From Odoribacter sp. (GTDB taxonomy: Bacteria > Bacteroidota > Bacteroidia > Bacteroidales > Prolixibacteraceae), in contig PNOH01000010.1 in NCBI GenBank assembly GCA_013824715.1, positions 1-64,000 of the forward strand: a DNA stretch of 64,000 nucleotides, in the 5' to 3' direction. The notes below the pieces were generated by a model. The model was given only the letters and a program-made list of their open reading frames with translations, did not search any database and was not told the DNA's origin. This document shows positions 1 to 64,000 of the stretch, piece after piece; the stretch's first letter is position 1; every line of letters begins with the position of its first letter. The translations under genes were made by a program, and so were the position numbers.

Positions 1-312
1 GGTTCCGATTCTTTTATTGGAAATGATTACTGAAGCGCCTTTTAGCGGTTTTCCATCTTCAGAAATGACTTTTCCTACTATCGTTTTCTTTGCTTCGGGA
101 AGATTAATTTGAATCGTGTTCCTCTTCATGGTAATAACCAATTCTTTTTCAAAATCGGGGTTTACTTTTTGTGTTTCAAACCCGACATAAATAATCACAA
201 TCGGTGAAGCATCAGTTAATACAAGTTTAAAGTTTCCTGAAGCATCGGTAATGGTTCCGATTCTTTTATCGGAAATGATCACTGAAGCGCCTTTTAGCGG
301 CTTTCCATTTTC
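1..312 (-). repeat. 252-bp-period tandem coding repeat in the M56 gene
   Basis: Bases 1-59 are almost identical to bases 253-311 (both begin GGTTCCGATTCTTTTAT), a spacing of 252 bp or 84 codons in frame. The copies encode successive carboxypeptidase-regulatory-like domains. More copies may lie left of the window. Confidence 0.85.
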
Positions 313-1239
313 ATCGGTTACTTTTCCCTTGATTGTTTTTTCGTTTTGATTCAGATTTGTTGAATGCTCTTCTGGTTGAATAAACTTGTATTCCGGCGCA
401 GCAAAAGCATAGAAAACACCCGCGATCAGCGGTAAAACCAGTAGAAGTTTGAGTTTCCGGATAGGTGAACTTATATTCTGTTTCATCATGTTAAATCTTT
501 TTTTGTTGAGTGAATAATTGAATGAATTGGCCAGCGTAATCACCGGTCCGCCGAACATCTGGTTCAGCAATGCCGCACGGTAAATGGCCGGATTGGTGGT
601 ACGCTGCAGCGCACGCTCGTCGGCCAGGTATTCGTGGTTCTGCCTGATCAAATGGCCATACAGCCAGATGGCAGGGTTAAACCACTGCACCGTGCGGAGG
701 ATTTCGAAAAGCAGCAAATCAATCCAGTGCTGTTGCCTGATGTGCTCCAGTTCGTGGTTCACAATTTCGTTCGTTTCAGTGTCAGAGATTGAAGGATTGA
801 CAAATACGAACGAGAAAAATGAAAACGAAGCGGGGTATTCAGCAGTACGGATCAATTTTGCCGAACTATACTGACGTTTTTCTGATTTTCGGATGATCCG
901 AAAAACCGGAAGTGTCTGCCTGAAAATTCGGAAAATCAGGTAACTGATTCCTGAAAGATAGAATAACAGCAACAGGTTTTGCAGATTGAACGATTCTTCG
1001 GGCGCCATCGTAATTCCCTGAATTTGTGGATCGGGAACTTCGACGCTTGGAACAAGCGGTAACCAGACCGTGTAGTGCCAGGTGAAAAGCGGAAAAATGA
1101 TGGAGACCAGGATCCCGGAAACCAGGTAAATCCGGTTCAGGGTAAAGAATCGCTCGTTCCGGAGAAACAGCGCATAAACCAAAGCAAAACCCGTCAGCCA
1201 AACCGACGATTTAAACAAATAGAGTGCAAATGCTTCCAT
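1..1239 (-). CDS. M56-family sensor peptidase (BlaR1-like), 3' end beyond window
   Basis: The frame opens at ATG 1239, 11 bases after the blaI stop, and stays open to the left edge (413 codons), so the C-terminus is missing. The N-terminal 110 residues hold three hydrophobic segments. The zinc-protease motif HELEH lies at about residues 162-166, followed by NHEYLADE near 201-208, both typical of peptidase family M56 (BlaR1/MecR1). A further membrane segment at about 264-281 leads to the extracytoplasmic part, which carries two carboxypeptidase-regulatory-like repeats (GKVTDENGKPLKGASV and a near copy 84 residues later). In this family the membrane protease relieves BlaI repression in response to a signal. 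The ligand here is unknown, and no beta-lactamase gene is visible. Bacteroidota relatives often end in a TonB domain, which would lie outside the window. Confidence 0.88.
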   Translation of the reverse strand, partial: MEAFALYLFKSSVWLTGFALVYALFLRNERFFTLNRIYLVSGILVSIIFPLFTWHYTVWLPLVPSVEVPDPQIQGITMAPEESFNLQNLLLLFYLSGISYLIFRIFRQTLPVFRIIRKSEKRQYSSAKLIRTAEYPASFSFFSFVFVNPSISDTETNEIVNHELEHIRQQHWIDLLLFEILRTVQWFNPAIWLYGHLIRQNHEYLADERALQRTTNPAIYRAALLNQMFGGPVITLANSFNYSLNKKRFNMMKQNISSPIRKLKLLLVLPLIAGVFYAFAAPEYKFIQPEEHSTNLNQNEKTIKGKVTDENGKPLKGASVIISDKRIGTITDASGNFKLVLTDASPIVIIYVGFETQKVNPDFEKELVITMKRNTIQINLPEAKKTIVGKVISEDGKPLKGASVIISNKRIGT

Positions 1240-1250
1240 GGTTTTCGGTT

Positions 1251-1616
1251 TTAGTCTTTCGACAGTTCTTTCCGGGTTTCTTCCATTAATTGTTCCAAAT
1301 CCTGAATGGTCAGGTCTTTTTCGCGGACAAAGAACGAAGCCATGGCCGGAAACGAGTTGTTGAAGTAGCTTTTCATCAATCCGAAAAGCTGTGTCTTTGA
1401 ATATTCGTCCTTCGATACCAAAGGATAATAAACATGCACATTTCCGTAGGTTTTATGCGATACAAATTCCTTCTTTTCCAGAATACGCAGTACGGTAGAA
1501 ACCGTGTTGCGCACGGGTTTGGGCTCGTCGAACCGGTCGCGGATGTCCTTGACCAGACCTTCGCCCATTTCCCACAAATGTTGCATCACCTGTTCTTCTG
1601 CTTTGGTCAGTTGCAT
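1251..1616 (-). CDS. blaI: BlaI/MecI/CopY-family transcriptional repressor
   Basis: A 121-residue winged-helix repressor, the usual family length. The N-terminal LTKAEEQVMQHLWEMGEG and the recognition-helix stretch PVRNTVSTVLRILEKKEF match the BlaI DNA-binding domain. The C-terminal half is the dimerisation region that an M56 protease cleaves in characterised members. It is followed after 11 bases by the M56 gene on the same strand, the standard two-gene sensor arrangement. Two matching inverted repeats lie in its promoter region (1657-1676 and 1698-1715), so autoregulation is likely. The regulated target genes are not evident in the window. Confidence 0.92.
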   Translation of the reverse strand: MQLTKAEEQVMQHLWEMGEGLVKDIRDRFDEPKPVRNTVSTVLRILEKKEFVSHKTYGNVHVYYPLVSKDEYSKTQLFGLMKSYFNNSFPAMASFFVREKDLTIQDLEQLMEETRKELSKD

Positions 1617-1649
1617 AGTTGTAATTTTTAAATTGTCAATCCTTCACGA

Positions 1650-1680
1650 CAAATATATGACTATAAAATTAGTCATGCAA
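1650..1680 (-). promoter_or_regulatory. blaI promoter
   Basis: On the minus strand TTGC (1677-1680) and TATATTTG (1650-1657) are separated by 19 bases. This fits the Bacteroidota -33/-7 promoter (TTG, then TAnnTTTG). Transcription would begin about 25-30 bases before the blaI ATG at 1616. Inferred from motif match only. Confidence 0.65.
1657..1676. promoter_or_regulatory. BlaI-type operator 1
   Basis: Perfect inverted repeat ATGACTA-TAAAAT-TAGTCAT. It fills the spacer between the proposed -33 and -7 boxes of blaI, so repressor bound here would block RNA polymerase. It shares its TGACTA-N6-TAGTCA architecture with operator 2. Confidence 0.7.
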
Positions 1681-1697
1681 GTGTTTTTAGTTAAAAA

Positions 1698-1715
1698 TGA
1701 CTAAATATATAGTCA
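1698..1715. promoter_or_regulatory. BlaI-type operator 2
   Basis: Perfect inverted repeat TGACTA-AATATA-TAGTCA. Its centre is 40 bp from operator 1, close to four helical turns, so two dimers could bind on the same face of the DNA. It lies upstream of the -33 box of blaI. Confidence 0.65.
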
Positions 1716-1767
1716 GTCCATATATTACACAACATGAAATGAATTTGAAAACAGAAAGAATTTCACT

Positions 1768-1818
1768 ATTCCGTCCGAAAGATGTGAAAAGCCTTGTTGA
1801 ACATTATTTCGCGGACGG
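1768..1818 (+). repeat. Dispersed 51-bp inverted-repeat element, copy 1
   Basis: Begins ATTCCGTCCGAAA and ends CGCGGACGG with 29 bases between, so the ends can pair (CCGTCCG with CGGACGG). The same ends, the same 29-base interval and about half-identical interior recur in reverse orientation at 37835-37885. A 60-codon open frame across this stretch (1697-1879) begins inside operator 2 and is not called as a gene. Confidence 0.6.
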
Positions 1819-1905
1819 ACGAGTCTGGCTACAAATATTTCGCAACTCTGTTGCTGAAAAACCTTGTTTCACTTACTGAATACTGAGACTGACCACTGCG
1901 ACTTT

Positions 1906-2472
1906 TCACTTTCCTTTCCGCCAATAATGCATCGGGTTTATGGAAGAGTACAAGCCTTTGTTTACAAATTTGACATCGGCAATCGAGTAAAAGGCATTTG
2001 GATTATAAGTACCGATGATTTCAATTACATGAGGTAAATCGGTTCGTTTGACGATGGAATATATAATGGAAACCTCTTCAATAGCGCCGTGTGCTTCCTG
2101 ATGGGTGATTCCATAGCCATCAATTTTCAGCTTTTCAATCAGTTTGTGCGCGTCGGTTCGGGTTATGATCTGAAGCTGAACAATGCCAACCGCCAGTTTT
2201 TCTTCGATGATCATTCCAATGTAGTTTCCGGTGGCAAAGCCTGCACCATAAGCGATGTAGCAAACCCAGTTGTCGAGGTTCTGGATAATCTTGCTGATTG
2301 CCAGTAACCAAATCAGGACTTCGAAAAATCCAAGTATCGGAGCAATTATTTTTTGTCCTTTGGCAACCATCACTATCCGGATAGTGCCAATAGTCACGTC
2401 GGAAATGCGCGCAAGAAAAATTAACAGAGGAAGAAGTCCGTAGGTAAACAGGTCGCTGTGATAAAAGTCCAT
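1906..2472 (-). CDS. DUF2179/UPF0316 membrane protein
   Basis: 188 residues. Three hydrophobic segments in the first ~95 residues (LLPLLIFLARISDVTIGTIR is the family's conserved start) are followed by a small cytoplasmic DUF2179 domain of about 80 residues (VQLQIITRTDAHKLIEKLK and beyond). This matches the UPF0316 (DUF5698-DUF2179) family, whose biochemical role is unknown. ATG at 2472 is the only sensible start. It stands alone between the bla locus and prfC. The end KGK follows a conserved basic tail. Family assignment is firm, function is not. Confidence 0.85.
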   Translation of the reverse strand: MDFYHSDLFTYGLLPLLIFLARISDVTIGTIRIVMVAKGQKIIAPILGFFEVLIWLLAISKIIQNLDNWVCYIAYGAGFATGNYIGMIIEEKLAVGIVQLQIITRTDAHKLIEKLKIDGYGITHQEAHGAIEEVSIIYSIVKRTDLPHVIEIIGTYNPNAFYSIADVKFVNKGLYSSINPMHYWRKGK

Positions 2473-2528
2473 AAGGTTACACTTTTTTGTAAAGCTACAA
2501 ACTTCTGGTAAAAGGTAAAAGTCCTTTT

Positions 2529-2570
2529 TGCCAGTTGCCAGTTACTGGCAGCTAGCCGCTAGCTGCTGGC
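2529..2570. repeat. Palindromic GCCAG/GCTAGC stretch
   Basis: Contains the perfect palindrome GCAGCTAGC-C-GCTAGCTGC (2548-2566) nested inside repeated TTGCCAG/CTGGCAA words. It lies 28 bases past the prfC stop. The T-run is on the wrong side for a prfC terminator (it precedes the stem on the minus strand), so this is called a palindromic repeat. Confidence 0.55.
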
Positions 2571-2597
2571 AAAAAAAGCATTACTGTAGAAATTTGA

Positions 2598-4181
2598 CTA
2601 AAATTCAGAAGTAAAATGGAACCTGATGTCTTTAAATTCGCCTTGGGCCATGTCGAGGATAAATTGTGAGTCGGCCATAAATACATCGCGGCCACGTTTG
2701 TCTTTGGCCATTTTCTGGTGTTTCCGGTTTTTGAATTCAGTCAAAGCTTTGGGATTGTCGCTTTGAATCCAGCAGGCTTTGTACATTTGCATCGGTTCGA
2801 ACCGGCATTTGGCGTTGTATTCGTGTTCCAGACGGTACTGAATCACTTCGAATTGGAGCTGGCCAACAGTCCCGATAATTTTCCGGCCATTAAACTGACT
2901 GGTAAATAACTGGGCAACACCTTCATCCATCAACTGGTCAATTCCTTTGTTCAACTGCTTGGTTTTCATCGGGTCGGCATTCTCGACAAATTTGAACAAT
3001 TCAGGAGAAAAGCTTGGCAGCCCTTTGAAATGAATATCCTCGCCCTCGCTGATGGTGTCGCCAATGATGAATGATCCGTTATCAGGGAAACCTACTATAT
3101 CGCCAGGATAGGCATCTTCGATGATTTCTTTCTGGGATGCCATAAAGGCAGTGGGGCTCGAAATGCGGAAAGTTTTTCCGGTGCGCACCTGTTTGTACAT
3201 GCTGTTCCGCTCAAACTTTCCGGAGCAAACTTTTACGAAAGCAATACGGCTGCGGTGATTGGGATCGATGTTGGCATGAATCTTAAACACGAATCCGCTG
3301 AATTTATCGTCTTCAGGATTAACCAAACGCTCTTCGGTTTGAACCGGACGCGGCCATGGCGCAATCTTTACAAAGACATCCAATAATTCCTGAACACCGA
3401 AATTGTACAGCGCACTTCCGAAGAAAACAGGAGCCAGGGTTCCGGCAAGATATTCATCGTGGTCGAAAGGTGGATAACCGCCATATACCAATTCCAGATC
3501 TTCACGTAATTTACCGGCATCGCTCCTGATGTAATTTTCAAGTTCCGGACTATTGAGGTCGGTAAAAGAAATGCCGGTTTCGATATCCTGAATGGAAGGT
3601 TTGAAGAGGTTCAGGCTTTTATTGTAAATGTTGTAAACGCCTTTGAAATCTGGACCGTTATTTATTGGCCAGCTAAGCGGATTGATGCTGATTTGCAATT
3701 GTCGTTCAATATCATCGAGCAATTCGAAGGTATCCTGGGTGGGGCGGTCGAGTTTGTTGATGAATACGATAACCGGCGTTTTGCGCATCCGGCAGACATT
3801 CATCAGTTTTTCGGTTTGCGGCTCAACCCCTTTTGCGGCATCAATCACGATTATAACACTGTCAACAGCGGTTAGTGTGCGGAATGTATCTTCCTGAAAG
3901 TCCTGATGACCTGGAGTATCGAGAATATTCACCTTGTAACCATCGTATTCGAAACCCATGACTGAAGTTGCAACAGAAATACCGCGCTGGCGTTCGATTT
4001 CCATAAAGTCGGAAGTAGCTGCTTTTTTGATTTTATTGCTTTTTACTGCGCCGGCAACCCGGATAGCGCCGCCAAACAACAGCAGCTTTTCTGTAAGGGT
4101 TGTTTTCCCGGCATCGGGGTGACTTACAATGGCAAAAGTTCTTCTTCTTCGTATCTCTGTTTGATTACTCATTGAATCCAT
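2598..4181 (-). CDS. prfC: Peptide chain release factor 3
   Basis: 527 residues, full family length. RF3 is a GTPase that recycles RF1 and RF2 from the ribosome after peptide release. The G1 loop [15 protein letters not shown] (about residues 20-34), the switch stretch [13 protein letters not shown]3 DTPGHQDF and G4 NKLD are all present. The C-terminal half carries the RF3-specific domains ([19 protein letters not shown]). ATG 4181 is used; ATG 4172, giving [10 protein letters not shown], is a possible alternative. A -7 box match TACTTTTG lies just upstream at 4195-4202. Single gene, no operon partner. Confidence 0.96.
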
Positions 4182-4283
4182 TTTTTTGAAGCTGCAAAAG
4201 TAGGACTTTATCTGATAAGAATTGAAGGATGGAAGGACTGAATTAGAAGAAATAATTGTTGAAGATGGTTGTGATCGTTATAA

Positions 4284-4396
4284 TTGTTGTCGTTGTTGTA
4301 TTGGTTATTGTTGTTGAGTAGAGTGAAGATTAGGATGGTCCAACCCTAAGCTTTCGGAACAACGCAACTTTGACAACCTGATAACAACGACAACAA
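4284..4396. repeat. GTTGTTG-rich inverted repeat upstream of prfC
   Basis: TTGTTGTCGTTGTT (4284-4297) is exactly complementary to AACAACGACAACAA (4383-4396), with about 85 bases between. The surrounding DNA is low-complexity GTTGTT/AACAAC. It fills the gap between prfC and the downstream end of the amidotransferase-like gene. Confidence 0.6.
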
Positions 4397-4410
4397 ACTC
4401 AACAGAAGAT

Positions 4411-5535
4411 TCACTTTCTATTTTGAGATTTGGATGATGCTGCAATCGCCTTCGATATGGTTTCCCAGTATTTAAGGTGGAAATCGCGATCTTCGGGCGA
4501 CAGAATTTCAAAATATGATTTTGGAGTATCTTCAGGGGCGAACTTCAACTTTTTACCTTCTTTGTAAAGAGCAGGGACTTCAGGATGAAACTGAACAGCA
4601 AATACATTGGGATAGATGCGGTGATGAATGCCTTCAATAACATTTCCATCCATCGAAATGGCAGTTACTACGAGATCTTTGCCCAATTCGTCGATGGACT
4701 GATGGTGACTGCTCAATACCATAGGATTCAATTCCTTTTCTGCTTTTACAGTTTTCAGGAAAAATGGATGGGCAGTATATTGAATGTGATGAAAATTAAT
4801 TCCCATCAACAGTGTATCCTTCGAAATTTCCTGCCAGTAGTTGCGGTGCAACTGGTCTTTTTTCAATTTCAGGGTTTCTTCGGCATTCTTCTTTTGATAG
4901 GTTTGAATTGGGATATCCTGAGTCAATGTTCCTCCGGTTGCCACATTCATACTTTGCAGCCCGAGGCAAAAACCGGTAACGAAATAACCGGGCTTCTCGT
5001 TCATGAAGGCGGAAAATTCCTCATTTTGTCTGCCTCCCAGGAGATGAAATAGTAAACTCAGTTCAAATGTATGACGGTTCGGATCGGTGACTTCAGAAAA
5101 AAGGTTTTTTTGTCCATAGCCTTCAGGATGAATATCGGGGCCACCAAAAAAGAAAATTCCTACAGAGTGATCAAATAAATTTTTGAAAGTTTTTGTCCAT
5201 TCATTCATTTTAAAAATGTGGTCAGGAGTTTCAGAAGCAACAATTTCCTGAAGGTGAAATTTGCTCATTTCGGGTTTACTGATGAGTTCAACCGAACGAG
5301 TGTAATCGTATGCTTCGTGAGTCGAATAAACGCCAATAAATTCGGTATCAGATAGTTGTAGTATGTGGTTGCTTAGAAGAAACTGAATGGTTTCGAGGTT
5401 TTGTACGGTAGGATGTGCCAGCAATATATAGGTTTTATTTGGTTTGAAATCCGATTCAAGAAAATTCTGGGCAAAACCCACATTCAGGAAAAATGTCAAA
5501 ACCAATGTAAAAACGAACTTTTCGAAATATTTCAT
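4411..5535 (-). CDS. Secreted class I glutamine amidotransferase-like protein (peptidase C26)
   Basis: 374 residues. The N-terminal 23 residues are a signal peptide ending VGFAQ. The body resembles the gamma-glutamyl hydrolase/PuuD-like branch of class I amidotransferases: nucleophile elbow GFCLGLQSM with the Cys near residue 191, and QFHPEVP near residue 318 supplying the His and Glu of the triad. Known relatives hydrolyse gamma-glutamyl bonds. Export suggests an envelope peptide or polyglutamate substrate, which is inference. ATG 5535 is required for the signal peptide. The spacing to its neighbours suggests a single transcription unit. Confidence 0.8.
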   Translation of the reverse strand: MKYFEKFVFTLVLTFFLNVGFAQNFLESDFKPNKTYILLAHPTVQNLETIQFLLSNHILQLSDTEFIGVYSTHEAYDYTRSVELISKPEMSKFHLQEIVASETPDHIFKMNEWTKTFKNLFDHSVGIFFFGGPDIHPEGYGQKNLFSEVTDPNRHTFELSLLFHLLGGRQNEEFSAFMNEKPGYFVTGFCLGLQSMNVATGGTLTQDIPIQTYQKKNAEETLKLKKDQLHRNYWQEISKDTLLMGINFHHIQYTAHPFFLKTVKAEKELNPMVLSSHHQSIDELGKDLVVTAISMDGNVIEGIHHRIYPNVFAVQFHPEVPALYKEGKKLKFAPEDTPKSYFEILSPEDRDFHLKYWETISKAIAASSKSQNRK

Positions 5536-5669
5536 GATGGCAGGATTTTCTGACTATATAATTTTATCGTGAAAATAGCATTTTTTACCCGAAGAACGAA
5601 AAAAGTGGTGATCTTTGTTTTATTTGTTATTTTTAAAACTTCGAATTTCAGACCAAAAATAAACCGGAT

Positions 5670-7100
5670 ATGTCGTTTAAAATATTTTTTGCCAGCGCTT
5701 TCGGATTGATTAAATCAACCGCGAAAATTGAAGCTGCTCACGAAGCTTTGCTCGCTGATTTCCGCATGTATCGAGAGTTTGAACAATCCAGCGAACTTGA
5801 GGAGTATCTTGAGCTTGAAATGCTGATTAATTCGGCTGCTTTCAAGCAAAAAAAAGTTGAACTTCAGCATCTTTCTCTCAAGGGGAGTAGGGAAGAGGAA
5901 CTATTGAAAGAAATGAAAAAGCTGGACAAAAACAGCCAGTTACGAAAATATGATGCCACTTTGAAATCGGAGGAACTGAAACGGTTTGAAAAAATAGCTG
6001 TTTCTGATGGATTGGCCCATTACAAGGAACTAAAAGCGGCAGTCGAAATTCATTCGTATGCGGCCATCAAAAAGAAAGGCAAAGAATCAGCAGAGTTTGC
6101 CCTGTATGTCGAATATCAGGTGGTGAAAAAATCATCGGATATTCAGTTTTTTAAACATTTCAGGATGTCTAAGGCTTTGAGAAATTATGAACTGAAGAAG
6201 GATTCGCAGGAACTGAAACGCAGGGAAGAACTTCGGAATATTACGACTTCCACTGAATTTAAAACACAGGTTGCCTATCTTGAAGACAAGCAAAAATGGG
6301 ATAAGACTGAGGATGCAGCTAAAGAAAAACGGTTTTCGGAAATGAAAAAACTGCCTCAGGCAGTTAATTACCTGAAATATAAAGATTCCAATGCTTTTGA
6401 TTTTTTCAAAAAATGGCAACTGGTTTTCGAAGATCATTTTGATTCGCATAAGCTGGATATTCAAAAATGGATGACCAAATCACATTGGGCAAATGAAGCA
6501 TTGGGCCGGAATTTTTCGCAGGTTGGCGATTTGCATGCGTTTACCGATGGCAAAAACGTACTGGTTGATGGGAAATCGCTAAAAATTGAGGTCCGAAAAG
6601 AAAAGACCAATGGAATGCAATGGCACATACCGTTCGGATTTGTGGAACAGGAATACGACTATACCTCAGGAATCATTTCCACCGCTGGAGGGGAATGGTG
6701 GAATCATGGAATTCTGGAAGCTAAAGTGAAGTATTCACCTTCCAATTATTTTGTTGATTCGATCTATTTGTTGGGAGAGGAGAGTTCCCCTCAAATAAAT
6801 CTGGTTGAAATGGGAGTGAAAAACAGAATAGGGACTCTGACAAAAACAGAAAATAGAATTCATAGCGAATGTGAAAGTATTTCAGGATTGAAATCGGGTG
6901 AATTCTATATTTTCAGGCTTGAATGGTCGGCCGGTTCCCTCAAATGGAAAATCAATGACAAGGAAATATTCACAATTGACCTCACAGTTCCCTCACATAC
7001 CATGCACCTGAATGCGGCCTCCATTGTGGTTTCTGAACCTGATGGCAGTTTGCCTCACTGGTTCGAAATCGCCTGGGTTCGTTTTTACCAACGCCAATAG
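5670..7100 (+). CDS. Intracellular GH16-like protein with helical repeats and degenerate active site
   Basis: 476 residues with no signal peptide. Residues ~30-245 are charged helices in six or seven tyrosine-led repeats (for example KYDATLKSEELKRFE and NYELKKDSQELKRREEL). Residues ~250-476 form a concanavalin-like GH16 domain (FEDHFDSHKLDIQKW, GGEWWNHGILEAKVKY). True GH16 enzymes have a catalytic EIDxxE strand. Here the same place reads QINLVE, so the nucleophile Glu is Gln and the Asp is Asn. Hydrolysis is therefore unlikely, and carbohydrate or protein binding is more plausible (inference). It is followed after 3 bases by the PAS gene, suggesting a shared transcript. Confidence 0.75.
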   Translation: MSFKIFFASAFGLIKSTAKIEAAHEALLADFRMYREFEQSSELEEYLELEMLINSAAFKQKKVELQHLSLKGSREEELLKEMKKLDKNSQLRKYDATLKSEELKRFEKIAVSDGLAHYKELKAAVEIHSYAAIKKKGKESAEFALYVEYQVVKKSSDIQFFKHFRMSKALRNYELKKDSQELKRREELRNITTSTEFKTQVAYLEDKQKWDKTEDAAKEKRFSEMKKLPQAVNYLKYKDSNAFDFFKKWQLVFEDHFDSHKLDIQKWMTKSHWANEALGRNFSQVGDLHAFTDGKNVLVDGKSLKIEVRKEKTNGMQWHIPFGFVEQEYDYTSGIISTAGGEWWNHGILEAKVKYSPSNYFVDSIYLLGEESSPQINLVEMGVKNRIGTLTKTENRIHSECESISGLKSGEFYIFRLEWSAGSLKWKINDKEIFTIDLTVPSHTMHLNAASIVVSEPDGSLPHWFEIAWVRFYQRQ

Positions 7101-7103
7101 AAT

Positions 7104-7454
7104 ATGAACTGGACGGATGGATTTTTGGGTGCAATTACGGTTTGCGACCGCGAAGGGATTTTGGTTTATATGAATGAACGGTCGAAACAGGAGTTTGCAA
7201 GATCGGGCGATTATGATTTATTAGGGAAAAGCCTGATTGACTGCCATCCGGAACCTGCCCGGACTTTCCTCCTGAAATTGCTGGCCGAACCAATGCCAAA
7301 TTCTTATACTATCGAAAAAAGGGGAATCCGTAAAATGATCCACCAGACTCCCTGGATGGTAAATGGTGAATTTAAAGGAGTGGTGGAGATTTCGTTTGAA
7401 ATACCAATGGAGATGCCGCATTATAAAAGGGATAAAAACACCAATACAACTTAA
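7104..7454 (+). CDS. Small stand-alone PAS-domain protein
   Basis: 116 residues, essentially a single PAS fold: GAITVCDREGILVYMNERSK is the N-terminal PAS strand pair, DLLGKSLIDCHPEPA the central helix, and WMVNGEFKGVVEISFEIP the C-terminal strands. No kinase, DNA-binding or cyclase domain is attached. Similar proteins can bind haem or small ligands, but none of that is shown here. It follows the GH16-like gene by 3 bases on the same strand, so the two are probably co-expressed. Confidence 0.78.
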   Translation: MNWTDGFLGAITVCDREGILVYMNERSKQEFARSGDYDLLGKSLIDCHPEPARTFLLKLLAEPMPNSYTIEKRGIRKMIHQTPWMVNGEFKGVVEISFEIPMEMPHYKRDKNTNTT

Positions 7455-7497
7455 CCATCTTTAACATATCTCGATATTTAGCAAGGGCAAAAAGTCA

Positions 7498-7505
7498 TAC
7501 CTTTG
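7498..7505 (+). promoter_or_regulatory. -7 box for the DUF5686 gene
   Basis: TACCTTTG fits the Bacteroidota consensus TAnnTTTG. Transcription would start near 7510, which rules out the TTG codon at 7503 as a start and supports ATG 7536. Confidence 0.6.
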
Positions 7506-7535
7506 GTTTTCCGACATTCAAAAAACCAACTGTGT

Positions 7536-10016
7536 ATGATTTTTCGAATATTATCAGCTTCCTTTTTATTTTGCATTTCATTCATTTCTGTTTTTTCACA
7601 GGGTATCCGGGGCCTCATAACCAACAATCATGGAGAGGCGGTGCCCTTTGCCAATATCTACATTCCACAATTATCAACCGGAACCACCTCCAATGTTGAG
7701 GGGCGATATGATTTGAAACTGCCTGAAGGAAACTGGAAGGTTTTGTTTCAGTATCCGTATTACCAAAAACAAGTTTCGAAATATTCGTGCAAAGTGTATC
7801 TGAAAGGATCGGGAGTTTTCGAAAAGATACCGTTTTTGCTCGAAAAACAAATGAAAAAAGGCGGAGTGAAAGAGAATGAAGCTTTTGTAATGGAGACGGT
7901 CAGTAAAATTGATTTCGAGTTGCCCGATAAAATAAAACAGCAGGTTTTAGCTATGCATTCATCAGGAAAAGACAATAATACATCTCCAATGGGGATGATT
8001 ACCAATAATTTGTACGATGCTGCAAAATACGGGATCGTTTCTCCGGTTGGAAAGAATGCGATGAAAGTTTACCGGTTCAGGCTCGATGGCGTTTTTCAGG
8101 ATCAGGGAAAAACCATCAATAAAATATTGGTGATTCCCAAAACCAACGGGAACGATGTGTTTTCGGGCTACATTTATATTGCCGATGTTTTCTGGAACAT
8201 TCATTCAGCCGATCTGAAGCTGCATATTCCGATGACCGATGTGAAGGTTCATCAACTTTATGCCGAAGTCAATAAAAATACCTGGATGCCGGTGAGCCTC
8301 GATTTCGATATGGATTTTTCGGGTTTGGGTTTGAAAATGAAATTCCGCTACGTAGCATCAATTACCGATTATCAAACCATATTGAATGCAGCGCTTGATC
8401 ACACTTTCCTCGATCGGCTGAAAAATCAGCAACTTCAGGAGCAACAAATGGTGGAGACTTATACAACCGGAGAAAAAAAAGCTTTGGAAACACGCGAAAA
8501 ATCGAAAGCACAAAAACGTATTGAGACGATGATGCAGAAACCTGTGTTGAGTAACCGCGAAGCAGTAAAACTGAACCGCCTGATAGAGGCCGAAACCGAA
8601 AGAAACAGTCCGCCTGAACCGCTCGAAATTAAATCAACCTTTCTGGTTAGCCAAAAGCAGGTCAACAACGATTCGGCTTATTGGGCTACTCTCAGGCCAA
8701 TTCCGCTTACAGAATCCGAAAGGGTTAGTTTTATAAAGAAAGATTCGTTTCTGCAGGTTTCCACCAACCCTGAATTTCAGGATTCGTTGCGTGACTCGAA
8801 GCGAAAATTTAAAATGAAACATTTGGTCGTGGGGAAAACATATAATTATTCCATCGATTCCATCAAACAAAATGAACGATTTACGATTCCAAGCCTGAAA
8901 AATCCTACCCTGCTTTCGTTTAATTCGGTTGACGGACTGAGGTTGGAATTGCCTTTCAGCTACTACAAATCGGACAGTACCGGACGAATGAAAAGTTTTA
9001 ACCCAACTTTTGCCTATGCTTTTGTACGGAAAAAACTTGATGTTGAATTTTCGTACCAACAACGGCTAAATGGAATGAAAAACAGATGGTTTTCGGTTTC
9101 TGCCGGAACTGCCACGACTGATTTTAACCGGATTTCAGGTTTAAATACGATGACCAACGATTTCTATACCATTTGGCTCGAAGAAAATTACAAACGTTTT
9201 TACCGGCGCGATTTTCTTCAATTAATGACCAGCCATGATCTGTCAAACGGGCTGAACCTCAATGTTACGCTCGATTACAGCGAAAATAGCCCTTTAACCA
9301 ACCATTCCAGCTATTCATTAATTAAATACGACGACCGGGAGATTCAACCGAATATTCCTGCAAACAAAACTTTATTGCCCTGGCAATTAGAAAAACATCA
9401 ATCGTTGATTGGCCGGCTTGTTCTGGAATATACCCCGCGACACCGGTATTCCATCCGCAACCATACCAAAATATATGCAGAGAGCAAATTTCCAACCTAT
9501 TCGCTGGTTTATAAAGGCGCTTTTGCAAATGTTTTCGGGAGCGATTCCCGATATGACCTTCTAAAAATTGGAATGAGGCAAAGGGTAAAATCCGGTATTG
9601 ATGAACATCTTTCTTACATCATCAGTGCAGGTACATTTCTGAATTCGTCGAAAGTATATTTTGAGGAATTTCAGCATTTTAATACTCAGCCAACCGGATT
9701 CATGTTCAATAACACCGAAAACAGTTTCAGATTGTTGCCATTTTATGAATACTCAACCCAGAAATCTTTCATCGAAGCACATGGTAATTGGGAATCACGT
9801 CGTTTAATCCTGAAACAACTTCCCATCATCAAAAATTCATCATTCTCTGAAAATCTTTTTGTGAATTTCCTCTCCACTCCTGAATTGAAAAATTACACCG
9901 AAGTAGGTTACGGACTTAAACAGGTTTTCTTTCTGCTGAATGTGGAAGCAGTAGCAGGTTTCGAAAATGGCAAATACAGGTCGGCAGGGGTTAGGGTGAG
10001 TTTGAATCTCAAGTAG
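7536..10016 (+). CDS. DUF5686 outer-membrane protein with carboxypeptidase-regulatory-like domain
   Basis: 826 residues from ATG 7536; an upstream TTG frame is rejected because it lies inside the promoter. A signal peptide ends near VFSQ. A carboxypeptidase-regulatory-like beta-sandwich follows (RGLITNNHGEAVPFANIYIP), then a DUF5686 region and a long beta-strand-rich C-terminus ending in an outer-membrane-type terminal strand (RSAGVRVSLNLK). The fold resembles TonB-dependent receptors without a clear plug. The function of DUF5686 proteins is unknown. Placement in the outer membrane is inferred from the signal peptide, amphipathic strands and end. It stands alone, with hemH 189 bases downstream. 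Confidence 0.82.
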   Translation: MIFRILSASFLFCISFISVFSQGIRGLITNNHGEAVPFANIYIPQLSTGTTSNVEGRYDLKLPEGNWKVLFQYPYYQKQVSKYSCKVYLKGSGVFEKIPFLLEKQMKKGGVKENEAFVMETVSKIDFELPDKIKQQVLAMHSSGKDNNTSPMGMITNNLYDAAKYGIVSPVGKNAMKVYRFRLDGVFQDQGKTINKILVIPKTNGNDVFSGYIYIADVFWNIHSADLKLHIPMTDVKVHQLYAEVNKNTWMPVSLDFDMDFSGLGLKMKFRYVASITDYQTILNAALDHTFLDRLKNQQLQEQQMVETYTTGEKKALETREKSKAQKRIETMMQKPVLSNREAVKLNRLIEAETERNSPPEPLEIKSTFLVSQKQVNNDSAYWATLRPIPLTESERVSFIKKDSFLQVSTNPEFQDSLRDSKRKFKMKHLVVGKTYNYSIDSIKQNERFTIPSLKNPTLLSFNSVDGLRLELPFSYYKSDSTGRMKSFNPTFAYAFVRKKLDVEFSYQQRLNGMKNRWFSVSAGTATTDFNRISGLNTMTNDFYTIWLEENYKRFYRRDFLQLMTSHDLSNGLNLNVTLDYSENSPLTNHSSYSLIKYDDREIQPNIPANKTLLPWQLEKHQSLIGRLVLEYTPRHRYSIRNHTKIYAESKFPTYSLVYKGAFANVFGSDSRYDLLKIGMRQRVKSGIDEHLSYIISAGTFLNSSKVYFEEFQHFNTQPTGFMFNNTENSFRLLPFYEYSTQKSFIEAHGNWESRRLILKQLPIIKNSSFSENLFVNFLSTPELKNYTEVGYGLKQVFFLLNVEAVAGFENGKYRSAGVRVSLNLK

Positions 10017-10020
10017 TTTT

Positions 10021-10160
10021 CAGTTTCCAGTCGCAACTGGCAGAATTTTGTTGTCAATGGTTGTCATAAGTTGTCATTTGTTGCACGTCATTCATTGTAA
10101 AACATTTACTAATTTTGATCCCACAACTTAATGACTATGAATGACTACGAATGACAAAGT
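10021..10160. repeat. GTCATT/AATGAC intergenic repeat, copy a
   Basis: Contains TGTCATTTGTTGCACGTCAT (from 10072), close to the repeats at 13666 and 21098, and AATGACTATG/AATGACTACG direct words near 10127-10147 that complement it. It lies between the DUF5686 gene and hemH. Probably forms an imperfect hairpin. Confidence 0.6.
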
Positions 10161-10204
10161 TCATATAATTCAACAACCTTACATTTTGCTTAATAAAACA
10201 TAGC

Positions 10205-11227
10205 ATGGAGCACAAAAAGGCGGCGGTATTGCTTATCAATGTTGGGACACCCGATGAGCCCACAGTTAAGGCTGTCCGGAGGTATTTGTCCGAATTTCTG
10301 AACGATCGCCGGGTCATTGATATTCCTCTGGTTTTGCAGAAAATTCTGGTCAACCTGATCATTGTTCCATTCAGGGCGCCAAAATCAACCAAATTGTATC
10401 AGCGGTTATGGACGGAAAAAGGATCGCCGCTATTGTATTATTCTGAAAAAGTTCAGGAAGAATTACAGAAAAAACTCGATACAATGGCTGATGTTTTCAT
10501 GGCCATGCGTTATGGAAATCCATCCATTGAAAAAGCACTTTCAGCTATTCGGAAAGGTAATTACGACAAATTGGTGATTTTACCCATGTTTCCGCAGTAT
10601 GCATCTTCCACCAGCGGAACTGCTATTCAGGCCGTGATGGATCAAATACGGAAATGGAACACCATTCCAATGTTACATGCCATCAATCAATTTTACGATC
10701 ATCCGGCTTTTCTGAACGCTTTTACTGAACGAATCCAATCGTATCAGCCTGAAAAATTTGATCACATTGTTTTTACCTACCACGGTCTGCCTAACCGTCA
10801 TCTGGATAAAAACCATCCCGGCGAATCATTTCAAACCTGTAATTGCGAAAATTCATTGCCCGAATTTGGGAAAAGCTGCTATAAAGCGACCTGCTACCAA
10901 ACTACCCGTGAATTAGTTAGCCGTCTGGGTTTAAAAAGCGGCCAGTATTCTGTTTCATTTCAATCGCGCCTGTCAAAAAACTGGATGACTCCTTTTACCG
11001 ATAAAAATCTGGTTGCACGGGCAAAGCAAGGCTGTAAGAACATTCTGGTTGTTGCGCCTGCTTTTGTGGCCGATTGTCTGGAAACAACGGTTGAAATTGG
11101 CTGGGAATACAAAGAGTTGTTTGCCAAAAACGGCGGTGAAAACCTGCAAATGGTCGAAAGTTTGAATGACTCCCCTCAATGGATCAGCGCCCTGAAAGAA
11201 GTCATTGAGCCCTGTCTTTTTTCTTAA
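10205..11227 (+). CDS. hemH: Ferrochelatase
   Basis: 340 residues, normal length. Inserts ferrous iron into a porphyrin at the end of haem synthesis. INVGTPDEP at the N-terminus, the catalytic His in FTYHGLPNRH (about residue 193) and the conserved Glu in VADCLETTVEIGWEYKELF are present. Four cysteines cluster after the catalytic His (CNCEN, SCYKATCY, about residues 212-231) and might hold an Fe-S cluster or metal. Haem demand in this genome includes the multihaem ActA and ActE. Its stop codon overlaps the stop of the convergent patatin gene. Confidence 0.95.
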   Translation: MEHKKAAVLLINVGTPDEPTVKAVRRYLSEFLNDRRVIDIPLVLQKILVNLIIVPFRAPKSTKLYQRLWTEKGSPLLYYSEKVQEELQKKLDTMADVFMAMRYGNPSIEKALSAIRKGNYDKLVILPMFPQYASSTSGTAIQAVMDQIRKWNTIPMLHAINQFYDHPAFLNAFTERIQSYQPEKFDHIVFTYHGLPNRHLDKNHPGESFQTCNCENSLPEFGKSCYKATCYQTTRELVSRLGLKSGQYSVSFQSRLSKNWMTPFTDKNLVARAKQGCKNILVVAPAFVADCLETTVEIGWEYKELFAKNGGENLQMVESLNDSPQWISALKEVIEPCLFS

Positions 11228-13515
11228 TACCCTTTCCGGTTAAACAAGATGTACCCGAAGTTGAGCATGGCAAAGAATTTGGTCTGGCTTTTTTCGTAGT
11301 AATTTGCCGAAAAGCTTATCGGTCCTATTGCTGACTGGAACACAAATGCTCCAGTACCCATAAAATTGACAGTCGGGTATTTTTTTGTGATATAAACAGC
11401 ATTGTGATTATCTGCTTCTGAAATTTCCCTAAGCGGGCTAAAACCATAAACTTCGGCCCTGAAATGCAACTGGTCGGATATTTTGAGTATAGTTTTTATG
11501 CCCGAAGCCACATATTTGTTGGCATGAAAATTATTCAGGTAAATGGTTTTGCTGTGGGGTATCGGAGTAAATGAAGGCGCCGACAGAATGGTCGAAACAT
11601 AATTGCTGAATGGTTTCTTGTTGCTGAAAACACCTTCAGCCATTAACCCGAACGTAAATCGCTTATTAATTTTAAAGTAGCGGTCGTAGCTTCCTTTCAA
11701 AAGATAAAAGTTGTGATTGTATTGTTTATCAGAAGCGTAATTTGAGGTAGTTCCCGGTTTATTTTCTTCTTTTCCTGAAATGTAGTTCAATGATAAACAT
11801 GAAGCGATTCCCTCGGTTGGATATTGCTTGTGGTTAAATGAGCTCGATAGGAAATTTGTTGTTACAGTAAGGGCATCAAATGTGGTATGATCGGGAGTAT
11901 CGGATAACTTGATTGATCCGGTGAGATAATATGCATCGTTGGCTTTGGACCAGGAGCCGCCAAAAGTCATTTTTCCCCGTGTTTTCAGCGGAAAACCCAT
12001 TTCTGCCCTGAAATTACTTTCGTTCTGAATAATGTAAGGTGGACGGACGTCTTCAAAAACGAACTCGGTGGTTGATGAGTAGTAATCCCATCGGTTAAGT
12101 GTGAAATATCCAGCCAGGTAAAAAGGGGTGGTAGTCGGAAAATCAACACGGCTTCCTGCTTTGATTGAACTGTAAAACCTCCCGAAATACATGTTTGTGC
12201 TAAAGGTGTATGACCGTTCTTTAAACATACGGTAATCGCCACTCAGAAAGCCCTGGTTAACAGGCCGTGTTGATATATTCCCTCCAAATTTTACCTGCAT
12301 CGGATTGTTCGGTTTTACGATCATATGGAGATCGAAATAGCCGGTTTCCGGATTGTACCGTGAAATCGGACGCAGCGATTTTATCTGCGGATCGGCTACA
12401 AGTTTAAAATATTCTTTTTTAAGTTCCCTGATGTCAATAACATTCGAATTGTGTTTAAGGCTTTGTATAATGAATTTTCGCTGCCTGGCATCTTCTGCTC
12501 CTTCAACCTGAACATTCTGGAAGATTAATTGAGGTTTTTTCATGTTGAACTGATGCCTTTTCATTTGAAGTTCTTCAGGTCGTATGCGGCTTGCAACCCG
12601 CACTTTAATGCTATCCAGGTGTTTAATTACAGTTTCGTACCCACCTTTTTCAATGATGTCGATCTTTCTGAAATCGAGCAATCCCACATTGTTAAAAGTG
12701 GACTCCATGAGCAAACCATCCTTTGAATCAATCTTGAAATCAGTCTTTCGTCTAATCATGTTTTCAATTTGTGCCATCACATCGTCCGGATCAGGTTTCT
12801 CCGGATTGTTGGCCACATTATGCCCGAAAATAATATCAGGATCGAAAAGTTCTTTCATGTTCTGAACCGGAAAGTTATTAACAATTCCGCCGTCGAAAAC
12901 CAGTGTGCCGTCAATTTCAATTGGCTTGAAATATAAAGGGAAAGTCATTGATCCGCGTATAGCCTCGCCCAAATCGCCCTGACGGAGCACCATTTCCCGG
13001 TTGTTGTAAACATCGGTGGCAATGCAAAAGAAAGGAATAAACAGTTTGTTAAAATCACCTTTGTTGATGGCTGTTACCGAAGAAAACAGTTCCATAAAGG
13101 CAAAATCCATTTGTTCTTCAGGAATGAGGCTGGTGGGAGGAAGTATTTTTAACTTATCTTCTTTTTTCAGTAAATCGAGTTCGAGCCACGAGGGGTCCTC
13201 TTCCAGTTTACGGTAGTAATAGCGGTATTCTTCCTGAATTTTACCGGTTGACCAGAACTTAAACTTTTCCGATTTGAAAAGTTGTTCCATTTCTTCAACC
13301 GGGTAGCCTGCAGCGTATAAGCCCGCAACAATTGCGCCCATCGAGGTTCCGGCAATGTAATCAATCGGAATTCCATTCTCTTCCAGGGCTTTGATCACCC
13401 CTATGTGTGCAAGCCCTTTGGCTCCTCCGCCACTTAATACCAGTCCAACTTTTTGAGCCTTCAATTGAAAAAAGAAGATCAGTAGAATAAAGCCCGATAA
13501 TAAAAACCATTTCAT
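11224..13515 (-). CDS. Patatin-like phospholipase with C-terminal outer-membrane barrel
   Basis: 763 residues. A signal peptide ends near LKAQ. The patatin domain (about 22-300) has the oxyanion loop GGGAKG, the nucleophile elbow GTSMG and the catalytic Asp in FDGGIVNN. A POTRA-like segment follows (FQNVQVEGAEDARQRKFI), then a long barrel-forming region ending AMLNFGYILFNRKGY. This is the PlpD-type layout (type Vd-like), in which a lipase is linked to an Omp85-like barrel. In Bacteroidota homologues it is unclear whether the lipase is surface-exposed or periplasmic. Convergent with hemH, with overlapping stop codons. Confidence 0.9.
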   Translation of the reverse strand: MKWFLLSGFILLIFFFQLKAQKVGLVLSGGGAKGLAHIGVIKALEENGIPIDYIAGTSMGAIVAGLYAAGYPVEEMEQLFKSEKFKFWSTGKIQEEYRYYYRKLEEDPSWLELDLLKKEDKLKILPPTSLIPEEQMDFAFMELFSSVTAINKGDFNKLFIPFFCIATDVYNNREMVLRQGDLGEAIRGSMTFPLYFKPIEIDGTLVFDGGIVNNFPVQNMKELFDPDIIFGHNVANNPEKPDPDDVMAQIENMIRRKTDFKIDSKDGLLMESTFNNVGLLDFRKIDIIEKGGYETVIKHLDSIKVRVASRIRPEELQMKRHQFNMKKPQLIFQNVQVEGAEDARQRKFIIQSLKHNSNVIDIRELKKEYFKLVADPQIKSLRPISRYNPETGYFDLHMIVKPNNPMQVKFGGNISTRPVNQGFLSGDYRMFKERSYTFSTNMYFGRFYSSIKAGSRVDFPTTTPFYLAGYFTLNRWDYYSSTTEFVFEDVRPPYIIQNESNFRAEMGFPLKTRGKMTFGGSWSKANDAYYLTGSIKLSDTPDHTTFDALTVTTNFLSSSFNHKQYPTEGIASCLSLNYISGKEENKPGTTSNYASDKQYNHNFYLLKGSYDRYFKINKRFTFGLMAEGVFSNKKPFSNYVSTILSAPSFTPIPHSKTIYLNNFHANKYVASGIKTILKISDQLHFRAEVYGFSPLREISEADNHNAVYITKKYPTVNFMGTGAFVFQSAIGPISFSANYYEKSQTKFFAMLNFGYILFNRKGY

Positions 13516-13611
13516 GGCTGTTGAAGTTTTGAAGACAGGGTGAATCCAAATTTAAGAAAATACTAAACCATAATAGTAAATGGATCTTTAATTTCTGTTG
13601 ATGTTGGTGAA

Positions 13612-13768
13612 ATTTAATAATGACTGCCGAATACACATTGAATGAAGTCATTAATAGTCAATCGTGGTCATTTGTTTCACGTCATTCCTTGTTTTTTTAA
13701 TGACAATCAAAGACAATTGAATGACACGAATTTACTTGGAATTTGGAACCTGGAATTTGGAACTTTCT
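13612..13768. repeat. GTCATT/AATGAC intergenic repeat, copy b, plus GGAATTTGGAAC words
   Basis: Bases 13666-13686 begin GGTCATTTGTTTCACGTCAT and match 21098-21118 at 20 of 21 bases. AATGAC words on the right complement the GTCATT words. A separate direct repeat TTGGAATTTGGAACC/TGGAATTTGGAAC occupies 13736-13763. Non-coding gap between the patatin and yitT genes. Confidence 0.65.
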
Positions 13769-14692
13769 TTACTCTGCAACCTTGTGCTTGAGCGACTGGA
13801 ACCCTTCACCAAGGATTTCGCGGGTATCCATCACTGTGATGAAGGCATCCGGATCAATTGTGCTGATAAATTCCTCCAGAATAGCTACTTCTCTGCGGCT
13901 TACCACGGTGTAAATAATGTGTTTATCGTTTCCGGTAAACATTCCTGAGCCTTTCAGGTAGGTTCCGCCACGTTCCAGATCAACCAATATTTTATGCCTG
14001 ATTTCCTCGTACTTTTCAGAAATGATCAATAAAGCTTTGTTGTAATCGCCTCCCTCCAAAACCAAATCAATGGCCCTGCCTGTAATGTAAATGACCACCC
14101 ACGAATAAAGCGGAATCTGCCAGTCTTTAAAGGCTACCAAACTGAGCAAAACGATGGTTGAATCAATATAAATCATCAACTGACCGAGTTGCATACGGGT
14201 ATATTTGGCAATAATCATGGCGATGATGTCGGATCCTCCTGAAGTTGCACGCGCTTTGAAAATCAATCCAAGTCCGAACCCAATCAGCACGCCGCCAAAC
14301 ACGCACGAAAGCAGGACGTCCGGCACAAGTGGGGCATCGCCGTCAACACGCATGTAAGTGATTACATCCATAAAAACTGAAGAAAGCACAAAACCAATCA
14401 CCGTTTTTACTCCAAACCGTGGCCCCAGAATTTTGATGCCAGCTATAGTAAGCGGTATGTTCAGCACCAACCCAAATAACCCAATCGGGATACCTTCAGG
14501 CCAGAAAGAAAACATTCCCTGGGTCATGTAATGTACCATGATAGCGATACCGTAAACCCCGCCGGGAACAATCCGGTGGGGCGAAATGAAATAAACAAAC
14601 CCGACGGCCAGAATAAAAGCGCCGATTACAATCATGCTGTAATCGCGAAACCATTTCAGGCTGAAAATTTTGTCGTTTGGGATAAAGGTCAT
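13769..14692 (-). CDS. YitT-family membrane protein (DUF161-DUF2179)
   Basis: 307 residues: about five or six membrane segments (first ~205 residues) followed by a cytoplasmic DUF2179 domain (GDYNKALLIISEKYEEIRHK). Matches the YitT/YebE/YvjA family, proposed transporters of unknown substrate. Starts MTFIPNDKIFSLKWFRDYSM. The first 28 codons are about 88% identical in DNA to a fragment at 16087-16168, on the far side of the ATPase gene. It starts 37 bases after the ATPase stop with no convincing promoter between, so it may now depend on ATPase transcription. Confidence 0.88.
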   Translation of the reverse strand: MTFIPNDKIFSLKWFRDYSMIVIGAFILAVGFVYFISPHRIVPGGVYGIAIMVHYMTQGMFSFWPEGIPIGLFGLVLNIPLTIAGIKILGPRFGVKTVIGFVLSSVFMDVITYMRVDGDAPLVPDVLLSCVFGGVLIGFGLGLIFKARATSGGSDIIAMIIAKYTRMQLGQLMIYIDSTIVLLSLVAFKDWQIPLYSWVVIYITGRAIDLVLEGGDYNKALLIISEKYEEIRHKILVDLERGGTYLKGSGMFTGNDKHIIYTVVSRREVAILEEFISTIDPDAFITVMDTREILGEGFQSLKHKVAE

Positions 14693-14729
14693 AGTAAGGG
14701 AAAAATTTAATGAATTGTTTGATAACGTA

Positions 14730-15959
14730 TCACATATTCTTTAGCAGAAAATCTTTTAGGTGAACTTGTTCAATCCCATGGTAATTTCTTCCGGAATTGT
14801 ATTCATCCATGGTTACCACGTATTTTGGATAGTTGTCGGGAATTTTCATCAAATTTCCAAATTCACGGTTTTCAGTATTCTCATCCATCAGTAGGTATGC
14901 AACCTGAATATAAATAGATTTTCCATCTTTTTCAGCAACAAAATCAATTTCCGTACTGCCCAGTTGTCCTACATACACCCGGTATCCAAACCGCAGCAAA
15001 TGAAGATAAACCGCATTTTCCATTACTTTGCTGATGTCTTTCCTGCGGTCGAATCCACGGATACAATTTCGTAGGCCAATGTCTTCGAAATAATATTTTT
15101 CCCCAACTTCAAATATTTTCAGGCCGGAAATGTCGTAGCGGGATACTTTGTAAACAAAAAAAGCATTGGTCAGGGGCTTCAGATAATTCAGAATAGTTTG
15201 AGTAGTAAAGGTAGCACGTTGCGACTTCAGGTATTTGGCAATATTACTGGCCGAAAACAGGTTCCCAACATTGTCAGCAAGGTATTCGATCAGGTTTTCC
15301 AGGAACTGAATATTCCGGATCCCTTCGCGGGCCACAACATCTTTCAGCAGAATGGTCGAGTAAACATTTCGCAGGTACTCAAACACCGATAATTCTTCCA
15401 GGCCAATCACTTTTAAATAGGGCATTCCTCCAACGGTCAGGTACTTGTTCAGGCTTTCAGTAGAATTTTCCAATCCAAAAAAATGCAAAAATTCTTCGTA
15501 GGAAAGTGAATGAACAGTGAATTCTATGTACCTTCCGGCTAATAAGGTAGCTAATTCACCTGAAAGCATATTGGCATTACTGCCACTGCAAAATATATCA
15601 CAACAATTCTCGACCAAAAGGCTTCGGAGTGCTTTCTCAAAATGTTTGATCTCTTGTATTTCATCAATAAAAAGATAGTTTTTGGTTTCTGCAATCAAAT
15701 TATCTTTGACAAATTGATAGAGCATGTTGTCATCGGCAATTTCTTCATGAGGTTTTAGCTCCTTATTGATATAGATGATATTGGCCAACGGATTTGTCCG
15801 TTTGATTTCGGTGATCAATTGGAAAAGAATATAACTTTTCCCCACTCTGCGCTGCCCCGTAATAATTTTAATGATTTCTTTATCGATAAACGGCTTAATT
15901 CGTTCGGTATAAACCGGACGGGGTATGAATGGCCTTATTTTTAAAATTTCATCTATCAT
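14730..15959 (-). CDS. AAA ATPase with DUF4143 domain
   Basis: 409 residues from ATG 15959 (a TTG-started extension to 15995 is less likely). N-terminal P-loop ATPase: Walker A TGQRRVGKS, Walker B YLFIDEIQE. The C-terminal DUF4143 region ends in a restriction-endonuclease-like strand pair (GSTEIDFVAEKDGKSIYIQV) in which the usual ExK is QVA, so nuclease activity is doubtful. These genes are often multicopy in Bacteroidota and their role is unsettled. Here it sits between an intact yitT and a duplicated scrap of the yitT 5' end, so this segment looks inserted. An inverted-repeat promoter region precedes it. Confidence 0.88.
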   Translation of the reverse strand: MIDEILKIRPFIPRPVYTERIKPFIDKEIIKIITGQRRVGKSYILFQLITEIKRTNPLANIIYINKELKPHEEIADDNMLYQFVKDNLIAETKNYLFIDEIQEIKHFEKALRSLLVENCCDIFCSGSNANMLSGELATLLAGRYIEFTVHSLSYEEFLHFFGLENSTESLNKYLTVGGMPYLKVIGLEELSVFEYLRNVYSTILLKDVVAREGIRNIQFLENLIEYLADNVGNLFSASNIAKYLKSQRATFTTQTILNYLKPLTNAFFVYKVSRYDISGLKIFEVGEKYYFEDIGLRNCIRGFDRRKDISKVMENAVYLHLLRFGYRVYVGQLGSTEIDFVAEKDGKSIYIQVAYLLMDENTENREFGNLMKIPDNYPKYVVTMDEYNSGRNYHGIEQVHLKDFLLKNM

Positions 15960-15990
15960 GAATAATATTTGCTTACTGAAATAAGAATTT

Positions 15991-16041
15991 GTCAATTACG
16001 ATTGACGAAAATACAAAAATATATTCATTTGTCAATCGTAA
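15991..16041. promoter_or_regulatory. Inverted-repeat promoter region of the ATPase gene
   Basis: TTACGATTGAC (15996-16006) and GTCAATCGTAA (16031-16041) are exact inverted copies separated by 24 bases. A third GTCAAT arm at 15991 makes GTCAAT-TACG-ATTGAC. The -7-like box TATTTTTG (minus strand, 16014-16021) lies between the arms, so they could be an operator for autoregulation (inference). Confidence 0.55.
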
Positions 16042-16075
16042 AATGAGTTGTTTCATTAACTCTAATATCAATCAC

Positions 16076-16160
16076 CAGAAATTGATGCGCCGATTAAAAT
16101 CATGCTGTAATCTCTAAACCATTTCATGCTGAAAATTTTATCGTTTGGGGCAAAGGTCAT
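16076..16160 (-). pseudogene. Duplicated 5' fragment of yitT
   Basis: Reading from ATG 16160 gives MTFAPNDKIFSMKWFRDYSM and a few more residues of YitT-like sequence before similarity ends near 16076. Bases 16087-16168 align with 14619-14700 with 10 mismatches in 82. The rest of the gene is missing. With the ATPase gene between the copies, this looks like the old yitT start left behind by an insertion or recombination. Confidence 0.8.
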
Positions 16161-16315
16161 AGCGAGGATTTTTGGTTGAAGCACAAAGGAACACAGGATA
16201 TTCGGTTTCTCCTGTGATTTTTGTCAACGAATACTTTTAATTGGAAGTAATTTTGCCGGGTTGTTCAAACAGTTGGTTCGTTCGATCTATCAATTGTCTT
16301 TTAAACCAACCGGGA

Positions 16316-17350
16316 TTATAGTTTTCTCACAAACCCGTCGCTCAAATTAACCGCAACCGAAATGATATTGCTGGTTCCGGCCAAATGATACCTTGCTGAT
16401 CCGTAGTTGAGTTGAAACCGGGAAATCCTGACACCAAATCCCCACGAAAATCCGACGGTTGACATTTTTTCATCAAGGCGTAACTCCTGCCTGATCTGGT
16501 AATTATACCCAGCTCGGATAGTGAAATTCGGAGAAGGAAGCAGCTCAATTCCCAACACCAGATGGCGCATGAATTTTTTAGTAAAGTTCTCTTCTTTCAA
16601 AACGGGTATGATTCCAGTGTTATCTTCAACAGGTTTGGCCAGATCCCATTTTTGCAGATGTTGCATAGTTGCCGCAAATCGTATTGGTGCATGTTGAAGT
16701 CTTTTCGAAATTCCAAACTGAAGGTCGAACGGTATGGATTCCTTTTCCGCCCCTTCGTAATAAGTGGTAATCTGTGTTCCAATGTTTCGTGCAACCAGAG
16801 AGACTACTGAGAACCTGTTTTTACTGAAATAACTTAATCCTAAATCTGCGGCAAATCCAACAGATTGATAGTTCTCGAATGATGAAAGTATTGGTTTAAG
16901 GTTGATGCCGTAGGTTAACCGATTGTATTCGTGCGACCAGATCATGTTCAGCGCATATTCAGCAGCATTAAAAGTTGCTCCGGTCCGTTCTCCGTTCGGA
17001 AGCGCTTCTATAAATTTGCCATAGTTAATGTAATGCAAACCTACGGCAAAATTCCCGGGAAGAGGAGTGTCAAAGGAATAAGCGGCATAACCATAATTGA
17101 CCCCGGCAAAATAATCGACATAATTCAAAGCCATCATATTCTTCATTTCAGGCCTTAATAAGGAAGGATTATTGTAGGATACATTGAGGTCGAGCGAGTC
17201 GCTGAGAGCAATTTGATTTCCGCCCAGAGCCGCCATTCGTGCCGAGTTGGTCAGGTTCAGAAAGTCGTAGGTTGACTCGCCGCCAACCTGGCTGAAAGCT
17301 TTTGGATAAATACTTGCGAGAAGGATAATCAGGAAAAGAAGTTTGCGCAT
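16316..17350 (-). CDS. porQ: Type IX secretion system protein PorQ
   Basis: 344 residues, family length. A signal peptide ends near AFSQ. GGESTYDFLNLTNSARMAALG is the diagnostic PorQ/PorV-type N-terminus, followed by an outer-membrane barrel. PorQ belongs to the attachment complex (PorU, PorV, PorQ, PorZ) that processes type IX cargo and anchors it at the cell surface. No other T9SS component or cargo with a clear C-terminal domain was recognised in this window, in keeping with the scattered T9SS genes of this phylum. Confidence 0.92.
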   Translation of the reverse strand: MRKLLFLIILLASIYPKAFSQVGGESTYDFLNLTNSARMAALGGNQIALSDSLDLNVSYNNPSLLRPEMKNMMALNYVDYFAGVNYGYAAYSFDTPLPGNFAVGLHYINYGKFIEALPNGERTGATFNAAEYALNMIWSHEYNRLTYGINLKPILSSFENYQSVGFAADLGLSYFSKNRFSVVSLVARNIGTQITTYYEGAEKESIPFDLQFGISKRLQHAPIRFAATMQHLQKWDLAKPVEDNTGIIPVLKEENFTKKFMRHLVLGIELLPSPNFTIRAGYNYQIRQELRLDEKMSTVGFSWGFGVRISRFQLNYGSARYHLAGTSNIISVAVNLSDGFVRKL

Positions 17351-17410
17351 AATTCTCAGGATTCAGCTTTTTATCCGAACGGTAAAATCCGGTTTTTAGT
17401 ATAGATAATG

Positions 17411-17513
17411 ATTAAATGGTTTATTTACCATTTTTTTATTTACTATTTACGATTTTGGTGCTTGTCGCTGAATAGTAAATTGTAAATAATTTAATTGTAA
17501 ATTGGTTAAATGG
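17411..17513. repeat. A/T-rich TTTACTATTTAC/GTAAATTGTAAA inverted words
   Basis: Left part carries AAATGGTTTATTTACCATTT and TTTACTATTTACGATT; right part carries AATAGTAAATTGTAAAT and AATTGTAAATTGG, the reverse complements of the same words, so the stretch can fold back on itself. It separates porQ from the BT_3928-type gene. Confidence 0.45.
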
Positions 17514-17527
17514 TTGCTTCTGGATTT

Positions 17528-18649
17528 CTAGTCCAATTGACTTTCCAATTCTTCTGATTTTGGAATGTCGTTATAATGGTATTTCGCCTGAATAGTTCCT
17601 TTTTTTATCAGAATTAGGCCGGGATTGGAACGCACAATCGTTTTTAGTGTGATTTCGTCGGTATTAAAAAAGTCGAAATGAGCGCCGGTTTCGTTTTTGA
17701 ACGCTTCAAAACTATCCGGCGATGTAGCTGTCAAACCAATGAAATTGTATCCTTTACTTTTCGCTTCAACCGACAACTCAGCCATCTTTGCCATTCCTTC
17801 CTTGCTCGATTTCTGAAGGTTATGGGCAATCACTATGAATGTGCCTTTTTCGTCGTAGAGGAAAAAATCTTTGATGTCTTCACCTTCCGGAGTTTCTATC
17901 CTGAAATCATGAATAGGGGGTTTGTATCCTTTTTGAACTAAAACCGGATCTTCCATTTTTACGAATTTCCAGTTCAGCGTGTCCTGCCAGGGATAGTTTG
18001 CTTCTGTAAATTCCTTTTCCCCGCCTGTTTTAGTATTCTTATAAATGAAATTGTTTTCATAAATATCTTTGGTTGCCCCTTCCGGAATTTTCATGGCATC
18101 CGGAATATTTACACCCACTTTGTAAGGGCTGAAATCTATGATAGGAAGATGGTTATAGGAGTATGCAACAAGGTAAAAATATACCACCATCGTCATGCCT
18201 GTCATAGCTATGGAAAGCAATGGCCCGTTTTTGCTCCTGAAATTATTTCGTTGCTTAAATACGAAAATTGCCAAAGCGAGCAGAACTATATTTTTGTAAA
18301 ATGTTTGCCAGTTGGTAATGACCAGAGCATCGCCAAAACATCCGCAGTCAGTTACCGGGTTGGTGAGTGCCAGAACGAAGGTCAGACCGGTAAAGAATAC
18401 CATGAAAGCCAGCATTAACCAGATTGTAATCCGGATAAAAAAATTAAAAACCATTGCCAGACCGAGAAAAAACTCCGCTGCCGCGAGCAATATCCCCAGA
18501 GCAAATGCCAGGTTGGTTAGCCACGGCATCTGGAACGCATTGAAATAATCGGTGAATTTATACGCTGATCCCCAGGGATCTATCCCTTTTACAAAGCCAG
18601 AAAAGACGAAGGTTAAGCCGAGCAGAATGCGTGCAATATGTTTGAACAT
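17528..18649 (-). CDS. BT_3928-type membrane protein: DoxX/MauE-like plus redox-like C-terminus
   Basis: 373 residues. Four membrane segments in the first ~145 residues (RILLGLTFVFSGFVKGIDPWG is the DoxX-like start) include a conserved DCGCFGDAL loop like that of MauE-type redox proteins. Another membrane segment precedes a C-terminal extracytoplasmic domain of about 200 residues that resembles a thioredoxin-like fold but shows no CxxC. The phylum-wide family is of unknown function. It follows the DUF1599 gene by 12 bases on the same strand, so the two are very likely co-transcribed. Confidence 0.85.
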   Translation of the reverse strand: MFKHIARILLGLTFVFSGFVKGIDPWGSAYKFTDYFNAFQMPWLTNLAFALGILLAAAEFFLGLAMVFNFFIRITIWLMLAFMVFFTGLTFVLALTNPVTDCGCFGDALVITNWQTFYKNIVLLALAIFVFKQRNNFRSKNGPLLSIAMTGMTMVVYFYLVAYSYNHLPIIDFSPYKVGVNIPDAMKIPEGATKDIYENNFIYKNTKTGGEKEFTEANYPWQDTLNWKFVKMEDPVLVQKGYKPPIHDFRIETPEGEDIKDFFLYDEKGTFIVIAHNLQKSSKEGMAKMAELSVEAKSKGYNFIGLTATSPDSFEAFKNETGAHFDFFNTDEITLKTIVRSNPGLILIKKGTIQAKYHYNDIPKSEELESQLD

Positions 18650-18661
18650 GAATGGGTGATT

Positions 18662-19198
18662 TTAGAATTCAATCTTAATTAACGCAAAAACGGCATAATT
18701 GATCATGTCGAGGTAATTGGCTTCAATTCCTTCCGAAGCGATGGTTTTACCCAGATTGTCTTCGATTTGTTTGGTGCGTTTCAGTTTCATCAGTATCAGA
18801 TCGGTATATGAACTCATCCGCATGTTGCGCCAGGCTTCGTCGTAATCGTGATTTTTGTCCATCATCAAATCCTTCGCTTCCCTGAAATGGTGCTGATACA
18901 AACTCAGGGTTTCTTCATTGGTCAGGTCATCACTTTCCGAAATGCCTTTCTCAAGCTGGATCAAAGCCATAATACAGTAATTCACAATACCGATATATTC
19001 AGAGCGAACACCCTCATCAATTTTACTTATGCCTTTTTGTTCAATACTCCTGATTCGTTGAGCTTTAATATAGATTTGGTCGGTCATTGAACTGGGGCGC
19101 AGGATTCGCCAGGCAATACCGTAATCTTTCATTTTATTTGTGAAAATATCCTGACAAACAGCTATAACATGATCGTATTGCCGGCTTGTTTTTTCCAT
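18662..19198 (-). CDS. DUF1599-domain protein
   Basis: About 178 residues from ATG 19198 (MEKTSRQYDHVIAVCQDIF), preferred over ATG 19222 because a -7-like TACTTTTA abuts the earlier codon. Two copies of the DUF1599 helical unit are visible (DYGIAWRILRPSSMTDQIYIKAQRI and, about 85 residues later, DYDEAWRNMRMSSYTDLILMKLKRT). The fold has been compared with MazG-type nucleotide hydrolases, but activity is unproven. First gene of a two-gene unit with the BT_3928-type protein, divergent from folP. Confidence 0.85.
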   Translation of the reverse strand: MEKTSRQYDHVIAVCQDIFTNKMKDYGIAWRILRPSSMTDQIYIKAQRIRSIEQKGISKIDEGVRSEYIGIVNYCIMALIQLEKGISESDDLTNEETLSLYQHHFREAKDLMMDKNHDYDEAWRNMRMSSYTDLILMKLKRTKQIEDNLGKTIASEGIEANYLDMINYAVFALIKIEF

Positions 19199-19263
19199 GA
19201 TTATCGTAATTTTTCGAGGCATAAAAGTATTAAATTAATGTGTACTTTGATTGTATTTTATTT

Positions 19264-19271
19264 TACTTTTG
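19264..19271 (+). promoter_or_regulatory. -7 box for folP
   Basis: TACTTTTG fits TAnnTTTG. Transcription from here would start near 19276, which excludes the upstream GTG 19240 and supports ATG 19309 as the folP start. Confidence 0.55.
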
Positions 19272-19308
19272 TGAAACTCATGATTTTAAGAGGTCTAATT
19301 TTTATCGC

Positions 19309-20193
19309 ATGTTAATCACAGCAACTGCTACTAAATTCCTGAAACGAAAAAATTCTATCAACCTGAACGGACGATTACTTGATCTGGCAAATCCTGTTGT
19401 AATGGGCATTATCAATGTAACTCCCGACTCTTTTTTTGACGGAGGAAAGTATAAAACCGAAAAGAAAGTTCTGAAACGGGCTGAAGAAATTCTGGAACAG
19501 GGTGGGGCAGTCATTGATATTGGTGCAGTATCAACGCAACCCGGCTCAGAAGGAATCCCGACCAAAGATGAGATAGACCGTTTGTTACCTGCGGTGAAAG
19601 CTGTTAAAAAAGAATTTCCTGATGCATTTATTTCCATCGATACTTATCGTTCGTGGGTAGCGCTTAAAGTGATCGAAGATTGCGGCCCATGTATGGTAAA
19701 CGATGTTTCGGGCGGAAATTTTGACCCTCACATGTTCGATACCATTGGAAAACTGGGAGTTCCGTATGTTTTAATGCACATGCAGGGCACACCGCTCAAA
19801 ATGCAACAAAATCCGGAGTACGACGATATCATTCGTGATATTTCCATGTTTTTTACCGAACAGGTTAAAAAACTGACCAAAGCAGGTGTGAAAGATGTGA
19901 TCATTGATCCGGGATTTGGTTTTGGCAAGAACCTTGGACACAATTATGAACTTTTAAACCGTCTCGATTCGTTTAAGGTTTTTCAATTGCCGTTGATGGT
20001 CGGTGTTTCGCGCAAATCAATGATATTTAAATTGTTGAATACCAAGCCCGAGGAGGCATTGAATGGGACTTCGGTTGTGAACACACTGGCTCTTATTGGT
20101 GGCGCCGATATTTTGCGGGTTCATGATGTTCGCGAAGCTGTAGAAGCTGTTCGAATCCTGGACATGGTCCGTTCAGCATCCAAACAGGTTTAA
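19309..20193 (+). CDS. folP: Dihydropteroate synthase
   Basis: 294 residues from ATG 19309. Condenses 6-hydroxymethyl-dihydropterin diphosphate with p-aminobenzoate in folate synthesis. The family signatures VMGIINVTPDSFFDGG, GAVIDIGAVSTQPGSE and DPGFGFGKNLGHN are intact, as is the SRKS-type loop GVSRKSMIF. The usual GASSTRPG is GAVSTQPG here. cdaA follows after 54 bases. The pABA-forming genes pabB and a PabC-like gene lie near 54-55.7 kb. Confidence 0.96.
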   Translation: MLITATATKFLKRKNSINLNGRLLDLANPVVMGIINVTPDSFFDGGKYKTEKKVLKRAEEILEQGGAVIDIGAVSTQPGSEGIPTKDEIDRLLPAVKAVKKEFPDAFISIDTYRSWVALKVIEDCGPCMVNDVSGGNFDPHMFDTIGKLGVPYVLMHMQGTPLKMQQNPEYDDIIRDISMFFTEQVKKLTKAGVKDVIIDPGFGFGKNLGHNYELLNRLDSFKVFQLPLMVGVSRKSMIFKLLNTKPEEALNGTSVVNTLALIGGADILRVHDVREAVEAVRILDMVRSASKQV

Positions 20194-20247
20194 TCTGCAC
20201 AACTCATTCTTTTCAGTACCCATAAATTAAATTTTCACTATCCTGTC

Positions 20248-21036
20248 ATGAATTTATTTATCACCATACGAGTATTGGATATTATTGATATTTTGCTGGT
20301 TGCATTTCTGCTTTTTCAAATGTACCGCATTATCAAGGGAACTGTTGCATTCAGTATTTTTATCGGGTTTTTCCTGGTTTATGTCGCCTGGCTGGTCATT
20401 AAAGCCATGAATATGGAACTGCTCGGAACGCTGATGGGACAATTCATCGGGGTTGGAGTGCTGGCATTGATCGTAGTTTTTCAGCAGGAAATCCGCCGGT
20501 TTCTGCTCCTGATAGGAACCAATTATCAGCTTAGCCGGAACTTTGGGCTCGAAAAACTCTTTACTTCTGAAAAGTTAAGACCTACTTCCAATCAGCAAAT
20601 TAAGGAAATAATAAGGGCATGCGACAACATGGCCCGTTCAAAAACAGGCGCCCTTATTGTAATTCCCCATAACTCCGAGTTGAAAGATATCATCCGGTCG
20701 GGTGAAAAGATGAATGCCCGGATTTCTTCCTCATTGATCGAAACCATTTTCTTTAAGAATACACCCCTTCATGATGGGGCAATGGTCATTCTTGGTAACA
20801 GGATTGCCGCAGCACGCTGCATTCTCCCGATAACTGAAAGGCACGACCTCGATACACATTTTGGACTTCGGCACCGCGCTGCTATTGGTATCTCTGAGCT
20901 TTCTGATGCACTGGCTATTGTAGTTTCTGAGGAGAAGGGCACAATTTCTCTGGCCGTTAATGGTGAACTTATGCACAAAATCTCCATTGTTCAACTCACC
21001 ACCGAACTCGAAAAAGTCATTGTTGAGGAGATGTAA
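20248..21036 (+). CDS. cdaA: Diadenylate cyclase (c-di-AMP synthase)
   Basis: 262 residues: about three N-terminal membrane helices (1-80) then the DAC/DisA_N domain. The catalytic DGA (TPLHDGAMVI) and RHR (GLRHRAAIG) motifs are both intact. Makes the second messenger c-di-AMP from ATP, which in other bacteria controls osmolyte transport and envelope homeostasis. In Firmicutes cdaA sits with cdaR and glmM; here it follows folP, an arrangement common in Bacteroidota. ATG 20248 is used. Confidence 0.95.
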   Translation: MNLFITIRVLDIIDILLVAFLLFQMYRIIKGTVAFSIFIGFFLVYVAWLVIKAMNMELLGTLMGQFIGVGVLALIVVFQQEIRRFLLLIGTNYQLSRNFGLEKLFTSEKLRPTSNQQIKEIIRACDNMARSKTGALIVIPHNSELKDIIRSGEKMNARISSSLIETIFFKNTPLHDGAMVILGNRIAAARCILPITERHDLDTHFGLRHRAAIGISELSDALAIVVSEEKGTISLAVNGELMHKISIVQLTTELEKVIVEEM

Positions 21037-21190
21037 ACAGTGATCAGTGGTCAAGTCATGATTGGCTAAAGCTTGTTGTCAGTGGAAGTCATTAAATGGT
21101 CATATGTTTCACGTCATTAATTGTCAATAGCTTCGCGTCGTTTTTTAATTAATGACCACAATTGACTTAATGACTATAAATGACCTTTTG
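21037..21190. repeat. GTCATT/AATGAC intergenic repeat, copy c
   Basis: 21098-21118 begins GGTCATATGTTTCACGTCAT; 21121-21139 reads TTGTCAATAGCTTCGCGTC, matched at 55718-55736 (18 of 19 bases). AATGACC, AATTGACTT and AATGACTAT words follow and can pair back with GTCATT. Fills the gap after cdaA. Confidence 0.65.
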
Positions 21191-21244
21191 AAATAAGAAC
21201 CACAGGACCTTTACAGCCTTCAATTTTTCCTCCATCGAATTTCC

Positions 21245-21252
21245 TACCTTTG
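21245..21252 (+). promoter_or_regulatory. -7 box for the nitronate monooxygenase-like gene
   Basis: TACCTTTG fits TAnnTTTG and lies 31 bases before ATG 21284. No clear -33 TTTG at ideal spacing. Confidence 0.5.
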
Positions 21253-21283
21253 TCCCGGAAATTTCAGAAATTGATTTTTTGAT

Positions 21284-22237
21284 ATGGGAAACCGGATTTG
21301 CAAACTCTTCGGGATAAAGTATCCGATTATTCAGGCAGGAATGGTTTGGTGCAGTGGCTGGCGATTGGCTTCAGCAGTCAGTAACAATGGCGGTTTGGGT
21401 TTGATTGGCGCAGGTTCAATGCATTCTGAAACGCTTCGGGAACACATTCAGAAAATCAAACTGGCTACCGATCAGCCTTTTGGGGTAAATGTGCCTTTAT
21501 TTCATCCTGAAATGGATGCCATTTTGAACATCATAATGGAAGAAAAAGTACCCATTGTTTTTACCTCAGCCGGAAGTCCGAAAAAATATACTGTTTGGCT
21601 GAAAGAACGCGGGATAATTGTCGCCCATGTAATTGCAAGTTCTGCTTTTGCACTGAAATGTGAAGAAGCTGGCGTGGATGCAATAGTTGCCGAAGGGTTT
21701 GAGGCCGGAGGACACAATGGAAAAGAAGAGACTACCACCATGACCTTGATTCCGGCGGTACGCAAAGTTACTTCATTGCCATTACTGGCTGCCGGAGGTA
21801 TTGGAACTGGTGAAGCAATGCTGGCTGCCATGGCGTTAGGCGCTGATGGCGTTCAAATCGGATCAAGGTTTGCCATTTCAGAAGAATCATCAGCCCATCC
21901 CGATTTTAAAAAGCTGGTGACCGGATTGAAGGAAGGTGATACGAAACTGGCGCTGAAAAAAATCGGCGCAGTCCGTCTGATTAAAAATGAATTCTTTCAG
22001 GAAATAAACAAACTTGAACAGGAAGGTGCAACTCCTGACGCATTAAGGATTTTACTTGGCCGCGGACGTGCTAAAAAAGGTATGTTTGAGGGCGATTTGG
22101 TTGAAGGGGAATTGGAAATCGGCCAGGTTTCAGCTATCATCAACGAAGTGCTGCCTGTAAAAACCATTATCGAAAACCTGGTTCAGGAGTACCAAAAGGC
22201 CAAAGAACGAATGAATACTGAGCAGTTTGAATTTTAA
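21284..22237 (+). CDS. Nitronate monooxygenase-like flavoprotein (NPD family)
   Basis: 317 residues, FMN-binding TIM barrel. GIKYPIIQAGMVWCSGWRLA is the typical start; GFEAGGHNGKEE and the phosphate-binding GGIGTGEAMLAAMALGADG are conserved. Family members oxidise nitronates, and close homologues include enoyl-ACP reductase II (FabK), so the substrate is not fixed by sequence. The His of GGHNG is present, as in nitronate monooxygenases. Monocistronic with its own promoter. Confidence 0.85.
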   Translation: MGNRICKLFGIKYPIIQAGMVWCSGWRLASAVSNNGGLGLIGAGSMHSETLREHIQKIKLATDQPFGVNVPLFHPEMDAILNIIMEEKVPIVFTSAGSPKKYTVWLKERGIIVAHVIASSAFALKCEEAGVDAIVAEGFEAGGHNGKEETTTMTLIPAVRKVTSLPLLAAGGIGTGEAMLAAMALGADGVQIGSRFAISEESSAHPDFKKLVTGLKEGDTKLALKKIGAVRLIKNEFFQEINKLEQEGATPDALRILLGRGRAKKGMFEGDLVEGELEIGQVSAIINEVLPVKTIIENLVQEYQKAKERMNTEQFEF

Positions 22238-22249
22238 TTAAAAGAAAAA

Positions 22250-22313
22250 TGTTACGGGTTACGAGTTTTCGAAAACAACCCGCAACCTGTAACCCGCAAC
22301 CCATAACTCAACT
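22250..22313. repeat. GGGTTACG/CCCGCAAC inverted words, copy a
   Basis: CGGGTTACGAGTT (22255-22267) recurs exactly at 43534-43546. Downstream AACCCGCAACC and GTAACCCGCAACCC are near-complements, so this 60-base gap can form a hairpin. It lies directly before the first M16 gene. Confidence 0.55.
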
Positions 22314-23552
22314 ATGATACATTTTGAACGTGCCAAATTAGCAAACGGGTTGACCGTGATTGTCCATCAGGATAAAACTACCCCGATGGTGGCTTTGGAT
22401 GTTTGCTACAACGTGGGCTCGCGCGACGAACATCCCGAACGCACAGGATTTGCCCACCTTTTTGAACATCTGATGTTTGGCGGTTCAAAGCATATTCCTT
22501 CGTACGACGAACCGCTGCAAAAAGCCGGTGGCGATAACAACGCGTTTACCTCGAACGACCTGACCAATTATTACCTGACACTACCTAAAAACAATATTGA
22601 AACGGGATTTTGGCTTGAATCAGACCGCATGTTCGAACTGGCATTTTCGAAGCCGAGCCTGGAGGTGCAGCGAAATGTGGTGATTGAGGAATTTAAACAG
22701 CGCTATCTCAATCAGCCTTACGGCGATGTTTGGCCTTTGCTGCGCCAACTGGCCTTTAAAGTCCATCCGTACCAATGGCCCACAATTGGTCGCGAAATCA
22801 GTCATATCGAACAAGCAACCATGCAACAGGTGAAAGATTTTTTCTTTGCACATTATGCGCCCGACAATGCGGTGCTGGTGGTTACCGGTGATGTGGAGTT
22901 TGATCAGGTGTTAAAACTTGCTGAACATTGGTTCGGTCCGGTTCCAAACCGTAATGTGAAACCGCGCAATCTTCCGAAGGAGCCGGAGCAAACCGAAATC
23001 AGGGAACAAACTATTGTCCGCGATGTGCCGAATGACACCATATATATGGCTTATCACATGCCCGAACGGCTCGATCCGGCGTATTACGCTACTGATTTGA
23101 TTTCAGATGTGCTTTCAAACGGAAATTCGTCGCGGATGTACCAGAACCTGGTTCAAAAAGAGAAATTGTTTACCGAACTTGATGCATATCTTTCAGGAGA
23201 TTATGAGCCAGGCTTATTTATTGTTTCAGGAAAACCGAGCAATGGAATTTCACTCGAAATTGCACGAAAGGCGATTGAAGCTGAACTTGACCGGATGAAA
23301 CAGGAAAAAGTTTCGGAATACGAGCTTGAAAAGGTGAAAAATAAAATGGAAGCCAACATCGAATACGGAGAAATGAATTACCTGACAAAGGCTATGAACC
23401 TGGCAACCAATGAAATTTTGCAGGATGCCGAATTAATCAATTCACAAGTTCAGTTTTATCATTCGGTAACCACATCGTATATTCAGGAAGTTTCTCAACA
23501 CCTTTTCCGCCCCGAAAACTGCTCTGTTTTAAATTACATTGCTAAAAAATAA
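22314..23552 (+). CDS. M16-family zinc metalloprotease, catalytic subunit
   Basis: 412 residues. The inverted zinc motif HxxEH is present in GFAHLFEHLMFGG (about residues 45-57), with the third ligand Glu in NVVIEEFKQRY about 75 residues on. M16B peptidases act as a catalytic/non-catalytic pair, and the next gene is the partner. No signal peptide is evident, so it is probably cytoplasmic. ATG 22314. The partner begins 4 bases after its stop, implying co-translation. Confidence 0.92.
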   Translation: MIHFERAKLANGLTVIVHQDKTTPMVALDVCYNVGSRDEHPERTGFAHLFEHLMFGGSKHIPSYDEPLQKAGGDNNAFTSNDLTNYYLTLPKNNIETGFWLESDRMFELAFSKPSLEVQRNVVIEEFKQRYLNQPYGDVWPLLRQLAFKVHPYQWPTIGREISHIEQATMQQVKDFFFAHYAPDNAVLVVTGDVEFDQVLKLAEHWFGPVPNRNVKPRNLPKEPEQTEIREQTIVRDVPNDTIYMAYHMPERLDPAYYATDLISDVLSNGNSSRMYQNLVQKEKLFTELDAYLSGDYEPGLFIVSGKPSNGISLEIARKAIEAELDRMKQEKVSEYELEKVKNKMEANIEYGEMNYLTKAMNLATNEILQDAELINSQVQFYHSVTTSYIQEVSQHLFRPENCSVLNYIAKK

Positions 23553-23556
23553 AAAC

Positions 23557-24834
23557 ATGCTGAACCGTAAAATACAACCCACCGTTAATCCAATTGACCA
23601 TATCGACATGGTTCAGGCCGAAAAGCGCCTGCTTTCCAATGGCATTCCGGTTTTTTTCATCAATGCCGGCTCGCAGGACGTCGTTAAAATTGATTTTATT
23701 TTTGAAGCGGGAACCTGGTTCCAATCCTCCAATCTGATGGCCAGCTTATGCAATTCGATGCTCGAAGAAGGTAGCCGGAATTTTTCGGCGGCGCAGATTG
23801 CCGAACGTTTCGATTTTTACGGTGCATACATTCAACTCATGACCGATCAGAATTATGGCTTTGCCAATGTGGTCAGTTTAGGTAAACATTTGCCAGCCAT
23901 ACTCGAAGTAACAGAGGATATGCTCAAACATTCGGTATTTCCGGAGCATGAGTTGAGAGTATTGATTGATAAAAACAAACAAAAATTCTTGCTCGAAAAT
24001 GAAAAGGTCCGCACGCTCTGCCAGAAAAAATTCACCCAGGTGATGTTTGGGGAAGCTCATCCTTATGCGATCACGAATAAGCTGGAAGATTTCGACCAGA
24101 TCTGTCGTGAAATGTTGGTGCAGTTTTACCAAACCTATTATTACTCCGGGAACTGCCGGATTATTGCTTCCGGCCGGATTGATGAATCGGTACTGAATTT
24201 ACTGGAAGCTCATTTTGGCGGCGCCGACTGGCATCGAAACATATTGCCTGCACCTGATTACTTTATGAACCCTGCACCACAGAAGTTTCATCATGTTGAA
24301 AAGTTAAATGGGTCACAGTCGGCCATCAGGGTTGGGAAGCTGTGGGTTTCCAAATCACATCCTGACTTTATTCCCTTGTCCATTCTGGTGACTATCCTGG
24401 GTGGTTATTTTGGTTCAAGGCTAATGGCCAATATCCGCGAAGAAAAAGGTTATACATACGGAATTGGCAGTTTTGTGCTCTCGCTGAAGTATGCCAGTTA
24501 CCTGATTATTTCTACTGAAGTTGGCAACGGGTACGTGGAACCGACACAGAAAGAAATTGGTTTTGAGATGAAACGGCTTCAAACCGAACCGGTTTCGGAA
24601 AACGAATTGGAAACGGTGAAAAGTTACCTGTTGGGCGAATTCCTTCGCGATTTCGATGGTCCGTTTGCCTTAGCCGGAAGCTTCAAGGCTATTAATGATT
24701 TTGATCTGGATTATTCGTTTTACGACCGCTATCTGCATACTCTGCGGAACATTACATCGGAAGAACTGATGAAACTGGCACAGCAATACCTGAATACTGA
24801 CGATTGTTATACGGTAGTGGCCGGAAGTAATTGA
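23557..24834 (+). CDS. M16-family protein, non-catalytic partner
   Basis: 425 residues from ATG 23557; a TTG at 23539 inside the previous gene is not needed. Aligns with the M16 fold (LLSNGIPVFFINAGSQDVVK, LMANIREEKGYTYGIGSF), but the zinc motif position reads SLCNSMLEEGS, so HxxEH is absent. The C-terminal R/Y motif of M16 partners (REEKGYTYG) is conserved. Expected to pair with the upstream catalytic subunit to form the cleft. Confidence 0.92.
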   Translation: MLNRKIQPTVNPIDHIDMVQAEKRLLSNGIPVFFINAGSQDVVKIDFIFEAGTWFQSSNLMASLCNSMLEEGSRNFSAAQIAERFDFYGAYIQLMTDQNYGFANVVSLGKHLPAILEVTEDMLKHSVFPEHELRVLIDKNKQKFLLENEKVRTLCQKKFTQVMFGEAHPYAITNKLEDFDQICREMLVQFYQTYYYSGNCRIIASGRIDESVLNLLEAHFGGADWHRNILPAPDYFMNPAPQKFHHVEKLNGSQSAIRVGKLWVSKSHPDFIPLSILVTILGGYFGSRLMANIREEKGYTYGIGSFVLSLKYASYLIISTEVGNGYVEPTQKEIGFEMKRLQTEPVSENELETVKSYLLGEFLRDFDGPFALAGSFKAINDFDLDYSFYDRYLHTLRNITSEELMKLAQQYLNTDDCYTVVAGSN

Positions 24835-25046
24835 CCAATGAGCCCCATTGACATGAAACAAATGATTTAATGGCGGAAATAATTTCCTCTCCATTTTTCT
24901 TCGACTGAAAATAAAGCCAGGCTTTTGGAATTATGAATCAATAATTTACCTGCTGTAATAGGCAGGAAAAGGTTATCAACTTTTGAAAACAAACACAATT
25001 CAAACGAGAATGAGTTTTATTTCTCGTATCCCTGAAAAGTAAAGGG

Positions 25047-25229
25047 TTAGTTTGTAACCTTGTTCAATTCCCGTTCAATCCGGTTTAGCCCGCAGAACGG
25101 CAGATTGAGCAGAGTAAACTCTGTTCCGGCAATGGTTTTTGCTTTTTCGACTGAATAGGAACGAATATTATAATAGAATGGGGGTTGTTTTGCAGAAGTT
25201 GCAAGAGATTGAGGGATGATTATAAAATG
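25047..25229 (-). pseudogene. Possible 3' remnant of an unidentified gene
   Basis: Minus-strand frame open between TAA codons, reading ...PPFYYNIRSYSVEKAKTIAG..., then FTLLNLPFCGLNRIERELN and a stop at 25047. It has no ATG. Composition looks protein-like, but no family is recognised; it could be chance. Confidence 0.25.
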
Positions 25230-25347
25230 TTATCTCGTATGTATAGCATTCAAAGGTTCAGTAAGCTTGCATTTGTAGATTTGTTGATTGACGAGATGAC
25301 CTAAGTGCAAACATTCTTCAAGGTTATGATATTTCAAGAATATGAGT

Positions 25348-25355
25348 TACTTTTG
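25348..25355 (+). promoter_or_regulatory. -7 box abutting the HEPN start
   Basis: TACTTTTG ends 5 bases before ATG 25361, so the transcript would begin at or within a few bases of the start codon and be leaderless or nearly so. Confidence 0.5.
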
Positions 25356-25360
25356 GATAA

Positions 25361-25756
25361 ATGAAAACAAAAGAACAACATATTGAATTTTGGATTGAAC
25401 AGGCTGAAGATGATTGGAACGCAGTCTTTACCCTATTCAATGGAAGAAATTACTTGCAATCTTTATTTTTTACTCATCTTGTGATTGAAAAAATATGTAA
25501 ATCTTTATGGATAAAATTCAATCCAGGGAATGTTCCGCCCAGGTCTCATAATTTGAATTTTCTGTTATCAGCAACCCCAATCATGTTGAGTGATGTCCAA
25601 AATGAATTTCTGTTGGCATTAAATAGGTTTCAGCTCGAAGGGCGCTATCCGGAATATCTAACAAAGATGCATGATATCTGTAATGAGCAGTTTACTAAAT
25701 CAATGATTAATTCATCTAATGAAATTCGACTATGGTTACTCGGGAAATTGCGATAA
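25361..25756 (+). CDS. HEPN-domain protein of a HEPN/MNT pair
   Basis: 131 residues, helical. HIEFWIEQAEDDWNAVFTLF and the LQSLFFTHLVIEKICKSLWI helix match the HEPN fold. In characterised HEPN/MNT modules HEPN is an RNase toxin and MNT the antitoxin that modifies it with AMP. The classical RxxxxH active site is not obvious: RSHNLNFLL is the nearest, with R and H close together (RSH), so activity is uncertain. It overlaps the MNT gene by 25 bases, which couples their translation. Codon use is A/T-rich relative to its neighbours, consistent with mobility. Confidence 0.8.
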   Translation: MKTKEQHIEFWIEQAEDDWNAVFTLFNGRNYLQSLFFTHLVIEKICKSLWIKFNPGNVPPRSHNLNFLLSATPIMLSDVQNEFLLALNRFQLEGRYPEYLTKMHDICNEQFTKSMINSSNEIRLWLLGKLR

Positions 25757-26043
25757 ATACTGCAAAATCATTTGTTCGGGATTGCAAATCAAATGGATTG
25801 TCTTTCTATAAGGTATTCCTTTTCGGATCAGTAGCTAAAGGAAATATGCATGAATGGTCAGATATCGATTTATTATTAATATCAGACCAGTTTAATGATA
25901 ATGTATTTGATAATTTAAAGCTTTATTCAAAAATTAATATAAAATACCCAATTGTTGAGACACATCCATATTCTACCGATTATTACAGGGATGGAGATAG
26001 TTTTATTAATGAGGTAATTAAGGAAAGTATTGAGATAGAATAG
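25732..26043 (+). CDS. MNT-type nucleotidyltransferase, partner of HEPN
   Basis: 103 residues. Minimal nucleotidyltransferase fold with FLFGSVAKGNMHEWSDIDLL: the GSxxxG loop and paired Asp (DID) are intact, so it should be able to transfer a nucleotide. Follows and overlaps the HEPN gene. In known pairs MNT silences HEPN by AMP addition. A related MNT gene stands at 52077-52397. Confidence 0.87.
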   Translation: MVTREIAINTAKSFVRDCKSNGLSFYKVFLFGSVAKGNMHEWSDIDLLLISDQFNDNVFDNLKLYSKINIKYPIVETHPYSTDYYRDGDSFINEVIKESIEIE

Positions 26044-26074
26044 ATAGAGTCTCTGCCAAACGTAATATTTACCT

Positions 26075-27382
26075 GTGAACTTTAAAATTACCCAGATTTC
26101 TGCCCTGCAGATTTTTCAGCTTATACGATTTTCGACCCTGATCCTGATTGGGGTGGTTTTCACCAAGTCGGGATTAACAACTTCCGAAATCGGGCAATAC
26201 GAAACTTTCCTGTTTTTAGCTGGTGCGATCAGCTTTTTCTGGCTGAATGGGTTGATTCAGGGATACCTTCCTTTATTTGGCGAACAATCGGTTTCGCGAA
26301 AATCATCAGCATTGTTCAATGTATTTTATTTGCTTTTGGCATTTTCCGGTTTAGCTGTCCTTTTCATTTTACTCTTTGAACATTCCATCTCCGGATTTTT
26401 ACTGAAAGGATCACCAGTTCCTTTTCTGAAATATCTGCTCGTTTATGTCCTGATTTCATCGCCAGCCAGCCTGGTCGAATATGTGTACCTGATCAAAAAA
26501 CAAGGAAGGCTGATGCTGATTTACGGCATCATTTCTTTTTTTCTGATGTTTCTGCTCGTTATTTTGCCTCCAGTTCTCGGGTTGAGTATCGAATACAGCA
26601 TGATTGGACTGGTTGTCAGTGCAGCTTTCAGGTTTCTCTGGCTGCTGGTTTTGTTGTTTCGTAATTCAAATCCGAATCCCGATTTTACCTTTATCCGTAG
26701 CCACCTGAAATATGCTTCCCCATTGATTCTTTCTATGTTTTTAAGCGGATCGGCGCAATATATAGATGGCTTTATCATTACCTCGTATTTCGATGATGCC
26801 ACTTTTGCTGTTTATCGGTTTGGCGCCCGTGAATTTCCTTTGGTCCTATTACTGGCCAACGCATTTAGTTCTTCCATGTTGCCCGGTTTCGCTGATAGAA
26901 CTGCCTTGAAATCTAATCTTAAAAAGATCAGGCAAAATTCGCAACAGCTTGGTTTTTGGTTATTCCCATTGTCAGGATTGCTCATGCTCCTTTCGCATTG
27001 GGCATTCCCGGTCATTTTTAATGTCAACTTTGCCGGAAGCGCCACCATATTTAATATTTATTTATTGCTCATCGTGAGCCGGCTTTTATTCCCTCAAACC
27101 ATCCTGATAGGCCTGCAGAAAACCAAAGCAATTATGTGGGCTTCAGTAATCGAAATTGTGGCCAATGTTGCACTTAGCCTTTGGTTTGTGCAATTTTGGG
27201 GCTTGCCCGGGGTTGCCTATGGAACCGTATGTGCCTATCTTCTTGAAAAACTGATCCTGATGGTTTTTGTCTGGAAAAATTGTGGGTTTAAAATAAGCGA
27301 ATATTTGAACGTGAAGCAGCATTTGCTTTATTCTTTACTTTTGGCTGTACTATTTTACGTGACCGAATTTTTAATTTTTTAG
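26075..27382 (+). CDS. Polysaccharide/oligosaccharide flippase-like protein
   Basis: 435 residues with about 12 to 14 membrane segments, GTG start at 26075 (no closer ATG before the first helix). Resembles the MOP-superfamily flippases (Wzx/RfbX): SEIGQYETFLFLAGAISFFW near the N-terminus and repeated amphipathic helices. Its substrate is probably a lipid-linked glycan. No glycosyltransferases are adjacent. The AlkD-like gene starts after TAGC, one base past its stop, so they are co-transcribed. Confidence 0.83.
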   Translation: MNFKITQISALQIFQLIRFSTLILIGVVFTKSGLTTSEIGQYETFLFLAGAISFFWLNGLIQGYLPLFGEQSVSRKSSALFNVFYLLLAFSGLAVLFILLFEHSISGFLLKGSPVPFLKYLLVYVLISSPASLVEYVYLIKKQGRLMLIYGIISFFLMFLLVILPPVLGLSIEYSMIGLVVSAAFRFLWLLVLLFRNSNPNPDFTFIRSHLKYASPLILSMFLSGSAQYIDGFIITSYFDDATFAVYRFGAREFPLVLLLANAFSSSMLPGFADRTALKSNLKKIRQNSQQLGFWLFPLSGLLMLLSHWAFPVIFNVNFAGSATIFNIYLLLIVSRLLFPQTILIGLQKTKAIMWASVIEIVANVALSLWFVQFWGLPGVAYGTVCAYLLEKLILMVFVWKNCGFKISEYLNVKQHLLYSLLLAVLFYVTEFLIF

Positions 27383-27383
27383 C

Positions 27384-28094
27384 ATGGATTTTATTATTGA
27401 TGACCCAAAGCAGGATCAGGAATTTCGTCAGATACTCACCAAAATACGCCTTGCCAAAAGTGGTGAAACGGTTGAACAGATGAAGCAACTTGGTCTTACT
27501 TACAAAATAAGCTGGGGGGCATCCATCGTTTCTTTGCGCGAAATTGCAAAGCAGTATCAACCCAATCATTTGCTGGCACTGAAACTCTGGAACAAGCAAT
27601 GGCGCGAAACCATGATACTGGCTTCCATGCTCGATGATCCTGCTGAGGTCACCGAAGAGCAGATGGATTACTGGACAAAAAGTGTTGAAACTGCCGAGAT
27701 TGCTGAAGTATTGAATACTTATTTGTGGTGCAAAACGAAATTTGCCTTCGTTAAATCATTGGAATGGTGCCTGGGCAAGAAGCATTTGGTCCGTTTTGCA
27801 GGTTTGAACCTGATGGGGCGGCTGGCCATTGCTGAAAAGTCAGAAATGGACGAACTTTTTGAGCCATTCTTTGACGTTTTGTCACCTTTATCGAAAGATC
27901 CAAAACTGAAACAGGTTTTTTACCGTTCGTTTATTTTGCTTGGCATGAAAAGCAAAAGCATGAACGAAATGGCTATTTTATTTGCTGAAGGTATGAAAGA
28001 GTTTGATTCAGAGGATAGTAGTAGTCTGGCAGAAATGATCCTGACAGAACTGACAAGTGAATACGTTCAGGAATCATTTGTTAAGAATACTTAA
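27384..28094 (+). CDS. DNA alkylation repair-like (AlkD/HEAT) protein
   Basis: 236 residues of helical repeats. LALKLWNKQWRETMILASML and DDPAEVTEEQMDYWTKSVETAEI match the PF08713 DNA-alkylation-repair family (AlkC/AlkD), which excises alkylated bases without base flipping. The catalytic Asp/Trp set cannot be placed with certainty, so glycosylase activity is not assured. It starts one base after the flippase stop, an unusual pairing with no clear functional link. Confidence 0.72.
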   Translation: MDFIIDDPKQDQEFRQILTKIRLAKSGETVEQMKQLGLTYKISWGASIVSLREIAKQYQPNHLLALKLWNKQWRETMILASMLDDPAEVTEEQMDYWTKSVETAEIAEVLNTYLWCKTKFAFVKSLEWCLGKKHLVRFAGLNLMGRLAIAEKSEMDELFEPFFDVLSPLSKDPKLKQVFYRSFILLGMKSKSMNEMAILFAEGMKEFDSEDSSSLAEMILTELTSEYVQESFVKNT

Positions 28095-28122
28095 CGTTGA
28101 GCATAGTATCAAAAAGGCTGAT

Positions 28123-28130
28123 TACTTTTG
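28123..28130 (+). promoter_or_regulatory. -7 box for the Bax-inhibitor-1 gene
   Basis: TACTTTTG, with a possible -33 TTGA at 28097-28100 (22-base spacer). The predicted leader is about 38 bases before ATG 28174. Confidence 0.55.
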
Positions 28131-28173
28131 GTACAGTTTTTATACTTCAACACTGAAATTTAAATTTTAAATT

Positions 28174-28947
28174 ATGGATATTACCAAATCATCGAATCCC
28201 GTTTTCGGGAAAAATATTTTTAGTCAGTCGGCAACGAGTACCGACGATGGAGTGATGACCATTAACGGAACCATAAACAAAACAGGGCTGATGTTGCTGA
28301 TTGTTATTTTTGCGGCCACTTTTACCTGGCGCAAATTTTTTGGCGCCATCGATCCTGCCACACCTGGAGTAATGCCCCAGGGAATTATGATCTGGACCAT
28401 AGTTGGTGCAATTGGTGGTTTAATTACCGCGCTGATTACCGCTTTCAGTCCACGCCGTGCAGCCATGACTGCGCCGATTTATGCCGTATTTCAGGGATTG
28501 TTCCTCGGAGCTATTTCAGCCATGTTCGAAGCTATGTATCCCGGATTGGTCATGCGTGCAGTTTCGCTTACATTTGGCGTATTTTTCATTATGCTTTTGT
28601 TATACCGGTCGGGAACTATTCAGGCAACTCAAAAATTCAGGACAATCATTTTAGCAGCAACAGGTGGAATTGCCCTGGTTTACCTGGTTAGCTTTATTGC
28701 CAGTATGTTTGGAACTAATTTTGGCTTTATGTACGGAAATGGCTGGATAGGAATTGGCTTCAGTTTATTCGTTGTTGCCATTGCTGCCCTCAGCCTGATT
28801 CTCGATTTCGATATGATTACACAGGGCGCCAATGCCCGTGCTCCTAAATACATGGAATGGTATGGCGCTTTTGGCTTGATGGTTACTTTAATCTGGCTGT
28901 ACCTCGAAATGCTTCGTCTGCTTTCAAAATTTGCCAGCCGCCATTAA
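28174..28947 (+). CDS. Bax inhibitor-1/YccA-family membrane protein
   Basis: 257 residues with seven membrane segments after a ~45-residue soluble N-terminus. Matches the YccA subgroup of the Bax-inhibitor-1 superfamily (long N-terminus, LILDFDMITQGANARAPKYM near the end with the conserved Asp pair). E. coli YccA modulates the FtsH protease and BI-1 relatives are calcium leak channels; neither is shown here. It has its own promoter and a strong terminator, so it is monocistronic. Confidence 0.9.
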   Translation: MDITKSSNPVFGKNIFSQSATSTDDGVMTINGTINKTGLMLLIVIFAATFTWRKFFGAIDPATPGVMPQGIMIWTIVGAIGGLITALITAFSPRRAAMTAPIYAVFQGLFLGAISAMFEAMYPGLVMRAVSLTFGVFFIMLLLYRSGTIQATQKFRTIILAATGGIALVYLVSFIASMFGTNFGFMYGNGWIGIGFSLFVVAIAALSLILDFDMITQGANARAPKYMEWYGAFGLMVTLIWLYLEMLRLLSKFASRH

Positions 28948-28978
28948 TTTCAGTTTTGATTTGAAATAGAATATTTAG

Positions 28979-29006
28979 CAGGGACTTCGGTCCCTGTTTT
29001 TGTTTT
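28979..29006 (+). terminator. Rho-independent terminator after Bax-inhibitor-1 gene
   Basis: CAGGGAC-TTCG-GTCCCTG, a perfect 7-bp stem with a TTCG tetraloop, followed by TTTTTGTTTT. Confidence 0.9.
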
Positions 29007-29057
29007 CCGGCATTTAATGCTATTTTCGGCATACTAACGAAAAGACATTAATGCTTT

Positions 29058-30221
29058 ATGGAGATCATTCCTGTTGCTGATGCAAAAACGATCCAGGCAT
29101 TTCATAAACTGCCAATCAGGATTTACAAAGACGATAAAAACTGGGTTCCTCCGTTGCACAAGATGATAGAGGATATTTTCGATCCTCAGAAAAATACGGG
29201 ATTTGTTCTGGGAAATGCACGCCGTTGGCTGGTAAAAGATGGAGATCGCATTGTTGGCCGGATTGCAGCTTTTTATGATCGCAGTAAAATTGAAGAAGGA
29301 AAAGAGCAGGCCGGGAATGTTGGTTTTTTTGAATGTTTTGACAATTACGAAGCTGCTGAAATACTTTTTGATACTGCCAGAAATTGGCTGAAAGGGGAAG
29401 GCTTCACCGCTATGGATGGCCCGATAAATTTTGGTGAGAATTTTTTCAACTGGGGTTTGCTGGTCGAAGGTTTTCAACAACAGGGTTTCGGGATGCAATA
29501 CCATAAACCTTATTACAAACAACTTTTCACAAATTATGGATTCCAAACCTATTATCAGCAGTTTAGTTATCATTTAGACATCACCAGCCCCGACCTTCCG
29601 GACCGGTTCTGGAAAATAGCTGAATGGGTTACTAAAAAGAAAGATTTTCGTTATCAGACCTTTTCGTTTAAAGAACAAGACAGGTGCATCAGCGATTTTA
29701 TTGCCATCTATAGGCAGGCATGGGACAAACACGGTAATTATAAACACATTGATCCTAATGACCTGAAAGCGATGATCAGGGACGCGCGCATCGTATTTGA
29801 AGAAGAATTTATCTGGTATGTCTATTACAAAGATGAGCCCATCGCCTTTTTTATGATGATGCCCGATTTGAACCAGATTTTGATTCATCTGAAAAATGGG
29901 AAACTGAGCCTTTTCAATATTCTGAAAATATTATACCTGAAACGGAAAAAAGTAATGACCCGGTGCCGGGTTATAGTAATGGGCGTCATTCCCAGATTTC
30001 AGGGCACAGGGATTGAATCAGGAATTTTTTGGCAGCTCCGGCAGGTCATGCTGAAAAGGCCCTGGTACAAAGAAGTTGAATTAAGCTGGGTCGGCGACTT
30101 CAATCCTAAAATGATAGCTCTTTTCAAACCTGTTGGAAGCAAGTACGCCAAAACTCACGAAACCTTGCGATATCTGTTCGACAGGAACAAACCTTTCGAA
30201 CGTTTACCTATCATGGAATAA
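29058..30221 (+). CDS. GNAT-like acyltransferase-fold protein, paralogue 1
   Basis: 387 residues. Resembles large uncharacterised Bacteroidota proteins annotated as N-acetyltransferases: an N-terminal half with YKDDKNWVPPLHKMIED and FTAMDGPINFGENFFNWGLL, and a C-terminal half with MGVIPRFQGTGIESGIFW (a GNAT-type acetyl-CoA-loop-like run) and VELSWVGDFNPKMIALF. No membrane segment is evident. The substrate is unknown. It is 77 bases from a close paralogue and no other gene intervenes, so they form a tandem duplicate. Confidence 0.72.
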   Translation: MEIIPVADAKTIQAFHKLPIRIYKDDKNWVPPLHKMIEDIFDPQKNTGFVLGNARRWLVKDGDRIVGRIAAFYDRSKIEEGKEQAGNVGFFECFDNYEAAEILFDTARNWLKGEGFTAMDGPINFGENFFNWGLLVEGFQQQGFGMQYHKPYYKQLFTNYGFQTYYQQFSYHLDITSPDLPDRFWKIAEWVTKKKDFRYQTFSFKEQDRCISDFIAIYRQAWDKHGNYKHIDPNDLKAMIRDARIVFEEEFIWYVYYKDEPIAFFMMMPDLNQILIHLKNGKLSLFNILKILYLKRKKVMTRCRVIVMGVIPRFQGTGIESGIFWQLRQVMLKRPWYKEVELSWVGDFNPKMIALFKPVGSKYAKTHETLRYLFDRNKPFERLPIME

Positions 30222-30297
30222 GGGAAGGTCAAATCAGAAATTATACTTAATTTAAAATGAGCAAAATGGTCTATATTGCACTTATTAAATAGAAACA

Positions 30298-31467
30298 ATG
30301 CGATTAATACAAGTCACTGATAAACAAACTCAAAAGCTTTTTCATCAGGTTCCGCACCTGATCTACAAAAATGATCCCAACTGGCCTTGCCCGCTGCATA
30401 GTATGGTTGAAGATGTATTTACGCCTGCAAAAAATCCATCGTTCAAGACAGGTGAGGCTATTCGTTGGGTATTAGTCGGTGAAAGAGATCAATTGCTAGG
30501 ACGAATCGCGGCATTTTGGAACCGGAAAAAAGCTTTCGCTTTTGAGCAGCCAACCGGAGGCTGTGGCTTTTTTGAGTGTGTGGATCAGTTTGAGGCAGCC
30601 AGGATGTTGTTCGATACAGCGCGTGAGTGGCTTCTTGAACGTGGCATGGAGGCCATGGACGGGCCAATTAATTTTGGAGAAAACTATATGAATTGGGGAC
30701 TTCTCGTTGATGGATTTATGCATCAGGGATTCGGAATGCCTTATAATCCATCGTATTACCTCGGCTTGTTTAAGCAATATGGATTCGAAGTCTATTTTGA
30801 GCAATACAGTTATCACCTCGATTATTCAAAACCTTTTCCTGAGCGCTTTTGGAAAATAGCCGGTTGGGTTGCCCAAAAACCAGGCTATTCGTTTGAACAT
30901 TTTTCATTTGATAAAACAGAGAAATTCATCGAAGATTTTTGCTACATCTACGACGAGGCCTGGCGGTTTCATGAACATTTTCAGCCTTTGGACAGGGATG
31001 AACTTTATGATTTCATCAAATCATCCAAAGCTATCCTCGACCCCGAAATGGTTTGGTTTGCCTACCATCAAGGCGCGCCAATAGCCTTGTTTGTGATGGT
31101 ACCGGATATTAACCAGATTCTGAAAAAACTGAATGGAAAAATAAATTTTATTAATATCCTGAAATTTCTATTTTATAAACGGATGAAAACAATTAACCGT
31201 ACACGCATACTAATTATGGGTGTAATTCCGAAATATCAGAAATCGGGAATTGAATCTGCCATATTCTGGCATCAGGAAAAAATGATGAAACACAAGCCGC
31301 AATACAAAGAAGTTGAAATGTCGTGGGCCGGAGATTTCAATCCTAAAATTATAGCCATTTACAAGTCGGTGGGCGGCGTTCAGGTGAAAACACATTATAC
31401 CATGCGCTATTTGTTCGATCGTAGTGTGCCGTTCAAAAGAATGCCATTGATTGGTTCAGATGAATAG
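30298..31467 (+). CDS. GNAT-like acyltransferase-fold protein, paralogue 2
   Basis: 389 residues, the same layout as the preceding gene: YKNDPNWPCPLHSMVEDVF, MEAMDGPINFGENYMNWGLL, MGVIPKYQKSGIESAIFW and VEMSWAGDFNPKIIAIYKSV. About half of positions look identical by eye. Retention of both copies suggests different substrates or a hetero-oligomer (inference). It ends 98 bases before rpmE2. Confidence 0.72.
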   Translation: MRLIQVTDKQTQKLFHQVPHLIYKNDPNWPCPLHSMVEDVFTPAKNPSFKTGEAIRWVLVGERDQLLGRIAAFWNRKKAFAFEQPTGGCGFFECVDQFEAARMLFDTAREWLLERGMEAMDGPINFGENYMNWGLLVDGFMHQGFGMPYNPSYYLGLFKQYGFEVYFEQYSYHLDYSKPFPERFWKIAGWVAQKPGYSFEHFSFDKTEKFIEDFCYIYDEAWRFHEHFQPLDRDELYDFIKSSKAILDPEMVWFAYHQGAPIALFVMVPDINQILKKLNGKINFINILKFLFYKRMKTINRTRILIMGVIPKYQKSGIESAIFWHQEKMMKHKPQYKEVEMSWAGDFNPKIIAIYKSVGGVQVKTHYTMRYLFDRSVPFKRMPLIGSDE

Positions 31468-31500
31468 ATGATTAAATTGAGGAATTAATAATCAGAAATA

Positions 31501-31531
31501 TTTGGAAATTAAATTCCTAAATGTAACTTTG
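31501..31531 (+). promoter_or_regulatory. rpmE2 promoter
   Basis: TTTG (31501-31504), 19-base spacer, TAACTTTG (31524-31531): the cleanest -33/-7 Bacteroidota promoter in the window. Transcript start would be about 31535, 30 bases before the ATG. Confidence 0.75.
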
Positions 31532-31565
31532 CAAGCCGTTAAAAATAAAAGTAAAAGAGAATAAA

Positions 31566-31829
31566 ATGAAAAAAGGGATACATCCAGCAAATTATCGTAC
31601 TGTTGCATTCAAAGATATGTCAAACGGTCATGTATATATTACCAAATCAACTGTTAACACTAAGGAAACAGAAGTGGTTGATGGCGTTGAATACCCGGTG
31701 ATCAAACTTGAAATTTCCAGTTCTTCTCATCCATTTTATACTGGAAAAATGAAATTGGTTGACACTGCAGGACGTGTTGATAAATTCAACACCAGATATT
31801 CGAAACACATGGAAAACAGGAAAAAATAA
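31566..31829 (+). CDS. rpmE2: 50S ribosomal protein L31, type B
   Basis: 87 residues. MKKGIHPANYRTVAFKDMSN and SSHPFYTGKMKLVDTAGRVD are L31 signatures. The zinc-binding cysteines of type A L31 are absent, so this is the zinc-independent type B, which other bacteria use under zinc limitation. It has its own promoter and is followed by a terminator, so it is a single-gene unit. Confidence 0.96.
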   Translation: MKKGIHPANYRTVAFKDMSNGHVYITKSTVNTKETEVVDGVEYPVIKLEISSSSHPFYTGKMKLVDTAGRVDKFNTRYSKHMENRKK

Positions 31830-31850
31830 TTCTGTTCTGGTAAAATATTG

Positions 31851-31879
31851 AAAAAGCTTCGCATTGGCGGGGCTTTTTT
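31851..31879 (+). terminator. Rho-independent terminator after rpmE2
   Basis: AAAAAGCTTCGC-ATTG-GCGGGGCTTTTT pairs along 12 positions with two G-U pairs, and the T-run continues to 31879. Confidence 0.85.
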
Positions 31880-32027
31880 AGTTTCATAACAATCTGGAAC
31901 AGCAATCTGCTTTATGCTTTTTGGCATGGCTATTGCCAAACTTAACGTTATAATTTTTCACGATATTCATCGGCCAGTATGGCAGGTGTGAAATACAGTT
32001 ATTACTCAAAATCGATAATTTGTGATT

Positions 32028-34460
32028 ATGCATAATATATTTATGTCCAGCTTGATGGATGAGGAATCTGAATTTATTCCGATTCTGGATGATGATGATG
32101 ATTCGGAATTGACCAATGCTGAAGTTCCTGACATTTTGCCAATATTACCTTTACGAAACACGGTAATGTTCCCGGGTATAGTGATGCCAATCACGGTTGG
32201 AAGGCAGAAATCGCTTCAATTGGTACAGGAAGTTTACCGTGGAAACCGGTTGCTGGGAACTGTTTCCCAAAAGGATGGCAGCGTTGATGATCCGGCACAA
32301 GCTGACCTTTACCAGACTGGCACTGTTGCTCAGGTATTGAAGATTTTGGAGATGCCCGATGGAACTACCTCGGTGATTATCCAGGGCAAAAAACGGTTTA
32401 ATATACTGGAATATACGCAGGAATTCCCTTATTTCAGAGCTAAGATAAATCCAATCGAAGATATTCATCCTCAAGGTGATTCGGTCGAATTCTCGGCAGT
32501 TGTGGGTTCATTAAAAGACCTGTCAATAAAAATTGCCCAGTTTTCATCACACATTTCTCCTGAAGCTTCATTTGCTGTTAAAAATATTGAGAACTCAACC
32601 TTCCTGATCAATTTTGTTTGTTCGAATGCCGACATTAAGGTCGAAGAAAAACAGGTTTTGCTTGGAATCAGCGACATCAAAGAACGTGGAATTCAGGCAA
32701 TCAGTTATCTGGTCCGGGAAGTTCAGATGGCCGAACTTAAACGTGATATCCAGACTAAAGTAAAATCCGAACTGGATCAGCAGCAACGTGAATATTTGCT
32801 TAATCAGCAAATGAAAACCATTCAGGATGAATTGGGTGGAAATCCGGCCGAGCAGGAAATTCATGAATTCAAAGAAAGGGCAAAAGAAAAAAAATGGTCG
32901 GATGAAGCAGCCAAACACTTTGAGAAGGAAGTACATAAGCTTTCCCGTTTAAATCCGGCTGCCGGTGAGTATTCAGTTCAGTATGCTTATTGCCAGACCT
33001 TACTCGACCTTCCGTGGAATGAGTTTACTAAAGATATTTTTGATCTGAAAAGGGCGACCAGTGTGCTCGATGAAGACCATTACGGTCTCGAAAAAGTAAA
33101 AGACCGAATATTGGAACATCTGGCAGTCCTGAAATTGAAAAATGACATGAAATCGCCTATTTTATGTCTTTACGGTCCTCCCGGAGTTGGAAAAACTTCA
33201 TTGGGCAAGTCAATAGCAAAAGCGCTTGGACGCAATTATATCCGAATGAGTTTGGGCGGATTGCACGACGAAGCCGAAATCCGCGGGCACCGTAAAACAT
33301 ATATTGGAGCAATGCCAGGACGAATTTTGCAAAACATCAAAAAGGCAAAATCTTCTAATCCGGTTTTTATTTTGGACGAACTCGACAAAGTATCCAATAA
33401 TTTTCATGGCGATCCGGCATCTGCCCTGCTTGAAGTTCTTGACCCGGAGCAAAATTTTGAGTTTCACGACAATTACGTTGAGCTGGAATATGATTTATCG
33501 AAAGTCATGTTCATAGCAACAGCAAACACATTGAGTACCATTGCCCCTGCTTTGCGCGACCGGCTCGAACTAATTGAAGTCAGCGGTTATCTGGTCGAAG
33601 AAAAAATAGAAATCGCCAGGCGTCACCTCATTCCAAAACAGCTCGAAAATCATGGGGTGGGAGAGGAACAGGTGATTTTTTCCCGTGAGATTATTCAGCA
33701 CATCATTGAAAATTATACCCGGGAATCTGGTGTTCGGGAACTGGATAAAAAAATTGCTAAAATTGCCCGCCGCATTGCAAAAAAGATTGCTTTCGAAGAG
33801 GAATATATTATTGATTTGACCAAATCTGATATCAGGGAATATCTGGGAGTGATACAATACACGAAAGAAATTTATCAGGGCAATGAATTTGCCGGAGTGG
33901 TGACTGGTTTAGCCTGGACTGCTGTTGGTGGCGAGATTTTGTATGTAGAAACAAGCCTGAGCAAAGGTAAAGGTACCCTGACCTTAACCGGAAACCTGGG
34001 TGATGTTATGAAAGAGTCGGCTATGCTGGCCCATGAATACCTTCGCTCGCATGCCGAACAATTAGGTTTAAATCCTGAAGTTTTTGACCGGTATAACGTT
34101 CATGTTCATGTTCCTGAAGGCGCTATCCCGAAAGACGGCCCATCGGCTGGAATTACGATGGTTACGTCCATTGCTTCTGCATTTACCCAGCGAAAAGTTA
34201 GAAAAAATCTGGCGATGACTGGCGAGATCACCCTGCGTGGGAAAGTATTACCAGTTGGGGGGATTAAAGAAAAAATTCTGGCCGCCAAACGTGCCGGAAT
34301 AAAAGAAATAGTTTTGTCGGATGCAAATCGCAAGGATTTGGAGGAAATTAAAGATATCTATATTAAAGGTCTAAAATTTCATCATGTAAATACTATTCAG
34401 GAGGTGATTGATTTTGCCCTGCTTGAAGCAAGAGTAGATAAGCCTTTGAAGATTGAATAA
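32028..34460 (+). CDS. lon: ATP-dependent protease Lon
   Basis: About 810 residues, the full three-part Lon: LON substrate-binding domain ([18 protein letters not shown]), AAA+ domain with Walker [12 protein letters not shown] (about residue 383) and Walker [10 protein letters not shown], and the Ser/Lys protease domain with [11 protein letters not shown] (Ser about 703) and the catalytic Lys in [14 protein letters not shown]. Degrades misfolded and regulatory proteins. Start candidates are GTG 32022, ATG 32028 and ATG 32043. An acidic DDDDDSE run follows the start in all. Monocistronic, followed by a terminator. Confidence 0.96.
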
Positions 34461-34484
34461 GCTGGACGGGAACAATAATAAAAG

Positions 34485-34526
34485 CGGACGACAGGTCATA
34501 GAAAAGCTTTCAGTTGTCCGTTTTCG
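34485..34526 (+). terminator. Terminator after lon
   Basis: CGGACGAC (34485-34492) pairs with GTTGTCCG (34513-34520), one G-U pair, 20-base loop, then TTTTCG. The next gene on the other strand ends at 34532, so it may serve both. Confidence 0.7.
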
Positions 34527-34531
34527 TTTGA

Positions 34532-35299
34532 CTAGGGCAAAGTTGGAAATAAATCCATTTTTTCCAGATGCAGGAGATGGCTTTTTGTAATGTCTTCTTC
34601 GAGCACTTTGTGGTCGAAACTAATCAGGCATTTCAGTTTTTTTTTATCAACCCGTTTCAAGTATTTCAGGTTAATAAAGGTTGACCTGCTTATTTTGAAA
34701 AGAGCTGGTGAATTAAGCGTTTCAGCCAGAATATTCAGGTTTCGGGTTATTGTTTCAATAGTTCCGTCCTGCAAATAAAGGTTACAATTGTTCGCCTTTG
34801 ACTTCATCATGACAATATCTTTAACTCCTGTAATCAGCACCCCGTTTGTAGTCGGAAGTTTAATTTTTGGGGCATCCGACTGCGATTGGATGAACAGTTC
34901 AACTTTTCTGGAGAATTTCTTTTTTTCTGTTTTTTCCTGAAATTTATGGATTACGATTTCCAGATCTTCAATGCAAAATGGTTTGATAAGGAAATCGAGT
35001 GGTTGAATATCTATGGCGTCATAAGCATATTTTGGATGAGCCGTTGTAAAAACAATTTCAGAACAGAAATTTTCTGAATGAATCTGATCTGCAACCTGAA
35101 GCCCGTTCATGTCGGGCATATCAATATCCAAAAAAACCAAATCAGGCAAATTCTGTTTGACTAAATCCAACCCTTTCTTAGCCTGAGTTTCTTTTCCTAT
35201 AACCTGGATATTTGGAAAAAATCGCAGGTACATCTCAAGCAAATGGATGGCTTCCGGTTCGTCGTCAATAATAATTGCAGAAATGTTAGTTGAATCCAT
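34532..35299 (-). CDS. LytTR-family response regulator with intact receiver
   Basis: 255 residues from ATG 35299; the TTG at 35314 overlaps the upstream stop and is rejected. Receiver domain with IIIDDEPEA, phospho-Asp in LVFLDIDMPDMNG, TTAHPKYA and LIKPF, all intact. C-terminal LytTR DNA-binding domain (PALFKISRSTFINLKYLKRV). No partner histidine kinase is in the window; Bacteroidota LytTR regulators are often paired with LytS-type kinases. It begins 7 bases after the preceding LytTR gene ends, so both are in one unit. Confidence 0.9.
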   Translation of the reverse strand: MDSTNISAIIIDDEPEAIHLLEMYLRFFPNIQVIGKETQAKKGLDLVKQNLPDLVFLDIDMPDMNGLQVADQIHSENFCSEIVFTTAHPKYAYDAIDIQPLDFLIKPFCIEDLEIVIHKFQEKTEKKKFSRKVELFIQSQSDAPKIKLPTTNGVLITGVKDIVMMKSKANNCNLYLQDGTIETITRNLNILAETLNSPALFKISRSTFINLKYLKRVDKKKLKCLISFDHKVLEEDITKSHLLHLEKMDLFPTLP

Positions 35300-35306
35300 G
35301 TCCCGG

Positions 35307-36056
35307 TTAATCAATGTTTAATTTAGTCAGGTTTCTGATATGCTGTTTTGATCCTTTTACCAGATATTCCTTTCCATCATGAAATAATAATATAGTATTG
35401 CTATTCTTGAAAACCTTACGGATGTATCTCTTGTTAATCAGGTATTTTCGGCTTGAACGCAGAAAATCATTGGGATCAACCAGCGCTTCAATTTTGGAAA
35501 GAAACATATAGATTACTTCCATTCGGTTTTGGGTCAAATACATTTCGGTAAGAATTCCATCGGCCATGCAATATAGAATTTCATCCTGATCAATCAGAAT
35601 ATACCCTTTGGAGGTATGAAACCGTAACCTTTTCTCTTCAGTTGATTTTTCAATGATCTGTTTTATTTTTAACTGAACACTGTTCTGTTTAATCAGATGA
35701 ACCTGACCAATTATTTTATTGAGTTTGTCTTTTTGAACAGGTTTGAGCAGGTAATGATAGACCCCGCTATGAATGGCCTGGACTGCATTATCTTTGGAAT
35801 CGGAAATAAATACAACCGTTGTGTCGGTGAATTTTGTTTTAATAAATTTGAGTAGCTCGGTAAGCTTCTCATCTTTTGATGGAAATTCAATTAATATAAC
35901 CTCCGGATTACAATGCAGGATTTTTAATAAGGCCTGATCAGAATCTTTAACAATTTCAATCCTTTCAATCAAAGGATTACCTCTCAGAATTTCCTGGGTG
36001 TGAATGACTGATTCAGGCACACTGTCAACAATTAAGACACAGATTTTGTGTTCCAT
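35307..36056 (-). CDS. LytTR-family regulator with degenerate receiver
   Basis: 249 residues from ATG 36056 (MEHKICVLIVDSVPESV); a long upstream open stretch would start in non-coding-looking sequence and is not used. The receiver has only one of the two acidic pocket residues (VDS rather than VDD), and at the phospho-Asp site the run EVILIEFPSKDEK carries Glu. The Ser/Thr and Lys (VFISDS, LLKPV) are kept. A Glu there can mimic phosphorylation in other regulators, so this one may be constitutively active or phosphate-independent (inference). C-terminal LytTR domain intact (FLRSSRKYLINKRYIRKV). Confidence 0.85.
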   Translation of the reverse strand: MEHKICVLIVDSVPESVIHTQEILRGNPLIERIEIVKDSDQALLKILHCNPEVILIEFPSKDEKLTELLKFIKTKFTDTTVVFISDSKDNAVQAIHSGVYHYLLKPVQKDKLNKIIGQVHLIKQNSVQLKIKQIIEKSTEEKRLRFHTSKGYILIDQDEILYCMADGILTEMYLTQNRMEVIYMFLSKIEALVDPNDFLRSSRKYLINKRYIRKVFKNSNTILLFHDGKEYLVKGSKQHIRNLTKLNID

Positions 36057-36484
36057 TGGTTGAGTTGATCTTGATTTGAAGTACTGCACTAAGATAGCAA
36101 CATATTGTAGTTCTCTTGTTAATTGAACTAAAAAAAGATTTGCTAATATTTTTGTCAGGATAGAACAGATAATAACAGAAAAAAATGAAGATATAATACT
36201 GCTGGACGGCAATTTTGTGAAAAATGTGCAATTGAATTTATCTAATTAAAATTCAAATTACATTGGGGATGTCTAATTTTGTTTATTCCTAAAATTCAAA
36301 AATCCGCTTAAATTTCAATGAATTAAAGGTATTTCCATTTATTTGGCATTTGTTCGACTGACTTTAAATTATCTGTCCCTTATTTATATATATTTATGCT
36401 TAGAAACCATTACCGAATTTGATTGTTTAATCTTCGTAGTTTTAAAAATTGATTCATCATATATTAAATACTAAACCTCTTGGA
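36057..36484. other. 428-bp divergent intergenic region between the LytTR pair and actA
   Basis: A/T-rich with no reading frame of note. A possible -7 box TAATTTTG lies at 36274-36281 on the plus strand, which would give actA a leader of about 200 bases. No clear operator was seen. Promoters of both units must lie here. Confidence 0.5.
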
Positions 36485-37654
36485 ATGAGAAAAAACTTTC
36501 TTCCCTGGCATTTCTCAGAGCATTTGAAAGCATGCATCCCTTTTATATTTTTAACTGTTTTTTTCATTGTTGTTCCCTTATCTCAGAAGGCAAATGCGAA
36601 TGACGAACCGGAAGAATTTGTTGAAGATCATTCTCATGAGGACATTCAACGCGGAGAACGTTTTTTTAAAGGACTCTTACCTAAAGATCGCAAATTCGAA
36701 ACTTGTGTATCTTGCCATAACTTAAATCATTCAGATAAATTTAACTGGAATCCGTCGGCCATGGCTATTGCCGTGAAATTTAAAGAAAAGGATTTTGCTG
36801 AGTTTCAGAGCGCCGTGATGCAGCCCAATGGGAAGAAAATAGAATTATCACACAAGGATATTAAAATTGAAGAAGATGATCTTCGAAAAGTAAAGCAGTA
36901 TTTGGATAATCTTGCCATCACCGGGCCTCCTGCCGAAGGCCCGACAATTACTCAGATCATTATATTTTTATTTCTGGGTTTATTAATGACCCTGGCTTTG
37001 CTCGATCTTATTTTCTTTCATAAGATTAAATACCGTTATATCACCGTCCTGATTCTTGTTGTTGCTTTGCTTGTTCAGGTTAAAATGGTTGCCGATGCTG
37101 CCATTAATCTTGGAAGGACACAAAATTATGCCCCGGATCAGCCTATCAAGTTTTCGCATAAAGTACATGCAGGTGAAAATAAAATTGACTGTAAATATTG
37201 TCACCATAACGCCGAATTTGGCAAATCAGCGGGTATTCCGGCAATGGAATTGTGTATGAATTGTCATGTACTGGTGCGGGAAGGAACCAATTCAGGAAAA
37301 TTTGAAATTGCCAAAGTGGTGGATGCAAATGAAAATAAAAAGCTGGTCGAATGGATCAGGATTCATAATTTGCCCGATCATGTATTTTTCAGTCATGCAC
37401 AACATGTTGGAATTGCCAAAGTTGATTGTCAGAAATGTCACGGGCAAGTTGAGGAAATGGACGTAATGAGCCAAAACAGTGATTTATCAATGGGTTGGTG
37501 TATCAATTGCCATCGTGAAACCAAGGTGAACTTTAAAGACAATGCTTATTACGATAATTACATGAAACTGCACGATCAACTGAAAGGTGGAGGAATTGAT
37601 ACGATTCGTGCGGTGAATATTGGAGCAAACGATTGCATGCGTTGCCATTACTAA
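36485..37654 (+). CDS. actA: Alternative Complex III subunit ActA, six-haem cytochrome c
   Basis: 389 residues from ATG 36485 (the upstream TTG adds a non-conserved stretch). A signal or anchor at ~17-38 is followed by a first CVSCH (74), two membrane helices (157-177, 183-202) and five more CxxCH motifs: CKYCH, CMNCH, CQKCH, CINCH and CMRCH, the last directly at the C-terminus. The characterised ActA is pentahaem; this one has an extra N-terminal monohaem domain. Periplasmic electron carrier of the quinol-oxidising complex. A 372-bp repeat-rich gap separates it from actB. Confidence 0.93.
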   Translation: MRKNFLPWHFSEHLKACIPFIFLTVFFIVVPLSQKANANDEPEEFVEDHSHEDIQRGERFFKGLLPKDRKFETCVSCHNLNHSDKFNWNPSAMAIAVKFKEKDFAEFQSAVMQPNGKKIELSHKDIKIEEDDLRKVKQYLDNLAITGPPAEGPTITQIIIFLFLGLLMTLALLDLIFFHKIKYRYITVLILVVALLVQVKMVADAAINLGRTQNYAPDQPIKFSHKVHAGENKIDCKYCHHNAEFGKSAGIPAMELCMNCHVLVREGTNSGKFEIAKVVDANENKKLVEWIRIHNLPDHVFFSHAQHVGIAKVDCQKCHGQVEEMDVMSQNSDLSMGWCINCHRETKVNFKDNAYYDNYMKLHDQLKGGGIDTIRAVNIGANDCMRCHY

Positions 37655-37658
37655 TAAG

Positions 37659-37688
37659 TTCCAAGTTGCAGGTTTCAAGTTCCAAGTT
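37659..37688. repeat. GTTCCAAGTT direct words
   Basis: AAGTTCCAAGTTGCAGG is followed at once by TTTCAAGTTCCAAGTT, a repeat of the GTTCCAAGTT word. The reverse-complement words GGAACTTGG and TTTGGAAC occur at 13736-13763 and 51349-51383. Confidence 0.55.
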
Positions 37689-37749
37689 TAATGACTCAAT
37701 GAGATTATCTATTACGAAACGACTTGGATTCAATTGAAAGAAACTGGGG

Positions 37750-37815
37750 TTCACCCTAAAAGGGTGAAATATCAATAGCCCGGGGTAAAGTGACGAAGGA
37801 ACGCAACCCCGGGGA
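37750..37815. repeat. GTTCACCC/GGGTGAA hairpin and CCCGGGG blocks
   Basis: TTCACCC-TAAAA-GGGTGAA, then AATAGCCCGGGG and CAACCCCGGGG. The composition and order resemble intergenic repeats common in Bacteroidota, but only one copy is seen here. Confidence 0.5.
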
Positions 37816-37834
37816 AAGAATGTAAAGCCGAAGG

Positions 37835-37885
37835 CCGTCCGCGAGATAACATTGATTAAGGTCATTGTCTTATTTCGGACGGAAT
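37835..37885 (-). repeat. Dispersed 51-bp inverted-repeat element, copy 2
   Basis: Reverse complement reads ATTCCGTCCGAAA, 29 bases, CGCGGACGG, the same ends and interval as 1768-1818, with 16 of 29 interior bases matching. The terminal CCGTCCG and CGGACGG pair. Confidence 0.6.
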
Positions 37886-38026
37886 GGAGGATTCCAATTT
37901 CAGGATTTATAGTGTAGAAAAAAATAAGAATTAGAAACGAGAAATAAGCACAAAGAGTCTTTCCTTTTTACTTTTTCCTCTTTGCTGATTCAGACATTGA
38001 TTAAATTATTTGATAAAATAGATTAA

Positions 38027-40993
38027 ATGAAGACATACTGGAGAAGTATAGAAGAACTTTCCAATCCAAAAGAGTTACGCCGTGAAGAAGTGCGTGAAGA
38101 AGCCAAACAAAAAAGCATGTTGATGAGGGGCGATAATGAGCTGAATGCCGCTTCAAGACGCGATTTTCTGAAAACTTTTGGTTTTGGAATTGCAGCAGCT
38201 TCAATCGTAGCCAGTTGTAAAAGACCTGTTGATAAAGCGATTCCGTATCTGGTTAAGCCAGATGAAATTAATCCGGGTACAGCCAATTACTATGCATCTT
38301 CCTATTTCGAGGGAAATGAATACGGAAGCATCATTGTAAAAGTTCGCGATGGCCGGCCAATCAAGATAGAAGGAAATGAGTTGAGTTCCATTTCGCAGGG
38401 CGGAACAAGCGCCCGGATTCAGGCTTCGGTATTGAATCTATACGACGATGCCCGTTTTAAAGGACCTTCGAAAATGGGAGAAGAAATCACCTGGGAAAAA
38501 GCTGATGACGAAATCATCTCACAATTAGGCAAAATAAAAGCTCTGGGTGGAAAAGTGGTTCTGCTAAGTTCTACTGTTATTTCACCAACGACCAAAGAAA
38601 TAATCCGGAAATTTGCCGAAAAACAAACCAATACCGAATGGATCCAATACGATCCGGTTTCTGCTTCAGGAATATTACTGGCCAATTTAAATAGCTTCGG
38701 AACATTTGTACCTGATTCCCAGGCGGCCATTATTCCTGATTATCGCTTCAATAAAGCCAAAGTAGTGGTCAGTTTCGGCGCCGACTTTTTAGGTAGCTGG
38801 CTCTCGACCGTGGAATATACCAAAGGATACACTGCAACCCGTCAGTTGCAGAATGGCCGAAACGAAATGCTTCGCCATTACCAGTTTGAATCCGGATTGA
38901 CTTTGACCGGCTCAAATGCCGATATCCGTTTCCCGATCAAACCTTCGGAAGAAGGAGCAATTGTGCTGGCCCTGTACAATGCTGTTGCCAAAGTAAAAGG
39001 CGGACAAGTACTTTCCGGGGCACAATCATCGGTTGATATTACTGAACTGGCCAAAGATCTTCTGGAAAATGAAAAGCAAAGTATTGTAATCTCAGGAAGC
39101 AATGATGTGAATGTACAGTTGCTCATAAATGGCATCAATCAGATGCTTGGCAATTACGGACAAACCATCGGTTTGGAAAATCCGCTGATGACCAAACAAG
39201 GCATAGATCAGCATACCGACCGCCTGCTTGCAGACCTGAAAGCCGGAAAAGTAAAGGGTTTGCTGGTTTGGAACGCGAATCCGGTTTACGACCATCCGAA
39301 AGGAAAAGAGTTTGCCGAGGCCATAAAAAAAACAGATTTGTGCGTTTCGTTTTCGGAAAGGCCAGACGAAACAACTGCACTATGCCACTTTGTTTTGCCT
39401 GAAAGCAATTTTCTTGAAAGCTGGAACGATCTGGAACCAAAAGCAGGCATTTACAGTCTTTCACAACCTGTAATTGCCCCGATATTCAATAGCCGTCAGC
39501 CTCAGGCAACTTTGCTGAAATGGATCGGAGCCGAAAATAATTACCGTGATTACCTCAAAAACTTTTGGAAAGAAAACCAATTTCCGAAACAAAAAAATAC
39601 AACAGATTTCCGTCAGTTCTGGAATACTGCATTGCAGAATGGAGTTTTTGAAACTGTTCAGGAATCAAAATTGGTGTATTCTCCGGAAGGCCTTTCTCAG
39701 GCCGCAAGCCTGATAAAACCCTCTGTTGCCGGACTGGAAGTGGCCATCTACGAAAGTGTAGGTATTGGCAACGGGAAATTTGCCAACAATCCGTGGCTAC
39801 AGGAATTGCCCGACCCGGTTGCCAAAATCAGTTGGGATAATTTTGCCGCCGTACCTGTTATTTATGCTGCTGAAAATGGATTGAAAAACGAAGATGTCAT
39901 TCTGGTGAATGGCTTGGAATTACCTGTGTTTGTTCAACCCGGTCAGGCAAAAGATACCATTTCGGTCGCACTGGGTTACGGACGAAAAATTGCCGGAAAA
40001 GTTGGGGATAATACAGGTTCGAACCTGTATCCGTTTGTCGGAATTGAAAACGGAACACGACAATATTTTCTGACTTCAGCGAAAATTAAAAAAGTTCCGG
40101 GGAAGATTTTTGAATTGGCGATTTCCCAGACTCATAATTCGATGGAAGGCCGTCCTATTGTGCGTGAAACCACTTTGGATGAATACATCAAAAATCCGGT
40201 TTCAGGAAACGAGATGAAGGCTGAAAATGAGTCAAAATCGGTTACCCTTTACGAAGCGCCGGTTTATAACGGACATCATTGGGGGATGGCTGTTGATCTG
40301 AACTCGTGTACAGGTTGTGGAAACTGCGCGATAGCTTGTCAGGCCGAAAATAATATTCAGGTAATTGGTAAGGAACAGGTTCGGAACCGACGGATTATGC
40401 ACTGGATACGAATTGACCGCTATTATTCTGAAAATCCGGAGAACCCGAAAGTGTCGTTTCAGCCGGTTATGTGCCAGCATTGCGGAAACGCGCCCTGCGA
40501 AAATGTTTGCCCGGTTGCCGCAACTCCGCACAGCGAGGAAGGCCTGAACCAGATGGCTTACAACCGTTGTGTCGGAACAAAATATTGCGTGAACAACTGC
40601 CCGTACAAAGTGCGCCGGTTTAACTGGTTCCAGTATGTGAAGAACGACAAATTCGACTTTGCATCGAACAGCGATTTGGGCCGCATGGTGCTGAACCCTG
40701 ATGTAACCGTTCGTTCACGCGGGGTGGTCGAAAAATGCTCGATGTGCGTGCAGCGCATTCAGGAGAAAAAACAGTTGGCCAAACTCGAAGGAAGGGCAAT
40801 AGCTGACGGCGAAATCAAAACAGCCTGTTCACAGTCTTGCCCCGGAAATGCCATCGTTTTTGGCGATCTGGAAGATCCGGAAAGCCGCATTTCGAAGCTG
40901 TTTAAAGACCAGCGCAATTACCATTTGCTTGAAGAATTACACACTTTGCCATCGGTAGCTTACCTGACCAAAGTAAGAAATACAAACGCATGA
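38027..40993 (+). CDS. actB: Alternative Complex III subunit ActB, molybdopterin-like/iron-sulphur
   Basis: 988 residues. Twin-Arg signal SRRDFLKTFGFG (about 43-54) followed by a lipobox-like Cys (IVASC, 64), so probably exported folded and lipidated. The large middle part is molybdopterin-oxidoreductase-like but in ActB carries no molybdenum. The C-terminal ferredoxin-like part has four cysteine clusters: CTGCGNCAIAC, CQHCGNAPCENVC, CVGTKYCVNNC and CSMC with a later CSQSCPG. Transfers electrons inside the complex. actC follows after 28 bases. Confidence 0.94.
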   Translation: MKTYWRSIEELSNPKELRREEVREEAKQKSMLMRGDNELNAASRRDFLKTFGFGIAAASIVASCKRPVDKAIPYLVKPDEINPGTANYYASSYFEGNEYGSIIVKVRDGRPIKIEGNELSSISQGGTSARIQASVLNLYDDARFKGPSKMGEEITWEKADDEIISQLGKIKALGGKVVLLSSTVISPTTKEIIRKFAEKQTNTEWIQYDPVSASGILLANLNSFGTFVPDSQAAIIPDYRFNKAKVVVSFGADFLGSWLSTVEYTKGYTATRQLQNGRNEMLRHYQFESGLTLTGSNADIRFPIKPSEEGAIVLALYNAVAKVKGGQVLSGAQSSVDITELAKDLLENEKQSIVISGSNDVNVQLLINGINQMLGNYGQTIGLENPLMTKQGIDQHTDRLLADLKAGKVKGLLVWNANPVYDHPKGKEFAEAIKKTDLCVSFSERPDETTALCHFVLPESNFLESWNDLEPKAGIYSLSQPVIAPIFNSRQPQATLLKWIGAENNYRDYLKNFWKENQFPKQKNTTDFRQFWNTALQNGVFETVQESKLVYSPEGLSQAASLIKPSVAGLEVAIYESVGIGNGKFANNPWLQELPDPVAKISWDNFAAVPVIYAAENGLKNEDVILVNGLELPVFVQPGQAKDTISVALGYGRKIAGKVGDNTGSNLYPFVGIENGTRQYFLTSAKIKKVPGKIFELAISQTHNSMEGRPIVRETTLDEYIKNPVSGNEMKAENESKSVTLYEAPVYNGHHWGMAVDLNSCTGCGNCAIACQAENNIQVIGKEQVRNRRIMHWIRIDRYYSENPENPKVSFQPVMCQHCGNAPCENVCPVAATPHSEEGLNQMAYNRCVGTKYCVNNCPYKVRRFNWFQYVKNDKFDFASNSDLGRMVLNPDVTVRSRGVVEKCSMCVQRIQEKKQLAKLEGRAIADGEIKTACSQSCPGNAIVFGDLEDPESRISKLFKDQRNYHLLEELHTLPSVAYLTKVRNTNA

Positions 40994-41021
40994 TCATCAA
41001 TCAAAAGAAATAGGTTGGACT

Positions 41022-42413
41022 ATGTATAAAACGGCCATACGAGGAAAATTAATTGACGGGGAGAAGTCGCTCAGTCAGATTTCGCATGAGATTCTGGCGC
41101 CCATTGATGCCAAAACGCCCAAATGGTGGTATGTAGCCATGGGAATCAGTCTGGCCATGCTTGCGCTGGGTGTCAAAAGTATTTATATCACCCTGACGCA
41201 GGGGATTGGAACATGGGGCGTTAACAGTACTGTGGCCTGGGGATGGGAAATTATCAATTTTGTTTGGTGGATCGGTATCGGACATGCCGGAACTGCTTTT
41301 TCCATTTTCCTCCTGATTCTGCGCCAGAAATGGAGAACCGCCATTAACCGTGCCGCCGAAGCGATGACCGTAGTGGCCGTTTTTTGTGCCGCCCTGTTCC
41401 CGTTGATGCACATGGGACGTCCGTGGTTGTTCTTTTACATTTTCCCATACCCAAATACCCGCGGCCCTTTGTGGGTAAACTTTAACTCACCGCTTTTCTG
41501 GGATTTTATGGCAATCTCGGCATACCTGCTCATATCGGCCAGTTTCTGGTATTTTGGTATGGTTCCCGATTTTGCCACGATTCGCGATACCACCAAATCG
41601 AAGATTAAAAAGGCTGTCTATGGTTTTTTTGCTTTTGGTTGGGTTGGATCGTCCCGTGAATGGTTGCGTTATGAAGGACTGGCTTTTGTCTTAGGAGGTA
41701 TTGCTGCCGTTCTGGTAGTTTCGGTTCACTCCATTGTATCCACCGACTTTGCGGTTTCGATTGAGCCGGGTTGGCATACTACTTTATTTCCTCCGTACTT
41801 TGTGGTTGGAGCTATTTTCTCCGGATTTGCAATGGTTTTGACCTTGGTAACTCTAATGAAGAAGCTATATAAAATGGGAGATTTCATTACCGAAAACCAT
41901 GTTGACGCGGTTTGCCGTATCCTGGTTTTCATCTCCCTGATCATGGGAACTGCCTACATAACTGAAATATTTATTGCCTGGTATTCGGGTTCAGAATATG
42001 AAATGTACACTTTCTTTAAAAACAGGATTACAGGCGAATATGCTATTCAATTCTGGGGAATGTTTATTTTCAATGCATTGTTACCTCAGTTATTTTGGTC
42101 AAGAAAAGTGCGCCGCAACCTTTGGGTGGTTTTTGTGATTTCACTTTTTATCAACCTGGGAATGTGGTTCGAACGGTTCAATATTGTGGTAACTTCACTT
42201 TCCAAAAACTATTTGCCTGCGAGCTGGGCCGAATATCACCCGACATTCGTTGAAATCGGTTTCTTTATTGGCACTCTCGGAATGTTCTCAGCCGGAGTAT
42301 TGTTGTTCTTCCGATACATCCCACAAATTGCCATTGCCGAAGTCAAGATGATTTCGAAATACAATACACAACAATCCGATCACCTTAAACCTGGCCACCA
42401 TGATTACGAATAA
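41022..42413 (+). CDS. actC: Alternative Complex III subunit ActC, NrfD-type membrane protein
   Basis: 463 residues, about ten membrane helices, NrfD/PsrC family. Conserved stretches include IGIGHAGTAFSIFLLILRQKW and AYITEIFIAWYSGSEYEMY. Houses a quinol site in the known complex and passes electrons toward ActB. A cytoplasmic start (MYKTAIRGKLIDGEKSL) precedes the first helix. Its 3' end overlaps actD by 14 bases. Confidence 0.93.
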   Translation: MYKTAIRGKLIDGEKSLSQISHEILAPIDAKTPKWWYVAMGISLAMLALGVKSIYITLTQGIGTWGVNSTVAWGWEIINFVWWIGIGHAGTAFSIFLLILRQKWRTAINRAAEAMTVVAVFCAALFPLMHMGRPWLFFYIFPYPNTRGPLWVNFNSPLFWDFMAISAYLLISASFWYFGMVPDFATIRDTTKSKIKKAVYGFFAFGWVGSSREWLRYEGLAFVLGGIAAVLVVSVHSIVSTDFAVSIEPGWHTTLFPPYFVVGAIFSGFAMVLTLVTLMKKLYKMGDFITENHVDAVCRILVFISLIMGTAYITEIFIAWYSGSEYEMYTFFKNRITGEYAIQFWGMFIFNALLPQLFWSRKVRRNLWVVFVISLFINLGMWFERFNIVVTSLSKNYLPASWAEYHPTFVEIGFFIGTLGMFSAGVLLFFRYIPQIAIAEVKMISKYNTQQSDHLKPGHHDYE

Positions 42414-42924
42414 GAAATATTTAGTCGGTGTTTTCGACAACGAGCATACGTTGGTTGATGCGTTTGAAAAGGCTTTGGCTAGCGGTGTCGTCATCGAAGA
42501 AGTTTATACACCTTATCCGATCCATGAGATATTGACCGGGATGAAGAATAAGACTCGCATTACTTATGCTGCTTTTTTCTTCGGATTATTTGGAGCTGTT
42601 ACTCTATTAAGTGGAATGTATTATGCTGCGGTAATTGACTGGCCCCTGCATTTTGGAGGAAAACCGTTTAATACATTTCCGTCATTCATTGTGGTTACCA
42701 TAGTTGCAACAATTTTGACGATCACTCTTTTGACCTTATTTACGTTTTCGGTACGTTCTAAAATTTATCCCGGAAAAAAGGCTGATATCATTGATATACG
42801 GGCTACGGATGACAAATTCATCATTCTGCTCGATCAGGATAAAATGGGAATGGAAAAGCCGGAAGTGACTCGATTATTCCAGACAAACGGAGCGTCAGAA
42901 GTATATGAAAAAGAATCCAACTAA
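42400..42924 (+). CDS. actD: Alternative Complex III subunit ActD (DUF3341)
   Basis: 174 residues with two membrane helices (about 50-75 and 95-120). Signature YLVGVFDNEHTLVDAFEKAL at the N-terminus, then VIEEVYTPYPIHEI. Matches DUF3341. Structural subunit of the complex, no cofactor. Starts inside the end of actC, so the two are translationally coupled. Confidence 0.92.
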   Translation: MITNKKYLVGVFDNEHTLVDAFEKALASGVVIEEVYTPYPIHEILTGMKNKTRITYAAFFFGLFGAVTLLSGMYYAAVIDWPLHFGGKPFNTFPSFIVVTIVATILTITLLTLFTFSVRSKIYPGKKADIIDIRATDDKFIILLDQDKMGMEKPEVTRLFQTNGASEVYEKESN

Positions 42925-42943
42925 CTGAAATAAATTTGACAGA

Positions 42944-43507
42944 ATGAATTTGAAAAACACGATAAAATATATGTCGGTTTTGGCCCTGACGGCGCTTTTC
43001 GGATCGTGCGACCGCGACCGGAAAACCACGGGATGGGAATATTTTGACGATATGTCGCATTCACCTGCATACGAAACCTACTCGCCTAATCCGAATTTTG
43101 CCGATGGAAAAACCATGCGCAATCCGGTTGAGGGAACTATTCCGCTCGGATATCAGCCATATTTGTATGAAAAAAATGATACTGATCGCGTGCTTGCCGG
43201 AAAGGAATTGGTAAATCCATATCAGCCAACTGCTGAAAATTTGGCTCGTGGTAAACAGGTATTTGCTATTTTTTGTATGAATTGTCACGGCGACAAGGGC
43301 GATGGTAAAGGCTATTTATTTACAAGTGGCAAATATCCTTTCCCTCCCAAAAGTTTGTTGTCAGAGAATGTCAGGAAAAATCCTGAAGGTGAAATATTTC
43401 ATGTGATAACAGTTGGATTTGGCGTAATGCCGCAACATGGTTCTCAGGTTCGTCCTGATGATCGCTGGAAGGTGGCGATGTATGTGAAAGAAGTGCTGCA
43501 AAAATAG
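42944..43507 (+). CDS. actE: Alternative Complex III subunit ActE, monohaem lipoprotein cytochrome c
   Basis: 187 residues. Lipoprotein signal with lipobox LFGSC (about residues 19-23). One haem site, FCMNCHGDKGDGKG, with the distal Met probably in VGFGVMPQHGSQ. Periplasmic, hands electrons on from the complex. It is 20 bases after actD. A repeat-bearing gap of 111 bases separates it from actF. Confidence 0.92.
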   Translation: MNLKNTIKYMSVLALTALFGSCDRDRKTTGWEYFDDMSHSPAYETYSPNPNFADGKTMRNPVEGTIPLGYQPYLYEKNDTDRVLAGKELVNPYQPTAENLARGKQVFAIFCMNCHGDKGDGKGYLFTSGKYPFPPKSLLSENVRKNPEGEIFHVITVGFGVMPQHGSQVRPDDRWKVAMYVKEVLQK

Positions 43508-43595
43508 CGATGCGGGTTACGGGTTTCGGGTTACGGGTTACGAGTTGTGAACAAGATTATCCTTTGCCGTTTGGCTTTAGCCAACGGACATGAGA
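43508..43595. repeat. GGGTTACG repeat (copy b) and CCTTTGCCGT hairpin (copy 1)
   Basis: GGGTTACGGGTTTCGGGTTA begins the run and CGGGTTACGAGTT (43534-43546) equals 22255-22267. Then TTATCCTTTGCCGT (43558-43571) leads a hairpin closing with GCCAACGGACAT, the same layout as 54071-54103. Non-coding, between actE and actF. Confidence 0.6.
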
Positions 43596-43618
43596 TTTAA
43601 AAGTAAGACAAAAAAGAT

Positions 43619-44788
43619 ATGGACAAAATGGAAGACAAATTAATTGTTCCCCGGAAATTTAAAAACCTGTTGTACGGGTTGATCGGCATCGGTGTGATTT
43701 CGATGGCTGCAGGATTTGTACTTGATCCTTCCCGGGCCTGGGCAAACTATTTGCTGAACAACTATTATTTTGTTTCGCTGGCCTTAGGCGCCGCTTTCTT
43801 TAGTGCCATTCAATATATTGCCCAGGCAGGCTGGTCGGCAGCATTTAAGCGGATTCCGGAAGCGATGGCCTCGTATGTTCCGGTTGCTGCTGTATTTTTT
43901 CTGTTGATGTATTTTGGGATGCATTCCTTATTTCACTGGTCGCACGAAGGAATTACCGAAACTGATAAACTGCTTGCCCACAAAGCTCCTTACCTAAATG
44001 TCCCGTTCTTTTTCATTAGGATTGTACTTTTCTTTGGCTTATGGATTGTACTGATCAGGCTTTTGCGTAAAATATCACTGAAAGAGGATGCAGAAGGCGG
44101 TATGCAACACTTCTACGATTCAGAAAAATATTCGAAGGTTATTATTTTTATTATTGCTATTAGTTTTACCCTTTTCGCCATCGATATGCTCATGTCGCTC
44201 GAACCTCACTGGTTTAGTGCCTTATTTGCTGCCAAGAGTTTTATCGCTGCTTTTTTACATGCAGCCACAGTAATTACCCTGATCGTTATCATCCTTCATA
44301 AAATTGGGCATTTGCCTATGCTAAACCGTAGCCATCTCCACGATTTTTCAAGGTATATTTTCATGCTTTCCATTGTTTGGGGTTACTTCAATTTTGTTGA
44401 ATTCATGATTATCTGGTACGGTAATCTTCCTGAAGAAACCATTTTTTACGTGAACCGCTCGCAAGGTGCTTTTGGCGTGTTGTTTTTTGTCAACATCGTT
44501 CTCAACTGGTTTATCCCATTCCTTTTCCTGATGCCGCGAATGACTTCAAGGAGCAAAGTATATATTTTGCCGGTCATCGTGATTTTGATGATTGGTCAAT
44601 ACACCGAACTGTATTATTACATCTGGCCGGCTGTTGTTCACGAAGCCAAATTCGGGTTGCTTGAAATTGGTACTTATCTTGGATTTTTAGGGTTGTTTTC
44701 ATTGGTGGTTACCAGAACTTTATCGAAAGCCAATCTCGTTCCCAAAAACCATCCATATCTGGAAGAAAGCATTTATCATCAGTTCTGA
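43619..44788 (+). CDS. actF: Alternative Complex III subunit ActF
   Basis: 389 residues, about ten membrane helices. Homologous to ActC in fold (both NrfD-like). HSLFHWSHEG, MSLEPHWFSALFAAKSF and LNWFIPFLFLMPRMT are characteristic. Second quinol-related membrane subunit in the known complex. The operon ends here: no cytochrome c oxidase genes follow, although they often do in this phylum. Next is a peptidase gene. Confidence 0.93.
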   Translation: MDKMEDKLIVPRKFKNLLYGLIGIGVISMAAGFVLDPSRAWANYLLNNYYFVSLALGAAFFSAIQYIAQAGWSAAFKRIPEAMASYVPVAAVFFLLMYFGMHSLFHWSHEGITETDKLLAHKAPYLNVPFFFIRIVLFFGLWIVLIRLLRKISLKEDAEGGMQHFYDSEKYSKVIIFIIAISFTLFAIDMLMSLEPHWFSALFAAKSFIAAFLHAATVITLIVIILHKIGHLPMLNRSHLHDFSRYIFMLSIVWGYFNFVEFMIIWYGNLPEETIFYVNRSQGAFGVLFFVNIVLNWFIPFLFLMPRMTSRSKVYILPVIVILMIGQYTELYYYIWPAVVHEAKFGLLEIGTYLGFLGLFSLVVTRTLSKANLVPKNHPYLEESIYHQF

Positions 44789-44857
44789 TGTTTTCAATAG
44801 AATCATAAAAAATTCCATTAGGGATTTTGTCTATTTTTATGTCAGAAAAAAAGTTGT

Positions 44858-46336
44858 ATGAAGCCATTCAAATATTTATCTCTCTTTCTCTTCAGCTTTA
44901 TTGGATTGAATGGAAATGCTCAGAATCAGGAAAAAGACATCCTATCCACCTTTCACACGATTTCAAGCCACGATTTACTAAACGACGCCGCCGAATTGAC
45001 TTCGGCTAAGTACGGTGGCCGATTATCCGGTTCTCCGGGATATCAGGCCGCAGCCGAATGGGTGGCTAATCAGCTTAAAAAGGCCGGAGTAAAACCCGGA
45101 CTGAGTGATGGGACTTATTTGCAGTATTTTCCCAATGCGTATAGCGATGTTCTCTCAACGGGCAGTGTTATTTTGCTTGAAGGCGGGAACAATATGAGGA
45201 AAGAATATCAATTTCCGGAGGACTATTTTCCAGGGTCAAACTCAGCTTCAGGAAATGTATCCGGTGAAGTGGTTTATGTTGGATTTGGCATTTCGGCGCC
45301 CGAATTAGGTTACGACGATTATAAAAACATAGACGTAAAAGGCAAAATCCTGCTTATGGAAACCGGGTTGCCGTTTAGTGGTAAGGATTCCCTGCAAAGA
45401 TGGGAGCCGTATAGTTACCATCGCTATAAATTTCAACAAGCAAAAAAAATGGGCGCTGCCGGCCTTCTTTATATTGGTAAAATTGCAAATCCCAACACTT
45501 CGTACCTCGAAGGCTTTGTTTATGCCCATATTAGTGAAACAGTGGTGGAAGATTTGTTTAACGGAACAGGCCGAAACTATGCCGAAATCCACAATGGCAT
45601 AAAAAAAGGAGTGCTGCCTAACTCATTTGCAATGAATAAAAAAGTCGAGATTTCTGCTTCGACCAAACATTTTCCGGATAGCCGCTCATGCAATGTGATT
45701 GGAATGATCGAAGGATCGGATCCGGTTCTGAAATCTGAAGCCATCATTTTGGGCGCCCACCTCGATGCTGTTGGCAGTCCGGGTTGTTTGTTTCCGGGCG
45801 CTTTAGACAACGCTTCCGGCTCAGTTGATATTCTGGCTGCCGCTAAAGCGCTGGCCGCTTCCGGGGTAAAACCTGCACGTACCGTTATATTCGTGTTTTT
45901 CGGAGGAGAGGAATGTGGCCTTTTCGGAAGTACCAAAATGGTGGAATCGCCTGTTTGGCCAAAAGAAAAAGTGCTTTGCATGATCAACCTCGACATGGTG
46001 GGCAATGGAACCGGGTTTCATATTTCAAATGGAAAAACTTATCCTGAATTATTTAAAACCTTTGCCGATGCCAACGAAAAATATCTTCACCGTGAATTAA
46101 ACAGTTCTGAATATCGTGTCAATTATGGCAGGCCACGAACCGATGCCGCCGTTTTCGACAAAGCCGGTTACCGAACGCTCAGTCTGGGTACTACCGTAAC
46201 TGTGAAAACGGTTTATTACCATCACCCACTTGACAACACCGATGCGTTAACTCCTGAAATTATGGAAGATGCTGCCAAATTACTCTATCTCGGAGTGCTT
46301 GGATTGGCTAATGAAAAAATGATTCGTGCAGAGTAA
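44858..46336 (+). CDS. Secreted M28-family metallopeptidase with PA domain
   Basis: 492 residues. A signal peptide ends near NGNAQ. A protease-associated segment lies in the middle (YDDYKNIDVKGKILLMETGL). The zinc site of peptidase family M28 is complete: LGAHLDAVG (His), GALDNASGS (Asp), GGEECGLFG (Glu pair), INLDMVGNG (Asp) and VYYHHPLDN (His). Expected to be a periplasmic or surface aminopeptidase. It lies 69 bases after actF but is functionally unrelated and most likely transcribed separately. Confidence 0.92.
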   Translation: MKPFKYLSLFLFSFIGLNGNAQNQEKDILSTFHTISSHDLLNDAAELTSAKYGGRLSGSPGYQAAAEWVANQLKKAGVKPGLSDGTYLQYFPNAYSDVLSTGSVILLEGGNNMRKEYQFPEDYFPGSNSASGNVSGEVVYVGFGISAPELGYDDYKNIDVKGKILLMETGLPFSGKDSLQRWEPYSYHRYKFQQAKKMGAAGLLYIGKIANPNTSYLEGFVYAHISETVVEDLFNGTGRNYAEIHNGIKKGVLPNSFAMNKKVEISASTKHFPDSRSCNVIGMIEGSDPVLKSEAIILGAHLDAVGSPGCLFPGALDNASGSVDILAAAKALAASGVKPARTVIFVFFGGEECGLFGSTKMVESPVWPKEKVLCMINLDMVGNGTGFHISNGKTYPELFKTFADANEKYLHRELNSSEYRVNYGRPRTDAAVFDKAGYRTLSLGTTVTVKTVYYHHPLDNTDALTPEIMEDAAKLLYLGVLGLANEKMIRAE

Positions 46337-46425
46337 AAGATCGGGTTATGGCACCGACATTTTAATGAAAGAAGTAATTTTTTTAGGTTTAGATTTAATA
46401 GCTTTACATTCTCATACTTTTCAAT

Positions 46426-46662
46426 ATGACCACCAAAGAATTAAAAAATAAAGTAATCAGGAAGATCAATCAAATTGATGACGATGAAGTCCTGAACGAA
46501 ATTTACCGGATGTTGGACGATGCTAACCAGGATGAGGAGGTTTTTCAATTGTCCGGGAATCATAAGAAAGCCATTGAAGAGGCCAAAAGTCAGATAGAAA
46601 GCGGCGAATTTTTAACTAATAAACAGGTTAATCAGGAAATCGGCAAATGGCTAAACAAGTAA
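46426..46662 (+). CDS. Putative antitoxin of a RelE/ParE-type pair
   Basis: 78 residues. An acidic N-terminal helix (LKNKVIRKINQIDDDEVLNE) then a C-terminal helix with KKAIEEAKSQIESGEFLTNK, which resembles the toxin-binding tail of RHH/Phd-like antitoxins in Bacteroidota. The DNA-binding part is not obvious. Ends 16 bases inside the toxin start, the standard antitoxin-first order. Confidence 0.78.
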   Translation: MTTKELKNKVIRKINQIDDDEVLNEIYRMLDDANQDEEVFQLSGNHKKAIEEAKSQIESGEFLTNKQVNQEIGKWLNK

Positions 46663-46952
46663 TTTGGTCGAAAAGAGCTTTCAACGACAGAAGGGCCATA
46701 CTCGAATATTGGATCGATCGAAACCAATCCATGACATACAGCAAACGTCTCAATCAGATTTTTGAAAATACCACCGAGTTAATCACTAAATTTCCCAAAA
46801 TTGGAAAGAAAACAGTCGTTCCAGATATACGCATCAAAATTGTAAAAGACTATTTCATAACATACCGTGAAACCAAGACTGTTATTGAAATCCTGACAAT
46901 TTGGGATTACCGGCAAGATCCTGTTGATTTTGTTCGAACCCTCAGGAAATAA
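46647..46952 (+). CDS. RelE/ParE-family toxin
   Basis: 101 residues, beta-alpha fold typical of the family: VIWSKRAFNDRRAILEYWID at the N-terminus and FITYRETKTVIEILTIWDYRQDP at the C-terminus. RelE proteins cleave ribosome-bound mRNA and ParE proteins inhibit gyrase; the sequence does not separate the two. Overlaps the antitoxin gene by 16 bases. Confidence 0.87.
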   Translation: MAKQVIWSKRAFNDRRAILEYWIDRNQSMTYSKRLNQIFENTTELITKFPKIGKKTVVPDIRIKIVKDYFITYRETKTVIEILTIWDYRQDPVDFVRTLRK

Positions 46953-46988
46953 CTGAAACAAATTTGATATCCCAAACAGATTACTTTC

Positions 46989-48092
46989 ATGAAATTCAAA
47001 AATAAATCCAATATGAAACTAAAATTTCTTTTCCTGACAATCATTATTCTGGCTACTTTCCCTGCATTTACTCAGGATTTACAGGGCATTGGCAAAAACA
47101 TAGAAGCCCTTCAAAAGAACAATGCCGGCCTCGACCATCGGATCGATCAGCTTTCCAAACAAATTGACGACCTGATGTGGGACCAGAAAGTTGGGGATAT
47201 TGCCCACGTTGACAAGCTGTATATTTACGGCCCGCCGAAGTGGAAAGAAAAAAATCCGGATGCCATGGGCGCCGGCAATCCGGTGAAATTTTGGATTTAC
47301 ACGTTTATTCCCAAAGGAATTGACATTCATAAGAAATATCCCCTGATCGTATTGCCTCATGGCGGGGTTCATGCCGATTTCACAACCTATTATGCCCACA
47401 TCATCCGGGAACTGGTGAGCCAGGGATATGTGGTGGTTGCACCCGAATATCGTGGCAGCACTGGTTACGGAAAAGCATTTTACGAAGCCATTGACTATGG
47501 TGGCCTCGAAACCGAAGATGTTTACGCCAGTCGTAACTATATGATTGAGAACTTTGAATTTGTAGATCAGGACAGAGTTGGACTGGTAGGTTGGAGCCAT
47601 GGAGGATTGATTACCCTGATGAATATTTTCGATCACCCCGATGATTTTCGGTGTGCGTTTGCAGGTGTGCCTGTGAGTGATCTGATCGCCCGAATGGGTT
47701 ATTACGACCAGGGTTATCGCGCTCAGTTTGAGGCCGATTACCACATTGGCCAAACTGCGAATCAGAATGTAGCCGAATACAGGCGGCGGTCACCGGTCTG
47801 GAATGTCGAAAAAATGAAATCAACTCCGCTGTTGATTCATACCAATACGAACGACGATGATGTTAATGTTCTGGAAGTTGAACAATTGATCAGGGCGTTG
47901 AAGGCTGAAGGAAAAAAATTTGAGTATGAAATTTTTCAGGATGCCCCGGGCGGACATTCCTTCGACCGGATAGACTCCAAAACAGCACAGGAAATCAGGG
48001 TTAAAATACACGGCTTTCTGGCCAAACATCTGAAACCTGAAAAGCCAATCAGAAACCTTCAGGATTTGCGGAAGGCCGCATATAAATTTTAG
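46989..48092 (+). CDS. Secreted alpha/beta hydrolase, prolyl-oligopeptidase-like
   Basis: 367 residues; ATG 46989 or ATG 47013 (MKLKFLFLTIIILATF) could start, both giving a signal peptide ending near AFTQ. A coiled segment (about 32-60) then an S9-like hydrolase fold: PHGGVHADF oxyanion region, nucleophile elbow VGWSHGGLI (Ser about 206), Asp in TNTNDDDVN and His in PGGHSFDR. The beta-propeller of true oligopeptidases is absent, so it is a short member, perhaps an esterase or dipeptidase (inference). Convergent with the Memo-like gene 7 bases on. Confidence 0.83.
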   Translation: MKFKNKSNMKLKFLFLTIIILATFPAFTQDLQGIGKNIEALQKNNAGLDHRIDQLSKQIDDLMWDQKVGDIAHVDKLYIYGPPKWKEKNPDAMGAGNPVKFWIYTFIPKGIDIHKKYPLIVLPHGGVHADFTTYYAHIIRELVSQGYVVVAPEYRGSTGYGKAFYEAIDYGGLETEDVYASRNYMIENFEFVDQDRVGLVGWSHGGLITLMNIFDHPDDFRCAFAGVPVSDLIARMGYYDQGYRAQFEADYHIGQTANQNVAEYRRRSPVWNVEKMKSTPLLIHTNTNDDDVNVLEVEQLIRALKAEGKKFEYEIFQDAPGGHSFDRIDSKTAQEIRVKIHGFLAKHLKPEKPIRNLQDLRKAAYKF

Positions 48093-48099
48093 AAATTAT

Positions 48100-49182
48100 T
48101 TATTTGTACCCAATCGCGGCATAGCCAACCCAGTGATGAAGGGTAGCAACTGCTGTTTTACCCATATTCAGATCATCAACGGGCAAAGGTTTTTGGGCAA
48201 TGCTTGTCGAATATCCCATTTTTATTCCCTGAAGTTTTTTCCTTCCGGTGATTTCGTTCAGGTACATTCCGGTCAGTAAGCCGAATGGCACACTGTAACG
48301 CCCGCACCACGGCCATTGGTATTCGCGCCAGTTTCCGGGCTGTACGGTAAAATCGAAAAACTTTTTGATACTTGTAGTATCAAGCGAAGGAAGTAATGAA
48401 TTTCGGATTATTTCATTTTCGTGCTTCACCGCTTTTTCATATCCCGACTCGTCGCAACCATAAGTAGCGTAATTCTTTCCGCCCCATTCCTCATCACCGT
48501 AATGTACGGCATCGTTCGAAATTACCAAGGCAATATCCCTGCCCCACTTTAGTTTATTTTCCTTCATGACCTTAAGAATAGTCTTTGCCAATTCCATTGA
48601 ATATTTCTCCATCAAATCGAAATTCATTGCAGGAATCAGGATCGGAACAACCTGAACATCGCGGTTATAATGCTGAAGGAAAGGTACAATGGCTTCTACG
48701 GAATGTTCGGCCTGCTGCAAGCTGTCGTGAATGATGTAATCATTTTTGTGAAGATTTTTAATGATTTCGTTGCGCAGAGGAGAAATCTTCATGTTTCCAG
48801 AAGGCTCTTTCCATTCATCGAAATTGTCGAATACCAGTTTTTGCTCCACTCCGAATTTCTTTGCTTTATGTGCAACGCCAAAAATGATGATGGTTTTCGC
48901 CTTGATAAACGGGATTACACTCTCGTACAAAAATCCGGCATAAGTATAGTCATCGTGTGGGCAAATTGCCATCCTGAATGCAGTATTTTCATCCAGTATG
49001 TTCAGTCTGTTTACTGAATCAATGGATGCTCCGTAAGTCCGGTCAATTCTTTTAATGATTGAATCCATTTGCCAGGCACGGGTAGCAAAACCAACAGTAT
49101 CAACAGGCAGCCTTACTTTTTTCTGTGCATCCAAATGAAGGTAAAACAAAAATATTATTGAAAATAAAATCAGCTTCTTCAT
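48100..49182 (-). CDS. Secreted Memo-like protein (AmmeMemoRadiSam system protein B)
   Basis: 360 residues. A signal peptide is clear (MKKLILFSIIFLFYLHLDAQ), unlike most cytosolic Memo proteins. The Memo fold is supported by AICPHDDYTYAGFLYESV and VISNDAVHYGDE and by GKTAVATLHHWVGYAAIGYK at the end. Memo proteins can bind metal and are related to extradiol dioxygenases, but activity is unsettled. The expected AmmeMemoRadiSam radical SAM enzyme and AMMECR1 gene are not adjacent. Confidence 0.82.
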   Translation of the reverse strand: MKKLILFSIIFLFYLHLDAQKKVRLPVDTVGFATRAWQMDSIIKRIDRTYGASIDSVNRLNILDENTAFRMAICPHDDYTYAGFLYESVIPFIKAKTIIIFGVAHKAKKFGVEQKLVFDNFDEWKEPSGNMKISPLRNEIIKNLHKNDYIIHDSLQQAEHSVEAIVPFLQHYNRDVQVVPILIPAMNFDLMEKYSMELAKTILKVMKENKLKWGRDIALVISNDAVHYGDEEWGGKNYATYGCDESGYEKAVKHENEIIRNSLLPSLDTTSIKKFFDFTVQPGNWREYQWPWCGRYSVPFGLLTGMYLNEITGRKKLQGIKMGYSTSIAQKPLPVDDLNMGKTAVATLHHWVGYAAIGYK

Positions 49183-49226
49183 AACAATTGCTAAATTGGG
49201 AACTCAAAGATAAAACTATATCCTTT

Positions 49227-49658
49227 ATGCCCTCACGCGATTACCTGATCCGTCAATTCGAAGAAATGGGATATTTTCTGGCTGTTTTGATTCAGCGAAT
49301 ATTAAAACTTAAAGTAGAAAATCAACAGGAACAGATGGAGACTGTTGTCCGTGAGGAGCTGATTAAGGAATTGAAACTGGATATCGAACAGATTGTTATG
49401 CTCGAAAATGAGGAGTTTTTATCGCTGGTTCAAGCGAATTTTACTTCTGACGATCAGTTGGAAAAACTGGCCGAGATTCTGATGGTTCTTGGTCAGGAAA
49501 TCGGACATTCGTTTACATTGACCAAAGCGAATTACCTTCGGAAATCACTGTTTCTGTATAAACATCTTCAGGATTCAAGCGCCAATTTTTCGTATGAGCG
49601 AAAAGTCAAAATTGAAGAACTTCAGGAATTGATTGAACGTATTGGACTGAAGGATTAG
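49227..49658 (+). CDS. Helical protein of unknown function (DUF6483-like)
   Basis: 143 residues from ATG 49227 (MPSRDYLIRQFEEMGYFLAV); the TTG upstream at 49188 is rejected. Entirely alpha-helical by pattern (FLAVLIQRILKLKVENQQEQ, IRQFEEMGY), which is reminiscent of DUF6483. No catalytic motif or membrane segment is seen. It lies with another small helical gene ahead of a radical SAM maturase, on the opposite strand to the Memo-like gene. Confidence 0.7.
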   Translation: MPSRDYLIRQFEEMGYFLAVLIQRILKLKVENQQEQMETVVREELIKELKLDIEQIVMLENEEFLSLVQANFTSDDQLEKLAEILMVLGQEIGHSFTLTKANYLRKSLFLYKHLQDSSANFSYERKVKIEELQELIERIGLKD

Positions 49659-49702
49659 CATTCCGTACTTATTAAAACTTTAAATCATTAATCACCTTTA
49701 CC

Positions 49703-50050
49703 ATGAATTTTGAATTTTCAAAAGCAGACAAAAAACTGGTCAGACAAATCATTGAAACTGGCTTGCAAAGGGAATTTGCCAATGGACTAGTGAAAATGGG
49801 AAAGATTATCAAGGATTGGGAATTGAAGGGAACATCCAGCCAGGATGCGTATTACAAGCTTTTCAAAGCCTTGAAAAATTTTGACAAACATATTGCCCGC
49901 CGATATGATAAACTTACGGGTTCACAATATAAGTTGATTGTCGCATCTCAGTTATATGATGAGGTTATTGGTGAAGACGATCTGAACGGTTTGTCGGACG
50001 AAGCAAAGTCGGAAATTATCAGTACCAGTCAAATATTTCGGGAATTGTAG
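49703..50050 (+). CDS. Small helical protein of unknown function
   Basis: 115 residues, no cysteine, no signal peptide, highly charged helices (KALKNFDKHIARRYDKLTGS). No family recognised. It ends 17 bases before the radical SAM maturase gene, so it is probably transcribed with it; whether it is a substrate or accessory factor is unknown. Confidence 0.72.
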   Translation: MNFEFSKADKKLVRQIIETGLQREFANGLVKMGKIIKDWELKGTSSQDAYYKLFKALKNFDKHIARRYDKLTGSQYKLIVASQLYDEVIGEDDLNGLSDEAKSEIISTSQIFREL

Positions 50051-50067
50051 TTTTTTACTCTCATTTT

Positions 50068-51273
50068 ATGGCCAGGCACCGTCCTTTAAATTCTGTTTTG
50101 ATCAAACCCGCCGGTCCGGATTGTAATCTGGATTGCACCTACTGTTTTTACCTCGAAAAATCCTCGCTTTTTCACCAAACACCGGTGCACCGGATGAGTC
50201 CTGAAATTCAGGAAGAGCTAATCCGGCAGGTCATGCAGCAATCGGGCGATAACATTTCACTGGCGTGGCAGGGTGGTGAACCCACCCTGATGGGACTTGA
50301 CTTTTACAAACGCGCCATCGAACTGGAAAAGAAATACGGGCACAATCAAATGGTGGGCAACGGACTACAAACCAATGGCCTGTTGCTCGATAAAAACTGG
50401 GCAGCATTCCTGAAAGAATACGACTGGCTGGTAGGTATTTCGCTCGATGGGCCCGAACACATCCATAATCGGTACCGCTTCGATAAAGGACAAAAAGGAA
50501 CACACAAACGCGTGGAGGAAAATGCCATCATGCTTCAGCAGGAAGGAGTTGCGGCCAATGCCATGTGCTGCCTGACTTCATATTCGGTTCAATTTCCTGA
50601 TGAGTTGTATGCTTATTACAAAAGTCTGGGCTATGCGTTTATGCAATTTATCCCGATTGTGGAAACCGATAAAAACGATCCGGCCAAAGCAGCTCCTTTC
50701 TCTGTTTCGGCTGAAGATTACGGTAAATTCCTGATCCGAATGTTCGATTTGTGGATGGCCGATTTTGTGGATGGTGTTCCAACCACATCCATTCGCCATT
50801 TCGAATCAGTTTTTCATGCGTATGTGGGCATGGAAGCGCCCGAATGTACCATGATGAAGGAATGCGGCCCTTACGTAGTGGTTGAACACAATGGCAATGT
50901 ATATAGTTGCGATTTCTTTGTGGAACCCAAATGGAAACTGGGCAACATCATGCACGATCGGATCATTAATATGCTGAACACCAAAACTCAACAGACTTTT
51001 GGAGCAGCAAAGGCAGTTTTGCCGCGCGAATGCCGACAATGTAGCTGGTTGCGCAATTGTTACGGAGGTTGCACCAAAGACCGCATCAAAGACCCGGAAG
51101 ATCACCGCAAACCGAGATTTTGTTGCTCCTATAAAATGTTCTTTAAACATGCTGACCCAACCCTGAAACAAATGGCTACTCAATGGAAAGAACAGCAGGC
51201 CATACAACAGGTTAAGCAGCAAACGGGCGGTGTGTACAATGCGTTTGATGATTTTATAGGGAAGCATTATTAG
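50068..51273 (+). CDS. Radical SAM/SPASM maturase, anaerobic sulfatase maturase-like
   Basis: 401 residues. Radical SAM motif DCNLDCTYCFYLE (CxxxCxxC, about 19-26), AWQGGEPTLMG and the SPASM cysteines at the C-terminus (CRQCSWLRNCYGGC, RFCCSY) with two auxiliary iron-sulphur clusters expected. Closest to the anSME family that converts a Cys or Ser of sulfatases to formylglycine. No sulfatase is in the window, so the true substrate is uncertain and the adjacent unknown proteins are candidates (inference). Confidence 0.9.
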   Translation: MARHRPLNSVLIKPAGPDCNLDCTYCFYLEKSSLFHQTPVHRMSPEIQEELIRQVMQQSGDNISLAWQGGEPTLMGLDFYKRAIELEKKYGHNQMVGNGLQTNGLLLDKNWAAFLKEYDWLVGISLDGPEHIHNRYRFDKGQKGTHKRVEENAIMLQQEGVAANAMCCLTSYSVQFPDELYAYYKSLGYAFMQFIPIVETDKNDPAKAAPFSVSAEDYGKFLIRMFDLWMADFVDGVPTTSIRHFESVFHAYVGMEAPECTMMKECGPYVVVEHNGNVYSCDFFVEPKWKLGNIMHDRIINMLNTKTQQTFGAAKAVLPRECRQCSWLRNCYGGCTKDRIKDPEDHRKPRFCCSYKMFFKHADPTLKQMATQWKEQQAIQQVKQQTGGVYNAFDDFIGKHY

Positions 51274-51284
51274 TGCTGAAATTA

Positions 51285-51383
51285 ATGTTGCGGGTTGCGT
51301 GGTGCGGGTTACGGGTTTTGAATCACGCAACACGAAACGCGAAACGCGAAAATGGAATTTGGAATCTGAAACTTGGAACTCTT
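51285..51383. repeat. GGGTTGCG/CGAAACGCG repeat (copy c) and TTTGGAATC words
   Basis: TGCGGGTTGCGTGGTGCGGG and GGGTTACGGGTT words, then CACGAAACGCGAAACGCG, then GGAATTTGGAATCTGAAAC. Same word families as the gaps at 22250, 43508 and 13736. It fills the space before the YjbQ start, where an artificial N-terminal extension could be read through it. Confidence 0.55.
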
Positions 51384-51794
51384 ATGGTAGAACAACTCGA
51401 AATCATCCTACCCGTTTTTAAACGCGGATACCACTTAATCACTGAACTGATTGAGAAGGAATTGCCACGGCTACCTGAAAAAGGATTGGTAAACATCCTG
51501 ATTCAGCATACATCGGCTGGTATTAGCCTGAATGAAAATGCCGATCCATCGGTGCGATACGATTTCGAAAAATTCATGAATAAACTGATGCCTGAGAATG
51601 ATCCAATCTACTCTCATACCGAAGAGGGCTCCGACGATATGCCTGCACATTTAAAGAGTTCACTTATTGGCGCAAGCCTGACGATTCCAATTTCCAATCA
51701 CCGGTTGAACCTGGGAACCTGGCAGGGAATTTATTTGTGTGAATTTCGAAATTTTGGTGGAAGAAGAAGGTTGGTAGTGACCATCATCAGTTGA
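51384..51794 (+). CDS. yjbQ: YjbQ/UPF0047-family protein
   Basis: 136 residues from ATG 51384 (MVEQLEIILPVFKRGYHLIT). An apparent upstream extension to 51273 translates intergenic repeat and is rejected. Conserved residues are in VNILIQHTSAGISLNENAD, SHTEEGSDDMPAHLKSSLIG and GIYLCEFRNFGGRRRLVV. The family has been reported to have thiamine-phosphate-synthase-like activity; its physiological role is not established. Confidence 0.92.
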   Translation: MVEQLEIILPVFKRGYHLITELIEKELPRLPEKGLVNILIQHTSAGISLNENADPSVRYDFEKFMNKLMPENDPIYSHTEEGSDDMPAHLKSSLIGASLTIPISNHRLNLGTWQGIYLCEFRNFGGRRRLVVTIIS

Positions 51795-51815
51795 AAAATA
51801 TTTCAGTTTAGCTAT

Positions 51816-52093
51816 TTATTCGTCGATTACTTCATTATAATCAATCGAAAGATCAGCTTTTCGGGTTACCATTTCCCTTATTTCCCTCGCGATTTGCATG
51901 GCTTTTTCAACTTTTTCTTTTGAAAGATAAATGGTGTCATTCGGATATCTAACCTCAACTGCATAGCCTTGTAATTCAGAAAGTAAATCGTAATACACAT
52001 CACAGGAATGTACAGATAAGTGATCTGAGCTGTTCCAAGATCGTGGTCACCTTTAATAATCCATTGTTTAATTTCCTCAACTTGCTTGCTCAT
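51816..52093 (-). pseudogene. HEPN gene broken by internal deletion and frameshift
   Basis: The frame opens at ATG 52093 with a HEPN-like N-terminus (MSKQVEEIKQWIIKGDHDLG, then TAQITYLYIP). The central helix is missing, and the rest of the HEPN C-terminus reappears in another frame as YYDLLSELQGYAVEVRYPND followed by LSKEKVEKAMQIAREI, to the stop at 51816. The usual middle part of about 60 residues with the HCQQAVEK-type helix is absent. A deletion out of frame is the simplest reading. Its MNT partner is intact. Confidence 0.8.
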
Positions 52094-52397
52094 ATAAAGT
52101 CTTGCCCGTATTTAAAACTTCATATACAAAACCGGATTTATTTCCTTTTGATTCCTCAATTTCTTTTGGGGTAAAAACAATCAGATCAATAGGAATCCTT
52201 GCACCAAAAAGCATTTTCCGAACCTGAACAGTCCTTTCCGGCCGTGATAAATTGGTTTCCTTAATAATGAATAAATCCAGATCACTATTTTCATCCGGAT
52301 TCCCGGTAGCATACGATCCAAAAAGAATAATTTTTTCAGGATTGTATCCGGAAGCAATCATTCCAACAATTTCTGATATTTTATCCTTCTCAATCAT
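52077..52397 (-). CDS. MNT-type nucleotidyltransferase, partner of the broken HEPN
   Basis: 106 residues. Nucleotidyltransferase motif IILFGSYATGNPDENSDLDL with the GSxxxG loop and paired Asp (DLD); a third acidic residue lies in PIDLIVFTPKEIEE. It is intact. Its 3' end overlaps the start of the broken HEPN gene by 17 bases. Here the order is MNT first, the reverse of the pair at 25361-26043, so the two loci were acquired independently. Confidence 0.87.
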   Translation of the reverse strand: MIEKDKISEIVGMIASGYNPEKIILFGSYATGNPDENSDLDLFIIKETNLSRPERTVQVRKMLFGARIPIDLIVFTPKEIEESKGNKSGFVYEVLNTGKTLYEQAS

Positions 52398-52463
52398 TTC
52401 ATTTTTTTGCTAAGATACTAATTTCCTGAATTTTTCCCTTTTCCATTATTCTTTTTCCTGAAT

Positions 52464-53168
52464 TCACACTTTCCCGATCATGAAAATGGCAGGCCGCTTC
52501 TGAATATCCGGAATGTTCGTTTTCCAATAGGAAACTGGTTTGCTAAGGATGAATTCACTATCCAAAGTAATGTCAACGGCTATACAAAGCATGGTTTGAG
52601 GGTCGCAGTTTTTCAGGATATCATCGAGTAATTGTGCATTCCGGTATGGCGTTTCAATAAATATTTGTGTTTGGCCTTCAGTCTGCATCCGCTTTTCGAG
52701 CATTTTAATCTGTAGTGACTTTTCAGGATTTTTAATGGGCAAATAACCGTTGAACGCAAAGTTTTGTCCACTCATTCCTGAAGCCATCAAAGCCAGAAGA
52801 ATCGACGACGGTCCAACCAATGGCACAACCTGAATGTTTCTGGTGTGGGCAATTTTTACTACATCTGCTCCCGGATCGGCCACTGCCGGACAACCGGCTT
52901 CCGAAATGACACCAATATCCAAACCATTTTTGATTGGTTCCAAAAACCGGCTTATTTCTTTTTTATCGGTATGCTGATTCAGTTCAAAAAATTGGAGATT
53001 ATCGATCACAATGGAAGGGTTCACTTTTTTCAGAAAACGTCGGGCCGTGCGCAGGTTTTCAACAATAAATACTGAAATTGACGAAATCAAATGTGTCAGG
53101 TCCGGAGGTAAAACCCGTTCTATGCTGGTGTCGCCCAAAGTGGTCGGGATCAGATAAAGTTTGGCCAT
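52464..53168 (-). CDS. Tetrapyrrole-methylase-fold SAM-dependent methyltransferase (RsmI/YraL-like)
   Basis: 234 residues from ATG 53168 (MAKLYLIPTTLGD); an upstream TTG-start extension to 53219 reads into the promoter of the divergent MBL gene and is rejected. DIGVISEAGCPAVADPGADV is the SAM-binding run and VPLVGPSSILLALMASGMSG is conserved in the family. Shorter than RsmI (about 285 residues) and missing its C-terminal part, so 16S rRNA ribose methylation is possible but not certain. Confidence 0.82.
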   Translation of the reverse strand: MAKLYLIPTTLGDTSIERVLPPDLTHLISSISVFIVENLRTARRFLKKVNPSIVIDNLQFFELNQHTDKKEISRFLEPIKNGLDIGVISEAGCPAVADPGADVVKIAHTRNIQVVPLVGPSSILLALMASGMSGQNFAFNGYLPIKNPEKSLQIKMLEKRMQTEGQTQIFIETPYRNAQLLDDILKNCDPQTMLCIAVDITLDSEFILSKPVSYWKTNIPDIQKRPAIFMIGKV

Positions 53169-53223
53169 TGGTAAATTTTTCTCAAAAATAGTCAAAAACC
53201 TTCGGCAGACAGAGGGCAATCCT

Positions 53224-53231
53224 TATTTTTG
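53224..53231 (+). promoter_or_regulatory. -7 box for the MBL hydrolase
   Basis: TATTTTTG fits TAnnTTTG and lies 20 bases before GTG 53251. Confidence 0.6.
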
Positions 53232-53250
53232 TGTATCAAATAACAAGAAT

Positions 53251-54012
53251 GTGAAACTTACTTTTTTAGGAACAGGTACATCACAGGGAATACCGGTCGT
53301 GGCATGCCAATGTGCGGTGTGCCTGTCGGACAATCCGAAAGACAATCGTTTACGTGCTTCAGTGATGATTGAGGACGAAGATTTACGCCTGGTTATTGAT
53401 GCCGGGCCTGATTTCCGCCAGCAAATGCTAATGCACCGGGTCCGACATTTAAACGGCATTTTGCTCACCCACGAACATACCGATCATATTTTTGGTCTCG
53501 ACGATATCCGCGCGTTTAACTGGGTGCAGGGGCAACCAACCGATATTTATGCCGAAGAGCGCGTACAGATTGCCATCCGGCGTATTTTTGATTATGTTTT
53601 TGCTTCTTACACTTATCCCGGAATTCCTCAAATGCACCTTCACCTGATTGAAAATAAACCGTTCAAAATTGGCAATCTTGAAGTTATGCCGATTCGGGGC
53701 TTTCATTATAAGCTACCTGTTTTTGGTTTCCGCTTCAGGAAAATGGCCTATGTAACCGATGTAAACCGCCTGGAGGATGTTGAGATTGATAAACTTCGCG
53801 GATTGGATATTTTGGTGCTGAATGCTTTACGCAAAGAGGATCATATTTCGCATTACAATTTGAGCCAGGCCCTTGAAATTATTTCAGAAGTTAAACCTGC
53901 AAAAGCCTATCTGACACACATGTCGCATCAGATGGGATTTCACAATGAAGTACAAAAAGAACTTCCGGAGAATGTATTTCTGGCGTATGATGGGCTGGAA
54001 ATAGTTGTTTAA
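53251..54012 (+). CDS. MBL-fold metallohydrolase (PhnP-like)
   Basis: 253 residues from GTG 53251 (VKLTFLGTGTSQGIPVVAC); an extension to TTG 53161 overlaps the divergent gene and promoter. The zinc site LTHEHTDHIFGLDD is intact, with YLTHMSHQMG at the end. Two close cysteines (CQCAVC) fall where PhnP-type phosphodiesterases bind an additional metal. PhnP degrades cyclic phosphate esters; the substrate here is not known. Confidence 0.87.
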   Translation: MKLTFLGTGTSQGIPVVACQCAVCLSDNPKDNRLRASVMIEDEDLRLVIDAGPDFRQQMLMHRVRHLNGILLTHEHTDHIFGLDDIRAFNWVQGQPTDIYAEERVQIAIRRIFDYVFASYTYPGIPQMHLHLIENKPFKIGNLEVMPIRGFHYKLPVFGFRFRKMAYVTDVNRLEDVEIDKLRGLDILVLNALRKEDHISHYNLSQALEIISEVKPAKAYLTHMSHQMGFHNEVQKELPENVFLAYDGLEIVV

Positions 54013-54018
54013 ACATAT

Positions 54019-54100
54019 CCGTTGACTGAAGTCAACGGCAAAGGATACTGCTATGTTCATCAGTTGAGCCTTATCCTTTGCCGTCAGTTTCAACTGACGG
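54019..54100. repeat. CCTTTGCCGT hairpin element, copy 2
   Basis: CCGTTGAC-TGAA-GTCAACGG (54019-54038) is followed by CAAAGGAT, and the reverse complement ATCCTTTG at 54073 begins CCGTCAGTT-TC-AACTGACGG (54081-54100), then ACAT. Two hairpins in mirror order. The same TTATCCTTTGCCGT and CGGACAT ends occur at 43558-43591. Confidence 0.65.
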
Positions 54101-54106
54101 ACATAG

Positions 54107-54706
54107 CTAACAAACAATCTGATCCATCACAATTACAGGCATCTCCTCAAAATCAATCAAAGCATTGATTAATCCGACTTTCTCAAAACCTGGAATATCC
54201 TCTTCCTTAATTTCCCGTTCTGAAATAATTCCCTGATCGAGCAGAAATTGCCGCTTGGTGCCTTTCAGGAGCGGTGTCTCAGGAGTAAACCATTTTTTTC
54301 CGTCAAAAAACAAAAGATTTGCAGTAAAAGAATCACTAACAAACCCATTTTTTATAATGATAATGTCATCGCAATTTCCGCGTTGGGCAAATAATTCCTG
54401 AAGAATACGGCGGCCAGAATATTTCAAATGGTAATCAATGCTTTCGTGACGAACCACTTTCAGGCTTTGAATAATACGGAACCGATAAGGTTCAAATTCA
54501 ATTTTTTCAATGGCCGGCCCATATAAAACCCTGACTTTGAACAGGCCGGAATTACATGATTCAGGAATTGATATTTCTTTGGACAAATCAATTTTAGCCA
54601 ATTCAGGAAAAAGTTCTGTCATGGCCTGATCCATACGGTTTTGATGGTATTCCAGATTTTGGATAAAGCCATCTTTCAACTTCAGTGATTCAACCAATGG
54701 GGACAT
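54107..54706 (-). CDS. Aminotransferase class IV protein, PabC-like
   Basis: 199 residues, short for a class IV aminotransferase. IIIIKNGFVSDSFTANLLFF, TPLLKGTKRQFLL and the PLP Lys (probably in YHLKYSGRR) support the fold. Immediately downstream of pabB and overlapping it by 17 bases, so the likely role is 4-amino-4-deoxychorismate lyase making p-aminobenzoate. The role is assigned mainly from context. Confidence 0.82.
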   Translation of the reverse strand: MSPLVESLKLKDGFIQNLEYHQNRMDQAMTELFPELAKIDLSKEISIPESCNSGLFKVRVLYGPAIEKIEFEPYRFRIIQSLKVVRHESIDYHLKYSGRRILQELFAQRGNCDDIIIIKNGFVSDSFTANLLFFDGKKWFTPETPLLKGTKRQFLLDQGIISEREIKEEDIPGFEKVGLINALIDFEEMPVIVMDQIVC

Positions 54707-55661
54707 ATACTTTCTGTATTAGTTCGTTGTATTCGGTCTGGCAGTCGCTCAAAAATGTAATTCCACCGCCACTTTTGAAAGTCAGATGATGACCGTCCTG
54801 TTCCAGATACCTGATCAACACGCAGCTATCCAGATTTTTTCCGTCGAAAATACCAAAAATCCCGGTATAATAGCCACGATCATAGGACTCAACCTTCCGA
54901 ATGATTTCAAGTGTTTTTGGTTTTGGGGCGCCGGAAATAGAACCTGCAGGCAACATTTTAGCTAAAATACTACCAATTGATTTTTGGTAATCTGTTGGAA
55001 GCTGACCTGAAATCTGGGAACTCATTTGCAGTAAATCGCCACGGTTAGTTGAAATACGGTCAATGTACATGAACCGGTTTACCTGAACATCAGAAGCGAC
55101 CATGCTTAAATCATTACGGATCAGATCAACAATGGTATGATGTTCTGCAATCTCTTTTTCGTCATTAAGCAAGAGCTCACTTGCATTTTCGAGATTTGCA
55201 TCAATCGTCCCTTTCATGGGAAATGATGATATTATTCCATCGGATATCCGTACAAATATTTCAGGAGAAAAACACACGAATTGATCTTTAAGCCAGATTT
55301 TATATGGAGCTTTACTTAGATGAAAGATTTCTTCCGGAGTGAGATTGGTTTCAACCTGTGTGGGCATCGTTAAGTTCAGCAAATAGGTATCACCGTTGTG
55401 AATGTGATGCTGAACCACCTTAAAAGCTTCGCTGTATTTCTCATACAAGCCCGGATGAATGTCCCACAGGATTTGCTTTTCGTGCATCATTTCCGGCGTA
55501 TAATTACCTGAACCAGGAGTTTTCCAGAGAAGCCGGGCCGTGTCGTCAGTTTCGAGCAACAGTGGCTTTTGAAAGTCAAAATCAATGATAAAAGTGAATG
55601 GTTTGCCTAATGCACCCAGTTCGTTCATCCTTTCGATGGTATGCTGCTTTCTCTGGTTCAT
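54690..55661 (-). CDS. pabB: Aminodeoxychorismate synthase component I
   Basis: 323 residues from ATG 55661, preferred over the TTG just upstream. Chorismate-binding domain with FPMKGTIDA, the acid-base DLIRNDLSMVA run, LPAGSISGAPKPKTLEIIR and RGYYTGIFGIF. It is shorter than E. coli PabB because the N-terminal half is reduced. Converts chorismate to 4-amino-4-deoxychorismate with ammonia. The glutaminase component (PabA) is not in the window. Pairs with folP at 19.3 kb in folate synthesis. Confidence 0.92.
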   Translation of the reverse strand: MNQRKQHTIERMNELGALGKPFTFIIDFDFQKPLLLETDDTARLLWKTPGSGNYTPEMMHEKQILWDIHPGLYEKYSEAFKVVQHHIHNGDTYLLNLTMPTQVETNLTPEEIFHLSKAPYKIWLKDQFVCFSPEIFVRISDGIISSFPMKGTIDANLENASELLLNDEKEIAEHHTIVDLIRNDLSMVASDVQVNRFMYIDRISTNRGDLLQMSSQISGQLPTDYQKSIGSILAKMLPAGSISGAPKPKTLEIIRKVESYDRGYYTGIFGIFDGKNLDSCVLIRYLEQDGHHLTFKSGGGITFLSDCQTEYNELIQKVYVPIG

Positions 55662-55689
55662 AACGGGGTTCAAAGGTAATTAAATTTGA

Positions 55690-55826
55690 AAGTGGGCAGT
55701 TTGCATTAGGTCATTTATTGTCAAAAGCTTCGCGTCATAACTTGTCATTGGCTTCGCATCATTGACCATTAAATGACTATAAAATGACTATTGAATGACT
55801 ATTAAATGACCATTGAATGACTATTA
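55690..55826. repeat. GTCATT/AATGAC repeat copy d with 11-bp tandem array
   Basis: TTGTCAAAAGCTTCGCGTC (55718-55736) matches 21121-21139. From 55761 to 55826 there are six 11-bp units (ATTGACCATTA, AATGACTATAA, AATGACTATTG, AATGACTATTA, AATGACCATTG, AATGACTATTA), almost one helical turn each. They end 4 bases before the yggS -7 box. Confidence 0.75.
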
Positions 55827-55830
55827 TTAT

Positions 55831-55838
55831 TATTTTTG
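55831..55838 (+). promoter_or_regulatory. -7 box for yggS
   Basis: TATTTTTG fits TAnnTTTG. It ends one base before ATG 55840, so the transcript would be leaderless or start at the second ATG (55843). Confidence 0.5.
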
Positions 55839-55839
55839 A

Positions 55840-56514
55840 ATGATGAGCATAGCTGAAAATATAGATCAAATAAAAGCAACTTTGCCGGAGCAGGTGCAAT
55901 TGGTAGCGGTTTCGAAAACCAAACCGGCAATTCTCCTGATGGAAGCTTATTCGCATGGACAGAGGGCTTTCGGAGAAAACAAAGTTCAGGAATTGGCATG
56001 GAAATACGAAGAACTTCCGAAAGACATCGAATGGCATTTAATCGGGCATTTGCAAACCAACAAGGTCAAATACATGGCCCATTTTGTCCACCTCATTCAG
56101 GGAGCAGATTCTTTTAAATTACTGAAGGCCATTGATGCCGAAGCAAAGAAAGTAAACCGGATTATCCCTTGCCTGCTTCAGTTTCATATTGCTGAAGAAG
56201 AAACCAAGTATGGATTTTCGATGGACGAAGCATTTGAAATGCTTGGTTCTGATGAGTTCGGAAACCTTAAAAATATCCGAATTTCAGGAGTGATGGGAAT
56301 GGCTACTTATACCGACAACCTAGTTCAGATCAGAAAAGAATTTGCCCATTTAAAAACGATTTTCGAAAAGCTAAAATCAGAATTTTTTACTCTGGAACCA
56401 GAATTTAAGGAAATTTCGATGGGAATGTCGGGCGATTACCTCATTGCCGTTGAAGAAGGAAGCACGATGGTCAGGATAGGAAGCACCATTTTTGGCGAAC
56501 GCAATTACCTGTGA
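55840..56514 (+). CDS. yggS: YggS-family pyridoxal-phosphate-binding protein
   Basis: 224 residues (ATG 55840 or the second Met at 55843). PLP Lys in VAVSKTKPAI, GENKVQE, WHLIGHLQTNK and the GMSGDY/VRIGSTIFG phosphate-binding runs are intact. YggS binds PLP and maintains vitamin B6 and amino-acid balance; it has no known catalytic activity. Its 3' end is 5 bases from the convergent HEAT gene. Confidence 0.94.
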   Translation: MMSIAENIDQIKATLPEQVQLVAVSKTKPAILLMEAYSHGQRAFGENKVQELAWKYEELPKDIEWHLIGHLQTNKVKYMAHFVHLIQGADSFKLLKAIDAEAKKVNRIIPCLLQFHIAEEETKYGFSMDEAFEMLGSDEFGNLKNIRISGVMGMATYTDNLVQIRKEFAHLKTIFEKLKSEFFTLEPEFKEISMGMSGDYLIAVEEGSTMVRIGSTIFGERNYL

Positions 56515-56519
56515 TATGC

Positions 56520-57032
56520 TCATTTCCATATAGTCGGTAAAAAGTCAATTACATCGAGCAAAAGCTGCCGTTTAACGTCTGAAGTTGTGGACAAGGCTGT
56601 CTGGATTCGCTCAACTTCATGATCGATAATGGCTTTCTCGATTCTGTGTTCGTTATTCATGATGACCGTATAAGCTTCAAAAGCAACCAGAAACTCACTT
56701 TTGATAAGCAAATCAACAAAAAGAGATAAATAATTGCTGTAATCGAGCCCGTTTTCCCAACAACAGGCAACCAATACCTTTAATTCAGGTGCATATTTCT
56801 GATCCTGAATGGCTGAAATGATTAGAGGGACCGCATCACTTTCCTTTAAATTGGCAAACAAATCAATAATCTTCGACTTAATTTCCGGGTTTTGAGTCAG
56901 GTGCAATAACTCGATCAATATTGGAATATCTGATACTTTTCCTGAACCCCTTAATTCTTCAAGCGTTTCGATTACTTTGAGCGAATCGGAAGATTCCAGT
57001 CCTTTCAGAATATGAGTATGTTCGTGGGTCAT
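56520..57032 (-). CDS. HEAT-repeat-like protein
   Basis: 170 residues of alpha-helical repeats (SDIPILIELLHLTQNPEIKS, DAVPLIISAIQDQKYAPELK). No enzymatic motif. Probably a scaffold or binding protein. Convergent with yggS, 5 bases apart. Function unknown. Confidence 0.72.
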   Translation of the reverse strand: MTHEHTHILKGLESSDSLKVIETLEELRGSGKVSDIPILIELLHLTQNPEIKSKIIDLFANLKESDAVPLIISAIQDQKYAPELKVLVACCWENGLDYSNYLSLFVDLLIKSEFLVAFEAYTVIMNNEHRIEKAIIDHEVERIQTALSTTSDVKRQLLLDVIDFLPTIWK

Positions 57033-57197
57033 TGAAAATTCAGTTTAATGTTCCGCAAATTTAATCATTGAGTCCACTCCGAAAAGTCATCCGATGAATA
57101 TTTATTGAATTCATTGGATGACTAAATTGCAGCTTCTTAACTTTTCGGAGCAAAGTCATCATTTGAACCTGGTTTGCGCCATTAACAAGAGGGCTGG

Positions 57198-57225
57198 TTT
57201 TTCATTTTTCATTTTTCATTTTTCA
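57198..57225. repeat. Four perfect TTTTTCA tandem repeats before the MATE gene
   Basis: TTTTTCA repeated four times (57198-57204, 57205-57211, 57212-57218, 57219-57225), ending 13 bases before the -7 box TATCTTTG (57239-57246). This is where the -33 region should lie. Confidence 0.8.
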
Positions 57226-57238
57226 TTCCCCTTAGTTA

Positions 57239-57246
57239 TATCTTTG
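57239..57246 (+). promoter_or_regulatory. -7 box for the MATE gene
   Basis: TATCTTTG fits TAnnTTTG, 25 bases before ATG 57272. Confidence 0.6.
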
Positions 57247-57271
57247 CAGCTCATAATGGCTCAAAATTAGA

Positions 57272-58633
57272 ATGAATCAAAAAACAAAAGAACTGGCCGA
57301 ACTTCCGGTTTCCCGGCTGATGTTGAAATTTTTTGTTCCGGCTTTTATCGGGGTTTTTGTTAATGCCTTATACAACATTGTTGACCGTATTTTTATTGGG
57401 CAGGGCGTAGGTTCAATGGCATTGAGCGGCGTCTCAGTCACGTTTCCGGTCATGCTGATCGTTATGGGTTTCGGCATGTTGATAGGAATTGGAGCCGGGG
57501 TATTGGTTTCGATCAATTTGGGGAAACACGATATGAATAAGGCCGAGCAGGTACTCGGAAGCAGTTTTTTGCTGATGTTGCTGGTTTCGGTTTTAATCAC
57601 AATTATTGGGTTTGCAATCAAAGAAGCCATGCTGAATTCGTTCGGGGCTACTGCCGAAACTATTGAATATGCCAATGATTACCTGAATATTATTCTGGCC
57701 GGAACCGTTTTCCAGGTAGTCGGGTTCTCGCTCAACAACATCATCAGGGCTGAAGGAAACGCGCGGAAAGCAATGTATTCGATGCTTATATCTGCCGGGA
57801 TAAACATGATTCTTAATCCGGTATTTATTTTCGGGTTTGGAATGGGAGTTAAAGGATCAGCCCTTGCCACCGTCATTTCAATGATTGTTTTGACGATCTG
57901 GGTGATCATTCATTTCCGGAGCACGAAATCAGTAGTCAGGCTGAAAGTTGAATACGTATCAAGGTTTAATCCCAAAATCTTATTCGAAATCCTGGCTATC
58001 GGAATGGCGCCTTTCTTTATGCAGATAGCCGCCAGTATCGTTCAGGGATTACTCAATACGAAACTGATTGCTTTTGGTGGCGATCTGGCCGTTGGGGCGA
58101 TGGGAATCGTAAACAGTGTGCTGACTTTAATCGTGATGGCCATAGTGGCGATCAATATGGCATCGCAACCCATTATCAGTTTCAATTATGGAGCAAGATC
58201 GTATAATCGGGTAAAAGACACTTTGCGCATTGCCATTATTGCGGCAACAGCCATTTCGGTCTTCGCTTTTTTGGTAGTTGAAACCATACCTTCAGGAATA
58301 GTCAGACTTTTTAATTCAACGGATCCCGATCTGCTCAAATTTGGCAAAGAAGGATTGCGGATGTGTATGCTGGCATTGCCATTTATCGGATTTCAGGTCG
58401 TAACCGGCAACTTTTTTCAGTCGATGGGAAAAGCGAAAATAGCGGTATTATTGACTTTGCTCCGCCAGGTTATAATCCTGATACCACTTTTGTTTCTGCT
58501 TCCCCATTTCTTCGGCCTTCATGGAATTTGGATGGCCATGCCCATTTCTGATTTTTTATCGGCCACCATTGTTGTGTTCTTTTTAGTGAAGCAATGGAAA
58601 AAGCTAACCGCTTTAGCCCTAACACATCCCTGA
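57272..58633 (+). CDS. MATE-family efflux transporter
   Basis: 453 residues, 12 membrane segments in two homologous halves, ELPVSRLMLKFFVPAFIGVF at the start. Fits the DinF/MepA-like branch of multidrug and toxin extrusion proteins, driven by sodium or proton gradients. Substrate unknown. Its promoter region includes a run of short tandem repeats. Confidence 0.92.
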   Translation: MNQKTKELAELPVSRLMLKFFVPAFIGVFVNALYNIVDRIFIGQGVGSMALSGVSVTFPVMLIVMGFGMLIGIGAGVLVSINLGKHDMNKAEQVLGSSFLLMLLVSVLITIIGFAIKEAMLNSFGATAETIEYANDYLNIILAGTVFQVVGFSLNNIIRAEGNARKAMYSMLISAGINMILNPVFIFGFGMGVKGSALATVISMIVLTIWVIIHFRSTKSVVRLKVEYVSRFNPKILFEILAIGMAPFFMQIAASIVQGLLNTKLIAFGGDLAVGAMGIVNSVLTLIVMAIVAINMASQPIISFNYGARSYNRVKDTLRIAIIAATAISVFAFLVVETIPSGIVRLFNSTDPDLLKFGKEGLRMCMLALPFIGFQVVTGNFFQSMGKAKIAVLLTLLRQVIILIPLLFLLPHFFGLHGIWMAMPISDFLSATIVVFFLVKQWKKLTALALTHP

Positions 58634-58641
58634 AAATTGTT

Positions 58642-58649
58642 TACTTTTG
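58642..58649 (+). promoter_or_regulatory. -7 box for the UroD-like gene
   Basis: TACTTTTG fits TAnnTTTG, and the ATG at 58680 follows 31 bases later. Confidence 0.55.
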
Positions 58650-58679
58650 TTCAGTTACCCGATTCAAACCTACCTGACC

Positions 58680-59675
58680 ATGAACAAAAAACAGCTTTTT
58701 GATGCCTTTGTTGAAGGAAAAAAAATTGACCGGACACTGTTCCGCCCCATCCTGATGCACTTTGCAGCCCGCTTCACTGGAAATACCTACGGCGAATTTG
58801 CCTCCGATCACAAGGTGCTGGTCAACAGCAACATCAAAACCATGGAGCATTTCGATTACGATATGGTCAGCCTGATTTCGGATCCATACCGCGAAACTTC
58901 GGCTTTTGGCGCCCCGGTAACTTTTATTCCTGAAGGAGTTCCGCGTTGCGAAAGATTAATCGTCAAATCGTGGGATGATATACAAAACCTGCAGCGACCG
59001 GATGTGTGCAAATGTGCCCGCACGCTCGACCGCATCAAAGGCGCTGAGCTTTTTCAGAAGAAATTGCAGGGAACAGTCCCGGTGATTGGCTGGATTGAAG
59101 GCCCGCTGGCCGAAGCCTGCGATTTGGCAGGTGTGAGCCAGATGCTGACCCAATTGATGATGGACCCCGATTTCTGCAACCTGCTGCTCGATAAATGCAC
59201 CGAAACTGCCAAAGATTTTGCCAAAGCCCAGATTGAAGCTGGTTGCGATGTGATCGGAATTGGCGATGCTATTTGTTCCCAGATTGATCCGTTTACCTAC
59301 GAAACTTTTGTGAAGGAAAGACACAGGGAAATTATTGAATTCATTCATGCTATTGGCGCCCGTACCAAACTTCATATCTGCGGCGATATCACCCATCTTC
59401 TGCCTTCTTTGAAAGAAGTTGGAACCGATGTTCTCGATCTGGATTATGATGTTGACATTGCTTACGCCCGTTCGGTTTTGGGTCCGAATATCATTCTGAT
59501 GGGAAATATAAATCCGGTCCTGATACAGGATTCGACTCCGGAAGAAGTGGAACGTCTGTCGCGCGAACTGGTTGCCAAATATGGCGATGAACGGTTTATT
59601 CTTTCAGCCGGATGCGAAATTACTGTCGGAACACCACACGAAAATCTGTTGGCCATGCGAAAAGGAAGCAAATAA
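58680..59675 (+). CDS. UroD-fold methyltransferase (MtaA/MtbA-like)
   Basis: 331 residues from ATG 58680; an apparent extension to 58647 begins inside the promoter. TIM barrel of the uroporphyrinogen-decarboxylase family, with LHICGD and a distant Cys in LSAGCEITVG, the His-x-Cys...Cys zinc set of corrinoid-dependent methyltransferases such as MtaA and MtbA. HemE lacks that motif, so this is unlikely to be a decarboxylase. No corrinoid protein or partner methyltransferase is nearby, so the substrate is open. Confidence 0.83.
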   Translation: MNKKQLFDAFVEGKKIDRTLFRPILMHFAARFTGNTYGEFASDHKVLVNSNIKTMEHFDYDMVSLISDPYRETSAFGAPVTFIPEGVPRCERLIVKSWDDIQNLQRPDVCKCARTLDRIKGAELFQKKLQGTVPVIGWIEGPLAEACDLAGVSQMLTQLMMDPDFCNLLLDKCTETAKDFAKAQIEAGCDVIGIGDAICSQIDPFTYETFVKERHREIIEFIHAIGARTKLHICGDITHLLPSLKEVGTDVLDLDYDVDIAYARSVLGPNIILMGNINPVLIQDSTPEEVERLSRELVAKYGDERFILSAGCEITVGTPHENLLAMRKGSK

Positions 59676-59762
59676 GAACCACAATCCTGAATTTTCATTG
59701 CAAGTTTGTTATTCCCGGCTCAAAAGATTTTCAAAGAAGCAAAGATCATTTAGATATGAAAC

Positions 59763-60065
59763 TCATATTAGCATAAAAAAGATCACCAATGCAATCAGAA
59801 CAACTGCAATTACAGGCACAACCATCTCTGGCCAACCTACTTTAAATACGCCAAAACTTATTGTATTCAGCTTTCTTTGAATGGGATGCTTCCGTGGCCG
59901 TACATGGATATGATCTTTACCATTGGAATCGCGGGAAATAAGTTTTTCATGTTCCGTTTTCAATCTAACTCTTTCTTCCGGAGTAATGACAAAATCACAA
60001 TTTAAACAAACCAAATCCCACTCGCTAATATGGTTTCCACATTTAGGACAAATTATTGAGGTCAT
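59763..60065 (-). CDS. Small zinc-ribbon membrane protein
   Basis: 100 residues. A zinc ribbon at the start (IICPKCGNH and LVCLNCDF, CxxC...CxxC) and one C-terminal membrane helix (MVVPVIAVVLIALVIFFMLI). Likely a membrane-tethered zinc-ribbon protein whose role is unknown. ATG 60065. Isolated between two unrelated genes. Confidence 0.7.
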   Translation of the reverse strand: MTSIICPKCGNHISEWDLVCLNCDFVITPEERVRLKTEHEKLISRDSNGKDHIHVRPRKHPIQRKLNTISFGVFKVGWPEMVVPVIAVVLIALVIFFMLI

Positions 60066-60250
60066 GATTTAAATGTTATAAGTCAAATTGATTTACGAAA
60101 TTTCTACTGGATTTGTGTCGGTAAGGCGGTAATATTTTGGCTCTATAAAATTTGTGGTGTGTAAGAATTTTTATTGACGCTAAGTAAATTCTAAAAGAGT
60201 AAATGGCTAAATAAGAATGATGAACGAGGGTTTTCAGGAGTTCAAATTAA

Positions 60251-61096
60251 TCAGTCAATCTGTGTCAGTTCAAAAAATCTGTCCTGAATAAAACGGGTAA
60301 CCGGTCCAGGTTTGCCATCGCTGATTAATATTCCATCGATATTTACCACTGGGGTAATCTCACTGCCAGTTCCAACAATCATCATTTCGTCCATTCCATT
60401 CAGTTCCGAAGCTTTAATTCCTTCTTCGATTACCCTGATTCCGTTTTCCCGACAAATTTCCATTACCACTTTTTTGGTGATTCCAGGCAGTATCAGGTTC
60501 GAGTCAGGATGCGTAAATAAGATTCCATCCTTCACACCGATTACATTGGAATGGGAGGCTTCGGTCGCGATACCATTCCGGATAAAGATGGTTTCTTCGG
60601 CATTATTTTCGGCAGCTTTTTGCGCAAACAAAACATTGGGCAGCAAGGCGATGGATTTGATATCGCAACGCAACCAGCGAATATCTTCGGCAGTTATTAC
60701 TTTGACCCCATTTTCGATTTGCTCTTGCTTAGTTGAAAAAGGAAAGGCTGACGCATAAACCGTTGGCTGGATATTTTCAGGAAAACGATGGATTCGCGTG
60801 TGGCTTCCACGGGTAATTTGCAAATAAATTCCTGCCTCCTGATCGGTTAATTCATTCCTTTCCAAAAGCTTCAGGAAAATGGCTTCAAACTGTTCAAAAT
60901 CCTCCAGATTAATCCGGACTTCACGAAGGCTTCTTTTTAGCCGGTTAAGGTGATCGTTGAACCGGAATGGTTTGCCCCGGTAATATTTAACTACTTCGTA
61001 AACGCCATCGGCAAAATTAAAACCCCTGTCTTCAGGAGAAATGAAAGCCATATTGACGGGCAAAAGACTTCCGTTCAAATAAACGATCTTCTCCAT
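60251..61096 (-). CDS. Class IV aminotransferase, D-amino-acid type
   Basis: 281 residues. The start (YLNGSLLPVNMAFISPEDRG), the PLP Lys in RWLRCDIKSIALLPNVLFAQ and ETIFIRNGIATEASHSNVIG match D-amino-acid aminotransferases and branched-chain relatives of class IV. Needed for D-Ala/D-Glu pools if it is DAT, but substrate cannot be read off the sequence. The secreted small protein gene lies 2 bases upstream on the same strand, so the two may be co-transcribed. Confidence 0.87.
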   Translation of the reverse strand: MEKIVYLNGSLLPVNMAFISPEDRGFNFADGVYEVVKYYRGKPFRFNDHLNRLKRSLREVRINLEDFEQFEAIFLKLLERNELTDQEAGIYLQITRGSHTRIHRFPENIQPTVYASAFPFSTKQEQIENGVKVITAEDIRWLRCDIKSIALLPNVLFAQKAAENNAEETIFIRNGIATEASHSNVIGVKDGILFTHPDSNLILPGITKKVVMEICRENGIRVIEEGIKASELNGMDEMMIVGTGSEITPVVNIDGILISDGKPGPVTRFIQDRFFELTQID

Positions 61097-61098
61097 TA

Positions 61099-61608
61099 TT
61101 AATTTGTTTTGCTGCTTTTACCTTCGATGTAAGTCATGAACTTTTCACCGTCCTGCGACATTTCAAATTTGGTATTTACCATTTGATCGTCGAGTAACGA
61201 ATAAGTCAGACGAAAAACCGGGACATTCAGGATTTTGTCGCTCTGCAAAACAATAGTTTTTGGAGCGTATGTAATCGAATAATTGATGGTGTGCCCTTCG
61301 TTGTCGAAATAAATGGCTTTTGTTGGATTGCCGGTGATATCCAGCGAAACAATCATCAGATCGTCGTGAATGGTGGCTGGACGGTTGCCGCTGGCCGGAT
61401 ATTCGGAATGTGATTTGCGGACCAGAATTTTCCCATCCAGATCGGTTTGAAACGAGAATGTTCCGCCTCCTTGTCCGGGCTGGCCACTTCCTTCGCCTTT
61501 CCACTCGCCGGTTAACCACGACCAGTTGCTCCAGGGTGAGTTTTGTTGCGCAAAACTGGATGAAACGAATGTTAGAAGGACAAACACAATGACGAGTTTT
61601 GTTTTCAT
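61099..61608 (-). CDS. Small secreted beta-rich protein
   Basis: 169 residues. A signal peptide ends SSFAQ. Mature part WSWLTGEWKGEGSGQPGQGG and YIEGKSSKTN suggests a lipocalin-like or DUF1579-like beta-barrel, sometimes linked to ligand or haem binding. Its stop lies 2 bases from the start of the class IV aminotransferase gene. Function unknown. Confidence 0.72.
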   Translation of the reverse strand: MKTKLVIVFVLLTFVSSSFAQQNSPWSNWSWLTGEWKGEGSGQPGQGGGTFSFQTDLDGKILVRKSHSEYPASGNRPATIHDDLMIVSLDITGNPTKAIYFDNEGHTINYSITYAPKTIVLQSDKILNVPVFRLTYSLLDDQMVNTKFEMSQDGEKFMTYIEGKSSKTN

Positions 61609-61680
61609 ATCTGATGCTAGAAGTTAATTAATTGAAATCCCAAATTTAGTCTTTGTCGGCAGCTATTTATTACAACGGCT

Positions 61681-61712
61681 CCCATAGTTTCAGCTTTTGC
61701 TCAAACTATGGG
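61681..61712 (-). terminator. Possible hairpin at the end of the dehydrogenase gene
   Basis: CCCATAGTTT pairs with AAACTATGGG across a 12-base loop, overlapping the last codons of the dehydrogenase gene. There is no T-run on the minus strand, so it is a weak terminator at best. Confidence 0.4.
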
Positions 61713-62678
61713 AATGTGCTCAACTTTTATCACCACATTCCCGATCTTATGACCTTTTTCCACATATCTGGTGGCCTCTACAATCTGTTCCAGAGAATAT
61801 CGTCGGTCAATAACCGGTTTGAATTGCCCGGCTTCTAACAGTTCCTTTAGAAAGACGACATCTGCTTTGCTGATGGTCGGAATTGGGAACAACAGTTTTT
61901 TGCCACTAAGCAGTGGTGTTATCAACGCGAGTAATGGATTTTGACCCATGTAGCCGAGTTCTGTTGAAATATAGATTCCGCCTTTATTAAGTAGCGGTTT
62001 GCATTTCCCGAACGAACTTTTGCCAACCGCATCAAACACGAGGTCGAAAGTTTTATTGAATTTGGTAAAGTCTTGTTTGGTGTAGTCAATTACCTCGTTG
62101 GCTCCCAGCGATTTCACGAGTTCCATATTTTGAGTGTTGCACACTGCCGTAACTTCTGCTCCAAAATATTTGCACAATTGCACGGCTGCCGACCCGATGG
62201 CGCCGGTTGCACCGTTTATCAATACTTTGTGTCCGCTCCTGACATTGGCTGCCCGGATGTCGCACAGGGCATAGTGACCGCCTTCAGTAATGGGAGCAGC
62301 TTCTTCAAAAGTCAGGTTGGCCGGCATCGTTGTAATCGGGCCATCTTCGGCCATCACCATGTATTCGGCATGAGCGCCAAAAGTCACATCATTGTATCCA
62401 AACACCTCTTCGCCCGGCAGAAATGTCTTTACATCCTTTCCAACGGCTTCAATTTCTCCGGCAAACTCGTTGCCCAATATCTGGTTTTTAGGCCGGAATA
62501 ATCCGCTGAAGAACCGGGAGATAAAATACTCAGCGCTCCGAAATCCGCAATCGGTGCGGTTTACCGTGGTGGCGTGTACTTTTATCAGCACCTCGTTGGC
62601 TTTAGGTGTTGGTTTTGGCACCTCAACGAGTTGAAGCACTTCCGGTGGGCCGTATCGGGTATGAATGATGGCTTTCAT
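61701..62678 (-). CDS. NAD(P)-dependent alcohol dehydrogenase/quinone oxidoreductase-like protein
   Basis: 325 residues of the medium-chain reductase superfamily. GNEFAGEIEAVGKDVKTF, the nucleotide-binding LINGATGAIGSAAVQLCKYF and EVIDYTKQDFTKFNK are present. The catalytic zinc ligands of true alcohol dehydrogenases are not kept, so a quinone- or enoyl-reductase role is more likely. NADPH preference is suggested by the sequence after the second strand but is not certain. Confidence 0.85.
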   Translation of the reverse strand: MKAIIHTRYGPPEVLQLVEVPKPTPKANEVLIKVHATTVNRTDCGFRSAEYFISRFFSGLFRPKNQILGNEFAGEIEAVGKDVKTFLPGEEVFGYNDVTFGAHAEYMVMAEDGPITTMPANLTFEEAAPITEGGHYALCDIRAANVRSGHKVLINGATGAIGSAAVQLCKYFGAEVTAVCNTQNMELVKSLGANEVIDYTKQDFTKFNKTFDLVFDAVGKSSFGKCKPLLNKGGIYISTELGYMGQNPLLALITPLLSGKKLLFPIPTISKADVVFLKELLEAGQFKPVIDRRYSLEQIVEATRYVEKGHKIGNVVIKVEHIPIV

Positions 62679-62813
62679 TGAGTAGTAGCGTTTGGGTTAA
62701 ACGACGAAGAGCACAAAGGTTTCACGAATATACAAGAAGTTATTTCAAGTAAATGTATCCTTTTTTCAATATTTCCGTTTTGTCAATTGTTTTTAATTTC
62801 AAAACTATTCCAG

Positions 62814-63806
62814 ATGAAAACTCTATTTCTTGTTTTTGCTTTTCTTTCAATCGTTGAATGTTTAGCCCAAAATATTAAAACCGGCAGCAAAATCATCGTG
62901 AATGATCCTCTTATTCATCAGGTAATTCCCAAAGATGCTCAGGTTGAAATTCTGGCTGAAGGATTTGGATGGACCGAAGGGCCGCTTTGGTTACCCATCG
63001 AAAACAAACTTCTGTTTTCGGATATTCCTTCCAACTCCATTTTTGAATGGACCGAAAAAGGAGGGAAAAAGCTTTACCTGAAACCTGCTGGTTATACCGG
63101 AAAAGAAAAACGGGGAGGAGAAACCGGTTCGAATGGCTTGTTGTTGAGTCCGGATGGCGAATTAATTCTTTGCCAACACGGCGACCGGAGAGTAGCAAAA
63201 ATGAAGGCCACGATTAAAAATCCCAAAGCTGAATTTATTAGTCTGGCCGATAATTACAACGGCAGGAAATTCAACAGTCCCAACGATGCCGTTTTCCATA
63301 ATAACGGAGATTTGTATTTTACTGATCCGCCATACGGACTGGAGAAAGGTATGGACGACCCGGCTAAAGAATTGGATTTTCAGGGCGTTTATAAGCTTGA
63401 TAAAAAGGGGAAAACCACCTTGCTGACCAAAGAAATTTCCCGGCCTAATGGAATTGCCTTTTCACCCGATTGGAAGAAACTTTATGTGGGCAGTTCCGAC
63501 CCCGAAAAAGCAATCTGGATGGTTTATGATGTTTCAGGAGATGGTTTGCTGAAAAATGGAAAACTGTTTTTTGATGCCACCAGCATGACCAAAGATTTAA
63601 AAGGATTGCCCGATGGAATGAAAATTCATCCAAACGGGTGGGTATTTGCCACAGGTCCCGGTGGAGTGCTGATTTTTACTCCCGAAGGCAAGCACCTCGG
63701 CACCATTTTCACCGGCGAAGCCACCGCCAATTGCGCTTTTAACGATGAGTTTTCAGTACTGTATATCACGGCTGACCACTATTTATTGAGGATGAAGTTG
63801 AAATAA
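62814..63806 (+). CDS. Secreted SMP-30/gluconolactonase-family protein
   Basis: 330 residues from ATG 62814 (signal peptide ending near ECLAQ); the TTG upstream is rejected. Six-bladed propeller signatures: AEGFGWTEGPLWLPIENKLL, RKFNSPNDAVFHNNGDLYFT and RPNGIAFSPDWKKLYVGSSD. The metal-binding Glu (TEGP) and Asn/Asp pair (SPND, PNG) of gluconolactonases are kept. Probably hydrolyses a sugar lactone in the envelope. The Tat-exported isomerase-like gene follows 38 bases on. Confidence 0.87.
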   Translation: MKTLFLVFAFLSIVECLAQNIKTGSKIIVNDPLIHQVIPKDAQVEILAEGFGWTEGPLWLPIENKLLFSDIPSNSIFEWTEKGGKKLYLKPAGYTGKEKRGGETGSNGLLLSPDGELILCQHGDRRVAKMKATIKNPKAEFISLADNYNGRKFNSPNDAVFHNNGDLYFTDPPYGLEKGMDDPAKELDFQGVYKLDKKGKTTLLTKEISRPNGIAFSPDWKKLYVGSSDPEKAIWMVYDVSGDGLLKNGKLFFDATSMTKDLKGLPDGMKIHPNGWVFATGPGGVLIFTPEGKHLGTIFTGEATANCAFNDEFSVLYITADHYLLRMKLK

Positions 63807-63844
63807 GACTGATTGATAAAGTATAAACCAAAAAAAACTAAATC

Positions 63845-64000
63845 ATGGACCGTAGAAAATTTATTGAAACATCGGGAGCCGCTGCAGGAATCGCAGTATT
63901 GGGAAATGCAAAAACCGCATTTGCAGGAAGCCCGGAAGGTTCAAAACCCGCACAGGGAGGAAATTCAAAAATCAAACTTGGCCTCTATTCAATAAGTTAT
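63845..64000 (+). CDS. Tat-exported sugar phosphate isomerase/epimerase-like protein, 3' end beyond window
   Basis: 52 codons seen, open to the right edge. Starts MDRRKFIETSGAAAGIAVLG, a twin-arginine signal (RRKF), then a Gly/Ser-rich stretch before KIKLGLYSISY, the start of a xylose-isomerase-like TIM barrel. Many such proteins occur next to sugar-lactone or dehydrogenase genes in Bacteroidota. Only the N-terminus is visible, so the enzyme class is tentative. Confidence 0.7.
   Translation, partial: MDRRKFIETSGAAAGIAVLGNAKTAFAGSPEGSKPAQGGNSKIKLGLYSISY

Follow-up and report, generated by a model that had tools for sequence, protein, structure and literature searches.

A solitary DUF4143 ATPase gene beside a relic of the yitT start in an Odoribacter genome: probable one-sided import together with a neighbouring gene end

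How does a complete gene come to lie between two copies of the start of its neighbour? The window, a stretch of 64,000 nucleotides from an Odoribacter sp. genome (contig PNOH01000010.1, positions 1 to 64,000), raises this question at yitT, where a gene for a DUF4143/AAA_14 ATPase stands between two yitT 5' ends (Table 1). The two copies form an ungapped direct repeat of 88 nt in the same orientation, identical at 76 positions (86%). An earlier note on this DNA had counted 72 matches in 82 positions (14619-14700 against 16087-16168), and our recount gave the same figure. One copy begins the intact yitT, and the other is a relic whose ORF translates as MTFAPNDKIFSMKWFRDYSMILIGASISGD and then stops. 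We used 23 same-genus genomes, including that of the window (G000) and its closest relative (G010), and searched 61 genomes for the YitT protein.

Table 1. Features of the yitT and ATPase region, in window positions.
Feature	Position	Strand	Remarks
Intact yitT (YitT_membrane and DUF2179), 307 aa	13769..14692	-	Pfam; orthologues in 20/22 other same-genus genomes
Intact repeat copy: first 81 nt of yitT and the 7 nt preceding the ATG	14612..14699	-	
ATPase unit in common with the G021 homologue: 67 nt 5' of the ORF start to 1 nt beyond the stop	14729..16062	-	
AAA_14 and DUF4143 ATPase gene, 409 aa, ORF open to TTG at 15995	14730..15959	-	PADLOC PDC-S01
Imperfect palindrome GTCAAT(TACG)ATTGAC, 3' of the promoter box	15991..16006	-	
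ATPase promoter box TATTTTTG, 62 nt ahead of the ATPase ATG	16014..16021	-	TAnnTTTG match
Relic repeat copy, old yitT 5' end	16080..16167	-	relic ORF 16068-16160, 30 codons
Native region 5' of yitT, collinear with G010, 77% over 141 nt	16169..16320	-	
Native yitT promoter box TTCCTTTG, 31 nt ahead of the relic ATG	16184..16191	-	

The ATPase protein exceeds the curated Pfam cut-offs for AAA_14 (105.4 against 27 bits, E 2.7e-30) and DUF4143 (67.6 against 28.1 bits, E 1.4e-18), and PADLOC assigns it to PDC-S01 (model PDLC04787, E 1.8e-147). Its Walker A motif reads GQRRVGKSY, the commonest form among the aligned ORFs (17 of 169). The PD-(D/E)XK-like site is degenerate, with the D retained and QVA in place of ExK; ExK is present in 112 of the 169 aligned ORFs, Q stands instead in 53, and the other 4 have neither. 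The predicted structure (mean pLDDT 77) best matched the archaeal AAA+/STAND-type ATPase SSO1545 (2fna, E 3.6e-9), and the next matches included NLR-type NTPases and clamp loaders. The box ahead of the gene fits the TAnnTTTG promoter box of Bacteroidota, and the promoter region contains a perfect 9-bp inverted repeat (15998-16006 and 16031-16039). With an ORF of 409 aa, these features bear out the earlier description of a complete DUF4143 ATPase gene with its own inverted-repeat promoter. The palindrome beside the box may be a putative autoregulatory operator of the gene. Palindromes with arms of at least 9 occur in the promoter regions of 26 of 164 ATPases versus 15 of 548 controls, which suggests that DUF4143 ATPases may be autoregulated.

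Genes of this family are present in all 23 genus genomes (246 matches summed) and in 101 of 119 sampled genomes of the order, with up to 28 copies per genome. A second ATPase-nuclease family, PF09820, was above its cut-off in none of the 23 genus genomes. Relatives of the window ATPase are encoded in 236 plasmid records, 173 of them from Acinetobacter, and in another genome (G085:C168:405-2796) two equal-scoring DUF4143 matches lie 1.9 kb apart, probably as tandem copies. According to the available text of PMC12988326, PDC-S01 ranks fourth in frequency among prokaryotic defence systems. It is a phage defence candidate there, an ATPase fused to a PD-(D/E)XK-like domain as in the window protein, and the window member differs from this published candidate by its degenerate ExK.

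Which of the two yitT starts is the old one? The native flank, collinear with G010, lies at the relic. A T...TTTG box is found at -25 to -33 from the yitT ATG in 20 of 20 relatives, and in G000 this conserved box precedes the relic and is missing ahead of the intact copy. Because the native flank and the conserved box both stand at the relic, we regard the relic as marking the native position, with the intact yitT now lacking its old leader. The position of the box also suggests that yitT would now be transcribed from upstream of, or through, the ATPase gene.

The YitT search gave a match in 57 of the 61 genomes and a truncated second start only in G000 (16077-16160, query residues 1 to 28, E 1e-8). 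Among the other same-genus genomes, G001 and G015 have paralogs only, and none of the 20 with a yitT orthologue has a second yitT adjacent to it. G010 has a single yitT and represents an empty site, at whose yitT start the sequences on either side of the insertion in G000 overlap by 80 nt; in further same-genus genomes, too, they abut or have an overlap of about 80 nt. A site of this kind, empty and with one yitT start, is what the earlier note had named as support for an insertion. The findings that it had named as contrary, both segments conserved in relatives or a widespread leader, were not seen in the 61 genomes, where the relic is confined to G000. In G011, another DUF4143 ATPase gene (L219:8085-9386), 41% identical, lies on the opposite strand upstream of yitT, and the intergenic region upstream of yitT has thus been hit twice in the genus by DUF4143 ATPases.

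An old tandem duplication of yitT, with the ATPase gene later taking the place of one copy, has a parallel in G041 and G056, each with two full-length tandem yitT paralogs, although these are not relics of the G000 kind. (Nor is the yitT of G030, which is split across two frames.) We disfavour this explanation as very improbable, given the 20 same-genus genomes in which yitT stands without an adjacent second copy and the unit common with G021, which stops just outside the ATPase gene. Chance, an assembly error or a widespread paralogous leader is scarcely credible. The genomes are drafts or MAGs, but copies that are 86% identical are not explained by a collapsed or misjoined identical repeat, and chance and a paralogous leader are opposed by the confinement of the relic to G000 and by the control count (3 of 503) given below.

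Repeats of this kind recur across the family. We picked 160 loci from the 246 matches in the 23 genomes, mostly the highest-scoring among the matches listed, with some added matches; together with the window they gave 169 ORFs of at least 340 aa, 157 of which have at least 300 nt on each side. When the 1.5-kb flanks were compared with a score threshold of at least 30, direct repeats flanked 15 of the 157 genus ATPases versus 3 of 503 control genes, a family count that includes L253, a tandem array, and L220, which like L192 and L169 has a different geometry. Repeats with tight geometry flanked 12 of 157 ATPase genes versus 2 of 503 controls, which makes chance a poor explanation for the window repeat. 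Inverted repeats of the same score were found in the flanks of none of the 157 ATPases and none of the 503 controls. The direct repeats range from about 40 to 680 nt, and about 90% of the family is without a detectable one. As the earlier note had anticipated, DUF4143 genes elsewhere are flanked by the duplicated 5' ends of their neighbours, for example glgB (L189) and a sigma-factor gene (L119); others are flanked by duplicated 3' ends, among them those of valS and of genes for an FAD-linked oxidase, ribosomal protein L9 and a transglutaminase. These repeat-flanked genes and the empty sites support the idea of an insertion or recombination that left the old yitT start behind.

Some loci are more complex. 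At L175:4154-9173 (G004), the valS 3' end is present three times: at valS itself, behind a 3-kb insert of two genes (250 nt, 86%) and beyond the ATPase gene (102 nt, 78%). At L253:1-8093 the apparent end of another ATPase copy stands ahead of the upstream repeat copy, as in a tandem array of ATPase and gene end. Repeats were equally frequent in both nuclease classes (11 of 104 with ExK, 5 of 49 with Q), and a role of the ExK residues in repeat formation is therefore unsupported.

Outside the genus we compared two sets. In 20 loci of the order, repeats flanked 8 of 25 ATPases and 3 of 42 control genes; in 80 public loci drawn from many phyla, the figures were 12 of 80 and 3 of 152. The controls are few, the two sets overlap (L268 is the contig of L283, and L265/L288 and L198/L280 are apparently the same), and some of the repeats (L300, L302, L303, L327 and L337) are promoter-like palindromes, not host-gene ends. 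At these last loci, a palindromic operator-like sequence of 35-61 nt stands on both sides of the ATPase gene. Inverted repeats with a score of at least 30 flanked 5 of the 80 ATPases and 2 of the 152 controls.

What is the unit that moves? Among pairs of ATPases from different genomes with at least 78% nucleotide identity, neither flank was shared in 30 of 102, versus 43 of 344 in controls (P 1e-4), and the homology of such ATPase pairs usually extends about 30-170 nt upstream of the ORF and about 0-30 nt beyond the stop. The nearest homologue of the window ATPase, in G021, lies at an unrelated place with different flanks. In G001 and G021 another 5' relic precedes the homologue, namely 33 codons of a PDDEXK_3 (GxxExxY) gene, and the loci examined contained no further copy of that gene end nearby. 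The insert does not look like an insertion sequence or transposon: it has ATPase domains only, flanking inverted repeats were found in 0 of 157 cases, and offsets run from +225 to -218. In view of the variable offsets we also rejected a fixed, transposon-like target duplication.

Compared with their empty sites, 9 of 17 ATPase insertions had a target overlap of at least 20 nt, versus 1 of 21 other single-gene insertions (Fisher P 0.0019), the former fraction becoming about 8 of 15 because each of the pairs L183/L194 and L164/L212 probably stems from one event; L107 and L175 share one valS site, at which L175, the comparison partner of L107, carries a different insert. The other 8 of the 17 leave a gap of 31-225 nt instead, and the target offset is continuous from deletion (+225) to duplication (-218). 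Two further insertions of G000, L100 and L110, have exact empty sites in G010, with overlaps of 41 nt and 218 nt, respectively. In a wider count of inserts between homologous loci, overlaps of at least 25 nt occurred at 8 of 22 DUF4143 inserts versus 6 of 52 other inserts, but many of these overlaps come from gene arrays in L147, L200, L169 and L208, and the count of 9 of 17 versus 1 of 21 is the cleaner one.

The single control insertion with an overlap of at least 20 nt is a Fic gene (PADLOC SoFic; L154:983-2480, G013), flanked by a direct repeat (113 nt, 95%) of the 3' end of a GH9 gene, with an empty site in G016 and a target overlap of 120 nt. This candidate defence gene has the same footprint as the DUF4143 ATPases, a repeat of the neighbour's 3' end, although its Fic protein is unrelated to them. 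At L273:2723-3577 a Bro-N gene is flanked by a 70-nt repeat (66 identical), which, judged by its peptide, reads like the 5' end of a wecB-type gene.

How did the two copies arise? By an in-place long target duplication, the ATPase gene would have inserted near the yitT start and copied 80-90 nt of it, after which the useless upstream copy decayed. Such a duplication accounts for direct repeats of variable length around a gene and for an empty site without the repeat, and in the available text of PMC1643837 and PMC3031569 it is on record for restriction-modification genes. The divergence of the yitT relic (13 of 84) is about what the split from G010 would lead one to expect, third positions there differing at 85 of 276. 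The 13 differences between the relic and the intact copy are spread 5/3/5 over the codon positions, or 4/1/2 when only the gapless core is counted, a pattern that resembles decay and not an allele.

Six other loci argue against this explanation. A decayed target duplication should drift at all codon positions, yet third positions made up 29 of 36 differences at L110, 16 of 22 at L138, 18 of 26 at L107, 12 of 19 at L190, 5 of 7 at L258 and 2 of 3 at L119. Pooled, 82 of the 113 differences fell on third positions, 21 on first and 10 on second positions; this count omits the window as well as L253, a tandem array (18/23/63), and L220, whose geometry differs (4/2/6). This bias indicates that the copies at the six loci were formerly separate functional alleles, so that most repeats did not arise as target duplications with later decay. 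Consistent with an allele, and against decay, the relic at L110 is as near to G010 as is the functional copy (183 of 218 and 180 of 218, respectively).

Identity profiles of G000 against G010 also oppose duplication in place. At L100 identity was mostly 91-99% on the upstream side, whereas downstream it was 70-89% for about 800 nt and then 90-97%; at L110 it was 88-97% upstream, and downstream 73-86% for about 800 nt and then up to 92-95%. At L107 it was 86-96% upstream and 72-93% downstream, and the G000 valS was no nearer to G010 than to G022. In these three loci the DNA downstream of the ATPase gene looks foreign, on one side only. The profile of L189 showed no clear flank asymmetry.

At yitT, the first 84 nt of the intact gene are identical to G010 at all 84 positions, with 1 difference in the first 125 nt, and the remainder is about 88% identical. 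Third-position differences to G010 number 0 of 28 in the intact start versus 85 of 276 in the rest of yitT, and about 6 would be expected in the start, given the rate seen for this segment across 19 other genomes (P about 0.001). The absence of third-position differences points to a G010-like donor for the intact start and is at odds with duplication in place. No clear wider foreign tract was found at yitT beyond the first 100 nt, both sides being about 87% identical to G010, and no donor genome with the ATPase gene beside a G010-like yitT was seen, G010 itself being an empty site. A native allele that decayed after the import would fit both the G010-like start and the 5/3/5 pattern, whereas duplication in place would fit the latter only. 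The earlier note had read the divergence of the copies as a sign of age or of origin from another strain; the second reading fits better at most loci, given the third-position bias and the foreign tracts, and at yitT it fits in part. Pure in-place duplication, displaced as the main idea by the codon-position test and the G010 profiles, we retain as the main rival, unlikely but to be taken seriously.

A circle carrying the ATPase gene and a gene end might also have integrated by a single homologous crossover, with excision between the repeats re-forming the circle. One ordinary crossover would account for the repeats, the intact host genes and the allelic differences, and the tandem array of L253, with a second ATPase end before the upstream copy, would agree with it. 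However, foreign DNA should then end at the repeat, yet in L100, L110 and L107 it extends at least 0.8 kb further, and no circle was seen. We consider this route highly unlikely.

The best explanation, and in our judgement a probable one, is a one-sided homologous import of the ATPase gene together with the end of the neighbouring gene, the opposite side being joined illegitimately. The DUF4143/AAA_14 ATPase (PDC-S01) would be a solitary, horizontally mobile gene. A foreign linear piece would have entered at yitT, carrying the ATPase gene with its own promoter and, downstream of the ATPase stop, the yitT start of a G010-like relative. On the yitT side it would have recombined homologously within yitT, as suggested by the perfect identity to G010 at the start, which falls to about 88% beyond the first 125 nt; on the other side the piece would have joined the resident yitT near codon 27 with no extended homology. 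The resident 5' end, leader and promoter would have been left as the relic, the imported end would have kept yitT whole, and the direct repeat would consist of the resident and the imported allele. An illegitimate join inside the resident gene end would give a repeat and a join outside it a small deletion, so that the position of the join would generate the continuous range of offsets. We infer the order of events, the identity of the donor, the relic-side join and the transcription of yitT through the ATPase gene from the arrangement of the locus.

One-sided import alone leaves the excess in DUF4143 genes over other inserted genes unexplained. The ATPase may have an active role in the import, though one via the ExK residues is unsupported. 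DUF4143/PDC-S01 ATPases might even be autonomous one-gene elements that direct their own spread, acting at the recipient locus, recruiting one-sided recombination and entering with the restoring gene end in a homing-like manner, an idea that we find rather improbable.

Restriction-modification insertions with long target duplication (Nobusato et al. 2000, as cited in PMC1643837 and PMC3031569) are alike, as far as the available text of the citing papers describes them, in having a transposase-free unit, long variable direct repeats of host DNA and an empty site in a relative. The window repeat has this geometry, an 88-nt flanking repeat with one copy at the empty site and an overlap of 80 nt against G010. 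The present case differs in that the cargo is a DUF4143 ATPase, most coding copies appear to be older alleles, and the adjoining DNA looks foreign. Homology-facilitated illegitimate recombination is known, in the accessible part of PMC3240628, from experiments with marker DNA, whereas here it would have acted at natural loci and be concentrated on one gene family. The literature on PDC-S01 within our search, which included the available text of PMC12988326 and lay mostly outside subscription papers, makes no mention of mobility by one-sided import.

Few uncharacterised genes are as abundant as those for DUF4143 ATPases, and the recurring transposase-free footprint offers a testable route by which solo genes may spread without gene breakage. 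The allele-level test used here (codon positions and one-sided foreign tracts) is applicable to restriction-modification insertions that have been called long target duplications. The footprint also raises the question of whether DUF4143 ATPases are defence genes, selfish genes or both. If self-directed spread were true, a very common 'defence system' would be at least partly a selfish mobile gene, one that could live harmlessly in gene-dense genomes.
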